A DNA stretch of 64,000 nucleotides from Labia minor (Eukaryota; Arthropoda; Insecta; Dermaptera; Spongiphoridae): positions 52,155,759-52,219,758 of the forward strand of contig OY720346.1 of the NCBI GenBank assembly GCA_963082975.1, written 5' to 3'. Shown piece by piece: positions 1 to 64,000 of the stretch. A program made the translations under genes and the position numbers. The stretch's first letter is position 1. Every line of letters begins with the position of its first letter. Under the pieces are notes generated by a model. It was not told where the DNA came from. It made no database searches and saw only the letters and a list, made by a program, of their open reading frames with translations.

Positions 1-1830
1 TAAAAATGATTCTAGTAAATTCTATTCATTATGAAATCTAATGACATATTTAGATAAATATAATGATTCAACATTTTTTTTTATATAAAATATTGATAAA
101 TGAAAATAAATTTGGAAAATTTCCCTAAAAACGAATAATTTGTAATCTTTGATCATAGTATTTTTAATTTAATTAGAATTTATTGATTTATAAATTAAAT
201 TAAATGCATTGAAATTGGCTTCATTCAATTTTTCTACTTTTAAAAAGAACAATTTTAACATAAATGATTTTTAAACAATAGTTATTGTATTTATATATAT
301 ATATATATATGGACTTAATTGTTTTAAAATGCATTTCCCATTAATTTGAATTTTAATAAAAAATAATAATTTCATCATATATATATAAGATATTTAAAGA
401 TGTAAAAAAAATCAAATTATTTATTAAAAATTCATTGAACTTTGTTTATTGTTATTTGTATTGTGTCTATACTATTATCTGAATTTTGAAAAATTAATAT
501 TTTTTAATTAAATATAATCTAAATCACAACATTATTTTTATCAATATTTATTAAATTTCGCATTTTTCCTTTTACAAAATCGATGCGTTTATTGTCAGAT
601 TATAAGAAAAGGGGTAATGTAAACAAAAATTGTTTTTCATCACCTCCTATTGTTAGTCCAATTGTATTATGTAGTATAGATTACATATATTTATATATCT
701 ATATATATATAACGAGATTTTTAAAAATGAATATTCAAGGACTGGAGTTAAAGTTGAACTAATCAAAACAATATTTAAAATAACTCTGATTTGCTAATAA
801 ATAAAACTTACCTTATCAGTATACATGTTGATTTGCGATATGTTAAATATCCTTTGTGAAACGACATTTTATCCTGATTGTCACAACAATTATGAATGAT
901 ATAACAATTAAATATGTGAGGAATTTGGAAGCGATATGTTTGTATAATAGCGCAAGTCAGTTGCGGTTGTGTTATCTGGTAGTGGTCTGATCGCGTTATG
1001 TTTTATTGGTTGAAAATGCGCGACAACCTCTTACTTCTCCTTCTCCTAATATGAAAAGCACGTGTTACAAAGAGGAGAAAACAACCCGGAACCTTGTAAG
1101 AAAAAATAAATTCAAGGGCTTGTTTTAATTACGATCTGTTCATATGTCAACACAGATCATGCAATATATTATCTGCTACGTACTAGTTTTTTTTTTCTCC
1201 ATCATCTATACCGTTTCTTTTTATTAACTAAATTACATTTTCAATCAAAATATTTATCATGATCAATTATTACGCATATTCATATAAAAATAAATAAGAA
1301 ATATTGATGTAGATATAAGTAAGCTAATATGATTTTCAATTTAAAAAATTTACAAATTTCTTTGCAATTATTTATATTAAATTTAAATGATTGGTATTTC
1401 TCTTCATACAAAAATAGAAACATGATCTAGTAAAAATAAATAAATATTGCATTTCCATGGAGGAATGAATCAAAAATTTATTTACTATTTAAATAATTAA
1501 TTAATAATGAAAATCAAATAAATAAATAATCAATTATAAAATATTTTATTATATTCAATATGTTTTATATAATTTGAAATGATTTTTTTTAAAATTAATT
1601 ACCTTTACTTTAAAATTTTATTTATCTTTTAATTTTAACTATTTATAATTAAACCTTGAATATTTTTTATTAATATACCATCTAATATATATAGTACCTG
1701 ACAATTAAAAAAAAATATTTTTTATTATCAGGTTTGATACCTGGTACACCGTTCAAATAATTTTAAAGAACATTATATAAATTATAAAAAAAATAGTCAT
1801 AAAACATTCACCCATTAATGCACTGAAAGA
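1..1830. other. AT-rich non-coding DNA
   Basis: No credible coding region is visible. The stretch is mostly A/T with short TA tracts (about 293-309) and one less AT-rich patch near 960-1090 that contains a CACGTG box. No repeat family found elsewhere in the window was recognised in it. Confidence 0.6.
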
Positions 1831-1834
1831 CAGA

Positions 1835-2168
1835 AAAGTAAAAAGCCTCATTTAAATTTCTTATTTTAAATTAAGAAAAAACTAATAAATAATTTAAAAG
1901 TAAGTATTAATGCACTGAAAGACAGATATGGATATAACATAAATATTTTTAATTTTATTTTATTTATAATATTTTGTATTTAAGGAAGCGATGTCTGACG
2001 TAGTTACTGACGTCATTTATTTTTCCTATTTTAAATTAAGAAAAAACTGAAAATGATTTTTCTCCAGGCTCAAACCAATACAGATCGATTTGTCTTTATA
2101 AAAATTATCAATGGTCTGAATTTCAAAGAAATCCTTCGAGCGGTTTAATATTTCAAAAATACAAAATA

Positions 2169-2211
<43 letters not shown>

Positions 2212-2246
2212 TGTTGTTAGTATAATAAGATAAGATAAGATAAGAT
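1835..2246 (-). repeat. Degenerate copy of dispersed repeats B and D
   Basis: The stretch 1915-2100 resembles the body of repeat B (compare the copy at 23400-23560), including a TGACGTCA palindrome and an ATTAAGAAAAAACT phrase. It runs into a GAGCGGTTT phrase, a TA tract (about 2169-2207) and an AATAAGATAAGAT terminus like that of repeat D (19583, 47497). The AAGAT unit is expanded about fourfold at 2226-2247. The copy is old and diverged. Confidence 0.5.
2169..2207. repeat. (TA)n microsatellite
   Basis: Uninterrupted TA dinucleotide tract of about 19 units inside the degenerate D-type repeat. Confidence 0.9.
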
Positions 2247-2749
2247 ATATACCATAATAAATATTATTAACATTAACCCGTTAGTAAACTATCTTAAAAT
2301 CCATAAAGTGCTTATACTCATAATATTTTTATCTTTAATTTATTCGGAATTAATATAAATATTCATTTGAAATTCAATAATTTTACATAGGATAATAAAT
2401 ATTGACAATGTTATCCTTTTTTTAAAAACAATTAATGTTTTTTTGTTAAAATCTAGAAAATAAAATATATAGATATACTATATTTAGTACTCCCTTGAAT
2501 ATCATTATATTTCTCTTACATATAATAACTGAGTAATAATAATATAAATTAATTTTAAAAGAAAAGATCACTACAGATTATATCATACTTATAAATAATA
2601 ATAATTATGTTAAAAATCATTATCATGTAATATATACTTATATATATATATAAATAAAATCACATGTATTTATGAATGAATTCATTCCAAAATAAAAAAC
2701 GTATTTTGTAATATGTTTTATACAATTGAACATTTTACGTTATAAACAT

Positions 2750-3000
2750 TTCAAAAATATTTCTCTCCTTATTCTCTCTCAATGTCCCCTCCCATTCGAT
2801 TCTCTTATTTACTTATGTCAAATGATGTGTTTCCTTGAATTTGTGCCAGAGCTGCGTCATTTAGCGTTGCTAAAAATCGACTTGTTTGTAATTTCGTATC
2901 TCGTGGTGCGTTTTAAACCAATCACAAAAGAGACGGGCCCCCTCACCTTACTCTACGTCATTCGCAACACTTTCCAATAGGTTTCTAATCTTCGCTCTTA
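2750..3000. promoter_or_regulatory. GC-richer island with CCAAT motifs
   Basis: This short patch is clearly less AT-rich than its surroundings. It holds CCAATCA and CCAATAG motifs and TGCGTCA and TACGTCA (CRE-like) sites. A small open frame crosses it but has no recognisable domain. It may be regulatory DNA or an unrecognised exon; nothing in the sequence decides between them. Confidence 0.2.
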
Positions 3001-3268
3001 AAATAATAAGAATAAAAAAAAAAAACAAAACGATCTACACCGTAATATGATTTAATAAAAATAAATTAAATAAATAAATATAATTTTCTTAAGAATTATT
3101 ACTCAAGGATAATACATATATAAATGTAAATAAATAAATAAAAGATAAAAGTTAAAATAAACACAACATTTTCAAAATAAATTTTAATAGGAAATAGTGA
3201 TTTAAATAAAATGAATGTTACATATGTTAAATAATATAATTACAATTAAAGAAAATATTAATAAATCA

Positions 3269-3299
<31 letters not shown>

Positions 3300-3365
3300 T
3301 TCCTATTTCCCTTGAACTTCGCATCACTTGACAACGTGTTTACCGATTTCATTCATTTTTAATAA

Positions 3366-3938
3366 CTCGAGATAGTATTGCGATCATGAAAATTTTCGAT
3401 GTCGAGATTTTAATGTTTTTATACGTTTTGAAGGTTCCTGAATCATTTTCACTAAGGGAGAAAACTGTCTCTGTGTATCTGTTTGTGTTTTTATATGTAG
3501 ACAAGATTACGCAAAAACGGTTTGAGCTAGAATCATCAAATTTGGTAGATGGACATTATTCAAAATTTGTAGTTTTGTATCAACTTTTGAGAAAGGTAGC
3601 TCATCCGGAAGTGGGTCATTTCCTACCCCGCTTTCATTTTTTTCCTCTAAAGTGCCCGTAAAAATAAAGATATATGTTTTATAGATTTTCACATGATTAA
3701 ACATTGTATAAAATTGCTATATATAGAATTTTAGCCAGATTGAATCGCTGAAAGGAACGGAATTAATTTTTTAACACATTGACTGCAAATCACGCGCCAG
3801 CACGTAGCGTGGTACCATCAACAAAGAGCCAAACACACGCCGGTTTAATAAATATTATTTATTAATTTTAATTTAAATATAATATATGTTATTTAATCCA
3901 ATTCAAATTGCGAGATAGTCGAGTGGAGACACTCCAGC
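3366..3938 (+). repeat. Dispersed repeat family A, copy A1
   Basis: One of at least eight copies of a ~575 bp repeat. The order is: a GAGATAG start, a CGATGTCGAGATTT phrase, a short TCTG/GT-rich tract, the phrase ACGGTTTGAGCTAGAATCAT, a CTGCTATATATAGAATTT box, AGCCAAACACRCGCYGGTTT, and a GAGTGGAGACACTC hairpin at the 3' end. No coding potential is seen; open frames in it are fortuitous. A1 lacks the leading CTATCTC arm of the 5' hairpin. Confidence 0.85.
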
Positions 3939-4164
3939 TTATGTTTTTATATATAAAATTTCTAATACTTTGTACAAGGTTCAAAGAAAAAAAAAAACAA
4001 AACAAAGAAATTAAGAAGATTGTACAGAAATTGGGAAGATTTCAGAAAACTTAATTACGACTATTTAAATTTTCCGCGTATGGCGTCATAAGAATTGTTA
4101 GTCAGCTGAGAACTCCCCTCCATTCCTCGTCCATATGCGTAATGTTTATTTGTTTATCATTTAT

Positions 4165-4335
4165 TTTTCGCTTGGAAGACCAATGACGCAGTGGGTAGAC
4201 AATGTAGGTAGGGACATGACAGAGATGGGAGAGGGTAGGGTTGGATGGTTGTGGCTCAGGATAGGGATGCTTGGAGAAATGTGGTTGCTGCCACCAAGAA
4301 CTTTCGAGTTCTGTAGAGCCACAGAGATAAGTAAT
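4165..4335 (+). pseudogene. LINE ORF2 3'-terminal scrap
   Basis: The stretch matches the last ~170 bp of the LINE reverse-transcriptase tails at 11095-11240, 25540-25660 and 54500-54665. It encodes the same GRDMTEMGEG..G and GEMWLLPPRTFEF phrases, in line with the conserved end of non-LTR element ORF2 proteins. Unlike the other three copies it is not followed by a Helitron 3' end, so it is probably an independent 5'-truncated LINE insertion. Confidence 0.6.
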
Positions 4336-4908
4336 GTTATTATAAAATTTAAAATTAAAATAATATAATAAAAATTAATTTTTTTAAACCTTTTTTTCTA
4401 TATAAGTATATGATTATTACATACAATACGTTTGATAAGATTGATATATGTATGTAATTAAAATTCTTATTTTATTCTATATTTTTTTAAAATATAATCC
4501 TTTAGTAAACTTAATAATAATTAAAATGTTAAATTTACATTTGAGAAATATATTGAATGTAAAGGTGACATATCTAATCATATTAGGCATAAACAATTCT
4601 AAAATTTCACCATATAATATTAGATTTTATATTTCTATATTCTTTGTCTTTTTCTATGTTCAAGGGTAAATAATAATTAAATGTCCTTAATTCAATATAA
4701 ATAATTCTATCGTATTTAATTATCTAAGAGTTAAGTAATTTAAGGGTTATCTTTTAATACTAAAATATTTTGTAGTTGACTTATTTTCCTTGGCCGTAAA
4801 ATTGAACAGTTTATGATTTGATATTAATTTAATTTTTTTTTTTAATTTTAAGGTTTTCATATTGAATGAGTCGCTGAAAGAAATCATTAATTTTTATAGC
4901 TATTTTTA

Positions 4909-5485
4909 CTATCTCGCCAGAGATAGTATTGCGACCACGAAAACTTTCGATGTCGAGATTTTGATGTTTTTATACGTTTTGAAGGTTCCTGAGTCATTTT
5001 TACTCGCTGAGAAAAATGTCTGTCTGTCTCTCTCTCTCTCTGTGTGTGTTTGTGTGTATGTAAACTAGATTACGCAAAAACGATTTAAGCTAGAATCATG
5101 AAATTTGGTACACGGGCATTATTCAAAATTCGTAGTTTTCTATCAACTTTTGAGAAATGTAGCTTATTCAGAAGAGGACCATTACCTGCCACGTTTTGAT
5201 ATTTTTCCTCTAAACTGACTGTAAAAATAATGATAGATTTTCACTTGATTAAAAATTGTATAAAACTGCTATATATAGAATTTCAGCTTGATTGAATCGC
5301 CGGAACTGTGACTGGCAATCACACGCCAGCACGTGTCATCAACAAAGAACCAAACACGCGCTGGTTTTATTAATATTTTTTATTAATTTTAATTTATAAT
5401 TTAATTAATTAAATTTAATTTAAATATAATATATGGTAATTAATCCAAATCAAATTTCCGAGATAGCCAAGTGGAGACACTCCAG
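4909..5485 (+). repeat. Dispersed repeat family A, copy A2
   Basis: Near full-length copy. It starts with the perfect hairpin CTATCTC-gcca-GAGATAG and ends with GTGGAGACACTCCAG. A TCTC/TGTG microsatellite (about 5020-5060) occupies the variable tract. It is about 1 kb from A1 in the same orientation. Confidence 0.85.
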
Positions 5486-5489
5486 ATTT

Positions 5490-6080
5490 TTTTAATACAA
5501 TTTTGAATTTCTTAATTTATTAAATAATTATAGTTATTACCATCCGATTTAAAGTAATTTATTTTTTTTAATGTTCATTTATAAGCTTTTTCCTTCGCTG
5601 TTTGATCAATTAAGTTTTTCATGTGGTATATTTAGAAAGTTTTTTCCAAAATTGTGCAATTTATAAAGAGAAGTATTGTAATCGGCTCAAAATAATAATT
5701 CAATTTTGTTTCAATATGTTTTGAAAATATGTTTTAAGGTCTCCTGAAGCTGAACACCATAATCCCACAAAATTGCTCGGGAGGATGTTTGTGAGTGATC
5801 ATCATATTTAAAAATCCAAAATTGAAATTACCTACAATATTTATAATCTGACAAAAATCCACTTCGTGGTAAAGGTTCCCCGCCAAGTTGTGAGCCCTAA
5901 AAAGTTAGGAAATCAAAAAAGTTAGGGCCCCGCAAAGTTGTCTTTCAAAAAAATTAGTGAAATCAAAGCTTGGCGGCCGCCAAGTTCCTCACCTTACAAT
6001 ATTAATTGTTTTTAAAACGTTCATTTCCTGAATAGTGTATTTAATTGCATTTCCAATAAAACTTTTTTAAATAGTGGTAG
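5490..6080. other. Non-coding stretch with imperfect repeats
   Basis: No gene is seen. At 5870-5995 the phrase CCGCCAAGTT occurs twice (once as GCCGCCAAGTTCCTCACC), around a duplicated AAAAAGTTAGG. It could be a degraded small transposon, but no clear termini were found. Confidence 0.3.
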
Positions 6081-6131
6081 TACCTCCCACATTACCACAG
6101 AGTATTTGCAGGATGCTCTGTGATATATACG

Positions 6132-6190
6132 CTTGGCAGCCTCGGTGTCTTTTTACTTGACGAGGCGGAGCGCTGCCAGCGCTCGTAGAT
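6132..6190. other. GC-rich imperfect hairpin
   Basis: TGGCAGCCTCGGTGTC, a T-rich loop, then GACGAGGCGGAGCGCTGCCA can fold back on itself. A second small hairpin (GAGCGCT-gcc-AGCGCTC) overlaps its 3' side. A related CCTCGATGTC...GACGAGG hairpin occurs at 30557-30590 in a GC-rich island, so the motif is not unique. Function unknown. Confidence 0.35.
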
Positions 6191-6878
6191 TCTTATGTAT
6201 AGTGATGGAAAAAAAGATAGCCTTTTTCAAAAGCATTAATATGTGAATCTAAATTAATGAAATTAATTTATTATGCCAATTTAATTTTAAAAGTTAGACA
6301 GTTCTATGATTTTACGGTATGGCGTTTCTTTTTCTGTCACTGTGCGATCTGATTTTTTTAAACAAATTTTCCACTTTGTAGGAAGTATCTCTATACATAA
6401 TTGATTTTATACTTTTAACTCTATTAATTTTGCTTAAATTTGCGCTTTCAATATCATAATTTAATTATTAAAAAATATATTTTTTCTTCTTTCTAGCGGA
6501 AATGATCATAATCGCGATTCTTTTGATTTTAAATCGGCTGATTGGGTATTTTTGAATCTGAATATAAATACTTATTTCTTAAACCTATATCAAATTGAAA
6601 TCAAAAAGCAACAAGCAATTTAATTACTTTCATTGAATTTAAAAGGGTTCCACCAAACTACTTTTAATTTTTTTTTTATTTTTTTATTAACTAGAATTTT
6701 CACACATAGTACAAATTGATAAATGAATATCAACTATGAATGATTTAAATAATTATCATTATAAAACAATTATAAAAAAACGTACAAAGGTAAATGAAAA
6801 TACTCGAACCAGACGATTTTATTTAAAATAACAAACGTCCACACATTATTAATAGTGATTAATACTTTTTCACTCTAG

Positions 6879-6884
6879 TTTATT
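6879..6884 (-). terminator. Candidate poly(A) signal of the GH1 gene
   Basis: AATAAA on the minus strand, about 16 bases past the TGA stop of the beta-glucosidase gene. This is a usual position for a cleavage and polyadenylation signal. Confidence 0.5.
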
Positions 6885-6899
6885 CTTTTTAATAGGAGC

Positions 6900-8420
6900 T
6901 CACTTCATTTTGAATGTCCAATTTATAATATTATTATCACAGGTTTCATCTACGGGCACTGACCAATTTTTTGCAATTTCACTAAAAACATATCCAGAAT
7001 ATTTCATAATACGTTTTCGATTTGTATCATTAAAATTAACATAATTTAAACCAAATTTTAATGTATATCCAAATACCCATTCGAAATTGTCGAGCAAGCT
7101 CCAATGCAGGTAACCAATAAGTGGAATTTTGTATTCATAAATTGCCTTTAATAAATACCTCATAACCTCCTGGATATAGATTACACGATCCACATCATAC
7201 AGGTCTCCTTTGTCCGCATAACCGTTTTCTGTTATTAACAGATTGTGGTTAGGATATTGCTTATTGATGTAGATAAGTAATTTGGTTATTGACCAGGGGG
7301 TATTTTTTATCCAATATGCTGCCGTGTCCGGCCAAGATTTATCTTGGCTTAAGATAACTCGACTGTCTCTTTCCCAAGATGGATTAAGACCGGTTTCGCC
7401 ACGAGATGCTAAATTTGTGGAATATGTATTGACACCAAAAAAATCAGCAGAGTTATGTATCATTTTAATTTCATCTTTAGTAAATTCTGGCAAACGGGAT
7501 CTTCGTAATCCTTCTTTCATTGAATTTTCCAGAATACGTTTTTTCAATATTGGTGGATAATCGCCAGTTTTAGAGAAAATCGGATTGGCCACCCACCCCA
7601 ATTCCCACATTAAAAAATCGTTAGCAGCTTCTTGATCTTTGGGATTTGATGTTTTCGGCTCGATCCAATTAAGATTCAAAGAAATGCCAACTTGGCCCTT
7701 TTGTTTCATACGAAAATCCTTTTCATATAAACGATAAGCTCTCCCGTGTGCTAATAATTGAGTATGAATACACTGATATTCACCAACGCCTGATAAATTC
7801 ATACCTGGTGCCATATATAATCCATTCACTGCATAACCTAAGCAAGAAATAATTGGTTCATTAAATGTTAACCACCACTTAACACGATCACCATAATTTG
7901 AAAATAACACCCAAGCATAATCTTCAAAATATTTGGCAAGATTTGGGTTGAGCCAACCGCCAAATTCTCGTTGTAAACGATCTGGAAGATCCCAATGATA
8001 TAGTGTGATGGCAGGTTCAATCTTAGCATCAATCAACCCATCAATTAATTTATTATAATGTTCAATACCTTTTTGATTAATGAAAGATAAATCACCATTC
8101 GGAAGAATTCTTGGCCAGGAAATAGAAAAGCGGTACATTTTTAAGTTCATTCTTTTCAGAATTTGAATATCCTCTTCTATTTTATGGTAACTATTACATG
8201 AGATATCTGCATTAGAACCATCTTGAATCCAATAATGATTTTCATGTTGTAATCGATCCCAAATACTCTCCTTCTTTCCATCCTCATTCGAAGCCCCTTC
8301 GATTTGATAAGCAGAAGATGATACGCCTAGATAAAAATTTTCTGGTAATGGAATATGTCCACCTCGAACAACGCAAAGGCAAACTAATAATAATAATAAT
8401 AATAATAATACTTGATGCAT
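6900..8420 (-). CDS. Secreted family-1 beta-glucosidase (lactase/myrosinase-like), uninterrupted ORF
   Basis: The product is 506 residues from the ATG at 8420, the normal length for an arthropod family-1 glycoside hydrolase. It should release terminal beta-linked glucose or related sugars from glycosides (cellobiose-type sugars or plant glucosides) outside the cell or in the gut lumen. Residues 1 to about 20 form a signal peptide with a run of eight leucines. Family motifs in order: AYQIEGA (Gln39), YHWDLP (His142, Trp143), TFNEP with acid/base Glu188, VNTYSTN (Tyr333), ITENG with nucleophile Glu398, and HWSLLDNFEW (Trp440, Glu447, Trp448). All catalytic and sugar-binding positions I can check are intact, so it looks functional. 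The frame stays open 18 bases upstream without another ATG, and a TTTCACAG splice-acceptor-like sequence lies just before the start, so a 5' untranslated exon may exist. No intron interrupts the coding part. The exact substrate cannot be read from sequence. Confidence 0.93.
   Translation of the reverse strand: MHQVLLLLLLLLVCLCVVRGGHIPLPENFYLGVSSSAYQIEGASNEDGKKESIWDRLQHENHYWIQDGSNADISCNSYHKIEEDIQILKRMNLKMYRFSISWPRILPNGDLSFINQKGIEHYNKLIDGLIDAKIEPAITLYHWDLPDRLQREFGGWLNPNLAKYFEDYAWVLFSNYGDRVKWWLTFNEPIISCLGYAVNGLYMAPGMNLSGVGEYQCIHTQLLAHGRAYRLYEKDFRMKQKGQVGISLNLNWIEPKTSNPKDQEAANDFLMWELGWVANPIFSKTGDYPPILKKRILENSMKEGLRRSRLPEFTKDEIKMIHNSADFFGVNTYSTNLASRGETGLNPSWERDSRVILSQDKSWPDTAAYWIKNTPWSITKLLIYINKQYPNHNLLITENGYADKGDLYDVDRVIYIQEVMRYLLKAIYEYKIPLIGYLHWSLLDNFEWVFGYTLKFGLNYVNFNDTNRKRIMKYSGYVFSEIAKNWSVPVDETCDNNIINWTFKMK
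8385..8411 (-). repeat. (TTA)8 trinucleotide repeat coding the signal-peptide leucines
   Basis: Eight consecutive TTA codons, with the flanking GTA continuing the pattern, encode the hydrophobic core of the GH1 signal peptide. The tract is a microsatellite in frame inside the coding region. Confidence 0.85.
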
Positions 8421-8423
8421 CTT

Positions 8424-8433
8424 CTGTGAAATA
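8424..8433 (-). promoter_or_regulatory. Candidate 3' splice acceptor before the GH1 start codon
   Basis: On the minus strand GTTATTTCACAG|AAGATG places an acceptor-like CAG three bases before the ATG. This suggests an intron in the 5' untranslated region. The upstream exon could not be identified in the AT-rich DNA beyond 8440. Confidence 0.35.
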
Positions 8434-8889
8434 ACCAATACATTTAAAATAAAAATATAAAAAAAATAATATCATTAAATAGAAATTGTTTATCTTTATA
8501 TTGGATTTTTATTATTAAAATAAATATATCAATGTGATAGATAAATAATGATTAATAATTCCATTTGAAATTATGATAGGCATACATACATACAAACATT
8601 ATATGTATATATACGTATAGGTTATATAAGTTTTAATTTACATTAATCATGGAATAAATATTCAGTTTATATATTGATAAATAGGTATATTTGCATATTA
8701 GTTAATGGGTGATATAAGTGCGAATCCACAAGAAATAAAATATAAAACTTAAATAATATGAAAAAACTGAAATATTTCAAATATATTTTTATATGTCCGT
8801 TTGTTAATTCTAGGTCAACATAATCTTTTATCTGTAATAATACAAAAAATTTCTGGCTTTTTAATATCTTATGAAAGAATAGAGAGCAG

Positions 8890-8952
8890 TCTAATAAAGG
8901 TAGAGGAATTGTATGATCAGTACAACTGCTCCTATCAACCTTTATCTTGAAT
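8890..8952 (-). repeat. Fragment of tRNA-derived SINE body
   Basis: The stretch with GATCAGTA-C and TCAACCTTTATCTTGA matches part of the SINE body at 49200-49260 (GATCAGTAGAACGGGTCCTC and the following CAACCTTTACCTTGA). It has no tRNA head. Confidence 0.45.
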
Positions 8953-8957
8953 TTTGT

Positions 8958-9006
8958 GCTCGCGCGCGCGCGAAAGAATTTATATATATATATATATATA
9001 TATATA
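8958..9006. repeat. (CG)n followed by (TA)n tract
   Basis: A run of about six CG units (8960-8972) is followed after 10 bases by about twelve TA units. The alternating purine-pyrimidine CG run is unusual in a genome this AT-rich. Confidence 0.85.
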
Positions 9007-9250
9007 TCTTATATATAAAATTCTCGTGTCACAAAACTTTGAAATCATACTCCTCCGAAACGGCTTGACCGATTCTTATGAAATTTTTTATGTATATTCA
9101 GTAGGTCTCAGGGCATGTCAGACTTCCTTTAGAAAACCGCTAATTGGTAAGGTGTGTCCAGGAAATGCTAATTAATTAAAAATAGTTTAGTTACCATACT
9201 AGCTCATAGAGGCGCTGGTGGCAAAAATTTGAAATCTTATATATACCCTT
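9007..9250 (+). mobile_element. Helitron-like 5' end
   Basis: It begins A|TC (TCTTATATATAAAATTCTCG) and carries the phrase CGAAACGGCTTGACCGATTC with ATGAAATTTT. The same kind of phrase lies near the 5' ends of the Helitrons in this window. Sequences of this sort, as I recall, are widespread in arthropod Helitrons. No matching 3' end was located with certainty before the next element at 9759. Confidence 0.4.
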
Positions 9251-9261
9251 ATAAGAAGCTT

Positions 9262-9350
9262 CAAAACAAAAGCGGTTCGTAGGTGAACGGTCTAAGGCGT
9301 TAACTTATGACTTTGTACTTTCGGTTCGAAACTAGCAAAGGCACATTTTT
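9262..9350 (+). repeat. tRNA-related SINE head
   Basis: GTGAACGGTCTAAGGCGTTA resembles an A box, and CGGTTCGAAACTAG about 40 bases later resembles a B box of RNA polymerase III promoters. A poly-T run follows. The fold of a real tRNA is not intact, so this is a tRNA-derived SINE rather than a tRNA gene. Confidence 0.45.
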
Positions 9351-10639
9351 TTTTAAAGTATTATATATTTTTTTTACAAATTTATTAATTTTTATTAGTT
9401 TAATATTTTATTAAATTATTTTATTTTATTAAATTAATTTTATTAAATTAAATTTTATTATTAAATTGTATTTCATTAAATTAAATTTTATTATTAAATT
9501 GTATTTTATTAAATTAAATTTTATTATTAAATTGTATTTTATTAAATTTTAATATTAAATTTTATTTTATTAAATTTTAATATTAAATTTTATTTTATTA
9601 AATTAATAATTATGTCAATTAATTTTTTGTGTGAATAAATAAACAAATATAAAAACTATATATAAAATTTGAATTTTCATCCATTCATTCATTTAAAATG
9701 ATATTAACTTTCTCTTCCTTCTTGGAAAAACCCATATTGCCATCCCTAGCGTCAACTATCTATGTATATATATAAAAAAGGTTTTTGTCTGCATATTGCA
9801 GCTGGATGCTCTGTGCTCAGAATTTAAAAATTATTATAATATTTCACTTTTTATTTTAAATTCTAATATTCAAATATCAATTAAATTAAATAATTTATTC
9901 TAAAAGTTGTCATATAAATTTATTTAATAAAATATTTAGATCATATTTAACTTAATTCTTTATATATATATATTCTTTATATATATTTGAATATTTCTTC
10001 TTTTCTATTTGAAAGTGAAAGCTTAAAAAAACAGAATATATTATTTTTAAACTTTTATGAATACAAAAATATTTTCTAATCGTCAATTAAAATGACTAAA
10101 TTATATTATTTTTGTTTTTGTTTCAATTATTAATTACAAATATATTTTAAGTGCAAAAATGATTTCTTGGTTAATTAAAATATGTTTTTTTAGACAAGTG
10201 ATATAAACGAGATGTTTTAAATTTATGTCTTTTTTATATTTTTTTATTAATAGGCTTCTTTTTTTATTTTTAATTTTTAATAAATTCTCTTTTTTGAAAT
10301 GATATTAATAAAAAATAATATTAAATTGTATATAAAATTAAAAAGTAGAATATTTGAATTTTTTTAAATTTTAACACATGTAATCAATCATATGCATAAC
10401 GAATGGAAAATTTTGAAAATCAACTTAGTATTAAATTCAGAAAAAAATACTCATATATAGAATATAATAGACCATTCGAATATAATTTAAAACTATTTTT
10501 CTCCTTCTATTTTAAATTTTAAAAAAAACTTAGTGTTACGAAATTAAGATGCCTGGATAGATAAATGGGCTGGAAGAGGAGGCAATTTATAATTTTCTTC
10601 TAATTCAGATTGAAATTAATAGTGATAAGAAAATATATT

Positions 10640-11240
10640 TATTAACAAAATCTTAATATACAAAATGTAGAATTTGAATATGTAGAAGGATAATAATATT
10701 TAAGAAAATTTAAATCGAGGTAGAAATCGGGAAACGCCTGTTATCATGCAGTAAAGAGGGTTATCTCATCAAAATTATTATCAAAAGGAATCAAAATTAA
10801 AATATATAAACCAATTATTTTGCCTGCCTGTTGTATTATATGGGTGGGACGCATGGTCTATGACCCTGGGAGATGAGAGTAGATTCAGAGTATTCTTTCC
10901 AGCATATATTGGCCAAAGAAAGGTGAGGTCACCGGGGAATGGCGGAGACTGCATAACGAGGAATGGAATGACCTCTATGCATCTTCAGAAATAGTTAGGG
11001 TTATAAAAGCGAAAAAGCTGAGATAGGCAGGAGACGTGGCTAGAATGGGAGAGGAAAAAGATATTGGATTGGAAAACGGTGCGGAGACCGATTGGAAAAC
11101 GTCCGCTTGGAAGACCAAGGACGCGTAGGAAGGGACGTAAGAGAGATGGGGCAAGGGCTCAAGATAGGGACACTTGGAGAAATGTGGTTGCTGCGGCCAA
11201 GTACTTTCGAGTTCCTTAGAGTCACACAGAGATAGATAGA
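10640..11240 (+). pseudogene. LINE reverse-transcriptase C-terminal remnant inside Helitron H1
   Basis: Several frames together carry the end of a non-LTR retrotransposon ORF2: a KIQNVEFEYVE-like segment, the thumb-region YYMGG..HGL.PWEMR (normally LYG.E.W..T..DE.R) and the tail GRDVREMGQG and GEMWLL. Frameshifts and stops break it throughout, and the catalytic YxDD box is not in this copy. A GATA-rich tail (TAGATAGATAT) follows, as at many LINE 3' ends. The same segment sits at the same distance from the Helitron end in H3 and H4. Confidence 0.7.
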
Positions 11241-11437
11241 TATAACATATACACAATAATATACAATAATAATATATATAATTAAAATATATTTTAAATA
11301 AGAACACAAAAAGAAATGAATGTTTTATGTAATATACTGATTGAAACAAAATGGATGAAAACCTTTTACTACTCTTAACCAAATACTATGTACCACTCGG
11401 GGGGGTACAGTGGGCGGAGCCCCCGTCTAGGTGCGGA

Positions 11438-11465
11438 GAGCGCCGAAGGCGCTCGGGGCAGCTAG
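11438..11465 (+). repeat. Helitron H1 3' terminal hairpin and CTAG
   Basis: GAGCGCCGAAGGCGCTC forms a 7 bp stem with a GAA loop; CTAG follows 7 bases later and the next base is T. The preceding GC-rich block (GGGCGGAGCCCCCGTCTAG) is shared by all four Helitron ends in the window. Confidence 0.8.
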
Positions 11466-11799
11466 TATATATATATTTATGACATAAGTTTGAATTTATT
11501 TATTTAATAAGTACAGATCATGGGGTTATTGATTAAATAATATAACTAAGAAGTAACCGCCTCGACACGTATGTGCTCTTTTCATGAAATTTTAAAGGAT
11601 TGTTGCGCATAAATTTTGGGGTATTTAAGTGATACTATGTTGAATTTCATTTTTTTAAACTTTGCACTCCTAATTTTTTTTTTTTTTACCAAACAACAAC
11701 TCCTCAATTCATTTGCAAAATAGATAAAAAAAATAGTGTCTCAATAAAAGCTTGTGTTGTAACAGTGCAGAGTGTGTAACAAATATTTTTTCGATTATA

Positions 11800-13496
11800 T
11801 TAACTAGTAGGATAGTAAAGAATGATAAATTTATATATTTGACCAATTTATTTACCTTAATTATTTATAATTTTTCATAGTAGGATAATTTTTAAAACAT
11901 TCTCCTGGATGAAGACCGGGTTTCCTATCACAAGTATCACAATAGAATGTTGTTTCTTTTCTCCCTCCTTTGATTTTTCGATTGGAACATACCATACAGT
12001 CTTTGTGTTTTGTATGAGAAAAAATAAAATGAGTCTTCCCATCTAAACGTTGAATAGTATCATCTGTAGACAATCGGCCGGGTTTTTGTGTAGGAGCGCG
12101 AAAGTCTTTGATTAGACTCATCAATAAATTTTCTCTAAAATTTGTATGTGACATCTTTGTGATATTTTCCTTTCTAGAATATTCATTGAATAAAATGTAT
12201 GAGTTCACAATGGATGTTTCCAATCCCCAGAAAAATAACTTCCGACTGTAGATTCGTCAATTGCCAAATTTTCACGAGGTATATAATTTTCCATAAATTT
12301 TTGGTTTAGGTAATCCAGAAAGTTACTCACTCTTTCTATCCTTGTCCTCGTCGTTCGAGTGTTTGGTGAAATTGTTTCCAAATGTAGTGACCAAAATATT
12401 TGGAAAAAACGTTTGCGTGAAAAAATTGTTCTAAAAAATGACATCTTCAAATGAAATGCTCTAGACCAATATGATTCCAAAGTTGGTGAAACAACAAGGC
12501 CCATATTTATGATGACTCCAATAAAGGCTCGCATTTCACTCTCTGTTACAACTTTCCAATTTTGCCAAATGGAATATTTGCTCAGTGTTTTTTCTGATAT
12601 TATTTTTGCTGCGTATGCATTAGTTTCACTCACTATTTTTTTTATTAGAGTAGAAGTAAAAAACAACTCAAAAAATTCTAGAGGTGATGTGCAACTGGAT
12701 GGAACTTTTGGTCCAACAACATTTTGGCCAACTGAAAATTTTATGTTATGATGATAATTGTCATCTTCAGTGACATTTGTCCATAAAGTTGCATCATTTC
12801 CAACAAACTGCATATTATATGTAGAAATAGATGGTTGCTCATTGCTATACTCATCATCACTTATAAGTCTTCTAACTTTTCTTCTTTTTCTTACAATAAT
12901 ATCTTCGTCAGAACTGGTCTCGGTTTGAATAACCGAAAACAATGGCTCAGACGTTTTAGTAAAATTTGTATCATCTTCCAATAATCCAAGTTCATTATCT
13001 ATTTGAGTCATATATTCGTCGTCACTACTTTCATATTCATTGGTGAATGTTTGTTTTCTCTTGATTCGGGGCATCTTAATTTTTATACTTTTTAGCACAT
13101 AAAATAAATAAATATAACGGTTCAATTATTATAATAATAAAATTTTAATTAAAATATACGTTTTTATGTAAACAAAATATCAAAGACGACAAAAAACACG
13201 ATTTTCATCTAAAGCGAAGAGAACTTGCTTTCCTGAGGACAGTACTACAAATGACTCTAGATTCTAATGTAAAAAGAAAACTAAAAAGTATTTTAAAATT
13301 ATCTAAATTGGTCAAATATAATAAATTTAATCTTTATTTACAAAGTACAAAATATTTGAAAGAAAAAAAAATAGATTTAAATATTTTAAATTATTTTTGA
13401 AATTAAAATGTATAATGTCGAGTCTAGCTCGACAAAGGAGTTGGTGTAAGAAATATGATGTCGAGCCACACTCGACATAGGAGTCCTAAGGGTTAA
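11800..13496 (-). mobile_element. piggyBac-family element, internally deleted
   Basis: The end upstream of the transposase (13492) reads, inward, TTAA|CCCTTAGGACTCC, a classic piggyBac terminus at its TTAA target (13493-13496). Two perfect subterminal hairpins follow: TGTCGAG...CTCGACA (13416-13434) and ATGTCGAG...CTCGACAT (13458-13478). The other end is less certain; TTAACTAGTAGGA at 11800 is the best match and would give an element of about 1.7 kb. An internal inverted repeat (TTTGACCAATTTA) occurs at about 11837-11852 and 13303-13318. Confidence 0.75.
11861..13074 (-). pseudogene. piggyBac transposase with central deletion
   Basis: The N-terminal 289 residues, from the ATG at 13074 (MPRIKRKQ), have an acidic leader (ESSDDE, SSDEDI), a basic patch (RKRRKVRR) and the piggyBac core up to AIDES, whose Asp273 is the first catalytic aspartate. 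Around 12230-12240 the frame jumps directly to the protein's C-terminal part (LFFWGLETSIVNSYILF, then a zinc-binding end CMVCSNRK, CDTCDRK, HPGEC). Intact piggyBac transposases are roughly 550-600 residues, so I estimate that 150-200 residues, including the second and third catalytic aspartates, are missing. The join is also out of frame. The product cannot catalyse transposition. The remaining open frame is long and little damaged, so the deletion looks fairly recent. Confidence 0.85.
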
Positions 13497-13499
13497 TTC

Positions 13500-14240
13500 T
13501 CATAGGTTTGTTCACATAAACTTGACGTTACTTTAAAAGTCCCAAAGAAAAGATTCTAAAGTATATCGCATGATCTGGAAAGTTAAAGCCGATCTCAAAA
13601 ACGAGAAATAACACAACCAGGACATGACGTGGGAAGTAATTCAACAGTTTCTCTAGTTGTATGACAGGCCACACCATAATGTAGAATCCACATGCTCTTG
13701 AGATCTATATTTTGTAATTTTAGCACAAAAAAGTTAGATAACATTTCTTGATAACGATCTGTTAGTGCTTGAACAACTAAATTTTTAAAGAAAAATTATC
13801 TAATTATGTCTCTGGCCCAAAATGCAAACCAAACATTATCTATCTATTATCTATCTTATTGTCTATCTGCTTCTCAACAATCACTCGAGGATTTTCGGAA
13901 CCCTAAATATTCCAATTTTTTGAAAAACGAAGCCATCAAAATGAAAATGGGTTTCGTCATTAAATATGATTTTCGATGTGAAATCACTAATCAATTGCTA
14001 TTCAGTTCTAAAATTCAATCAACAAATGATCTCCATAACCTCATGATGTGTAATTCATTATTCAATAAATGTTTCAAACTTATACAACAAATATATATAA
14101 AGGTTTTATTTAAAACTCTAAAAAAGGGTGCTTATTATAACAACCTATATATATAATATATAATATATACAAGTGTTTGTTTATGTTTCTGTAAAATTTT
14201 GATTATGCAAAATTAATTCCCGGTTATTTACACGTTTTTT
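13500..14240. other. Non-coding flank of the piggyBac element
   Basis: No recognisable gene. An open frame of about 116 codons at 13806-14156 has no identifiable domain and lies in AT-rich DNA; it is treated as chance. Confidence 0.4.
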
Positions 14241-14249
14241 TTTGTGAAA

Positions 14250-14400
14250 TTTCCATTCCGACGTTTCGGTGCTCAATTTGGCACTATTTTCAAGAGAAAA
14301 TACCAAAAATAATTCTTGATCACGCATACTAAGACCCAGAATCCCAAAATTTACTTCCCTGAAAATGGCACCGAAATGGACATCGAAACGTCGAAAATAA
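14250..14400. repeat. Fold-back element with CGACGTTTCGGTG arms
   Basis: Inverted arms lie at about 14256-14295 (CCGACGTTTCGGTGCTCAAT) and 14357-14396 (its partner reads, inverted, CGACGTTTCGATGTCCATTT). The spacer has ACTAAGACCCAGAATCC, also found at 16747-16763 beside a second element of the type. The open frame on the minus strand across it is incidental. Confidence 0.55.
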
Positions 14401-14499
14401 AATTTCATAAAAATACGTGAAAACAACGGCCATTTGTGCCTTAAAGAAATCATCGATCGTATATGATTAAACTCAAAAAATATCACCACTCAAATAAGG

Positions 14500-15770
14500 G
14501 ACTCTAAAGCGGTTCCCATTGAACATGAATAGAATAAATAATTTAATAAATTTAATAAATAAATAATAACATCAATAAACTATACAATAAGTAGTAACAA
14601 CAAAAACAATTTATATATGTATACAAATAAATAAATAATTAAATATTATATTCTGAATAACTATTAATTCAAATATTGTAATATGTACATAAATATTTAG
14701 TTTCTATTAAAATTATTTTAAATAATAACTGAAAAGAAATAAATAAAATAAATTAAAAAAAAATTTTCGATAATATTAAATTGATAAAAAAAATAAATTA
14801 TACAATAAATCATTCTAAATTTAAAAATAATCAGATATATTATAAACTTTAAAAAAAAATAAAATTTAAAATATATGTGTCATAAATATTTTTAAATTTG
14901 GAAAATTTAAAAAAAGATATAAGCTATTTATATCCTCATCAATAATCTTTAAAAATAAAAAAAAACACTAAAAATGATCTACCAAATAATTTACTAAATA
15001 AACATTCTTATTATTCATGCATTATATACATTAACTTAATTTATATCTTAATAAATTTCTATTTTCATTTCTTATTTAATTAAATATTTTTATTTATTGT
15101 TGTTTTATAATGTCCACCAAATAAGATTCTTCAATTAGAAACCAGATGGCATCATATTCAAGATCCAGTTACTAATGAATAAATTGAATAGAAATATCTA
15201 TAAATTAAAAAAAATATATTAATAAATATGAATTTATATATTTTTGAAATTAATTTATATATATATATATAATTTATATTTAAATTATTCATATAATAAA
15301 TATAAATGAAAATAATAAACTTTACCAAATATATTTTAAAAGACAGTTGAGATATTATAATATTATATAATTCACCTAGTAAATATATTATATATCGATA
15401 TTGATATTATAAATTATATATATATATTTATTTATTTGATAATTTTAAATATATTTTATATATATATTATTAAATATATATACTGGTTTAGAAAAATTAA
15501 TCATTTAAAATGAAGTTGTTTTTAGATTATTAATAATTAATAATTAATAATTATCCAATATATAATTGATATTTATTTAAATAATGATATATCATGGTTA
15601 TATCAAATTTATTTAATATGACATTCTAATATATTTTATTTATCCACGCTCGTATTTAGAAATTAAATACTATTTATTATATAGGCAGTATATTAAATGG
15701 AAATAATATTAATTTATAAGACAAATTTAAATGACAAATTGTTTTGCTTTTAATATAATTGAAAATATTA
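14500..15770. other. AT-rich non-coding DNA
   Basis: Almost pure A/T with many short TA tracts and a TTAATAATTAATAATTAATAAT run near 15530. No gene or recognised repeat family was seen. Confidence 0.6.
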
Positions 15771-15779
15771 ATATGTGAT

Positions 15780-16240
15780 ATAAATCAATGGAAAAAGTAT
15801 AAGAAGCCAAGGGTGGCATATGAGGATGTGAGGGTGAAAGGCGTTGATTTACTAAGTTATTTTTGAGAAATGCTTTCAATGGATATAATAGAGAAATCAG
15901 ATCTCCCGGTTGGATAATATATACCCAAATAGGGACTAACTATACATATCGCATGCGGTTAGATGTAATCAAACTAATGCAAGAAACGTGTAGGTTGCCG
16001 CCCATCCTTTGCTCTTCGTCATCGTTCCCAAACCACTGCCTCACCCTCTCCATCACTATTCGGTATCCACTCCATTGGCCTCCATTGGCAGGCAATACGC
16101 TTGCAAAATCCAGGCGAAATTCAATTTCACATTCGAAAACAAATGGATTTTATTTTATTTTATTTTTTGTGGGAGAGTGAGTAGAGAAGTGGAGACGAGT
16201 AAAAGAGAAAGAATCGGTATTTACAAATGGAGCTGACCAC
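15780..16240. promoter_or_regulatory. GC-richer non-coding island
   Basis: A compact patch of mixed composition (GCATGCGGTTAG, AACGTGTAGGTTGCCGCCCA, paired CCATTGGC motifs near 16075-16090) between AT-rich stretches. Two small overlapping frames have no recognisable protein features. It may be a conserved regulatory element. Confidence 0.2.
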
Positions 16241-16459
16241 TAAAAATAATTGATTAGTTCATAAAATAAATCAAAAATAATTTTTTTGTTGTTGTTTCTT
16301 ATTATAAAATATAATACTTAATATATATATTTTTTTTCATAATTGTTACAAATCTCTAACCTGAAACTAAATTTATAAATAATATTTATATAAATATATA
16401 TAAAGAATATATTATGTATATTCGTTTATATTCTTATTATTATGGGAAATTACTTTTAA

Positions 16460-16790
16460 TTTTGAGATTTGGGTCTCGACGTTTCGGTGCCCATCAAATC
16501 GTCATTTTCAAAAGAGTTTATTTAAGAGGAAAATTTTTAGAGATTTAGGGACTAAGGTCTGTGTGGCCAAAAGTCATTGTTGGAACTTTGGGTTGAATGG
16601 GTGGGTGATTTTGAACTTGTGTTCCGAACCTGCGGAGCAGACGTGTGTGAGTGTTAGGGTTAGTCTCAAGAATTTTCTGGAGCTCCGGAACACGGTAAGT
16701 CCACCCATTGAACCTAAGGTCCCGACAATGACTCCTTGTCACACAGACTAAGACCCAGAATCCCTAATAATTTCCTTAAATTTACTTACA
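16460..16790. repeat. Fold-back element with a ~194 bp palindromic core
   Basis: It starts with CGACGTTTCGGTGCCCATCA as in the 14.2 kb element. The core 16556-16749 is a long imperfect palindrome: GGTCTGTGTGGCCAAAAGTC at one end is mirrored by TGACTCCTTGTCACACAGAC at the other, and the pairing continues inward through GAATGGGTGG/CCACCCATTG and GTTCCG/CGGAAC. Because of the symmetry both strands encode related short peptides, a by-product of the palindrome. Confidence 0.65.
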
Positions 16791-16822
16791 CAAATCCACT
16801 AATTCAAACGAGCTAACTAGTA

Positions 16823-17422
16823 AGCTAACTCGCAAGAGATAGTAATGCGATCACGAAAATTTTCGATGTCGAGATTTTGATGTTTTTATACGTTTTGAAG
16901 GTCCCTCAGTCATTTTCACTAAGGTTGAGAAAAAAATGTCTCTGTGTGTTTATGTGTATGTAGAAAAGATTACGCAAAAAAGGTTTGAGCTAGAATAATG
17001 AAATTTAGTTCCCGGGCATAATTCAAAATTCGTAGTTTTCTATCAACTTTTGAGAAATGTAGCTCATCCGGAAGAGGGTCATTACCTACCACGTTTGATT
17101 TTTTTCATCTAAACTGACTTTAAAAATAAAGATATATGTTTGATCGATTTTCACATGATTAAAAATTGTATAAAACTGCTATATATAGAATTTGAGCTTG
17201 ATTGAATCACTGAAAGTACCGGAATTAATTTTTTAACAATGCAAATCACGCGTCTGTGTGTGACGTGGTGCCTTCAACAAAGAGCCAAACATGCGCTGGT
17301 TTAATAAATATTATTTATTAATTTTAATTTATAATTTATAATTAATTAAATTTAATTTAAATATAATATATGTTAATTAATCCAATTCAAATTGGCGAGA
17401 TAATCGAGTGGAGACACTCCAG
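16823..17422 (+). repeat. Dispersed repeat family A, copy A3
   Basis: Near full-length copy of the family, with a diverged 5' end (CTAACTCGCAAGAGATAG) and an intact 3' GAGTGGAGACACTCCAG. Confidence 0.85.
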
Positions 17423-17424
17423 AT

Positions 17425-17984
17425 TTTTTATAGAAGATTTCCAAACGATGACACATAAACACCTCAGTACTGTTAATGAACAGTTCAATATTTGTGTAAA
17501 GTACTGTATTTTTATTGTTTTTCATAGATTAAAGAAGTAATGTGAGTATGGGATGGATTAATTCAATTTACATTGTATCCTATGCAAAAAAAAATGATTA
17601 GACTCACTTAACCAATTGTGTACATAAAGCAGGGTTATATATAAAGGGGTATATATATTCCTAGAGAATGATTTCTACCGGTTCCTTTATTGTACCATCT
17701 CCATTATTTTGTAGTTATACTTAGCAGGTGCTGCCAGTGGTTTCTTTATTATTCTATGTGTAGATTCAAGTCACAAACTTGATTGTGTACTTATCCACTC
17801 TCGAACAACGTTTTTATACTTTTCATTTACTTCTCGTCAAATTTTTCAATTGATACAAATCTTACATACTTGTAACAGTTAACCTGAATAGTGATTTATT
17901 ATAGAAATGTGTCTGTCAAGGTATACATAATAGTTGTATAATTTTTGTTTAATCTTTTAATATTCTCTTAGTATAAATTTACAA
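17425..17984. other. Non-coding spacer
   Basis: No gene or known repeat family was recognised here. Confidence 0.4.
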
Positions 17985-18202
17985 AGTACCGGGACCCCGA
18001 GCCTCGGCTCGGTACTTAAGTTAAAAAAAATGATTCATTATTATTGGATTTGGCTGGTAATATTAATACCTGGGACACCGAGCTCTCGCTCTACCCTTTA
18101 AAAAATATTGATACACAATTCTTTAATTATTTATTACAATTATTAAATGTTACACATTTGCATCAATCTGATTAAAATTAATGAACTTGTGCTCCTCAAT
18201 AA
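17985..18202 (-). repeat. SINE-like repeat S, 3' part (copy S1)
   Basis: It carries the GC-rich end block ACCGGGACCCCGAGCCTCGG, TTGGCTGGTAATATTAATACC and GGGACACCGAGCTC, then the AT-rich body ending near CATCAATCTGATTAAAAT. The family recurs at 18960, 23066 and 48118-48884. Confidence 0.65.
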
Positions 18203-18559
18203 TACATAAATATATAATATATTTGTACATATATTTTTTTTCTATAGTGTTTTTTTGAAAAACTGTTTAGCGCCCCAAGTGGTTATAAAACAAACTAAAG
18301 ACAAAAAAACGTGCTTTGCAGCTTTTCGGAATTAAAAAAGCAAAATTGGCAGTCGTGGGACTGGCCGACAGAAGTGAAAACTTCTGCGTAAGAAATTTTA
18401 AAACAGACGAAATTCGCGCTATTTCACGAGAAAGATGAATTTCATATGCATGTATATATATATAACTTATATATTATTTTAAACATATATTTTAAACAAA
18501 TTTGTAACTTATATTTATATATATATAAATACACAACTTTGTTTAAAATATTGCAATAC

Positions 18560-18710
18560 GAACTGTTTTATAATTCTTATCTCTAACATAAAATATATAT
18601 TTATTATGTGAAGTTCATTTCGTATAATTTTGATTATATATGTATATATGAAATGAACTTTACATAATAAATATATATTTATATGTTAGAGATAATTTAT
18701 AAAACAGTTC
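18560..18710. repeat. Near-perfect palindrome with ~68 bp arms
   Basis: GAACTGTTTTATAATTCTTA at 18560 is mirrored by ATAATTTATAAAACAGTTC ending at 18710. The arms continue inward through CTCTAACATA and GAAGTTCATTTC to an ~11 bp centre. Flanking segments share AAGAAATTT..AAACAGA-type words, so the palindrome may sit inside a larger fold-back transposon. Confidence 0.7.
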
Positions 18711-18959
18711 TAATGACAATTCAAATTTCGCGCTCTGTTATAAGAAATTTGAAAGCAGATGGTTTCATGGTGTTGGTCACGATCACGCGAGTTCTATACT
18801 TTTTCCCCATCCCGCAAAAGTGCTCAACGCCGCTAAAGAAGTTTTCACTTCAAAAATTATTTAATATTTGGAAATATATCTGACTTATAGAAAAAATGAA
18901 TATTAATTAAAGAAAGAAATAGTTTTTAAAATATCCTGAATAATATGTAACAATTTTCA

Positions 18960-19325
18960 AGATAGAAATTTATTACAATATTACAATTATTAACTGTTGC
19001 ATCATTGCATCAATCTGATTAAAATGAATGGAACTTCGGGTACTCAATAATAATAAATAAAATAATATTAATAAATATATTGAATAATATTTTATTGAAA
19101 AAATATTAAAACTTATAAAACTATCTAAAACTTTATTAATAAAAGAACAATGAATAAATAAATATAGAATAGTAATTTATTAAAAAGTAAACAATAGATA
19201 AAAAGAAAAAAAAATAACAAAATCATTATTTTCATTTTTAAATAACGATTCACCCGGCGAGTTTCGAACCGACGAAATCCACTCGTTAAAACATCAGTCC
19301 AACCGCTGGACTATATGTATTTAGA
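18960..19325 (-). repeat. SINE-like repeat S with tRNA-like head (copy S2)
   Basis: On the minus strand it opens with a tRNA-like head (about 19325-19255): an A-box-like AGTCCAGCGGTTGGACTGAT and a B box GGTTCGAAACTCGCCGGG. The AT-rich body follows and ends at the GCATCAATCTGATTAAAATG region. The head matches that at 48118-48190. It is not a functional tRNA: acceptor-stem pairing is lacking. Confidence 0.6.
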
Positions 19326-19369
19326 TAAAAAATTGTCATTTTTTTACTGTCTTAGCAGGCAGTATTAAA

Positions 19370-19583
19370 AATTTTGACGTTTTCCATATAATATATAATT
19401 TTCAATTAAGAAATTAATAATGAAGCTGTATGTTTCAAGAGATATCATCAATAAAACTTAATTTTTCTTTATAAATACTATATCTAGTGTGAATTTGAAA
19501 AAAATCGTTAGAGCGGTTTTTGAGAACCATGATATATAGATAAATACATATATACAATTTTAGCTAGCATAATAAGATAAGAT
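19370..19583 (+). repeat. Dispersed repeat D, copy D1
   Basis: It contains GTTTCAAGAGATATCATCAA, GTGTGAATTTGAAAAAAATC, GTTAGAGCGGTTTTTGAGAA and the terminus TAGCTAGCATAATAAGATAA. A close inverted copy is at 47497-47722. Confidence 0.6.
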
Positions 19584-19661
19584 TTGTAATTTTTTTTTAA
19601 TATAATGTGATTTATAATAATAATAATAATATCTAACCATTTATAATTTGATATAATTTAT

Positions 19662-19682
19662 CTATCTATCTATCTATCTATA
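19662..19682. repeat. (ATCT)n microsatellite
   Basis: Five consecutive TCTA/ATCT units. Confidence 0.8.
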
Positions 19683-19987
19683 TATAATATCAGTCAAATA
19701 TTTTTTGACGGTTGTGAAAATGATTAATTAATTCACCAAATTTGAATTTGAGAATTAATTGATTAATTTTTGTAGGTTTACAGTTACATTTTTTATTTAT
19801 AATCTTTTTCTTTATCCTATATATTTTATTTTATATTAATTAATCATTATATTAAAAATATTATTGTTCTATGAATAATATGTAATTATTCAAATAAGTT
19901 AATTTTTTATATATTTTTCTTATTTCAAGGAGAGGGGGCTCCTTATTTACACTCCTGCAGATAATATATAAATATATTTGATAAATA

Positions 19988-21981
19988 AGGTAAATGTACC
20001 AGTGGTGGACTACTGTACCAGTAATGGACCATTTGATAGATTTTTGATCAAAATAAGCTTTTTAATTTCAAATTAAACTTGAGACATCGATAAATATCAA
20101 GAAGAGCCTTTTTCAGATTGCTTAACAATGAAACAGAGACCAATCGCTGCATTTATATTATAATTATGAATTTTTTAAAACACGAGGCAGGCGTTCTTGC
20201 ATTTTAAGGTTCGTTTCTTATGCAAAACGTTCAGGATATGCTTCACTTTATTTATCTTTTATTTAATAATAATTTCAATCCAAAAATTAAATTCAATAGT
20301 TGATACTACAAATTATATTAATCAGTTTGAAATATTTAATTTATGTGATGATTATAAATTATTAATAGTCATTTACTGAAACAAATATCTCATTTTTTCA
20401 GAAGTGGACCGGGGTGGCCCATTACTAAAAAATACGATTAAGATATTTTTTTACTAAAATCGTTTTTACCGACCGACGATAGTAAGGGAAGTATTGTTTT
20501 CACACCAGATTTCACATGTGGAGATTTTTACATATCTCCACGAATCATGAATTTTCTTAACAGAAAAAAGTATTTTTAGCATGATGTCTGCCCGTCCGTC
20601 CGTCTGTCCGTCTGTCCGTCCGTATAGATGTGTACAGCCTGAACGGCTCAACCGATTTTGATGAAATTTGGTATATTTACTTAATGCATCAGTGGGATGA
20701 ATTGATCAACTTTGTGTGCAAATCCGGAAACCGGAAGTGGTAGTATTAGCGATCGACGATAGGAAGGAAAGGGTTATTTTCACACCAAATTTCACATGAG
20801 GAGATTTTTTACATATCACCACGAATCATGCACTTTGTATTGGTTTTATCCTCGAGAAAAATCATATTTATTAGTTTTTTCTTGATTTAAAATTATATGA
20901 CGTCATCCAGCCATTCATGACGTCACAGCCTGGTCTTGCATATATATTATAAATAAAATAAAATTAAAAATGTTTATATTTATTATTTATGTATCCATAT
21001 CTGTTTTTTATTACATTAATAGATATATTAAAATTATTTGAAATTGTTTCTGTAGCTGGAAATTGATTTATTTCAAACCGTCGGTCGGTTCGGACCTGGC
21101 CACAGGTCAACTTATTTTTTTTTATTAAAATAAATGTGATGTTTGCAAATTTTTTTTGTTTTAAGTGTCTAGAACAATTTTATTTAGTAGTGGAACACGT
21201 GGCCAAATACTGAGATAAACATGGCTAATCAATAAATCTTTACAACTTAAATTATATTTTCATCAGATTCCTTTAGATAACTAAATTTTATGCTGATAAT
21301 AAATTGTGTAAATAAGTTAATTCCCAATTTATAAACATTATTAAATTTATAATTTTATTTTATGAAATTAAATCAACAACAATTTATTATATTTAAACAT
21401 CTTATTACTGATAATAATAAATTTAATAAAAAATATTTATTATTATATTAGTATGAATAATTATAATTATATTAAATTAATATTACTAAAATTTCCAATA
21501 TATTTTTTAAATTATATTAATGTCAAAATCTTTCTCTTTTCGATTGCATTAACTGACCTTCTTTCTTGTTTAAAAACCACGCGTTTAAATGGATAAGAAT
21601 TGCAAATATAAAGAATAATTAAAATAAATTATAAAAAATTATAAGAAATTATAAAAAATATTAATAACACCAATCCTTAGTACATTTTATTCCATTTATT
21701 TATTTTAAACCCATTTCGATTACTGGATCAAAAAGTGGCCCACTACTGAAACTTTCGATTTTCAGATGGCCCACTACTTGAACAAAAAATACGTTTTGAA
21801 AAAAATTAAAAAAAAATATTTAAATATAAATTAACCGAATCTTGGTTTTGTAGTGATAATTAAAAATAGTTGTACAATATGTTAGCACTTGTGTTGTTGT
21901 TATTTTCACTTTTATTAAAGAATAATCGTGTTTTTTAATGAAAATTTCTCTGAACATGGTCCACCACTGGTACATTTACCT
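19988..21981. mobile_element. TA-flanked inverted-repeat transposon, non-autonomous, with B1 nested inside
   Basis: The left end AGGTAAATGTACCAGTGGTG and right end CACCACTGGTACATTTACCT are perfect inverses, and each is flanked by TA (19986-19987, 21982-21983). The related phrases CAGTAATGGACC, AAGTGGACCGG, AGTGGCCCACTACTG and TGGCCCACTACTTG recur near both ends. A TA target suggests the Tc1/mariner/pogo group. No transposase frame is present. Removing nested B1 (20468-21089) leaves an element of about 1.37 kb. Confidence 0.75.
20468..21089 (+). mobile_element. Repeat B, copy B1: transposon with ACCGACCGACG ends
   Basis: The 11 bp ACCGACCGACG opens the element and its inverse CGTCGGTCGGT closes it, giving terminal inverted repeats. 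Inside are a perfect hairpin GTGGAGAT/ATCTCCAC (20518-20541), a GTCCGTCC/GTCTGTCC tract, the phrase GAACGGCTCAACCGATTTTG, a second partial copy of the head (20748-20832) and TGACGTCATCCAGCCATTCA. No coding region. Other copies: 1915, 23322, 46010 and 62830. Confidence 0.7.
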
Positions 21982-22225
21982 TAATTAATATAAAATAATT
22001 TTTATATAAAATAATATCTAATATAAAAGATTTTACAAACAACAAGGTGACATATTTTACAAACTTATTATTAAAATTTTCTTTTTCCTTTGGAGGACAA
22101 ATTTTTTTCACTTTTTTCTTTTTAAATAATCTAATAAATATACTACGTGACGTAAAAAGAAAGAAATCAAATTTTAGATTTTGAAAGAATAAAAAAAAAA
22201 TAATAAATAATATTATAACAATAAA

Positions 22226-22800
22226 TCATTTTATATTTGAAAATGGATAGACGATAAGAGAATAAAGTTGATCATAGTGACAGAAAATTCCATTGAAAAG
22301 CAAATTAGAATGGCAAGATATGAATTCGGTAGTATGAACGACGGGGGTGGGTAGGTGGGGGGGGTTAGTGAGAGATAAAAAGACAAAAGGAGGTGCAAAT
22401 AAAGCACGTAGGGTGTTGAAAATATGTTTTGACAGGAAGGAAATAACGAAAATTAAACCGAGAGAAGAGGAATGGTTGTGGAAGGGATGCAGGTGGGGTG
22501 AGGGAGGGGGGACACGACTGTAATGGAGGTGGCTCAGCTGAGCCAAAGAGATTGATAGTAATGGACTGAAGAGAGAGAGAGAGAGAGAGATGGAATGGAG
22601 AATGAAGAGGAAGAGGAGAAGAAGAAAGAAGAAGGTAACCATCGTTAATGTGATTGGACGTGGTCGCCGCCCTAAATTGCCCGAGTCCCTCTCCAAGAGA
22701 CCCTTCACATTTACTTGTCACGATGATTGGATCGATTGAGATTTTTTTTTCACCTCTCTCTCCAACCCTCAAACCAGGTTCACATTCAGAATCAACCATG
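22226..22800. other. Purine-rich low-complexity island
   Basis: The plus strand is G/A-rich with (GA)n near 22571-22590 and G-runs near 22350. Open frames on the minus strand are translations of the polypyrimidine strand and show no domain. GTGATTGGACG and GATGATTGGATCG (CCAAT-type on the minus strand) occur at 22650-22740. Confidence 0.35.
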
Positions 22801-23065
22801 AAATTAATTAAATTAAATTAATTAAATTATTAAATAAACTATTATATAAATTAATAAAATTTAATTCATGAGGATTTTATGACAATCATTAAATCATTTA
22901 TAATTTTAAAATTAATTATAATTAAAAATATACTACTAATATGTCAGAGAACATATACTCTTGGTTTGGAATTTATATTCTTTTATGAAAAATTATTAGA
23001 TAGGTAAGTTTAATGATTTTTATTATTTAGTAATTACCAAAGAATCCTCATGATTTAAAATTTAA

Positions 23066-23330
23066 GCACCTGGAACACCGACCCTTTAAAAATATTGATA
23101 TACAATTCTTTAATTATGTTATTTATTATAATTATTACATCATTACATCAATCTGATTAAAATGAATAGAACTTGGGGTCCTCAATAATAATAAATAATA
23201 TTAATAAAATTTAAATAATATTTTAATGAAAAAATATTAAAAATTATACAACAATCTAAAAATGAATTAATAAAAGAACAATGAATAAATAAATATAAAT
23301 TGTAAGTTAATAAAAAATAAGTCCGAACCG
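23066..23330 (-). repeat. SINE-like repeat S, copy S3
   Basis: It carries CACCTGGAACACCGACCC, then the AT-rich body with CATCAATCTGATTAAAATGA and AAAGAACAATGAATAAATAA, in the same order as S2. The tRNA head is missing: B2 begins where it should be. Confidence 0.55.
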
Positions 23331-23908
23331 ACGATGAAGTAAATTAATTTCCAGCTACAGAAACAATTTCAATTAATTTTAATATATCTATTAATGTAAT
23401 AAAAAACAGATAGGCATATAACATAAATATTTTTAATTTTATATTATTTAGAATATATATGTAAGACCAGGCTGTGACGCCATGAATGGCTGGATGACGT
23501 CATATAATTTAAAATTAAGAAAAAACTAATAAACTAATTTTTCTCGAGGATAAAATCAATACAAAGTGCATGACGTGGTGATATGTAAAAAATCTCCTCA
23601 TGTGAAATTTGGTGTGAAAATAACCCTTCCCTTCCTATCGTCGATCGCTAATACTACCAATTCCGGTTTCCGGATTTGTACCAAAAGTTGATCAATGCAT
23701 CATTCTGATGCATAAGTAAATATTCCAAATTTCATCAAAATCCGTTGAGCCGTTCAGGCTGTACACATCTATACGGACGGACGGACAGACATCATGTTAA
23801 AAATACTTTTTTCTGTTAAGAAAATGCATGATTCGTGGAGATATGTAAAAATCTCCACATGTGAAATTTGGTGTGAAAACAATACCTCCCTTACTATCGT
23901 CGGTCGGT
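23322..23908 (-). mobile_element. Repeat B, copy B2
   Basis: Inverted copy of B1 with the same order of modules, ending at CGTCGGTCGGT (23898-23908). The opposite terminus is worn (CCGAACCGACG). The GACG/GACA tract is at 23776-23791. Confidence 0.7.
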
Positions 23909-24780
23909 AAAAAACATAAAATTAAAAATTTTTAAATCTAGTTAATTTAGTGAATTTTATTAATTAATAGGCTACACTTTGTTAATTAATCATTTAACTC
24001 AAGTAATATTTAGAGTCAGAATTTGTATTTTTTTCAAAATTAGTGTTAATTATTTAATAATTTTTATATAAATTGTTACCTTATTGTATTTGCACATTAT
24101 ATAACACCATGACCTCATTGGTGGGCAAGAAATCAGAAGGATTACCAATTTTGTTTTGTTCTTTGAAAATATGGGCTTTTTTGAATTTCATGGAATTTCC
24201 ATTAAACTGTTGTTTAATTGGGTCTTAAAAATTTATAATTAGTTCCAAGTTTTGAGAAAATTCATTTCCTCTCCTTATCTCTTATATATCTATTATTCTA
24301 GCAAAAATTGTTTATATATTTGTAAATTTTTGAGATATTAAATCGCTCTATGGATTTTTTTGGAATTCACAAAAAAGAAAATTTTTATAAAGAAAAATTG
24401 ATCTGTATTGTGTGTGTGTGGTTTCAGCCTCCTGAAAAATCCTCTATTTTTTCTAAATTTAAAATAGTAAATTTAAATGGCGTCATCAACTACACCATCC
24501 ATATAGAAATTTGCCTTCTGTCATATACTTTTTTAATTGATATTGTATTAATTATTTTTTATATTTAAAATATTTTAAAATTTTTAATTTATATTCGAAA
24601 TAAAATTATAAATATTTATTTTAATAATATTTTATAATAAAATTACGAAATATATTTATCATTCCCACACCCAAAATAAAATATTATGAAGTTAGAGGCA
24701 TATAATACATATGAACAATTATAAACGAAGGAATTTCAAATAAATTGTTGATCTAATAATATTAAATTATATTATATTAA

Positions 24781-25098
24781 CTAGCTGCTCAGAGCGCCTT
24801 CGGCGCTCTTCACACCTAGACGGGGGCTCCGCCCCCTGTACCCCCGAGTGGTACATAGTATTTGCTTGACAGTAGTAAAAGGTTTTCATCCATTTTGTTT
24901 CAATCAGTATATTACATAAAACATTCATAGAGATATTTAAGAATACTGTGATATAATTAACGTCAAAATTTTTCGGTCAGACAGACAAATATAAAAAATT
25001 CTAAACTCACTTTTGGCTTCCAAAGATCATGAAAGGTCTGCAAAAAATTTTAAATTCTGAGCATTGTGCAGACAAAAACCTTTTTTTATATATATAGA
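24781..25098 (-). mobile_element. Mini-Helitron H2 (318 bp, termini only)
   Basis: On the minus strand it begins A|TCTATATATATAAAAAAAGG and TTTTTGTCTGCAC and ends with GAGCGCC-gaa-GGCGCTC, CTGAGCAG and CTAG|T. Only about 160 bp from each end of the family remain; the LINE remnant and middle modules seen in H1 and H3 are absent. It is an internal-deletion derivative. Confidence 0.75.
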
Positions 25099-25544
25099 TA
25101 ATAATAATAAAAAACATTTTAATAAATTTAAAAAATATACCCAATTTAAAAATGTCAAAAATTTAAAATAACTTTATATCATCATATTTTAATTTTTATA
25201 TATTTTCACTTCATAAAATACTAAATAATATTTTTTTTTATTATTCAATGATAAAATTTATATATTATTATATTATATACTAGCTGCTCAGAGCGCCTTC
25301 GGCGCTCTTCACACCTAGACGGGGGCTCCGCCCCCTGTACCCCCGAGTGGTACATAGTATTTGGTTGAAAGTAGTAAAAGGTTTTCATCCATTTTGTTTC
25401 AATCCGTATATTACATAAAACATTCATATCTTTTTGTGTTCTTATTCAAAATCTATTTTAATTTAATCAGTAAATTAATTATATATATTATTATTATTGT
25501 ATATGTTATATCTATCTATCTATGTGGCTCAAAGATACTCGAAA

Positions 25545-26290
25545 GTTCTTGGCCGCAACAACCACATTTCTCCAATTGTCCCTATCCTAAGCCCTTGTCC
25601 CATCTCTCTTACGTCCCTTCCTACGCGTCATTGGTTTTCCAAGCGGACGTTTTCCAATCGGTCTCCCCACCAATATCTTTTTCCTCTCCCATTCTAGCCA
25701 CGTGCCCTGCCTATCGCAGCCTTCTCGCTTTTATAACCCTAACTATATCTAGAGATGCATAGAGGTCATGCAATTCCTTGTTATGCTGTCTCCCCCATTC
25801 CCCGGTGACCTCATCTTTCTTTGGCCAATAAATGCAGGGAAGAATCCTATTCTCAAATACTCTGAATCTACTCTCATCTCCCAGGGTCATAGACCATGCC
25901 TCCCACCCATATAATGCAACAGGCAAAATAATTTTTTTATATATTCCCTTTGATAATAATTTTGAAGAGATAAGCCTCTTTATTGCAAGATAACAAGTCG
26001 TTTCCCGATTGCAACCCCGATTTAAATTCTTCTCAAATATTATTATCCTTCGTGATTACATTCAATTTTTCTACATATTCAAATTCTACATTTTGTATCT
26101 TAAGATTTTGTATGTTAATACTCTTCCTCTTTGTTACTAAATATTTTTTCTTATCACTATTAATTTCAAACCTCCATTAATTTTTCCTCGCTATCTGCAA
26201 TTGCAATTTCCTAATCTCCTATTATATTTAAGTCGTCTGGGTAACCTAACATTTTACAATTGATTTCCGCATCTTATTCTTTCTTTATTA
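25545..26290 (-). pseudogene. LINE reverse-transcriptase remnant with YPDD box, inside Helitron H3
   Basis: The longest of the LINE tails. Reading on the minus strand it starts near CKMLGYPDDLNIIGD, corresponding to the catalytic YADD box of reverse transcriptase with Ala changed to Pro. It runs through KIQNVEFEYVE and an intact stretch VALYGWEAWSMTLGDESRFR..DEVTGEW..HNKELHDLYASLD..RVIKARRLRWAGHVARMGE to GRDVRE-like and EKCGC sequences. Several stops and frameshifts occur. The motifs identify a non-LTR retrotransposon ORF2 (Jockey/RTE-type architecture); the clade is not resolved by eye. Confidence 0.75.
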
Positions 26291-27140
26291 CCTTCAAGAC
26301 AAATTTGAAGATCAAAATTTGAAAAAGTTTATGCTGATCTATATTGAATCATGTGTATGTTTTACTAAAGTCTACAAATAATTAGTGAACAGAAATATTG
26401 AATTCGTAGTTTTTTTCCTAATATCTGTCATAATGAAAATATCTTAATTAATGTTGATCGATTTGGCCTGAACCCGCAATGATATCTCCTAATATTTCCT
26501 CCGCTTATGGTTCTTAAGTATTTTCTATGTTATAATAATGAAATAGAGTAATATTTCTTGATCATTACATTTTGATATTTTATTTTCATTGCTAGATTAT
26601 TATTGAATATTTTTAATTATAATAAAACTTGAGAAAATGCAAAAATAGAGACTTGAGACAATTTATAAAAATTCACGGTATAAAACTATAGATAAATTAC
26701 CAATATATACATTCATTAATAGTATTAATTTAAATTAATTGATTTATTTGTTTTTTTATTATTAAGTTCATTTATTAATTTTTTTAGATCATAGTTATTT
26801 TCCTCCCTTAAAAGAAACTTATCTAATTCTGTGGTGCTAGGGGATTTGAAAATTATATTAGTCGCAATATGAAGATTTCGCTTACAGTTTTTCTGTCATG
26901 TCCGACCTCCGTCCAACAGTTATTTCCCTCAAGTTTCTTGATTCTCTTAATCATGTGATCTATATATTTAATTTTTTTTGATTCATTGTAATAAAATTTA
27001 AACAAATAAAAATTTTCACTTTGTTAATTTATATAAATTTCAATTTACACTGATTGTGAGTGATACGCTTTGCCAATACTCTGAATAATTTGTGTATAGA
27101 AATATTGAATGTTCTTAGCGAGATTTTTTAACCTTTCACT

Positions 27141-27576
27141 TTCATATAGAAAAGAAGAAATATTCAAATATATAGAAAGAATAAATAAAAATTAAGTTAA
27201 TATAAATATGATCTAAATATTTTATTAAATTAATGAAAATGGGAACTTTTAGAATAAATGATTTAATTGAATTGATATTTAAATATTAGAATTTAAAATA
27301 AAAAGGGAAATATTATAATTATTCTTTTATTGGGAATCGCTATGATAATTCATTGTTTGAAATAATTCCGCTAGGCCGACAGTGAGCCGCGAGCTGCTCT
27401 TGAATGAACAACACGGAGAATTATCTAAACTTTAAAAAATTAATTTCTGCGGTTATTGATAAGATATTAATAAAATTTATAGCCTATGTTACTCTAGAGG
27501 TATATAAGAATATTGTGATGTAATTTCAAAGAAATCGGTTCAGCCAATTCTGAGTCTATAAAATAGTAATTTTCCG

Positions 27577-27608
<32 letters not shown>

Positions 27609-27721
27609 TGAAAAATTCTAAAGTCACTTTTGGATTCTAGAGGTCATGAAACGCGAAGATATGCAAAAATTTTTAAATTCTGAGCAATGTGCAGACAAAA
27701 ACCTTTTTTTATATATATAGA
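27141..27721 (-). repeat. Helitron 5' module C, copy C1
   Basis: In Helitron orientation: TC terminus, GGTTTTTGTCTGCACATTGC, ATGACCTCTAGAATCCAAAA, (TGTC)n, GGCTGAACCGATTTCTTTGA, CCGCAGAAATTAATTTTTTA, GTTGTTCATTCAAGAGCAGC and an AT-rich part. Related copies lie at 9759, 24940, 27722 (internal part), 29090 and 39628. Confidence 0.7.
27576..27608. repeat. (GACA)n microsatellite in module C1
   Basis: About eight GACA units. The paralogous position in C3 (29515-29546) has a similar tract with one GACC variant, and C4 has almost none, so the length varies between copies. Confidence 0.85.
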
Positions 27722-29658
27722 TATTATAGAAAAGAAGAAATATTCAATTAAATAAAAAATAATTTATGATAAAAATATGATCTAATAAATATTTTATTAA
27801 ATTAATTAAAATGAGAACTTTTAGAATAAATGATTTAAATGCATTGATATTTGAATATTAGAATTTAAAATAAAAAGTGAAATATTATAATAATTCTTTA
27901 ATTGGGAATCGCTATGATAATTCATTGTTTGAAATGATTCCGCTAGGGACAGTGGACAGATTTCGCTTACAGTTTCTGTCATGTCCGACCTCCATCCAAC
28001 AGTTATTTTCTGTCAAGTTTTTTGCTTCTCTTAATCATGTGATCTATATATTTAATTTTTTTTGATTCATTATAATAAAATTTAAACAAATAAAAATTTT
28101 TACTTTGTTAATTTATATAAATTTCAATATAAACTGATTGTGAGTGATACGCTTAGCCAATACTCTGAATAATTTGTGTACAAAAATATTGAATGTTCTT
28201 AGCGAGATTTGATATAATGTTGTACGATTTGTCCTAAATCTGAATTAGAAGAAAATTATAAATTGCCTCCTCTTCCAGCCCAATTCATTTACCCACCCAC
28301 GTTGCATATGGCATCTAAATTTCTTAAAACTCCGTTTTTTTAATTTAAAATAGAAGGAGAGAAAGAGTTTTAAATTATATTCGAATAGTCTATATATTCT
28401 ATATATCAGTATTTTTTTTCTGAATTTAATAGCAAGTTGATTTTAAAAATTTTCCATTCTTAATGCATATGATTGATTACATGTGTTAAAATTTAAAAAA
28501 ATTCAAATATTCTAATTTTTATATTTATATACAATTTAATATTATTTTTTATTAATATCATATCAAAAAAAGAGAATTTATTAAAAATTAAAAATAAAAA
28601 AAGAAGCCTATTAATAAAAAATTGAATGGTGATTTAAATATTTTATTAAATTAATTAAAATGAGACCTTTTAGAATAAATTATTTAATTGAAATGATATT
28701 TAAATATAAGAATTTAAAAAAATATTATATTCTTTGTTTGGCAATTGTTATTTAATTATGTGCAACATGATTCGACTTGCACAGAGCATCGTTATTTTTT
28801 ATTAATATCACATAATAAAAATGAATCTTTTAAACATAATAAATAAAAAAGACATTTTAATAAATTTAAAAAATATGTATATCCAATTTAAAAATGTCAA
28901 AAATTTAAAACAACTTTATATCATCATATTTTAATTTTTATATAATATATATATATATATTTAGTAATTAATAATAGAGTAATTAAATTAAAATAAAAAA
29001 CAAAGATAATATAATTCAGTCATTTTAATTCAGGTTAAATAATTTTTTTTTTATTATTCAATGATAAAATTTATATATTATTATATATATATTATAGAAA
29101 AGAAGAAATATTCAATTAAATAAAAAATAATTTAAGATAAAAATATGATCTAATAAATATTTTATAAAATTAATTAAATTGAGAACTTTTAGAATAAATT
29201 ATTTAATTGAATTGATATTTGTATATTAGAATTTAAAATAAAAAGTGAAATATAATAATTCTTCGATTGGGAATCGCTATGATAATTCATTGTTTGAAAT
29301 GATTCCGCTAGGCCGACAGTGAGCCGCGAGCTGCTCTTGAATGAACAACACGGAGAATTATATAAACTTTAAAAAATTAATTTCTGCGGTTATTGTTTAG
29401 ATATAAATAAAATTTATAGCCTATGTTACTCTAGGGGTATATAAGAATATTGTGATGAAATTTCAAAGAAATCGGTTCAGCCAATTCTGAGTCTATAAAA
29501 TAGTAATTTTCCGGACAGACAGACCGACAGACAGACAGACAGACATGAAAAATTCTAAAGTCACTTTTGGATTCTAGAGGTCATGAAACGCGAAGATATG
29601 CAAAAATTTTTAAATTCTGAGCAATGTGCAGACAAAAACCTTTTTTTATATATATAGA
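27722..29658 (-). mobile_element. Older Helitron-related mosaic
   Basis: A minus-strand TC terminus (TCTATATATATAAAAAAAGG) lies at 29658 and leads into a full C module (C3, 29090-29658). Next come an AT segment (28850-29090), a partial C, the ~430 bp module shared with H1 (28230-28620), the ~255 bp module shared with H3 (27958-28215) and part of another C (27722-27955). The 25108-25279 segment is homologous to 28850-29090 and is the continuation of this last copy beyond H3. Its 3' end was not found. Confidence 0.55.
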
Positions 29659-29659
29659 T

Positions 29660-30470
29660 TATTATAATGTTTTTTAGATTTAATTATAAATAATATTAAT
29701 GATATTTGATTATTATAAATAAAGAAAAAATAACCTCCTTTCTTAATCTTCCTTTCTTAATAAAAATATAGACAAGTACAGGTGTCAATAATATAAAACT
29801 GAAGCATAACAACATATATATATATAAATATAATATAGGATCAAATATTTTATCAAGTAAATTGCAATATATTTTTCATCTGAAAATGAAAATCAAGTTA
29901 TTTTAATTAATTTGTACCATTTTAGGAAACAAATTTTTGATGGGTCAATTTTTAGAAAACCCATTTAACAATTGTAATAAATAATTAAAAAATTGTACAT
30001 TTTTTAAAGTTTATAATAATAAATTGTATAAATTTGTTAAAGGTTTGCAATAGCTCGGTGATCCAGGTACTGAATATAAATGGTTTTCTCTCCTATACTC
30101 CACAAACATGAAAATCAAATATGAAAATAAATATTCCAATGAATTAATAAAATGATTAGTTTTTATTTGTATATTTTAAATTTAACAATTTCACGAATAT
30201 AATAATAAAATAAATTAATTATATTATACCGATAAAACTCTCCCTTCACAGAAAAAGACATAAAATGTTTTTTAAATATGATAAAAGATATTTATTATAA
30301 AATTAATTTGAAATCATTATAAATATTTACTAAGAAAAGAGCTAATATATAATAAATACATAATCTGAAGTGAAAATTTATATATATATATATATATTTA
30401 TATTTTTAAATATATATATACGATATATATAAAACATAATATTGGCTAGAGTTATACTCTTTTTGAATTG
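29660..30470. other. AT-rich non-coding DNA
   Basis: No gene seen. Contains TA tracts near 29813 and 30380-30430. Confidence 0.5.
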
Positions 30471-30860
30471 ATTTCTCTGATGATAGAGATACAGAGATAG
30501 GGGAGGGGTTAAGGGGTGCTTTTCATTGAGCATTTCCATTGGCATTCAAGTGGCAGATCCCCTCGATGTCTTTTAAGTTGACGAGGTGTACCCCCTCCGC
30601 TCTCACTCATACACCCTCCCCCCACCCTTATAACCCTCTTCTTTAGAAGTCGCTGGGGCTGCTTCATGCCGCCGTATAGAATTAGCAAGTTTATTCGCCC
30701 TTCGAATTTATAGTTTCGAATCTTGCTGCTTTATCCGGGTATAAATATTCATATTAATTTTCAACCCTCCTTCATCATAGCTTCAAATTCAATCGTTAGC
30801 CTTTGATGTGCCACACCTCCCCCTCTCCGAAGCCATTGGCCAAGGTAGGTATCATTAAGG
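30470..30860. promoter_or_regulatory. GC-richer non-coding island
   Basis: Contrasts sharply with the AT-rich flanks. It has the CCTCGATGTC...GACGAGG hairpin (30557-30590) related to 6150-6180, CCCTCCCCCCACCC, GGTATAAATATT (TATA-like, 30738) and GCCATTGGCCAAGGTAGGTA. The last segment contains a splice-donor-like AAG|GTAGGT at 30844. No open frame of note. Possibly an enhancer, promoter or untranslated exon. Confidence 0.25.
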
Positions 30861-31170
30861 GAACCCAATATTATTACAATACATAAGGGAATTATAATTA
30901 ACTTATCAAATAATAAAATAATATTTTCATTTTATTTATTTTTATTTTTATTATTATTATTATTACTTATATATTTTATAAATTTATTCTTTCTTTACAA
31001 ATGCATCGATCCTTAAGAAAATTTGAAAAATTCTAGTCATCATTGATTGAAAATTTGGAGAAAATGAAGAATACAATTTGTTCGAATTAATAAAAAAAAT
31101 AAAAAAAAAACTATTAATATTATTATTATTATTTTATTCAAAACTGTTTAGAATCTGTTTTTTTTGTGAT

Positions 31171-31362
31171 ATGTGCTTTTTAAAAAATATTAATAAATAA
31201 AATGGCTTTAATATCAAAAAGTTAATTTAAAATATGCCATTTAATTAATAATAATAAAATAATTTCGTTATGTGCTTTTTAAAAAATATTAATAAATAAA
31301 ATGGCTTTAATATCAAAAAGTTAATTTAAAATATGCCATTTAATTAATAATAATAAAATAAA
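31171..31362 (+). repeat. Tandem duplication, period 99 bp
   Basis: Two nearly identical units starting ATGTGCTTTTTAAAAAATAT at 31171 and 31270. The units are the same to the end of the second, indicating a recent duplication. Confidence 0.9.
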
Positions 31363-31364
31363 TT

Positions 31365-32370
31365 CATTTGGAATTTTTTTTTAAAATTCGAAATTTTATA
31401 ACAAAAGTAACAATAATAGCAAGAATTATAGATTAATTACTGATGAAATTCTAAGCGTCTAAAATAAACTAATTTTTATATTCATTATCATAATTAATGA
31501 GAATTAATTGTATCAAAATAGATTTAAATTAATTAAATTTTATAAGATTTAATATAATGATTATTATATTATTATAAGAGATAAAAAATGTGTAATATTT
31601 TTTTTAGAGAATGTCGGTTTATTTTATTATTATACTTTCTTTTTTTTCAAGATGACATTTTTTAGTTATTTTTATCTCGCACCCTCTGATCCAATGAAGA
31701 GGGAAACCAAGAAGTGGCAGTAAATCAGATCTGGTGTAGAGGGGAGAAATTACGATGAGGGTGGCGCAAACGTAAATGAGGACGAATTGTCCAGGGCGGG
31801 TACTAACAAAAGAAGTTCACTCCCCCTTCCATACCCTTTTTATATTTCAACTTGTATCACTTTAGTTATAGTTAGTAAATAATATAGTTAAAACAAATAT
31901 GATTTAAATATGAAAAACAATTCTATCTTTAATTTTTATATCTAAATAAATTTTAAATGTCAATTTATTTTAAAAATAAAATAATTATTTAATTGAAAAC
32001 TATAAATTCTTGTAGTAAATATAATTTTAATAGAAAATAAATTTCAAAGAAATATGTAAATACATTTATATAAAATAAAAATAATATAATTTTTTAAAAA
32101 GATACATTTATGATTTTAATAATTTTTTGTAAATAACTTATTTGTTAAATAAATATATACATAATTACATACCTATAACACATACATTGTATATGCTATG
32201 TATGATTTTAACAAAATTATCTTTAAAATTTTATATTTCATCATCATAGGTAATTCTACAAAGCTGAAATATTGGTTAGGTATATAATGGGTTTTCTATA
32301 TATTATTGAAGAAAATCTGTAAAAATAAATAACAAATTTAATTTCGATCAAATAATTAGTGTATTTAAAT
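31365..32370. other. AT-rich DNA with a small GC-richer patch
   Basis: No gene seen. A patch at 31675-31850 (GTGGCGCAAACGTAAATGAG, GTCCAGGGCGGGTACT) stands out and could be regulatory. Confidence 0.35.
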
Positions 32371-32884
32371 TACGAGGCAGCTCAATAAGTGACTTTTTGA
32401 ATTTCTCGTCTCTTAAATGAAATGGCTACGCTACACTCCTCCTGTCAGCAGGCAACTTTAAGCGGACTACTTTCGAAATTTGAACTAACTGGGTCTTTTA
32501 GTTTTTGTTTGAGATCTATTAATAGCAGACTACCTCGTGATTGGAGAAGAAAATGGAAAAAAGTGAATTTCCATGAAAATCCATGATTTGGGATACGAAA
32601 TGCTTCCTCATCCGCCCTATTCTCCAAATTTCGCTACCATTTCTTGTTTCCAAACTTGGAAAAAATGGCTCGACATAAAGAGATTTGACTCCAACGATGA
32701 AATCATCTCAAAAACAAATCTAATTTGATTTCCTCGACAAATCTTATTTTTTGAAAGGGATAAAAAAATTGGAGAAACGTTGGAAGAAGTGTATAGAGCT
32801 CAAACGAAACTACGTTGAAAAATAAAATCATTTTTTATCCAAAAACTTGCGTTTCATTCAAAAAGTAACAGACTCATCGACGTA
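32371..32884 (+). mobile_element. Mariner-derived MITE (copy a, ~514 bp)
   Basis: Flanked by TA with inverted ends (CGAGGCAGCTCAATAAGTGA and, inverted, CGTCGATGAGTCTGTTACTT). The start of a mariner transposase (ATGGAAAAAAGTGAATTTC, MEKSEF) is fused directly to its C-terminal third (HPPYSPNFA.., KRFDSNDEIISK, EKRWKKCIELK-like end). A full mariner is about 1.3 kb, so most of the gene, including the first two catalytic aspartates, is deleted. The same join recurs in the other copies. Confidence 0.75.
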
Positions 32885-32942
32885 CTTCTATGCAAAAATA
32901 GGAGGAGTTCATTAAACGAGAAGAAAGTTTAAAAGAAAAAAT

Positions 32943-33153
32943 CTGGAGTGTCTCCACTCGGTTATCTCGCAAAATTGAATTGGATTAATTAGCATATATT
33001 ATATTTAAATTAAATTTAATTCATTAATTTATAAATTAAAATTAATAAATAATATTTATTAAACCAGCGCGTGTTTGGCTCTTTGTTGATGGCGCTACGT
33101 CACATTTGCAGTTAAAAAATTAATTCCCGTACTTTCAGCGATTCAATCAAGCT
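32943..33153 (-). repeat. Repeat A, 3' half (copy A4)
   Basis: Starts CTGGAGTGTCTCCACTCG on the plus strand (the 3' end of A inverted) and continues to the GCGATTCAATCAAGCTGA phrase, where it breaks directly into a mariner fragment. Confidence 0.8.
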
Positions 33154-33326
33154 GATGAAATCATCTCACAAATAAATACCTATTTTGATGAAAATTTTAT
33201 TTTTTGGAAGGCATAAAAAATTGGAGAAACGTTGGACGAAGTGTGTAGAACTAAAATAAAATAAGTTTTTATTCAAAAACCTGTTTTTCATTCAAAAAGT
33301 CACGAACTTATTGACCTGCTCTCGTA
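33154..33326 (+). mobile_element. Mariner 3' fragment (copy b) fused to A4
   Basis: It encodes the last part of the transposase (DEIISQINTYF.., EKRWTKCVE-like) and the end GAACTTATTGACCTGCTCTCGTA. The join to A4 lies at a shared CAAGCTGATGAAAT-type word, suggesting a micro-homology deletion or template switch. Confidence 0.65.
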
Positions 33327-33329
33327 CAA

Positions 33330-33640
33330 TTAATTTAACAGATTACAAAATTCTAAGATATTAATTAATTATTAATTTAAGAAATTGTGACATATGTAGT
33401 TTTGTTTATGGACATTTATACATAATAATATAATATAATCTATTTATTAATAATGAAAATATAAAAATACCAGACAATCACAAATTAATTTAATTAATTA
33501 TAACGAAATAATAATAATAATCATTAAACATAAAAGAATGTAATTAAAAACAAAGAATATAATGTACATAATATTTTTTATAAGATTTGTTTTCATAGCA
33601 GAGATAGCAGTCGTCATTTTCCGTTTCAAGACGAGAAGAT
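33330..33640. other. AT-rich non-coding DNA
   Basis: No gene seen. Confidence 0.5.
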
Positions 33641-33990
33641 CCTTACTCTTTGAGTGCCCACTTCCCCCTTCCTTTCTCATTTAAGTTAATCTATCGTCTC
33701 CGAATGGCGTTTCTCGAGATTAACGGAACCCTCTCTATATCGACCTGCGCAAGGATCTCGGGCTTTCTGATCCTGCTCCTGTTCCTGTTGCGTTGCTGGT
33801 GGCTGGGTCACATCTGGCACCACCGACAGCTTTGCCACCCCTGCACTGCCGACGCCGCTTATTAAATAGGCAGCTCTGACCTCTAATAGTATTGCATTAT
33901 GCAATCAAGTTTAATCCGAGGCCCGGGGGTAATAAATTGTCATAATGAATCATATTAGAAGGCCTTGGGTGGAAATATTGCGGGGTGGTG
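33640..33990. promoter_or_regulatory. GC-rich island, possible conserved element or exon
   Basis: Mixed-composition DNA with frames open on both strands. The minus frame (ending at a stop near 33686) reads VTQPPATQQEQEQDQKARDP, with Gln-rich content. A near-palindrome ATTGCATTATGCAAT (33892-33906) and TAAT-core sites (GTAATAAATTGTCATAATGA) resemble binding sites of POU, homeodomain or C/EBP-type factors. Either a regulatory element or a coding exon is possible. Confidence 0.25.
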
Positions 33991-34046
33991 CGGGTAATTT
34001 GCAATTGATTTGCTTAAAAAAAATAATAAATAAATATATAACTAAA

Positions 34047-34050
<4 letters not shown>

Positions 34051-34086
<36 letters not shown>
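34051..34086. repeat. (TA)n microsatellite
   Basis: About 17 TA units. Confidence 0.9.
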
Positions 34087-34088
<2 letters not shown>

Positions 34089-34705
34089 TATATGCCAGTG
34101 CCTTTTTAAACCTCAACCCCCAAACTTCACATGATTGAATAAATCTTTGGAATTATTCCATTGAAAAATGAAATGGATGACATTTATGGTGTCGGTCATT
34201 TAGAAATCATATATTTATGATTGATATTTATACATATATTGAAACCAGGGAGATTATTTTTTTTTAAAAAAATTGTGCATTCCATTTATTTGATGAAAAC
34301 AAACGGACAGTGAACTGACTGATTGGCAGATACAAATATATTTATATTACATTGATTGAATTGAGGAAATTAAAATAAATCTATTTATATATATATATAC
34401 TTAAATCTTTTATAAAACCAACCAATCTATAAGATTTATCACAAATATATTATTTACAAAATAAATCATAGATTAAATTCAATTGTAATACAATATTATT
34501 AAATATTTTGAAATATTATTTTTATTGTATTTATTTTTAATGAATTGAATTGTGTAAATCAGTAAAGTGTAAAAAAAATGATATTTATTTTACCTATCTT
34601 TTGGTATTTTGAATTCAAAATAACATAAATAAGTCTTATGAAAAAATAAAAATAATTGAAAAATGTATTACAATTTATATATGGGTCCATTGAATGGAAG
34701 TAGCC

Positions 34706-35229
34706 TAGAGGGCAGGTCAATAAGTCCGTGACTTGTTGAATGAAACCGATTTTTGGATAAAAAATTATTTTATTTTTCAACGTAGTCTTCTTTGACTTCT
34801 TCTCCTTCTTCTTCTTCTATACGTAGTCTTCTTTGACTTGTTCTCCTTCTTCATTTTCCAACTTTTAGCCAATTTTTTTATCCTTTCTAAAAAATAAGAT
34901 TCATCGTGGCCCTCTTTGGTGCCCGTTCACCCCGAAAAACCCACTGTTTTGATTGCTGTTTGGTCTCTGGTGTTTTGTGGTGGATCCACGTTTCATCCAT
35001 GGTTACGAAACGGTGCATAAACTCGCCCATATTGCGGTTAAACAACGCCAATGCCATAATGCTGAATGAGCACATGAAATTCACTTTTTTCTTTTTTCTT
35101 CTCAAATCAAAATGGATGTCAAACAAAAACTAAAAGATCCAGCTGGTTCAAATTTTGTCAGGAGCAGTGTTGACATTTTGTTTAAGATTCAGGAAATTCC
35201 AAAAGTCACGGTCTTATCCTGCCCATGTA
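34706..35229 (-). mobile_element. Mariner-derived element with a different internal deletion (copy c)
   Basis: The ends match the mariner MITEs (CAGGTCAATAAGTCCGTGAC and its inverse). The retained transposase part is the middle: HRFVTMDETWIHH (first catalytic Asp of the DD34D triad) and GERAPKRA, on the minus strand at 34887-35030. It is then joined to the extreme C-terminal and 3' end. A ~45 bp CGTAGTCTTCTTTGACTT unit is duplicated at 34780-34855. Confidence 0.7.
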
Positions 35230-35888
35230 TATAATCAGATTGAGAAACTAAAGTCACATGAGTACGAGTATTATCATTTTAAAAAAAAAATTGTCTGATT
35301 GCATGATACGGTTCTTAATATTCTTTCTCATTATCTGCTATGTAGTAAAGTGCACGAGATCAGTGAAAGGTACCATAAGGTAACCATTCCAACAGAAGTG
35401 GCCCACGTTAAAAATTTAATATTTTATAATTATTGAATTTCAGTGTTAGTCTTTCAAGTAAAATTATACTTTTCCAAGATTTTCATATTCTCATTCTATT
35501 GCTTTGAAATAAATAAATTAGATAAATTTCTAAATCTATTCCATTAAAAAAAACTTAAAATATATTTATTTATATTATTATATTATATTATATATCCTCT
35601 TTAATCATTGAAACCATCAAAGTGGAAATTCATCAATCAAAAAGAATATTTGTCTAATTTGTGCTTATATTTGTGTAGCATTATATCGAATTTATATCAA
35701 ACACTAGTAAGTTTAGTAAATATCATTTTATAATTAATAGTCTATTAGTAATATGTTACGGTTAATATATCCTTATACATCAACATGATATGAATATGTT
35801 TATAAATTATCATTACCCAATGAATATAATATCATCATTCAAATTTCATAAAAAATTAGATACCATAAATTGATAAATATATTTCTAA
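35230..35888. other. AT-rich non-coding DNA
   Basis: No gene seen; no known repeat family recognised. Confidence 0.45.
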
Positions 35889-35943
35889 GAAATCTGAGTG
35901 TCTCCATTCGATTATCTGGTAAATTTTAATTGAATAATCAAGC
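35889..35943 (-). repeat. Repeat A 3'-end scrap
   Basis: GAGTGTCTCCATTCGATTAT is the inverted 3' end of family A; homology fades after about 55 bp. Confidence 0.5.
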
Positions 35944-35985
35944 TTTTTTCTATATTTGAAAATTAATTAAAATTTTATTCTAGCC

Positions 35986-36336
35986 CATGGGTGGCCAACC
36001 CGCGGCCCGCGAGATTCATCACACTTTTATATTCTACGCCCTCATGAAACAAATATCGCACTAGTGAAATAAATATGATTTCATTTTTTTTTTATTTTTA
36101 GTATTATATATTTTTTACAATGTGCATTTAGTATCATTATTATTATATTATATATGTTTATATGTAAAAATAATAGTAAACATAATAAAAATTTATTATT
36201 TTTCAATTTGTCACACCAAACAATATCTATAATGGGTCTAAATCGAATATGGGTATGTATAATTTTATATGCGGCCCGTGAAGTTATGATGTATTTCCAA
36301 AGTGGCCCGCAAGATCATTTGGGTTGGCCACCTCTG
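35986..36336. mobile_element. hAT-type MITE with 8 bp target duplication TTCTAGCC
   Basis: Inverted ends CATGGGTGGCCAACCC and, inverted, CAGAGGTGGCCAACCC, flanked on both sides by TTCTAGCC (35978-35985, 36337-36344). The 8 bp duplication and CA..TG ends fit hAT elements. GCGGCCCGC-type words follow each end. No transposase. Confidence 0.85.
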
Positions 36337-36649
36337 TTCTAGCCGATCATAGGATTTAAGGTTTTTTAACATAATTTTCACTGATAACATTTTGTTGAAA
36401 TAAGAAGACATATTTTTGTGAGTTGGGCGAATTTATGAAATAGCATTTGTTTTCAACTGCTTTTAGCTGCATTTAACTTTTATCATAGTTTTGATAAAAA
36501 TTAAATACATTACCAGGTACTCGACGGGGACGTGGCAATTGGAGTACCGATTACATCTCTTATAATGAATGTTCAATGAATATACAATTACTTGTATTTA
36601 TTTGGATAGTGCAATTTGAATATGTATTAAAAACAGGAGTATTATTATA

Positions 36650-37121
36650 ATCCTAGCGGGTGTTTGGCTTTTTGTTGATGGCATCACGTCACTTATTGGC
36701 GCGTGATTGGAAGTCAAAGTGTTAAAAAATTGTTACTGTACTTTAAGCGATTCTATCAAGCTGAAATTTTATATATAGCAGTTTTATACAATTTTTAATC
36801 ATGTGAAAAACTATCAAACATATATCTTTATTTTTATGGTCAGTTTAGAGGAAAAAAAATCAAAACGTGGTAGGTAATGACCCTCTTCCGGTTGAGCTAC
36901 ATTTCTCAAAAGTTGATAGAAAACTACGAATTTTAAATAATGCCCGTGCAGCAAATTTCATTATTCTAGCTCAAACCGTTGTTGCGTAATCTTGTCTAAA
37001 TACACACATACACATTTTTCTCAACCTTAGTGAAAATGACTCAGGGACCTTCAAAACGCATAAAAACATCAAAATCTCGACATCGAAAATTTTCGTGATC
37101 ACAATTCTATTTCTGGCGAAT
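36650..37121 (-). repeat. Repeat A, copy A5
   Basis: It runs from GGGTGTTTGGCTTTTTGTTG to ATTTCTGGCGAA, lacking the last ~140 bp of the 3' end. Confidence 0.8.
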
Positions 37122-37259
37122 AAGTAAAAATCAACCAGAGATGTACAAACGCAAACCTCGATACAATATTTAATTTGATACAAAAACATAAATATTAGAG
37201 GGAATTATTATTTTAATTAATTCAATATAATTAAAATAAAGAATAATAATAATTAATGA

Positions 37260-37320
37260 TAATTAATTTCTCTTTATATATATATATATATATACGTATA
37301 TACATATATATTAGAAGAAA
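37260..37320. repeat. TA/TATACG simple-sequence tract
   Basis: TA units with TATACGTATATACATATATA. Confidence 0.7.
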
Positions 37321-37399
37321 AAAATATCACAATTTAAAATAGTGTTTGTTTAAATTAATATTCTTAGGATGAGAGATGAGAAGAAAAAAAAATTATGAG

Positions 37400-37965
37400 A
37401 GAAAAAAAGTGACTGCCTCGTTTAAATGTTTCGTATCTAATATGCTGATTCAAAAAGATGATTTTCTCTCTCTCTTCTCTGCCAGAGGCGCAAAATAAAA
37501 ATTGTGTTGCGTCGGCGAAATGTTATTCAAAACGCGAATAAATCATAACAAGTAAAAAAAAACGGGAAGCGGGTGGAGTAGGGGGGGGGGTGAAATAAAA
37601 AAATGGCAAAAGAATATAACAGGCAGCTTGAGAAAAGAGAGAAGAACAAAAAAATGAAGGGCGGTGGTGGTTAAAAGAAGGGGATTGAATGGCGGGTATG
37701 GGGGTGAGGTTGTTGGCTAGCTAGGAGGTTTAATTACATTGTCTCCTCGGAGGAAACCAGTGTTGCCTGCCATGTTTCTTGTAGAATGCAAAACCTCTTT
37801 AATTCGATCATCTTGCTTTTGAACCCTGCCCCGGTTTGTCCCTTGGTGCAAGGGGGGCTCCAAATGAATGTCCATCCAAATTCAAAGCAACACAATTGAA
37901 TCACAAGACGTTGCCAATCGCATTACATCATACACACAAACACACACAGACACATTTTAAATACA
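37400..37965. promoter_or_regulatory. GC-richer non-coding island
   Basis: It includes purine-rich runs (GGTGGAGTAGGGGGGGGGG) and a mixed segment at 37740-37930 (GGAGGAAACCAGTGTTGCCT, CCCTGCCCCGGTTTGTCCCT, GACGTTGCCAATCGCATTAC) ending in an (AC)n tract. No credible frame. May be a conserved regulatory block. Confidence 0.25.
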
Positions 37966-37979
37966 ATTATTCAAAATTC

Positions 37980-38530
37980 TACGAGGACAGGTCAATAAGT
38001 CCGTGACTTTTTGAATATACAATAAATACAGGTTTTTGGATAAAAAAGTATTTTATTTTTCAATATAGTCTCCTTTGAGCTCTATACACTTCTTCCAACA
38101 TTTCTCCAATTTTTTTATCCCTTTGAAAAAATAAGATTTGTCGAGGATATCAAAATGGGTTTATATTTGTGAGATGATTTCATCGTTGGAGTCAAATATC
38201 TTTCTGCCGAGCCATTTCTTTAAGTTTGGAATCAAGAAATAGTCCCTCGGGGCTAAATACGAAGAATAGGGCGGATGAGGGAGTAATTCGTATTCCAATT
38301 CAAGGATGTTTATGGAAATTCACTTTTTTCCATTTTCTTCTCAAATCACGAGGCAGTCTGCCTCTTGAATGCAAATCAAGCGTTCATAACAAACAAAAAC
38401 TAAATGACCCAGCTTGTTCAAAATTCGCTAGGAGTCCACTGATAATTATCTGCTGACAGGGGCAGTATTGCTATTTCATTGAAGAGACGGGATGTTCAAG
38501 AAGTCACTGACTTATTGACCTACCCTCGTA
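37980..38530 (-). mobile_element. Mariner-derived MITE (copy d, ~550 bp)
   Basis: TA-flanked with intact ends (CGAGGACAGGTCAATAAGTC; CTTATTGACCTACCCTCG). It has the same MEKSEF-to-C-terminal-third join as copies a, f and g. The C-terminal coding EKCWKKCIELKGDY is readable on the minus strand. Confidence 0.78.
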
Positions 38531-38590
38531 CAATAAAGAGCGAGAGAGAGAAAGAGAGAAAGAGATATTTTAGAAAAAGTAAAGGTAGTC

Positions 38591-38709
38591 TATGAATGTC
38601 AACAAAAGACTCAGCTAATTCAAATTTCGACAGGAGGAATTTGCCTGCTGACAGGAGCAGTGTTGCCATTTCATTTAAGAGATGAGAAATTCACAGACTT
38701 GCCCTCGTA
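38591..38709 (-). mobile_element. Mariner 5'-end fragment (copy e)
   Basis: The stretch ACAAAAGACTCAGCTAATTC ... TTTGCCTGCTGACAGGAGCA ... CTTGCCCTCGTA matches the 5' non-coding end of the mariner MITEs, next to copy d in the same orientation. Confidence 0.6.
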
Positions 38710-38879
38710 ATAAGCAATTTATATATATATATTTATTTATTTTTTTTTTTTTTTTGGATTTTAATTTTTTTGCTATTTATTAACAATTTACTAATAATAA
38801 TGTGATTAATATTTTCCTGATAATTAATATTTTTTTTCACAGGTCCTTTTTTGTTGTTATCCTATTTTTCTATGAATAT

Positions 38880-39370
38880 TAATATGATTTGTATCTCTCA
38901 TCCTTTCGAAGTGCATTCACCCCCTCTCTTTCTATCTAGTTTTATTATCCTCGCAATTCTCAAAGGTCCATTTGTCTATTCGTGCATGAGTGCATTTGCC
39001 TATGCACCAACTGCACAGATGCATTTTGTATGCACGCTTTGATGTACACCTAACATTGCGCCATTGACAATTATGTTCAAACATTACGCGTAATCAGTGG
39101 GTTATTAAACACACAACACGTGCCATTGCCCCCCCCCACTCCCTCTCAGCTTGTCTGCCTGCCACCTTCACCCCACGCTTTGCTTAAGGCCTCAACGAAA
39201 TAATCCCACTACGATAATAACAGTTAAGGGTTGTTTCAAAATTTGAGGTATAATGTTATTAGAGGGCGGCTCAAGTAATAGGGGGAAGGATTCAATCCTC
39301 TTTTGGAAATATTCTCACCTTAATACAAATCAATTTAAACCCATCCCCACTCCACTCCTCTCCTCTCTAG
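38880..39370. promoter_or_regulatory. GC-richer non-coding island
   Basis: Contains GTGCATGAGTGCATTTGCCT, ATGCATTTTGTATGCACGCT, ATTACGCGTAATCAGTGGGT (palindromic ATTACGCGTAAT) and CACACAACACGTGCC. Repeated TGCAT words and homeodomain-type TAAT cores fit a cis-regulatory element. No plausible frame. Confidence 0.25.
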
Positions 39371-39627
39371 TTATTAATATCATAGAGATGAAAAGTATAT
39401 CATCAATTTAGAAAATCTCTCTCACTTTGACATATATTTAAAATACTCTTATAATATAAATTAAGTAAAATAGTTATCAACGAATATCATTATTATATTA
39501 TTGTTGTAATAAATAATATTATTTAATTTTATTTATTATTATAATTAACTAATTGACTAACTACTTATTTAATTAGACTAAATTCATTTCATTTTTAATT
39601 ATAAAGATTAATAATTTAAATTCAAAT

Positions 39628-40200
39628 TCTATTTATATAAAAAAAGGTTTTTGTCTGCACATTGCTCTGAATTTAAATTTTTTTGCATATCTCTGCGTTT
39701 CATGACCCTCTAGAATCCAAAAGTGATTTTAGAATTTTTCATGTCAGTCTGTCCGGAAAATAAAGATGTTATAGACTCAAAATATGCTGAACCGATTTCT
39801 ATGAAATTACATCACAATATTCTTATATACCTCTATAGTAACATAGGCTATAAATTTTATTAATATCTAATCAATAACCGCAGAAATTAATTTTTTAAAG
39901 TTAATATAAAGCTCCGTGTTGTTCATTCAAGAGCCTCTCGCGGCTCGCGGCTCACTAAACACAAGTCGATTCATTCTACACAATGAATATAAATTAATAA
40001 TTCTAGCAATTCCCAAACAAAGAATTAATATAATATTTAAATTTTTATTTTTAATTCTAATATTCACACACAAATATCATTTCAATTAAATAATTTATTC
40101 TAAAAGTTCTCATTTTAATTAATTTAATAAAATATTTATAGATCATATTTAACTTAAATTATTTTATATTTTTGTTTTCTTTATTTAAATATTTTATATA
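39628..40200 (+). mobile_element. Helitron 5' module C, copy C4
   Basis: TC terminus (TCTATTTATATAAAAAAAGG), TTTTTGTCTGCACATTGCTC and the full C module up to the AT-rich end. The base before TC is T, not A. No Helitron 3' end follows, so this is a truncated copy. Confidence 0.55.
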
Positions 40201-42550
40201 TTTAAAATTTTCTATTAATTTAATTATATATGTTATAAGTTTTAATAAAAATCATTCAAATTTTTTCCAATTGACATAAATAATTCTACTCGACGGGATA
40301 ATTATATTATTATAGATTATATTATATATGAATTTTTCCAATTTATTTATGAATTAAATTTATATTTATTTATGTATATTATTAATCATACGAAAATTAC
40401 ATTTTTTTTACTTGATCGTATTAAATATATAAATGATATAATAAATCTCTTGCTTTTCTTTATACATAATAAAAGAGTATATTTACATCAGAGGTGTCTA
40501 AACTATCACCATTCGAGGGGCACATTGCAAAAAAAAAATTTAAAAAGTCGGAAATATTTAAAGTCTAATCCCAAAATCATTTTACCTTTTTTTTAGAACC
40601 ATATTGAAAAATTCAAAAAAGTCTGAAATATTTAAAAGACTAATCCCCCAAAATCATTTTAACTTTTTTTAGAACTATATTGAAAAAATTTAAATATTTT
40701 CATAATTTGCGTTTGGGCCGCAGTTTAGACACCCCTGATTTACATTTTAAAACTAATTTATTTGTATAATATTGTTTAAATGAAAAATTATATTTATATG
40801 TAGATAGATCTGTCCTTATGACGATACCACCCTCAGATAATTTAAAAAAAGTTAAAAAATTCATCAATTGCATTCCTCTCACACCATCAACCTCCGATTA
40901 ACCTCCCAAAGGACAAAAATTAGATTTAATGAAGTGTTAATATAATTGAAAGAGAAATGATAGAATTTATAGGGAGAGTTAGTGCAGAGGGGGAGGAGGA
41001 TAAGGAAAGGAGAGCTTGCCATCTGTCAATTTATTCAATCCAGCCCACCTAGACAGCTGGATGGACAGATATACTCAACTCACACCGAGCTGCACTAGTT
41101 TCAACCGATAATTATTTATTATTAAATTTCATCCGTATGAATAAATAAATAACTGATTATTTTCAACAATTTCGAAATTTATTTTGCACTCCATTGAAAA
41201 TGAATTTATCCAACCAACAGATCGTTTGACAAAATTTGTTTAAGAAAAAAATAAAATTTAAAAAAAAAATTAATATTTCAAATAGAATGCTAATTATAGA
41301 TACATAAATAAATATTTGAAAATGTATTTATTTATTAATAGAGATAGAATAATAATAACTTATATATATATATATATATATATCTGTTAAATAGGTTTTA
41401 TACAAAGTATGGGGGAAAGAGGGACAAATATTTACATAAAATTACTAAAATGAATAATAAATATTCTAATAGTTAAAATTACAAAAAGAAAAAAATATAA
41501 TAAATAAATAAAAAATACTAAATATGATTGAAAATTTGCTTATAACATAAAAGAGAGTGTAACAACAAATTATAAATAATAAATAATAAAAACAAATAAC
41601 AAATAATAAATTCAATTCGCTTTGTTATTTGTGGATTATAATAGAATTTACTAATGCATTGATTAGAGAATAAAATTTTATAAATAATATGGCTTTTCCA
41701 TTATATTCATTTATGCAAAAGTAGAATGGATTGATGATATATTGCGATAAAAACTTTATTATATCAATTTATAAATATATATTGGAATATATATTAATAG
41801 AGGGAATAGGAGAGATTTATATATATATATTAAGTTGTATGATATTTTATAGAAATTGATGAATTTAATACAAATTTTCTTCTGTGTAAATCAATAAAAT
41901 AATTAATATGAATCATTTAAAAAATATATACCCAATTGGATAAATTAATTCATTTTATTAAAAGTAGAATTTTTAAAATTTTAATAAATTATTTCATTAT
42001 CAAGAATATAATAATAAGACTGACCCCCCCCCCCCAATGACGTTAATGAGGTTAGATGAAATGGGCTTATTGTATAGATAGTCATTTCATATAAACAAAA
42101 TAAAACTGATTACTTTTCTATATTATAATTAATTAGATATTATTATAGTTACTCTCTTGATGAACATTTTTTGGGGATAATCTTTCATCCATCTTCCTTT
42201 CAAAAAACAAAAATAGAAATAAATAAATAAAATCAAAAACAATTTTCTTAATTGATGATATGAAAATTATTTTCTTATAAAGAAAAGATATAAACTAAAA
42301 GTAATATTTCTAATTTAAAAGTTATTTTTTTAAAATAATTAATAAAAATTATTATTTAAATTTATAAATATTATTGGAATGTATTAAAAGAGGGAATGGG
42401 AGAGATTTATAAATATTAAGTTGTATGATACTTTATAGAAATTGATGAACTTATTACAAATTTTCTTCTGTGTAAATCAATAAAATAATTAATATTAATC
42501 ATTTAAAAATATATGCCCAATTGAATAATATAATTTATTTTATTAGAAGT
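40200..42550. other. AT-rich DNA containing one MITE
   Basis: No gene. Apart from the MITE at 40489, two diverged copies of a ~170 bp AT-rich segment are visible (41760-41950 and 42360-42545, both with GGGAATRGGAGAGATTTATA and TTCTTCTGTGTAAATCAATA). A poly-C run (about 42025-42036) and TA tracts are present. Confidence 0.5.
40489..40737. mobile_element. hAT-type MITE with 8 bp target duplication ATTTACAT
   Basis: Ends CAGAGGTGTCTAAACT and, inverted, CAGGGGTGTCTAAACT; ATTTACAT flanks both sides (40481-40488, 40738-40745). Inside, a ~80 bp unit (AAAGTCGGAAATATTTAAAG ... TTTTTTTAGAACCATATTGA) is tandemly duplicated. Confidence 0.87.
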
Positions 42551-42556
42551 AAAAAT

Positions 42557-42956
42557 CTGGAGTGTTTCCACTCGACTATCTCGCAATTTGAATTGGATTA
42601 AATAATATATATTATATTTAAATTAAATTTAATTAATTAAATTAAAAATTAAAATGAATAAATAATATTTATTAAACCAGCGCGTGTTTGGCTCTTTGTT
42701 GATGGTACCATGTCACATTTGCAGTATTAAAAAATTAATTCCGGTACTTTCAGTGATTCAATCAAGCTGAAATTCTATATATATGCAAGTTTTATACAAT
42801 TTTTAATCATATGAAAAACTATCAAACATATATCATTATTTTTACGGTCAGTTTAGAGAAAAAAAAATGAAAACGTGGTAGGTAATGACCCTCTTCCGGA
42901 TGAGCTATATTTCTTAAAATTCTTAAAATTTTCGTGATCGCAATATCATCTCTGAT
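42557..42956 (-). repeat. Repeat A, copy A6
   Basis: From CTGGAGTGTTTCCACTCG to the worn 5' end CGTGATCGCAATATCATCTC. An internal segment corresponding to the TCTG-rich tract and flanks is deleted (between about 42915 and 42930). Confidence 0.8.
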
Positions 42957-43034
42957 TAGATAGTAAAAATGAATGAAATGTAATATTTCTAAATTAAAAC
43001 GAATATTATTTTTTTTTTTTTAAATAATTAATAA

Positions 43035-43300
43035 AATCTATTTAAATCTTTTTCTGATTATTAATTCATTTTGGCCTCCCAATAAAGCCCCATCAAGCCC
43101 TCCTCTATCACCGATATTGGTTTGTTTTCTTGGGAGGATTCGGAAAGGGGATGAAAGGGTGCTCGACGGCAAGCGAGGGCGGAGTCCTTTCATTTCATGA
43201 CGGATAGTGGCGCTGACAGGAAGGGCGGCTAAACGCCGGCTACACTTCTTCCGCTTCACAATAATCCAAAATAATTGAACCAAGAACAAAGACAATACAG
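43035..43300 (-). other. GC-rich island with an open frame, possible exon
   Basis: A minus-strand frame of about 85 codons includes CSRRLAALPVSATIRHEMKG. The composition is unlike the flanks. No domain is recognised and no convincing splice sites were found. Could be regulatory DNA. Confidence 0.2.
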
Positions 43301-43500
43301 AACAAAAACAATAGACAAATTGAATAGAAAAAATAATAAGATATATAAATAATTTGGAGAATGAACAAATGAACGTGTCAGTTAATTTTATTAAAAATTT
43401 TAAATTAAATTAATTTAATATAATTTTTGATTCTAATATTGGTAATTATATATATATATATATATATGTATGTATAAAATTAGTTAATAATGGTTCATTG

Positions 43501-43652
43501 CATCGCCTGTTAGCATTTACGGCGCCCCAGGCAAATGAATAAATTGGCGCCCCTATATTCATAAAATTTATTACATTCATAAACAAAATGCCGCTCTTTA
43601 GATTTCCACCCCGGACAAATGCCCGGTTTGCCGCCTTCTAGAGCGGGCCCTG
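43501..43652. mobile_element. Small hAT-like MITE
   Basis: Flanked by TTCATTG on both sides (43494-43500, 43653-43659). The right end reads inward CAGGGCCCGCTCTAGAAGGC; the left end CATCGCCTGTTAGCATTTAC is only loosely its inverse. GGCGCC words occur in it as in many hAT MITEs. Confidence 0.5.
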
Positions 43653-44019
43653 TTCATTGTTCAAATAAATTAGTTAATTTATATAAAATTGTTTAACGAA
43701 GAAAAAATAAATGTTCCTAAAAGAAGTTACAAGAAATTAAAGCGAAAATACCAATTGAATGGAAATGAAATTCACGTATTTGTGAATCTAACCAAATGAC
43801 AGATTATATTAGTTAATTATATCCAGGTGAGTGGACTATAAAAATTATTTGAACAAAAATTTATTATGGAAAATATAAGTGTTTAATATTTGTGAATTAT
43901 TATTAATTTCAACTAATCTTAAGTTATGTTATATTTAAAATATATTATTAAATTTTAATTAAGCAAATTATTAAAATTATAAACAATATAATTATTATTA
44001 TTAAAATATTTTTGATGTT

Positions 44020-44480
44020 TCTAGGCGTGAGGGGTGGCGGCCAGGAGAGGCGGGGGTACCCTCTTCTAGAATGATTTCCTCTCCACTACAGTCTTCTACT
44101 CTCTTTCAAACTCTAAAATATAAAAAAATTTCTTATGCACTACAAAGTTGCGCGGTGTGGTTTTGTAGAAATGGTGGGGGCAAGTGCGGTAACTGCTTGG
44201 CCGAGGGTGGGGGTCGGCTCCAGTAATTTTAAAAATTAATATTTGTTTATTTTATTTTATTTTAATATGTATTTTATTTGAAATAATTTGCAGTAGAGCG
44301 CTCACCTCTGCACTCCCCGCTCGCCCCTCTCCTAGCCCCTCCGCCGCCAGGCCTCACCTCCTCTTGCAGGCCGGCTGACTCGAACGCATTTAGTTCCCCT
44401 TCCCTGCTGAGTGTAGGACGTGTAGGACCCTGAACGGCCTCTCCACTGAAATCATCCCTTAATCGGCCGCTAAACAAGAA
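44020..44480 (-). other. CpG-rich island containing the candidate exon
   Basis: Strongly GC-rich for this window (GGCGGCCAGGAGAGGCGGGG, CCCCTCCGCCGCCAGG). It contains the candidate exon at 44358-44469 and a second patch at 44150-44225 on whose minus strand a frame begins after an ACTGGAG acceptor-like site. Confidence 0.4.
44358..44469 (-). CDS. Candidate internal exon of an unidentified gene
   Basis: On the minus strand a TTCTTGTTTAG acceptor-like site is followed by 112 bases with one open frame (one leading base, then 37 codons starting GRLRDDFSGEAVQGPTR and ending ESAGLQEE). A strong donor, GAG|GTGAGG, follows. The coding-like composition, the splice signals on both sides and the absence of stops support a real exon, but no protein family was recognised. 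A possible continuation starts after an acceptor near 44217 in the matching phase but meets a stop after about 25 codons. It may also be an untranslated or alternative exon. Confidence 0.3.
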
Positions 44481-45350
44481 TTAATTGTAATTTTATTATT
44501 TATTTTTATTAATTAAAAGGAAGATTAGTGAACTTTAAAAAAAAAATATTTCAATAAAAATTACATTTTATAAAGTGCATTTTTATAATTTTTTATTCAT
44601 ATACATAAATAAATTTATAAATTTTTCATTCCAATCTTTGAAAAGAATTAATCTTAAATATTCTATCAGATCTTATTAATTAAATTTTATTAAAAGTTAA
44701 ATTAAAATTATTTAAAAATTAAAAAAATCATATACAAAATTTTATTTTTCTTTAAATATATTTATTGAAATATTTTTTAAATTTCAATATATTTATTAAT
44801 CCTATTAAAACTTATTTATTTAAAAAATAGGAAGATGTGCTGATTATTTTCAAAATTCATATAATATAATTATAAATCAAAAAAATATAAATTTCTTATA
44901 TTCATATAGGAATATATAATTTTAAATATTCTATATATTCTTTCTCATTATCGCTCACACCGTTCCTTTCAAATCTCATATGAATAATTTTTTGTCAATT
45001 TCATATTATTATAACACTTTTGAAAAATGAAAAATATTTCTATTACCTATATATCAATGAAACAATAAAATCTTCGTGAAATTAATAATATAATCATAAT
45101 TAGTTTTCTGATGTTTTCTAAGATATTTTTATTATATGTCTATTAAATGCGTATTATAACTTATTATAATCATGGTTCTATTATAGGATGTAAAATAATT
45201 TTAGTATTTTAATATTACAGAAATAAGATAATATTTTTAAAAATCTATACACTTTTTTAATCCTATTAATATTATTTATTTATTTATATCTTATTTTTTT
45301 ATTTCCTGTATATAATATAAATATCTAATCTTAATTATTTTTTTCTTTAT
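44480..45350. other. AT-rich non-coding DNA
   Basis: No gene or recognised repeat. Confidence 0.5.
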
Positions 45351-45354
45351 CGAG

Positions 45355-45440
45355 GCGAGAGTGATGGACATCAATTCAAGTCTGCGAGCTGTTCTTCGAG
45401 TTTAATCTGCGAGAAATTTCAACCCTTTATTAACTCCGAG
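45355..45440 (+). other. Possible untranslated exon
   Basis: A pyrimidine-rich TTTTTTTCTTTATCGAG leads into about 80 bases of mixed composition ending in a good donor, CCGAG|GTCAGT. A further TACAG ... GTAAGTAA pair lies at about 45620-45635. No conserved coding frame. Weak evidence. Confidence 0.15.
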
Positions 45441-46009
45441 GTCAGTATTTATTATTAATTTTATTTTTAATTCAATTTAAATTTATTGATTATAAACTAA
45501 TAAATTATTTTTCTTCTTCTATTTCATGTTTCAATCTTCGTTCCTGCTACTGAATGTTGATTTGAATTCTTGATTATCTTCTCCATCCTTCATGACGATG
45601 AAATTAATGATTTAAATACAGCTCTCCAAATGTAAGTAATAATCGTTATTTATTTACCATGGCGCACTTTAAAATAGAAAATGTAAATATAATATTTAAA
45701 ATAATATATTAATATAATATAGAAAGTATAATTAAATTACAATGATTTTTAGCTTTTGATAATATTCATTAGGAGATTATAGAGAAATATATTAAATCAT
45801 ATGACAGAATTTAGTGAGATTAGGGAATTTCAGAGTACATCTTTCAAGATTGAGCTTTCAATTTTGTTAGAGAGATTTTTACTTTTGTTGTTTGTTATTG
45901 TTTTTTTTTTTTGTTTTACCGATTAAAACTGCCAAATGTAATAAAAGGGAATAATATATTATATGTCTTAAATATATATTTCTTAGTTGTTAAGCGTATT
46001 GTACTATCT

Positions 46010-46255
46010 TAATCTCGTCGATCGCTAATAATACCACTTCCGGTTTCCGGATTTGCACCAAAAGTTGATCAATTCATCATACTGATGCATTAAGTAAATA
46101 TACCAAATTTCATCAAAATCAGTTGAGGCGTACACATCTATACGGACTCACAGAGGACGGACGGACAGACATCATGCTAAAAATACTTTTCTCTGTTAAC
46201 AAAATGCATGATTCGTGGAGATATGTAAAAATCTCCACATGTGAAATTTGGTGGG
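46010..46255 (-). repeat. Repeat B, copy B3 (partial)
   Basis: Matches the B1 segment from CGATCGCTAATACTACC through AAATTTCATCAAAATCAGTT, the GACGGACGGACAGAC tract and the GTGGAGATAT/ATCTCCAC hairpin. It ends abruptly at AAATTTGGTG where GC-rich unique DNA begins. Confidence 0.7.
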
Positions 46256-46830
46256 GGAATGCGGCGACGGCGGCGGTAGCATGTGGGGGGCTCGCTGCTT
46301 GGAGCGGCATAGAGAGGAAACATACACTGCGGTGATTTCGTGATTTAGTTTGGCCGAATTTATGGCCGTAAGATGCGCCAGGCTTTGGCTGTCTCGGTCG
46401 GTCGGTCGCTCGAGTTGCTTTGGTAGTCTTGATGAGCCAAAAAACTCCATTCTCACATATAATTTATTTTTCTCATTCCTTTCCATTTCCTCCCCTCCCA
46501 ATTCTTACTATCCCTGTCAATCCTAATGAGTGGTGCCAAGACAAGCAGTCCAAATCGGCCGAGTCTTGGACTGGCCACCTGGTGAAGGGGGAGTTGAGTA
46601 TCGGTTCTCTTCTCGCTTCTAAGAGCAGCGAGCGAGCGTAGAGGCGTGGCTTACTTCTCCCACCGGCCTACTTCGCCAAGGTTCGGCCGAGGCCCTTTGG
46701 CTTCGGGCCCCGCACGCGGGGTAAAGAGGCACACGAGAGTATATAAGGTTTGACGCCCTTTGAAGGGGATGGTTTGGGCTAGGGAGGATAGAGAAGGGAA
46801 TACCATAAACAAGTTTCTTGCCTCTGGACT
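46255..46830. promoter_or_regulatory. CpG-rich promoter-like island with TATA box
   Basis: The most GC-rich 500 bp of the region: GCGGCGACGGCGGCGG, (TCGG)3 at 46395, CGAGCGAGCG, GGGCCCCGCACGCGGGG. On the plus strand AGTATATAAGG (46739) is a consensus TATA box about 30 bp before a pyrimidine/purine switch, so transcription could start near 46770 toward the right. No coding exon with a recognisable domain follows. Confidence 0.35.
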
Positions 46831-47335
46831 TTTAAATGTGATTTTTAATTTGATATTAATATATATATATTTGGACTTATATTTTTTTTCATTCATAGAA
46901 CCGTTGAAATAAAGAAGATCCCTATAAAATTAATAATTATTTTGTATATTTATTTGTTGTTATATTTACCAATAATATTTATTATTAATAGGACTTAAAA
47001 ATAAAATAAATCATATTTATAAATATGAATGTACTAATTAATTATTTTACATATTTAATTATGTATAATTAAACTATTTATTGTATATAATTCTTATTTA
47101 ATTTTTATTGTTTTTTAAGCATACGTACAAATCTTTATATAATTTTATATGAATTAAAAATTAAATTCAAATTTTAAAAAATATATATTTTTTAATTAAA
47201 ATTTTTATCTATGATTGATTTTTTAATTTTTCTAATACAATCATGTTAATTAAAAAAAGAATTGTTTCATTTAGTATCCATTTATTATCCTGAATATCAA
47301 ATATTTTATCAGTTAAAGAAATATATTATAGCAGT
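46830..47335. other. AT-rich non-coding DNA
   Basis: No gene seen. Confidence 0.5.
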
Positions 47336-47440
47336 GATTCCCAAACTGTGAGCCGTTTGTCCCGGTTTGGTGTTTTCGAAATATGACCCTAATTAAGGGA
47401 GCCGCGGAAAAATCCGATGTATTATGGGAGTCGTATTTCT
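47336..47440 (+). repeat. hAT-like terminus
   Basis: CAGTGATTCCCAAACTGTGA with GAGCCGCGG resembles the end of hAT elements. A possible partner end (inverted CAGGGTTTCCCAACC) lies at about 50969-50983, but flanking target duplications do not match. Confidence 0.35.
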
Positions 47441-47496
47441 TTTTTTTATATCTTTGTAACTATACAAAAATATTTCTGTAATTTGTGATTTTTTTA

Positions 47497-47722
47497 TCTT
47501 ATCTTATTATGCTAGCTAAAATTGTATATATCTATCTATATATATTTCTATATATATTTCTATATATATTGGTTCTCAAAAACCGCTCTAACGATTTTTT
47601 TCAAATTCACACTAGATATAGTATTTATAAAGAAAAATTGAGTTTTATTGATCACATCTCTTGAAACTTACAGCTTCATTATTAATTTCTTAATTAAAAA
47701 TTATATATGGGTGTGACGTCAT
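47497..47722 (-). repeat. Dispersed repeat D, copy D2
   Basis: Inverse of D1, starting ATCTTATCTTATTATGCTAG and including GAACC..AAAAACCGCTCTAACG and GTGTGACGTCATCA. Begins exactly at the break in the left arm of the long inverted repeat. Confidence 0.65.
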
Positions 47723-47728
47723 CAATTT

Positions 47729-48062
47729 TACTCCCGCCTTTTTTTAAAAGATATTGTATTAATATTTTTTTTATATTTAAAATATTTTAAAATAAAATAA
47801 ATTTCGAAATAAAATTAAAAATGTTTATTTTTAATAAAATATATATATATATATTTATTAATCTCTCTCAAAAAAAAATAACAACAAAATAAAATACGGT
47901 TGGTTGACTCCCGCTTTTTTTTTAAATGATATTGTATTAACATTTTTTTATATTTAAAATATTTTAAAATTCATTATTTAATTTCGAAATAAAATTAAAA
48001 ATATTTATTTTTAATAAAATATATATATATTTATTAATCTCTCTCAAAAAAAAACAACAAAA
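47729..48062 (+). repeat. Tandem duplication of a ~170 bp AT-rich unit
   Basis: Both units contain ACTCCCGC, GATATTGTATTAA, ATTTCGAAATAAAATTAAAA and ATTAATCTCTCTCAAAAAAA. A similar sequence follows a GGCGTCATCA phrase at 24480-24640, so it probably belongs to the D family tail. Confidence 0.7.
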
Positions 48063-48117
48063 CAAATAAATGTCTTTGAAAGATGGTAAAAATATCTTTG
48101 TAATTATCAAAATATCA

Positions 48118-48884
48118 TAGACCAGTGGTAAGAACAATTGTTTTTACTCCCCGAGTTCGAAGGATCGAAACTCGCCGCGTGCATTTTTTTTATCTATTTT
48201 CGTGATTTATTTATTCATTGTTCTTTTATTAATTAAGTTTTAGATAGTTTTATAATTTTTAATATTTTTTCAATAAAATATTATTTAATACATTTAATAA
48301 TTGTAATAAATAATTAAAGAATTGTATATCAATATTTTTTAAAGGGTAGAGCGAGCTCGGTGTCCCAGGTATTAATATTACCAGCCAAATCCAATAATAA
48401 TGAATCATTTTTTTTAACTTAAGTACCGAGCCGAGGCTCGGGGTCCCGGTATACATATTTATGTATTATTGAGAACCCCAAGTTCCATGCAATGATGCAA
48501 CATTTAATAATTGTAATAAATAATTAAAGAATTGTATATCAGCTCGGTGTCCCAAGTATTAATATTACCAGCCAAACCCAATATAATAATGAATTATTTT
48601 TTTTTAACTTAATTACCTAGCCGAGGCTCGGGGTCCCGGTGTGATCTTAATATATTGTCAGAATTAGATAAATAATGTAGAGAGAAAAATTATTTAAAAA
48701 TAGATATTTATTTAAATGAAATAAAATTATTTAATTTACAGAATGAAAATGTCTATAATAATGTCTAAACATTTTTTCGAGCGACAGCTCGGTATCCCAG
48801 GTATTAATATTACCAGCCAAACCCAATAATAATGAATCATTTTTTTTAACTTAAGTACCGAGCCGAGGCTCGGGGTCCCGGTAC
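48118..48884 (+). repeat. SINE-like repeat S array (copies S4-S6)
   Basis: S4 begins with a tRNA-like head (CCAGTGGTAAGAACAATTG; B box GGATCGAAACTCGCC), a poly-T run and an AT-rich body. It ends with GAGCTCGGTGTCCCAGGTAT and GTACCGAGCCGAGGCTCGGG. S5 (48464-48640) and S6 (48778-48884) repeat the tail end without heads. All three are in the same orientation. Confidence 0.65.
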
Positions 48885-49125
48885 TCAATTATTAAGAACA
48901 AATAAATCCAATTAAAAATAATTTATTTCCTTAATATTTTTTATTCTCTTAGACACCATTATTTAAAAAATAAAATAATTCAAAGGAATATAAGAAATGA
49001 AAATTTAGATTATCAATTATATTTCAAAATAATGAAAATGGAGCATTATTTTCAAATTTGAAAAATACATTGCATATATTAATTATCAGAATAAATTACA
49101 TTCCAAAGATGTCTCTTTATATTAA

Positions 49126-49417
49126 AAAAAACAAAAACCTCCGACCTTGTACGTCCTACGCAAGGACAGCGCCTATCAAGCCGGTTATATCAATGAGGTG
49201 TCCTATGATCAGTAGAACGGGTCCTCTCAACCTTTACCTTGATTTTCTTGATCGGAGGCTCTATCAAGTAGCTTTTCCTCAATGTTGTTCCCGGAGGCTG
49301 GGTTGACTCCTTCCCATAGACCCCAGCTAGGGAAATTCCCTTACCAGGCCCAAGACTTGAACCCGGGACCATGTGAATGTGAGGCAGGTGTGCTACCCAC
49401 ACACCCGATGGCGCCTT
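49126..49417 (-). repeat. tRNA-derived SINE (~290 bp)
   Basis: On the minus strand it begins AAGGCGCCATCGGGTGTGTG, with an A box GGGTAGCACACCTGCC and a B box GGGTTCAAGTC about 30 bases later. These are RNA polymerase III promoter elements of a tRNA-like head. A unique body (TTCCCTAGCTGGGGTCTATG ...) and a T-rich end follow. A fragment of the body occurs at 8890-8952. Confidence 0.75.
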
Positions 49418-49689
49418 GTCTTTATATCAAAAATATAATTTTTAAAATTAAACCATTTTATAATAAATATAAATATGAATTGATTAATTACTGAATTTAT
49501 ATAAACTCCAGGTATAAGAACAATTAGAAAAATTTATCCATTAAACTGCCAGTATCCTTTGAGGTAAGTAATTAAGCAGTTAAGTAATATTATTTTAAGA
49601 TTTGGGAGGGAATCTAAAGCGACTCTATTTATTGAATTTAACTAGAAAATTTATAGGATATTTACTATTTTATTTGTACTATGAAGTTT

Positions 49690-50110
49690 TTGAATATTTT
49701 GATTAATTATCTTAAGGGTTTGGCAATGATTTCAAGAATTTTGTAATGATCTCTTGCTTGGCAGTTTTTAAAAGCTCCTTCAATTCACTGATACGTAGCA
49801 GTCGCATTAGCAATTTGCCTCTTAAAAACAGGACTTCGTTCCATAGATGGATCAAGATAGATAAAGAAATTGCAAAGCTCATTTGTCATTCTTAAACTTT
49901 CACCAAGATTTTTCAAATAAAATGTCACGTTTCCAGTGCTTGTTGAAGTCTCTTCTTCAATGGGCTGTGAATTTAACTTTTCCTCCAAGTCCTTCAGTCA
50001 AATCTTCATCTTGCGATTTAAGCAATTTCTGAATGTCACGTGATTCTATCTGTTCGAACCTATTCATTGAGTAATAATGTTGCTTTCATTCTGTTTGTTT
50101 ACATTCTCAA
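49690..50110 (-). pseudogene. Tigger/pogo-like transposase C-terminal remnant
   Basis: Two frames joined by one frameshift near 49990 read MNRFEQIESRDIQKLLKSQD, DEDLTE, then DLEEKLNSQPIEEETSTSTG and DPSMERSPVFKRQIANATAT, followed by a stop and EGAFKNCQARDH. The pattern D..LL.S....LTE.DL.....EEE and the later ERS.VF KR..A...Y segment resemble the C-terminal tail of Tigger/CENP-B-type transposases. The catalytic DDE domain is absent. The family is inferred from short motifs only. Confidence 0.45.
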
Positions 50111-50455
50111 AAGCACCGATCGTGGCGAAGGCGAATATAATTGATAATATAAATTTTCATTTCTTATATTCCTTTGAATTATTTTATTTTTTAAAGAATG
50201 ATGTCTAAGAGAATAAAAAAGATTAAGAAAATAAATTATTTTTAATTGGGTTTATTTGTTCTTAATAATTGATAAAAAAAATCACAAATTACAGAAATAT
50301 TTTTGTATAGTTACAAAGATATAAATTTCTTCATAGAAGAAAAAGTAAAATATTACTTGTTTTTTATATATTCTATGTGGAAATTTAAATGATCGAAATA
50401 TTGATAAAATGATTACATGAACTTTCTTTTAGTAATTATTTGGATTCTCCTTATA

Positions 50456-50922
50456 GCTAGGACTTTAAGTTTCTTAAATGAAATAGCAACCTCCTATTTT
50501 CAGGAAACCATCAGCTGACTTCTGTCTGGGTCTTTTAGTTTTTTAGTTTTTGTTTGATATCCATTAATAGCAGACGACCTTGTGATTGGAGAAGAAAATG
50601 GAAAAAAGTGAATTTCCATGAAAATCCATGAATTGAAATATGAATCACTCCCTCATTCGCCCTATTCTCCGGATTTAGCCCCGAGTGAGGATTTCTTGTT
50701 TCCAAACTTGAAGAAATGACTCGGCAGAAAGAGATTTGACTCCAACAATGAAATCATTTCATAAACAAATGCCTATTTTGATTTCCTCGATAAATCTTAT
50801 TTTTTGGAAGAGATAAGAAAAATTGTAGAAACGCTGGACGAAATGAATAGACCTCAAAGGAGACTTCATTAAAAAATAAAATAATTTTTTTATCAAAAAG
50901 TCACGGACTTATTGACCTAATA
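50456..50922 (+). mobile_element. Mariner-derived MITE (copy f)
   Basis: It has the same internal join (ATGGAAAAAAGTGAATTTCC then ATGAAAATCCATGAATTG, HSPYSPDLAPSEDFLFPNLK). Both ends are worn. About 45 bp after it (AGGAGTTCATTAAACGAGAA) are also found just after copy a (32900-32940). Confidence 0.72.
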
Positions 50923-51079
50923 AAATAGGAGTTCATTAAACGAGAAGAAATTTTCAAGAAAAAAGGTTGGGAAACCCTGATTTAAATTTAACCCATCATC
51001 ATCATATTCTCTTCAAATAATTTTTCATAAACCTCTTACACCTACATGTAACTTCTAATTTAACTTAATTCATAAAGTT

Positions 51080-51120
51080 ATAAAGTATACATGTGTGTGT
51101 GTGTGTGTGTTTCTGTGTGT
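51080..51120. repeat. (GT)n microsatellite
   Basis: About ten GT units at 51091-51110. Confidence 0.85.
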
Positions 51121-51394
51121 TGGAATATATTATAATAAATAATATCTTAAAATTATAAATTTATACATAAATATAAAAGCAATACATTTTCACTTACGTA
51201 TTTCATGATCAATAAAAGGTCATCTCTCCCAAACACTTTTCTTCTTAAATACTTTCACTCAGTTACCAATTATCAATCAAAAGAATCCTCTGTAAGAAAT
51301 AATGAAAATAAATAATAAGATGAATAGAAGAGATGAAAAAACAATATTAACATAAAAGTAACATAAATATTTAAACTACGAGAGGGAATTATAC

Positions 51395-51850
51395 AAACCG
51401 TGGCTCGCGAGCCACATGTGGCTCTTTTTGAGTTTATTATAGCTCAATTAAAAATTTAAGGGTACCACAATTTAGAATTAACATACATATATTAAACTGG
51501 AAAAAGGCTACGTCATGCCACATATTTATTTACATATAATTATTTAAAGGAAATTTAAAATTTAAGTAGTTATTTCTGCAAATTTTTAAAACTTAAAATG
51601 TATCCGATCTATCCCAACTCTGTTTACTTTGTTACAATAGCATAAGCAGAAGTATTGTATGCAAAGCGTACGACTTATTATTAATATAATTATTAGGTAT
51701 TTTAATCGCGTACGTGTTCGTAATTTTTGCTTCTGTGACTACGCATCCCCCCCTCTTCCAAAAAAAAGTAAAATTTTTTTCCGATTTGGCTCTTAAACAT
51801 TTTCGATTTGTCAATATGGCTCTAAGTATCACCTGTATTATAGGATGGAG
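51395..51850. mobile_element. hAT-like non-autonomous element
   Basis: Opens with ACCGTGGCTCGCGAGCCACA and GTGGCTCTTT, and closes with TTGGCTCTTAAAC and ATATGGCTCTAAGTATCACCTG. Such GTGGCTCGCGAGCC words are typical of hAT MITE ends, but no clean target duplication was found. Confidence 0.4.
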
Positions 51851-51895
51851 AGGGGTTTCTAATTTATTACGGGAATATTTCTGAAATGCATTTAA

Positions 51896-52159
51896 AGCCC
51901 AATTTACACGGGCTTAGTACTTGTCATTAATTCAGGGGTGGGCAAATACTTTTAAGCGCGGGCCAAAATGAAATTTTCAAAATGTCTTCCGGGCCGGAGG
52001 ACCATATTTCGAAAACACTAATAAAAAAAAAATATCGTTTTTTTTAGAGACGTATTGACCGAAAAATCAACGGGCCAGCGGGCGTTCAAAAAGCCCGTGC
52101 TTAAAAGTATTTCCCCACCCCTCAACTAATGACAAGTACTAAACCCGTGTAAATTGGGC
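51896..52159. mobile_element. Fold-back element with ~75 bp inverted ends at TTAA
   Basis: AGCCCAATTTACACGGGCTT at the left is mirrored at the right (AAACCCGTGTAAATTGGGC). Pairing continues through TACTTGTCATTA, CAGGGGTGGGCAAATACTTT and AAGCGCGGGCC. TTAA flanks both ends (51892-51895, 52160-52163). The inner CAGGGGTGGGCAAA also looks like a hAT terminus, so an older element may lie within a palindromic one. Confidence 0.65.
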
Positions 52160-52169
52160 TTAAGAAATG

Positions 52170-53133
52170 AAAGTCCTCCCTGCCAGTAGGGTTTGTCGCC
52201 TGAAAGTCATCAGGCATCCTGTAGTTTGTTTGTTTTTTTGTCTCTCTACCAAATTTATTAAATGGCAATTTATCCATTTCCAGACCCTTTGTCCCATTAT
52301 AAATATATGATTGACCGAATCGATTCATTTTCTATTATTTTCAATTACTTTATTATCATCAAAAATATCCAACAAATTATACACCTATTGCATTGAACTG
52401 GAAATGGATTTCAATTCGGAATTAGGTATATATTTATGAAAAATTATTCGGCTTTACATTTCTAGTTTGTTTTTTCTCTATTCCCCCCTCCCCCTCCCCC
52501 TCTTTCTCTTTTCACCACTCCCCAAATGTTATTTCTATCTCTAAATTTGCAACCCACTCTCTATCGATTAGTTATTTATTTGCCAATCATTGCTTTTTAA
52601 ATATTTAAATTGTTCTCCCCCCCCCCACCCCCACGGAATCCTACCATCCCAATGGCGATGGATTTGTTGTTGAAATCATTTATTGAAATTGAATATTGAG
52701 CCCCCAATTATGACTATTTTTAATTCAATTTGTTTCCTCATTTACCATATCGATATCATTTAATTATTTTTAAATGAGACGTATATTTTTTATATGTATC
52801 ATTAATTTTTATATTCAATATATGAAAAAACAAAAATTGTGATATTTCATTAATAAACATACGAAATAATATAGAAATAATATAAGTATATATATATATT
52901 TTCATACATTAAAAAACAGTCGGTTTGTTATTAATGATTATAAAACATTTTATGTTTTTTTTGAGTATGTATAATATATATATAATATATATCCATTTAA
53001 ATTTAATTTATTTTTCATAATTATCTCTAATGTAAATTTAGAGCATGAATAAATCGGATTATATATTTGATTAAAAAAAACGAATTAAAAATAAATAAAC
53101 ATTGTGAGATAATATTATTTATTGTTTGCGTTA

Positions 53134-53164
<31 letters not shown>

Positions 53165-53290
53165 GATACATAATAATGAGATATTATTTATGTGAAAATA
53201 AAATTTCTCATTTTAAGGGTTGAGAGGTATGGGGAAGAGGAAATTTCGGTTTTTGCTTTTGAAATAATTATCCTGATACAAACAATAAAT
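52170..53290. other. Non-coding DNA with pyrimidine-rich and mixed patches
   Basis: No gene. 52380-52760 is mixed composition with C-runs (52485-52500, 52617-52633) and CCAATGGCGATGGATTTGTT; possibly regulatory. The rest is AT-rich with a (TA)n tract at 53136-53160. Confidence 0.35.
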
Positions 53291-53291
53291 A

Positions 53292-53400
53292 AGGAGTGTC
53301 TCCACTGGACTATCTCACAAATTTGAATTGGATTAAATAACATATATTATATTTAAATTAAATTTAATTAATTAAATTATAAATTAAAATTAATAAATAA
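53292..53400 (-). repeat. Repeat A copy A7, left part
   Basis: Inverted 3' end of family A (GGAGTGTCTCCACTGGACTA ...), interrupted after AAATTAATAAATAA by Helitron H4. It continues at 54889. Confidence 0.85.
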
Positions 53401-53879
53401 TCTATATATTTAATACGCTAGTGTCCGTCTGTACTCAAAAAACTCCAGAGCCTAAACTACAAGGAGTAAGGTAACCAAATTTTTCTGAGGTGAAGGGTAC
53501 CTCAAATGATGAAAAATAAAAAAGAAATTAGAATCTTAGGTAACTCCTGAGCTGAGCTGCGGGTGTTCCATTTTCCAGAAATATATATAAAGGAGAGCGT
53601 TTGTATGTATGTAATTTGTTTACTTTTTTGCTGTCATAGAAACAGATATATATATATATATATATTTAATTAGAACCTTTCTCTCTCTCCCTCTATTTAA
53701 AATTTTAAAAAATGGAGAGTTCTAGCCAAATTAAGAAATTTAAATGCCTTATGCAACATTGATAGGTAAATGAATTGGACTGGAAGAGGAGACATATGAT
53801 TAGAGAAATTGATGAAAAATCATCCGAAATGTAATTAAACAAAAAAATTCAAGAATTATGATACGGATACGACTTACAT

Positions 53880-54665
53880 ACAATTAACATACAAAATGTA
53901 GAATTTGAAAAAGTATAAATATTTAAATACTTAAGATCTCTAATCACGAAAGATAATAATATTCGAGAAGAATTTAAATCGACGTTGTAATTGAGTAACG
54001 CCTGTTATTATGCAGTAAAGGGGCTTATCTCATCAAAGAGGATCAAAATTAAAATATATAAAACAATTATTTTTCATGTTGATCGATGATAGGGTGACCA
54101 TATTTCGAGAACACCAAACCGGGACAAGCGGTATTTTTTAGAACTAAATTGAAAAAATTTTGAAAAAAAAATTAAGAAATGTCCTAAATATTGAAAAAAC
54201 GGGACAGTAGGCTGTCCCGAAGACATTTTTGGGACAGTGCACCTAAAGACGGGACGTTTGGTCACCCTATCGATGACTCTGGGAGACGAGAGTAGATTTG
54301 GAGTATTTGTGAGATTAATATTGTTCGCAGCATTTATAGGCCAAAAGAAGATGAGGTCACAGGGGGATGGCGGAAATGGCATAACGAGAAATAATTTCCA
54401 GATATAGTTAAGGTTATAAAATCAAGAAGGCTGGGATGGGAAGGGGACGTGGTTGGAATTGGAGAAACTAGAAATTGGGAGAAACCGATTGGGAAACATC
54501 CGGTGGAAGACCAAGGACCAAGGTGGGTGGACAATGAAGGAAGGGACATGGGAGAGATGGGACAGGGTAGGATTTGGTTGTAGCTCAGGATAGGGACGCT
54601 TAGAGAAATGTGGATTTTGCGGCTAAGAACTTTCGAAAACTGTAGAGACACAGAGTTAGATAAAT
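53880..54665 (+). pseudogene. LINE reverse-transcriptase remnant inside Helitron H4
   Basis: It starts near NIQNVEFEKV, passes through LITKDNNIREEFKSTL and AVKGLISSK, then (after the MITE at 54090-54268) MTLGDE, and ends in GRDMGEMGQGRIW and EMWILRLRTFEN-like residues with a TAGATA tail. Many lesions. Same segment and orientation as in H1 and H3. Confidence 0.7.
54090..54268. mobile_element. hAT-type MITE with 8 bp target duplication ATCGATGA
   Basis: Ends TAGGGTGACCATATTTCG and, inverted, AGGGTGACCAAACGTCCC. ATCGATGA flanks both sides (54082-54089, 54269-54276). It interrupts the LINE remnant of H4, so it inserted after the Helitron captured that sequence. Confidence 0.87.
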
Positions 54666-54888
54666 ATAACATATACAATAATAATATATAATTAATTTAC
54701 TGATTAAATTAAAATATATTTTACAAGAAAACAAATACATGTCTTATCAACTTATACTGATTGAAACAAAATGGATGAAAATCTTTTACATACAGACTTT
54801 CAACCAAATACTATGTATCACTCGGGGGTACAGGGGGCGGAGCCCCCGTCTAGGTGTGAAGAGCGCCGAAGGCGCTCGGAGCAGCTAG

Positions 54889-55366
54889 TATTTATTAAAC
54901 CAGCGCATGTTTGGCTCTTTGTTGAAGGCACCACGTCACACACAGACGTGTGATTTGCATTGTTAAAAAATTAATTCCGGTACTTTCAGTGATTCAATCA
55001 AGCTCGAATTCTATATATAGCAGTTTTTTAATTTTTAATAGTGTGAAAAATTATCAAACATATATCTTTATTTTTACGGTCACTTTAGAGGAAAAAAAAT
55101 TCAAAACTTTGTAGGTAATGACCCTCTTTCGGTTGAGCTACATTTCTCAAAAGTTGATAGAAAACTATGAATTTTGAATAATGCCCATGTACCAAATTTC
55201 ATCATTCTAGTTCAAACCGTTTTTGCGTAATCTTGTCTACATACACATATACACACAGACATTTTTCTCAATCTTAGTGAAAATGATTCAGGAACCTTCA
55301 AAACGTATAAAAACATCAAAATCTCAACATCGAAATTTTTCGTGATTGCAATACTATCTCTGGCGA
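54889..55366 (-). repeat. Repeat A copy A7, right part
   Basis: Resumes with TATTTATTAAACCAGCGCAT exactly where 53400 stopped and runs to the 5' end of A (CAATACTATCTCTGGCGA). Confidence 0.85.
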
Positions 55367-55424
55367 AAAAATGATTAAATGAGATGATGGGTAACTTGGG
55401 ATATTTTTTTTTCTAATTTTTATT

Positions 55425-55500
55425 ATCTCGCCAGAGAGATATATTGCGATCACGAAAATTTTCGATGTCGAGATTTTAATGTTTTGTCTGTATGTTTTTA
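55425..55500 (+). repeat. Repeat A 5'-end fragment
   Basis: TTATCTCGCCAGAGAGATATATTGCGATCACG.. (positions 55431-55490) is the first ~65 bp of family A, in the opposite orientation to A7 and about 60 bp from its end. Confidence 0.7.
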
Positions 55501-55840
55501 TTTTTTAGATACGTATTTGTCAAATCTTATTTCACTAGTCAAAATTATATATATCTTTTTATGTTATATAAATATGTATGGTATATATGAGTATATTAGA
55601 ATATCTGGATATTTCTTTCTGATTTTGTGTATATGTGTGTGTGAAAAAGGTCCATAGGATTTTTATCAAATTCAAAGTATTAGACGGTTTTTGAAGGGAA
55701 TAATTCTTATAAATATGTATAAATAGGTCTCATCTTTGATCAAAATCATTTTAATTGTACATTTCTTAATCAACATAATTAATCAACAGGTGTGACTTAT
55801 AAACTTGAGTTTAGAAAACATCATATGATAATAGATAATA
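55500..55840. other. AT-rich DNA with a D-like fragment
   Basis: The words CAAATCTTATTTCACTAGTC and GGTCCATAGGATTTTTATC suggest a diverged D-type repeat (TA-rich, TAGTCAAAATTATATAT). No gene. Confidence 0.3.
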
Positions 55841-56527
55841 TACGAGGGAAAGTCAATAAGTCCGTGACTTTTTGAATGAAACTAATTTGAAATGAAATTA
55901 TTTTATTTTTTTTTATTTTTTAACGTAGTCTCCTTTGAGGTCTATTCGTCCAACGATTCTCCAATTTTTCTATCCCTTCCAAAAATTAAGATTTGTTGAG
56001 GAAATCAAAATAGACATTTGTTTATGAAATGATTTCATCCTTGGAGTCAAATCTCTATCCGCTCAGCCAGTTCTTCAGGTTTGGAATCAAGAAATAGTCT
56101 CTCAGGGCTAAATCCGGAGAATAGGGCGAATGGGGGAGTAATTCATATTTCAATTCATGGATTTTCATGGAAATTCACTTTTTTCCATTTTCTTCTCCAA
56201 TCACAAGGTAGTCTGCTATTAATGGATATCAAACAAAAACTAAAAGACCCAGACAAGAGTCAGGCGATGGTTTCCTGCTAACAAGGACTAAACCCGGAGA
56301 ATAGGGCGGATGAGGAAGCAATTCATATCCCAATTCATGGATTTTCATGGAAATTCACATTTTTACATTTTCTTTTCCAATCAAGAGGGAGTCTGGTATT
56401 AATGAATGTCAAACAAAAACTAAAAGACCCAGATGATTCAAATTTCGATTGGATTCCGCTGATTTCATTTAAAAATTTAGAAATTTAAAAATTTAAAAAT
56501 TTACGGACTTATTGACCTATCCTCGTA
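55841..56527 (-). mobile_element. Mariner-derived MITE with internal duplication (copy g)
   Basis: TA-flanked ends CGAGGGAAAGTCAATAAGTC and CTTATTGACCTATCCTCG. It has the standard MEKSEF-to-C-terminal join, but a ~185 bp block is duplicated in tandem (about 56098-56285 and 56286-56460, each with AATAGGGCGAATGGGGG- or AATAGGGCGGATGAGGA-type starts). Confidence 0.78.
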
Positions 56528-56919
56528 CAATAAAGAGAGAGAGAGAGAGAGAAAGATTTTAGAATATTTTCTGACCAAGATATTTACATTTTTCTTTCCA
56601 CATTTATGAAAATTATTTTAATTTTGAAATATAAAAATATTCTTATGATATAGATTTCAAATATTAATTATTAGAATTTTAATTAACAATTGTTTGAAAT
56701 TAATTGATTGAAATATTTATTTTATTTTTCTAATCTTTCCAACCTATTAGTATTATTGTATATACTAGTTGACTTTATTTCTACTTTTAGAGGAATATCA
56801 TTTTCATTCAACCCCATTTTTCTTAACCCTTCAATAAATCAGCAACAAGTCGCTCTAATCTTAACATTGCAATTGAAAAAAGGGCAAGTGTTAAAAGTTG
56901 AATAATTAGATCGAATTTC

Positions 56920-57330
56920 CGGGGGATGGAGGTGAGGGTGGTAGATTGAATGCCGGGGGTGACATGTGTGTATGTCCCGTATATATATTTTAATCCACCC
57001 CCAGGGGTTGCAGGGTGCGCCTTCGCCCTTGATTTCACACATCGACTTAATCGAGACAGGCAGGCCGCATTGCTACTCAATGCAAGCCATATGTTGCATT
57101 TCCCCCTCCTTCCCCAACCTCCTCCCCCACTACCATCCAACTTTTTTGTCTGTTCCCGACAGCGATTGCGTTATTAAATAATATTGCGGAACATTTGATG
57201 CGACTGCTACCGACATTTATTTTCAACAATCATTCGAATGGAAAAGAATAGAAAGCAAGGGCGGGTGGAACATAATTTAGTCAGGCAAAGCGTGATTGAA
57301 CATACAATAACTGGGTGGAATTTTATACAC
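56920..57330. promoter_or_regulatory. GC-richer island, possible conserved element
   Basis: Mixed composition with ATCCACCCCCAGGGGTTGCA, GACAGGCAGGCCGCATTGCT, CGACAGCGATTGCGTTATTA and a GGCGGGTGGAAC patch. Frames on both strands lack domains. Candidate regulatory element. Confidence 0.25.
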
Positions 57331-57860
57331 TTATTATTACATTCAAATAAAATTAAACGAAATGAATATTTTTTACAAAAGGAGGGTGTATTTGACGGCC
57401 ATTTAATTACATAGAATAGAATATTTTATATTTCATGTTCTAATCAATTGAACTATTCAAAATTTATTTTACACAGGTGAAACATGAAAAATAAAGATTT
57501 TAGAAAATATAATTTACTAGCAGTTCCCGGCATGATAATCTCTTCTTAGAGGGACTGGCGGCTTCTAGTCGCACGAGATTAATTAATAATAATAATTTAT
57601 AGGAAATTTTGTTTCAAATACTTGCAAAACAAAACAATGTTTAAATATAAAATTAATAATTTTATTCACAAATCGTTGCAATATTTTTTTTTCAATATTT
57701 AATAATAACGAAAATTTTAAGAACATGAAGTTAGTAACAAATTAATAATTTTGATAGGTTACTTTTTATGTTTGTTATGTATAATAAATTCTCTTTTATG
57801 ATAAAAAATGATTTTAATATCAAAAATTAGAATATTTTAATTTGTATTTCAAATTTGTTT
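57330..57860. other. AT-rich non-coding DNA
   Basis: No gene seen. Confidence 0.5.
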
Positions 57861-57863
57861 TGC

Positions 57864-57939
57864 TATCTCGCCAGAACAATCGATGTCGAGATTTTGATTT
57901 ATTTTCACTAAGGTTGAGAAAAATGTCTGTGTGTGTATG
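57864..57939 (+). repeat. Repeat A copy A8, left part
   Basis: CTATCTCGCCAGAACAATCG up to GTGTGTGTATG. It carries a small internal deletion and is split by the LTR element; it resumes at 61786. Confidence 0.8.
57935..57939. repeat. Target site duplication (left) GTATG
   Basis: GTATG precedes the 5' LTR and recurs directly after the 3' LTR (61786-61790), a 5 bp duplication in line with LTR-retrotransposon integration. Confidence 0.9.
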
Positions 57940-58261
57940 TGTTCAGTCGTGAAGCCTGACGCCATCTATTGGTTCGTGCACGTGTCACAGTTCCCCTTCT
58001 TGGCCTGACTCCAGCCGGCCGTCGACAGAGCTACGACTTCTCTCCCACCTCGCTACGCAACTACATCGGCTCCCTGAATAACATTTTTACAAAGAATTCC
58101 TCCACCGCCATCTTCCTTTATCCCTATTTACATTATTTATCCCCTTTTTATCACTCACTACACCACACCAACCCCTCGTCTCTCAACCAACCCTTGTTGC
58201 TGAGAACTCCACTACTTCCTACTATTCAAATCTCTCCTTATACACCTACACACAACCGCTA

Positions 58262-58292
<31 letters not shown>

Positions 58293-58472
58293 CCTTGTAT
58301 ACCACCCGATTCGCACCAATCATCCCCCTCTTCGTGTCCTTTCTCTCGTAATTTGTACATAACTCAACTCGCTGTATATATATAAAACCTGGATTGTTCA
58401 AATAAACAAGTCTCATCACAGATCGCCTTTTTATTTTAATTTTGCTTTTCACCCGGCCTCCGGCCCTTTACA
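57940..58472 (+). repeat. 5' LTR
   Basis: Begins TGTTCAGTCGTGAAGCCTGA and ends CCTCCGGCCCTTTACA. It contains a (TC)n tract (58263-58284), a TATATATATAAAA box (58374-58386) and AATAAA (58401-58406), giving the expected promoter and poly(A) signal. The short open frames in it are identical in both LTRs and not genes. Confidence 0.93.
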
Positions 58473-58490
58473 TGGTCCTTCGACACACCA
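58473..58490 (+). other. Candidate primer binding site
   Basis: TGGTCCTTCGACACACCA directly follows the LTR and starts TGG, as expected for pairing with a tRNA 3' CCA end. The primer tRNA was not identified. Confidence 0.4.
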
Positions 58491-58905
58491 GATACCAGTT
58501 GGAAATACAACTTCTATCGCTAGGTAGCTATTTCAAATATATTATTATTTCTATCAAATAATAAATTGTTTAATTTTTTTTATGTATAAAATAAATACAA
58601 TTCTATTTATATATAATAAGCATATTATATATTTATCTTCTAATACTTATATTTAAAATTTATAAGCTTTCATTTCAAATATTTTCTTATATTATATTTA
58701 ATTTCATAATCTTTAAATTCAATTCTCTTATATATCCCATCGTTACATTGTTTAATTTTTATATTATATAAAAATTTCTTATTCGTTAAATACAATTCTA
58801 TTATATACCATACGCATATAGTTACCTTGTTAATTCCTTATATTTGAATTGTATAGTCTTTCATCCCGAATATTTTCTATATATATATCTAATTTCACAT
58901 ACGCC

Positions 58906-60363
58906 ATGGCTCAACCCACAACTAAAATTGCCAAGCAAGAGCGTGAAGGCAACATTTGTGAAATGGAGTTGGAGGAATTGTTGTCTTCGGTCACTTACCT
59001 GTCTTCTAAGGAGCAGGAGATCACTCCAGCTAACGCACATTCCTTCCAATCCATTCTCACCCGGCTTTGTAATATGTTGGATCAATTAGATCAATTGACA
59101 AAGCGGTGTATAGCTCATAACGCCTCGGTGGAACCCGAGAATCGAGTTAAATTCTCCAATATTCAAATCCAAATCCTACAAAAGGTGTCGGATTTTGAAC
59201 TCACATATAATCAGAACTCTGGAGTTCATAATGTTATCCCTCCAGTTCCTCATTCTGATCCTTCTCCTCGACTGGCTGAGCTAATGCTTCCAACCTTTTC
59301 AGGCGGTTTTCGTGATTGGCCGCATTTTAAACATATAGTTTCCGAAGTGCTTCTCAATCACTCCACCGCCTCGGAAGCTCAACGATATAATTGCCTTTTT
59401 TCGTCAGTGCGAGGGGAGGCGCGTCAACTTATCACCTCTTTGGGTATGGTCGCTGACTGCTTCTCCCGGGCATGGAAGGTGCTTAGCCTCCGATATGATC
59501 AACCCAAATTGATTAGCTATTCATTCATGGACGCTTTATTGGACATCTCCCCACCTTCATCGCAGAGTCCTGCTCAATTACGTCCGTTTATTAATTCTTA
59601 TTATGAGAATATGGAAGCCCTTCGAGCTCAACCTACCTTACAGACTGTCGTCGATTCATGGGGCATTCTCATTGGCCGAATCCTAATGCGACAACTCCCC
59701 GGTGGACTCCGACGGAGGTTTGAAGAGTCTTACGGCTCAGAGGCATTGCCAACGGTCAATGATATATTGCCATTTCTAGAACGCATCTGCCGAGCATCAG
59801 AGGAAGCTTCTGTCACAAAGGTTCCTATTATTTCATCTCGGTCGAATTCGTGGAACAAAAATCAGGTATCCACAACCTCTCCATCTTCCATCCCTTCCAA
59901 ATACTCATCAGTGATGCAAACGAGGCATTCGTTGAAGTCCAGTAATGCCACTAACTATGGATTACCCTGTGTGTTTTGTCAAGGTCGTCATCATCTCCGA
60001 CAATGTCGTGAGTTTCGGAGCTTGACTCCAGGTCAACGCGCACAACTTTGTGGAGAATTTCAGCGATGCTTTAATTGTTTAGGTTCACATCATATCGATC
60101 ATTGCCCGTCCCATGACAGATGTCATATTTGTCACGCACATCATCATACTCTTCTTCACACTCCATCACCTCAATCCTTACCTACAAATTCTGAGACTCC
60201 CCCCTCACAACCCTCTATTCTTCCGATGTCACTCCCTCCTTCCCCGCCGTATATATCTGAGCCGTTCGCTGATCCCTCCACCACGTTATCTACTCCTTCT
60301 CAATACAATATAATTAATAGTCCACCTCCATCACCTTCTAATCTACCCCGTTCTCCTGCATGA
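58906..60363 (+). CDS. gag: BEL/Pao Gag protein (capsid-nucleocapsid)
   Basis: 485 residues from the ATG at 58906, which sits in a good context (CGCCATGG); the frame is open a little further upstream without an ATG. The N-terminal half is helical and charged. The central region LMLPTFSGGFRDWPHFKHIV matches the L.LP.F.G...W..F...F pattern of retrotransposon Gag. Three zinc knuckles follow: CVFCQGRHHLRQC from residue 355, CFNCLGSHHIDHC from 388 and CHICHAHHHTLLH from 406. They should bind the element's RNA in cytoplasmic particles. The tail is Pro/Ser-rich. It ends in a single TGA (60361), after which the same frame stays open to 61191. The gene is otherwise undamaged, which fits recent mobility. 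Confidence 0.9.
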   Translation: MAQPTTKIAKQEREGNICEMELEELLSSVTYLSSKEQEITPANAHSFQSILTRLCNMLDQLDQLTKRCIAHNASVEPENRVKFSNIQIQILQKVSDFELTYNQNSGVHNVIPPVPHSDPSPRLAELMLPTFSGGFRDWPHFKHIVSEVLLNHSTASEAQRYNCLFSSVRGEARQLITSLGMVADCFSRAWKVLSLRYDQPKLISYSFMDALLDISPPSSQSPAQLRPFINSYYENMEALRAQPTLQTVVDSWGILIGRILMRQLPGGLRRRFEESYGSEALPTVNDILPFLERICRASEEASVTKVPIISSRSNSWNKNQVSTTSPSSIPSKYSSVMQTRHSLKSSNATNYGLPCVFCQGRHHLRQCREFRSLTPGQRAQLCGEFQRCFNCLGSHHIDHCPSHDRCHICHAHHHTLLHTPSPQSLPTNSETPPSQPSILPMSLPPSPPYISEPFADPSTTLSTPSQYNIINSPPPSPSNLPRSPA

Positions 60364-61191
60364 CCTTTTTCTATCGGATCCTGCTTTCGTACTTCCTTTC
60401 TCCACCATAACCAGGATCTGCCGCCATTTCCCGTGGGAACCCCTACTGAACATACTTCATCCCGCGCCATCTCATCATCAATTCAAAATTATTCCACTTC
60501 CTATAAGCCATCTATAATGAATACTTCACACTCACTTGATCCTATTTCTTTAAAGTTAACTCAACAAACGCCTTCACTGCCTCTAACTCAACCACCGCCG
60601 TTGTTTCGCAATATAGAAGATTCGCAATCTGGTGCCACTGGCTTTTATCCTCCTACTATCACACAGCGTCTACACTCCCAACGCAACCATCATTTATCTC
60701 AAATTCAATCATATCTCCCACCACTTTCTCAAAAACCTCAAAATTATCCACATAGATCTTACTTCTCTGATCCTCGATTCATTCCCCATCGTCATAATAT
60801 CCAACAACTGGCTCCCCATAATTCAATCTTTCCAATGCAGCGCGATGACAAAATTCATCTTTCTCCATGCCATAAATATTTTTACGAAACCGAGATTGTC
60901 CCAAACCCACATCTAAGAATTATCCATCAATCAAATACACCAATTTCAGCTTCTAGTAATTTAACCTCTACAATTGGAGTAGACGCAACTCTTCCAGTTA
61001 ACCCTCCAATGAAAGCTTCGCCATCGCCACCAGGACCTAATCCAATACCTGGTTCATCAAGGAGGAGGTGCGCCCCCGTTGCAGTGAACGTTGGATCCTA
61101 TCATCAACGTTACTTCGGGACCGGATGGCGTACCAGAAGTCTTCTTCGCTCAAGATCAAGGCACACTCACCCGCGCAGTGTTAACCCCTGA
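60364..61191 (+). CDS. In-frame continuation after the Gag stop, Pro/Ser/His-rich, unknown
   Basis: After the TGA the same frame runs 275 codons to a stop at 61191-61193, with no ATG near its beginning. It would be translated only by stop readthrough, or it is a later nonsense change in a longer Gag. Content is low-complexity (Pro, Ser, His, Gln) with SSRRRCAP near the end. No protease DSG motif or polymerase motif is seen. In another frame at 61091-61190 the sequence INVTSGPDGVPEV resembles the small C-terminal domain of BEL/Pao integrase (..PGPDGv.RVV..), suggesting that the deletion of pol ended there. Confidence in a translated product is low. Confidence 0.4.
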   Translation, partial: PFSIGSCFRTSFLHHNQDLPPFPVGTPTEHTSSRAISSSIQNYSTSYKPSIMNTSHSLDPISLKLTQQTPSLPLTQPPPLFRNIEDSQSGATGFYPPTITQRLHSQRNHHLSQIQSYLPPLSQKPQNYPHRSYFSDPRFIPHRHNIQQLAPHNSIFPMQRDDKIHLSPCHKYFYETEIVPNPHLRIIHQSNTPISASSNLTSTIGVDATLPVNPPMKASPSPPGPNPIPGSSRRRCAPVAVNVGSYHQRYFGTGWRTRSLLRSRSRHTHPRSVNP

Positions 61192-61240
61192 AGAACAATG
61201 CCCCCTTTCTGCAATGTTGAAAGAAATCTCATCTTTCAAC

Positions 61241-61252
61241 GGCCGGGGAGGA
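61241..61252 (+). other. Polypurine tract
   Basis: GGCCGGGGAGGA immediately precedes the 3' LTR, the usual priming site for plus-strand DNA synthesis. Confidence 0.75.
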
Positions 61253-61574
61253 TGTTCAGTCGTGAAGCCTGACGCCATCTATTGGTTCGTGCACGTGTCA
61301 CAGTTCCCCTTCTTGGCCTGACTCCAGCCGGCCGTCGACAGAGCTACGACTTCTCTCCCACCTCGCTACGCAACTACATCGGCTCCCTGAATAACATTTT
61401 TACAAAGAATTCCTCCACCGCCATCTTCCTTTATCCCTATTTACATTATTTATCCCCTTTTTATCACTCACTACACCACACCAACCCCTCGTCTCTCAAC
61501 CAACCCTTGTTGCTGAGAACTCCACTACTTCCTACTATTCAAATCTCTCCTTATACACCTACACACAACCGCTA

Positions 61575-61605
<31 letters not shown>

Positions 61606-61785
61606 CCTTGTATACCACCCGATTCGCACCAATCATCCCCCTCTTCGTGTCCTTTCTCTCGTAATTTGTACATAACTCAACTCGCTGTATATATATAAAA
61701 CCTGGATTGTTCAAATAAACAAGTCTCATCACAGATCGCCTTTTTATTTTAATTTTGCTTTTCACCCGGCCTCCGGCCCTTTACA
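61253..61785 (+). repeat. 3' LTR
   Basis: Same sequence as 57940-58472 as far as I can read, including both small open frames; same length of 533 bp. Confidence 0.93.
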
Positions 61786-62211
61786 GTATGCAAGTAGACA
61801 AGATTACGCAAAAACGGTTTGAGCTAGAATAATGAAATTTGAAACACGGGTATTATTTAAAATTTGTAATTTTCTATCAACTTTTGAGAAATGTAGCTCA
61901 TCCAGAAGAGGTTCATTACCTACCAAATTTTCATTTTTTTTATTTTAAACTGACCGTAAAAATAAAGATATATGTTTGATAGATTTTCACATGATTAAAA
62001 TTTTTATAAAACTGCTATATATAGAATTTCAGCTTGATTGAATCGCTGAAAGTACCGTGACGTGGTGCCATCAACAAAGAGCCAAACACGCGCTGGTTTA
62101 ATAAATATTATTTATTAATTTTAATTTATAATTTATAATTATTTAAATATAATATACATATGTTATTTAATCCAATTCAAATTGCAAGATAGTCAAGTGG
62201 AGACACTCCAG
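61786..62211 (+). repeat. Repeat A copy A8, right part, starting with the target duplication GTATG
   Basis: After GTATG the A repeat resumes (CAAGTAGACAAGATTACGC) and runs to GTGGAGACACTCCAG. Relative to the consensus it lacks the segment between GAAAGTACC and GTGACGTGG. Confidence 0.85.
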
Positions 62212-62214
62212 AAT

Positions 62215-62830
62215 TTTTTATTTTAAATTCTATCAAAATTGTAAATTGTAACATTCTAAATTTGTAGCTAATATCATAATGTTACAGACATTTCAGACAT
62301 GCATACATCGGAAAATATATATATATATAATATAAATAAATATATATATATATAGCCAACTAAGTTATTATACACATATAAAAAGCACACTTATAGAAAT
62401 CATAAACTTATACTTTGAAATTTCAATAAAGTATGCTTCCTGTTATGTTATTTCATTTTTTTTTATTTACCGATGATTATATCAGCAAATGATGCGAAAA
62501 GAAACAGAGTTGTTTATTTTGATATAAAACTCTTTATATGGCGTGTTTGAATGATACCAAGAAAATAAAAATGAGCTGTGGCCAGGCACCGAACCGAAAT
62601 TTGAAATAAATTAATATCTAAACAACATTATATATAGGTGTACATATACATATATATATATATATATATAATAAATATATATATATATATAAAAAGAATT
62701 AACAAAACTTGAATTAAAATGACAAAATTATATTATCTTAATTTTTATTTTTAGTTTAATTACTCAATAATTAATTACTACTATATTTTAAGAAAGAAAT
62801 TTCCGACAATGAATATAAAATTAATAGTTT
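62215..62830. other. AT-rich DNA with TA tracts
   Basis: TA tracts at 62315-62355 and 62650-62690. No gene. Confidence 0.5.
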
Positions 62831-63087
62831 GTAAACTACCACTATACACCAAAAGTTGATGAATTCATATTACTGATGCATTAAGTAAATATACCAAATT
62901 TTATCAAAATCCGTTGAGCCGTTCAAGCTGTACACACAACGGAGGGACAGACGGGCAGACATCATACTAAAAATACTTTTATCTGTTAACAAAATGCATG
63001 ATTGGTGGAGATATGTAAAAATATCCAAATGTGAAATTTGGTGTGAAAATAATACCTTCCCTTCCTATCGTCGGTCGGTCAAAATAA
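62830..63087 (-). repeat. Repeat B, copy B4 (partial)
   Basis: It runs from ACCAAAAGTTGATGAATTCA through AAATCCGTTGAGCCGTTC, a GACAGACGGGCAGAC tract and the GTGGAGATATG stem to the terminus CGTCGGTCGGT. Confidence 0.72.
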
Positions 63088-63469
63088 TAATAATAAATTT
63101 GACATTATTAGAAATAGTATTATAAAATAAAAGATTGAACAAACATATTTTGTTATTGTAAAATTATAATTTTTGTCTTTATGTAGGTTTGATGTAGTTG
63201 CATAGATTAATTAATGCGCAATTTCGAATTAATCCGGTACTAGAAAGTTGATGAAAATAAAAAGCCAATCATACATAAGATTTGTTTATAAATAACAATA
63301 ATACTACATAATCAGGATATATATAAAAATAAAAATTCAATTATTCAATTTATAGGTGCGTATTGAAAATATCTTTTTGAATATAAAATAATCAAAAGAG
63401 TCCATTTCTTATCCTCAAAATTTGATAAAGAGTGACATTTTTTTCTATGACAGAATCTTTTAAAAAGAC

Positions 63470-63900
63470 TTTTCTTGGCCGTGATAAATTTGTAAATAGA
63501 AAGAAGTTGGTGAGTGAGGGCAAGGGAAGTATAGACTGGATTGGGAAGGGGAAAAAGAGGGGGGGTTCAGATTTGCGCGGTTGAGTAATTCGATTGACCC
63601 GTGAGACCATTAAAAGAACATTTGTGAAGAGTCCTGAGAGTGGGAGTGAGATAGATAGAGGGAGATAGAGAAAGAGGCTGATGCGGGGGTGGAAAGAGAA
63701 GAGAGAGAACCCTTTCGTTGAACGAATGGTGAAGAAGGTGAAGGCAACTGGGGATGAAGGAGGGGGAGAAGGGCCTGGTCCTCGGGGATCTCCGCCATGT
63801 TGTCAGCTGTCGGGATTGATCGGGTCATTCGTTATCACGTGACGCCGGCGCCCGAGTCCCGATTGGCTAATCTCTAGAGAGGAGCCAAATGTCTCTGGGA
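63470..63900 (-). promoter_or_regulatory. Promoter-like island with candidate first exon on the minus strand
   Basis: On the minus strand AGCCAATCGG (CCAAT box), GGCGCCGGCG and TCACGTGATA (E-box) lie 20-70 bases before ACAACATGGCGGAG (start codon at 63798, good context). That start opens a frame beginning MAEIPEDQALLPLLHPQ that continues about 60 codons as Pro/Ser-rich sequence. The arrangement resembles a CpG promoter with a first exon running toward lower coordinates. No downstream exon was identified, so the coding claim is weak. Confidence 0.35.
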
Positions 63901-64000
63901 CCTCTCTTTTACTTGTTCCCCCCTCCCTTTTCACCCAACATTCACTCTAAAATAAACATTTAACCCTATTAAATTAAAATAAAAAATAAATAATCATATA

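What the first reader, a model, noticed from the sequence alone, without database searches (positions are those of the whole stretch)
57940..61785. Very young BEL/Pao element with gag but no pol
No LTR difference was seen, TG..CA ends and the GTATG duplication are perfect, and the gag frame is nearly intact. Protease, RT, RNase H and integrase are absent. A gag-only element that still moves must borrow enzymes. Gag-only LTR derivatives are described in plants; a BEL/Pao example in an animal would be of interest.
Basis: partly seen in the sequence, partly recalled or inferred. Interest (0 to 1): 0.8.

Follow-up and report, generated by a model that had tools for sequence, protein, structure and literature searches.

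The report
Gag-only BEL element carrying host fragments
In an insect genome, a jumping element that kept only its shell-protein gene has outnumbered the complete relative whose enzymes it probably borrows, and it carries pieces of what look like the insect's own genes where its enzymes used to be.

Summary
In detail: 533-bp LTRs without a difference, TG..CA ends, GTATG duplication, an intact 485-codon gag, no pol. It is not a private deletion. Cross-matching the searches gives 37 gag-only copies (window included), 5 copies of a full-length partner and 3 unresolved fragments (lower bounds). The partner shares the primer site, LTR ends and 90% of gag, and its pol follows gag in frame after a TGA. 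Gag and LTR trees reject each other, and many gag-only gags contain partner-like tracts, so the two kinds exchange sequence, most simply by reverse transcription of co-packaged RNAs.

The unexpected part is what replaced pol. Behind the gag TGA lies a 275-codon frame, open in all 26 copies found, whose centre matches in frame a single-copy 386-codon open frame (79% DNA identity). Other copies join Gag to a Q-rich stretch matching one 821-codon open frame (98% over 228 bases at best); in the two such gags read from one subgroup it stands where the zinc knuckles were. Captured host coding sequence is the likeliest reading. Expression, co-packaging and readthrough are inferred. Gag-only pairs are known in plants, and a non-autonomous BEL family in a mosquito.

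The parts
57935..57939 (.). left target-site duplication GTATG
   Evidence: 5-bp duplications also at 18 of 18 other copies tested
57940..58472 (+). 5' LTR, 533 bp, identical to the 3' LTR; TATA-like box 58377-58387 and AATAAA 58401-58406
58473..58483 (+). primer-binding site TGGTCCTTCGA; same 11 bases in 20 of 20 fetched gag-only copies and 4 of 4 partner copies read
   Evidence: that it fits the 3' end of tRNA-Tyr is recalled and not shown
58473..58905 (+). 5' leader; first 238 bases about 95% identical to the partner copy P1
58906..60363 (+). gag, 485 codons plus TGA (60361-60363, followed by CCT); Pfam DUF1759
59968..60159 (+). three zinc-knuckle (CCHC-like) motifs of Gag
   Evidence: motif starts at residues 355, 388, 406
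60361..60424 (+). two scraps of the start of pol (94% and 89% to the partner), joined by deletion; a third scrap at 60463-60495 (88%)
60364..61191 (+). second frame, 275 codons plus stop, in the gag frame behind the TGA; open in 26 of 26 element copies found
60591..60882 (+). segment that matches, in frame, a single-copy 386-codon open frame at C5:57948235-57949393 (79% DNA identity over 301 columns); protein similarity runs a little wider, codons 59-203 of the second frame
61073..61174 (+). decayed end of pol (DUF5641 region, 35% by tblastx to the partner)
61216..61252 (+). last 37 bases with the polypurine tract GGGGAGGA (61245-61252), 97% identical to the partner
61253..61785 (+). 3' LTR, 533 bp
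61786..61790 (.). right target-site duplication GTATG

Best explanation
This is a young copy of a gag-only (semi-autonomous) BEL/Pao family. SHOWN: a family of at least 37 such copies with the loss of pol in common, and at least 5 copies of a full-length partner with the same primer site, LTR ends and polypurine end. SHOWN: the gag-only copies and the partner have exchanged tracts of gag, and gag and LTR histories conflict. SHOWN: pol has been replaced by open frames that match, in frame, two single-copy open frames elsewhere in the genome. INFERRED: both RNAs are made from their related LTR promoters, enter the same Gag particles, and are copied and inserted by the partner's RT and integrase; the gag-only copies put Gag into the common pool; leaky reading of the TGA, which in the partner would give Gag-Pol, gives here a Gag fused to a proline-, serine- and histidine-rich tail of host origin.
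For: Copies and shared loss. Partner: DUF5641 hits 5.2 kb behind four gag copies of 85% protein identity, fifth copy with 96-99% of the same pol start but broken; protease (weak), RT (weak), Peptidase_A17 1.3e-47, Integrase_H2C2 3.6e-7 and DUF5641 2.8e-38 in its pol pieces; LTR 86.4-87.2% by blastn, gag 90.4%, leader and end 95-97%. Partner LTR is closer to some gag-only LTRs (97.0-97.9% to L023, L026) than those are to the window LTR. Both variants of the bases behind the primer site occur in both kinds (gag-only 12 and 8 of 20, partner 3 and 1 of 4). Exchange: AU tests reject the LTR tree for gag (p 3.6e-113) and the gag tree for the LTR (p 3.6e-9) on 21 taxa; partner-like tracts in L027, in L028-L036 and in the two subgroup gags. 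Recent movement: 16 of 19 copies with both LTRs have no substitution between them, the others 2, 3 and 31. Coding: dN/dS 0.23-0.48 in 17 gag pairs; 119 differences among 21 gags without one stop; the second frame open in 26 of 26 copies, its length changes all multiples of three, dN/dS 0.43 between its two forms. TGA CCT in 12 of 12 gag-only copies of this type read and in 2 of 2 partner copies read there. Captured segments.
Against: Nothing here shows RNA, protein or particles. Gag selection is confounded: partner tracts carry the partner's selection, single-copy differences look neutral (6 synonymous to 16 not), and the excess of synonymous changes not explained by the partner is weak (24 to 42; p 0.02-0.16 by assumed mutation bias). 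The fetched gags were the best-scoring hits, so intact ones are over-represented. For the second frame the absence of stops among 48 differences is not remarkable alone (p 0.16), differences within one form look neutral (6 to 18), and mismatches to the 386-codon frame are even over codon positions (18, 16, 19). Exchange could also come from gene conversion. That the two open frames are host genes, and the direction of transfer, rest on copy number and layout only. In one partner (P4) no target duplication is found and the 3' LTR end is missing. The primer tRNA was not shown.
Confidence: 0.77

Rival explanations
1. The gag-only copies are pure passengers: gag is carried along by recombination with the partner and has no use for the element; the partner's Gag does all the packaging.
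For: Partner-like tracts in gag could keep gag intact without selection on gag-only copies. In the two subgroup gags read the zinc knuckles are gone and the subgroup still has about 12 copies. Single-copy differences are neutral.
Against: The second frame, which the partner lacks and cannot refresh, also stays open in 26 of 26 copies with only three-base length changes. 119 gag differences without a stop, where about 5 would be expected. Gag is kept while pol is lost in every gag-only copy.
Confidence: 0.2
2. The Gag of the gag-only family, above all the forms with Q-rich or proline-rich tails, interferes with the partner and limits it, as truncated Gag does in yeast Ty1 (recalled).
For: Gag-only copies outnumber partner copies 37 to 5; altered Gag forms would co-assemble; one subgroup lacks the knuckles.
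Against: Nothing tested. Partner copies also have near-identical LTRs (0-1 substitutions in 4 of 4), so the partner moved recently too.
Confidence: 0.1
3. The two matching open frames are host exons that arose from element insertions (exaptation), so transfer went from element to host.
For: Similarity alone has no direction. The 386-codon frame has not been shown to be transcribed and the 821-codon frame was not read.
Against: The partner has no such sequence and it is not pol or gag. In the 386-codon frame only an inner stretch matches; neither it nor its flanks match LTR, leader or gag. The gag search shows no gag near either place (88 of 675 candidates scored). The 98% match of the Q-rich segment lies in one 821-codon frame.
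Confidence: 0.12
4. The element is a dead deletion product copied by segmental duplication or an assembly artefact.
For: None found.
Against: Own 5-bp target duplications at 18 of 18 tested copies plus the window, copies on C1, C2, C4, C5, C6 and C9, several LTR subfamilies.
Confidence: 0.02

Closest known systems
RLG_Quinta / RLG_Cereba of wheat (Ty3/gypsy; PMC11302176, abstract and one Results section read)
   Same: Non-autonomous family with an intact gag and no RT or integrase, next to an autonomous partner with the same primer site and LTR ends; Gag plus a downstream domain of unknown function.
   Different: Plant Ty3/gypsy, centromere-bound; there gag is hardly alike in DNA between the two, here 90% with visible recombinant tracts; no captured host segment named in the section read; here BEL/Pao in an insect.
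RLG_Sabrina and RLG_WHAM, 'semi-autonomous' Gag or Gag-Pro elements of wheat (PMC9744471, passages and one section read)
   Same: Gag or Gag-protease elements mobilised by an autonomous family; variants in which unique coding segments replace the usual gene; LTR exchange by template switching suggested.
   Different: Plant Ty3/gypsy; the second family noted here (gag plus protease-like, C4) is the nearer match to Sabrina_SA.
Bel-21_AG of Anopheles gambiae (PMC3212995, one section and passages read)
   Same: Pao-Bel, animal, 3803 nt, LTRs identical within each of three copies, one ORF (927 aa), described as a non-autonomous family.
   Different: Its ORF had no known domain and evolved neutrally in their test; no partner with similar LTRs was found; three copies. 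Here gag is DUF1759, a partner is identified, copies are many.
CM-gag of Culex pipiens (Bensaadi-Merchermek 1997; seen only as a title in the reference list of PMC3286476)
   Same: By its title a reiterated insect element that contains only a gag gene.
   Different: Not read; whether it has LTRs or a partner is not known to me from these calls.
TR-GAG elements of plants (name seen in listings; original paper not held)
   Same: Terminal repeats, gag, no pol.
   Different: Plants; partner and captured segments not compared.
Acute transforming retroviruses with gag-oncogene fusions, and maize Bs1 (both recalled, no call)
   Same: Retroelement that lost pol and carries host coding sequence joined to gag, moved with a helper's enzymes.
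   Different: Different superfamilies; here the segments are low-complexity stretches, and in the window type they lie behind a stop codon.
PbTRIM of the ant Pogonomyrmex (PMC3532108, passages read)
   Same: Non-autonomous LTR family in an insect moved by unknown enzymes.
   Different: No coding sequence at all, 480-781 bp, no partner found.

Membership tests
BEL/Pao LTR retrotransposons | LTRs with TG..CA ends and short target duplication | tested here: met
   window plus 18 of 18 copies tested, 5 bp
BEL/Pao LTR retrotransposons | BEL/Pao-type gag (DUF1759) | tested here: met
   6.2e-18; that DUF1759 marks BEL/Pao gag is recalled
BEL/Pao LTR retrotransposons | Pol with Pao Peptidase_A17 region, RT, integrase, DUF5641 | tested here: not met
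   absent from the element itself; met in its partner: Peptidase_A17 1.3e-47, DUF5641 2.8e-38, Integrase_H2C2 3.6e-7, RT and protease weak and below Pfam cut-offs. So: a non-autonomous derivative of BEL/Pao
Gag-only / autonomous partner pair (criteria as in PMC11302176) | identical primer-binding site in both | tested here: met
   same 11 bases in 20 of 20 gag-only and 4 of 4 partner copies; two downstream variants, both present in both kinds
Gag-only / autonomous partner pair (criteria as in PMC11302176) | identical LTR termini | tested here: met
   TGTTCA..TTTACA in window, 18 of 18 gag-only copies tested and 3 of 4 partners at the 3' end; P4 lacks the last bases
Gag-only / autonomous partner pair (criteria as in PMC11302176) | conserved promoter and terminator half of the LTR | tested here: met
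   LTR 86.4-87.2% by blastn over the full length; promoter activity not tested
Gag-only / autonomous partner pair (criteria as in PMC11302176) | no other autonomous family shares these features | tested here: inconclusive
   gag search scored 88 of 675 candidates; next relatives at 35% or less; LTRs of those were not compared
Gag-only / autonomous partner pair (criteria as in PMC11302176) | mobilised by the partner's enzymes | not testable with these tools
   inferred from shared ends and recombinant tracts
Retroelements with captured host coding sequence (gag-onc type, Bs1 type) | internal segment homologous to a single-copy host gene and absent from the autonomous relative | tested here: inconclusive
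   homology to single-copy open frames; absent from the partner pieces compared; that the frames are transcribed host genes is not shown
Retroelements with captured host coding sequence (gag-onc type, Bs1 type) | captured from spliced mRNA (introns missing) | not tested
   each match lies inside one open frame, so no intron could be seen to be missing

The most novel reading that the evidence does not exclude
A long-lived gag-only BEL/Pao lineage in an insect has replaced pol with in-frame pieces of two host genes and makes Gag proteins with host-derived disordered tails: one by leaky reading of the stop codon that its partner uses for Gag-Pol, one by direct fusion that in a subgroup takes the place of the RNA-binding zinc knuckles. 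These tails do a job in the particle (assembly, RNA capture, or drawing particles to a host compartment), so the element is a helper-dependent mobile Gag-host fusion.
Probability: 0.33. Interest if true: 0.88.

Novelty: new variant of a known kind. Interest (0 to 1): 0.77.

Why it matters
Gag-only retrotransposons with a named partner have been argued from plants. This gives an animal BEL/Pao case in which partner, sharing of ends, recombinant tracts and recent movement can be seen in one assembly, so the questions whether gag-only elements help or burden their partner, and whether their RNAs share particles, become testable in an insect. The captured segments are a natural record of how a retroelement without pol picks up and keeps host coding sequence, the step behind gag-oncogene viruses. 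A second gag-plus-protease family in the same genome suggests that losing pol and keeping gag may be a repeated path.

Tried and rejected
Rejected: unique private deletion and assembly collapse. Rejected: L037 (C5:58513105) as the partner; it is an old remnant with a truncated LTR and the decayed pol end. Rejected: L051 as a decayed element copy, which I first took it for; its frame is open throughout. Rejected: the gags of 73-77% identity as a diverged gag; their first 934 bases are 96.7% identical to the window gag and the rest is the Q-rich segment. Withdrawn: a notebook idea that two copies with '1 TGA' (C2:25073367, C2:55588452) have broken gags; the TGA falls where the normal gag stop aligns. 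Tried without result: Pfam and PDB for the 386-codon frame, a tRNA gene for the primer, the small extra matches at C4:21239013, C4:36473130, C2:2729323 and C4:25607754 (not read), the orphan tails C5:25790882 and C10:35130159 (not read).

Ten paper searches in open PMC papers brought no gag-only BEL/Pao family with an identified partner in an animal; most subscription papers and Repbase are not held, so this is no proof of absence.
Full report
WHAT WAS CHECKED. The element at 57940-61785 is as described: two 533-bp LTRs with no difference, TG..CA ends, GTATG on both sides, a complete 485-codon gag with DUF1759 and no room for pol: 889 bases from the gag stop to the 3' LTR. The window lies in a 604-Mb assembly of 71 contigs, C4:52155759-52219758. 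Dozens of matches to the insect odorant-receptor family 7tm_6 (83 matches) point to an insect; the species is not known to me.

COPIES. A gag protein search (91 matches, 88 of 675 candidates scored) and a search with the 223 bases before the 3' LTR (40 matches, 40 of 54 candidates scored) were cross-matched. Of 45 places with gag at 53% protein identity or more, 37 have the tail within 3.5 kb and are counted as gag-only (window included); 5 are partner copies, 4 by a DUF5641 match about 5.2 kb on and one by reading; 3 are fragments not resolved (C1:72831702, C2:58384275, C6:11005430). Three tails have no gag in the list (C5:25790882, C10:35130159, C5:58513105). These are lower bounds. Twenty copies besides the window were fetched whole; the rest are judged by coordinates, except two gags read alone (L046, L047). 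Of the 37, 29 show gag open over 477 residues or more (of 485) without an inner stop; 5 more align only in part because their C-terminus is rearranged, with no stop but the normal TGA; 3 are broken (C4:74986974, C9:36146868, C4:50076869).

AGE. Between a copy's own LTRs there are 0 substitutions in 16 of 19 copies (window included), 2 and 3 in two more, 31 in L027. With 0 of 533 the 95% bound is about 0.56%, or roughly 0.5 to 1 million years at recalled host rates. All 18 tested copies have 5-bp target duplications.

PARTNER. The four DUF5641-bearing partners have a 1333-codon pol frame in 3 of 4. In P1, gag (485 codons, 90.4% identical in DNA to the window gag) ends in TGA and pol goes on in the same frame. 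Pieces of pol give a weak aspartic protease, a weak RT, Peptidase_A17 at 1.3e-47, Integrase_H2C2 at 3.6e-7, a weak integrase core and DUF5641 at 2.8e-38. The first 238 bases of the leader and the last 37 bases before the LTR are 93-97% identical to the window in the copies compared. Own LTRs differ by 0-1 substitution in 4 of 4; target duplications are present in 3 of 4, and P4 lacks the very end of its 3' LTR. The fifth copy is frame-broken early in pol.

EXCHANGE. LTR and gag histories conflict. Window and L023 share 99.5% of gag but 89.4% of the LTR; the window and L032 share 97.9% of the LTR but 95.5% of gag and have different tails. On 21 taxa each data set rejects the other's tree (AU p 3.6e-113 and 3.6e-9; L027 was left out because its two LTRs differ). 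At 139 sites where window and P1 differ, L027 is partner-like over the first third, L031-L036 over a middle tract, L028-L036 over a second tract, and the two separately read gags over a third. The partner LTR falls among gag-only LTRs, 97.0-97.9% to L023 and L026. Template switching between RNAs in one particle is the usual way (recombination in Onsen bursts: PMC5668417, abstract read); gene conversion is not excluded.

WHAT REPLACED POL. In the window type the space holds three short scraps of the start of pol and a decayed end. Between them runs a 275-codon frame in the gag frame behind the TGA. Its centre (60591-60882) matches C5:57948486-57948786 at 79%, 81% for the second form. That place is a single 386-codon open frame, closed by TAA and preceded by an acceptor-like TCTAG, with no LTR, leader or gag match in the 901 bases compared. 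A search with 300 codons of it finds itself and 26 element copies, no other place (27 matches, 32 of 32 candidates scored), and the frame is open in 26 of 26 copies, 257-276 codons. Further short matches to the window segment are four (C4:21239013, C4:36473130, C9:36148562, C2:2729323) beside the orphan tail at C5:25790754.

SECOND SEGMENT. Ten copies have no such frame; their Gag runs on into a Q-rich tail, 563 residues in the 9 fetched ones. That tail matches 22 element copies and one other place, an 821-codon frame at C5:10395615-10396562, in frame (52 of 52 scored). With the longer form of the segment the match there is 98% over 228 bases, and 83% over a second, overlapping part at C5:10395524-10395793 (26 of 26 scored). 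Twelve copies carry the longer form within gag, and 12 of 12 have the second frame too. In the 2 of these gags that were read, residues up to about 311 are gag (96.7% over 934 bases) and no zinc knuckle is left; for the other 10 this is inferred. One copy (C1:71957947) combines short Q-rich tail and second frame. So there are 13 copies of the window type, 10 with the Q-rich tail only, 12 with both in the second layout, 1 mixed, 1 fragment: 37. The 821-codon frame was not read, and neither frame is shown to be transcribed.

SELECTION. Gag pairs give dN/dS 0.23-0.48 (17 pairs chosen). Among 21 gags there are 119 differences: 47 synonymous, 72 not, no stop where about 5 would be expected. Of those not explained by the partner, 24 to 42; single-copy ones 6 to 16, which is neutral; shared ones 18 to 26 (p 0.01-0.08). 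For the second frame, fixed differences between its two forms are 11 to 13 (p 0.02-0.06), others 6 to 18 and neutral; dN/dS 0.43 between forms and 0.44-0.45 against the 386-codon frame, with dS about 0.4 there. Length differences (3, 9, 36 bases in copies read; 57 by frame length) are multiples of three. So coding is likely, not proved, and an old capture (dS about 0.4) contrasts with a recent one (98%).

MECHANISM. Best supported: a helper-dependent, Gag-supplying family. Shown are shared ends, shared loss of pol, recent insertion, exchange with the partner and open frames. Inferred are co-expression, common particles, enzymes from the partner, and leaky reading of TGA CCT (12 of 12 window-type copies and 2 of 2 partner copies looked at), which would give Gag-Pol in one and Gag with a host-derived tail in the other.

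KNOWN RELATIVES. In plants such pairs are described: RLG_Quinta with RLG_Cereba and the Gag or Gag-Pro elements of the Wilma-Sabrina-WHAM group. In animals Bel-21_AG of Anopheles is a non-autonomous Pao-Bel family of three copies with one ORF without known domains, neutral and without partner, and the title of a 1997 paper reports a gag-only element of Culex. What is new here is the identified partner, the recombinant tracts and the two captured segments. I rate it a new variant of a known kind.

Noticed in passing
C4:73891099-73895227 of the same genome (L049, L050): A second, unrelated BEL/Pao element without pol: 823-bp LTRs with no difference around one frame of gag plus a protease-like stretch (with IDMGSE where DTGS-like is usual, recalled). 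Fourteen rows have an open frame of 666-670 codons at 23-24% identity; only this copy was looked at.
   Followed up: partly
C5:82632895-82634300 (L045): The 3' LTR of partner copy P4 stops a few bases short and is followed about 10 bases later by a 98% copy of the window LTR type on the other strand.
   Followed up: no
L025 (C4:27586980 copy): Both LTRs lack the same inner stretch of about 80 bases and are identical at 447 bp, so the deletion was copied on insertion.
   Followed up: no
window 6900-8471 (-): Open frame of 523 codons that looks like a family 1 beta-glucosidase or myrosinase (by eye, no family search).
   Followed up: no
window 12205-13125 (-): Open frame of 306 codons that looks like part of a piggyBac-type transposase (by eye).
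   Followed up: no
C2:12455578-12455690 (L054): Sole exact match to a tRNA-Tyr-like 3' end lies in AT-rich DNA, ends in an encoded CCA and is not a tRNA gene; perhaps a trace of reverse transcription from a tRNA primer.
   Followed up: no
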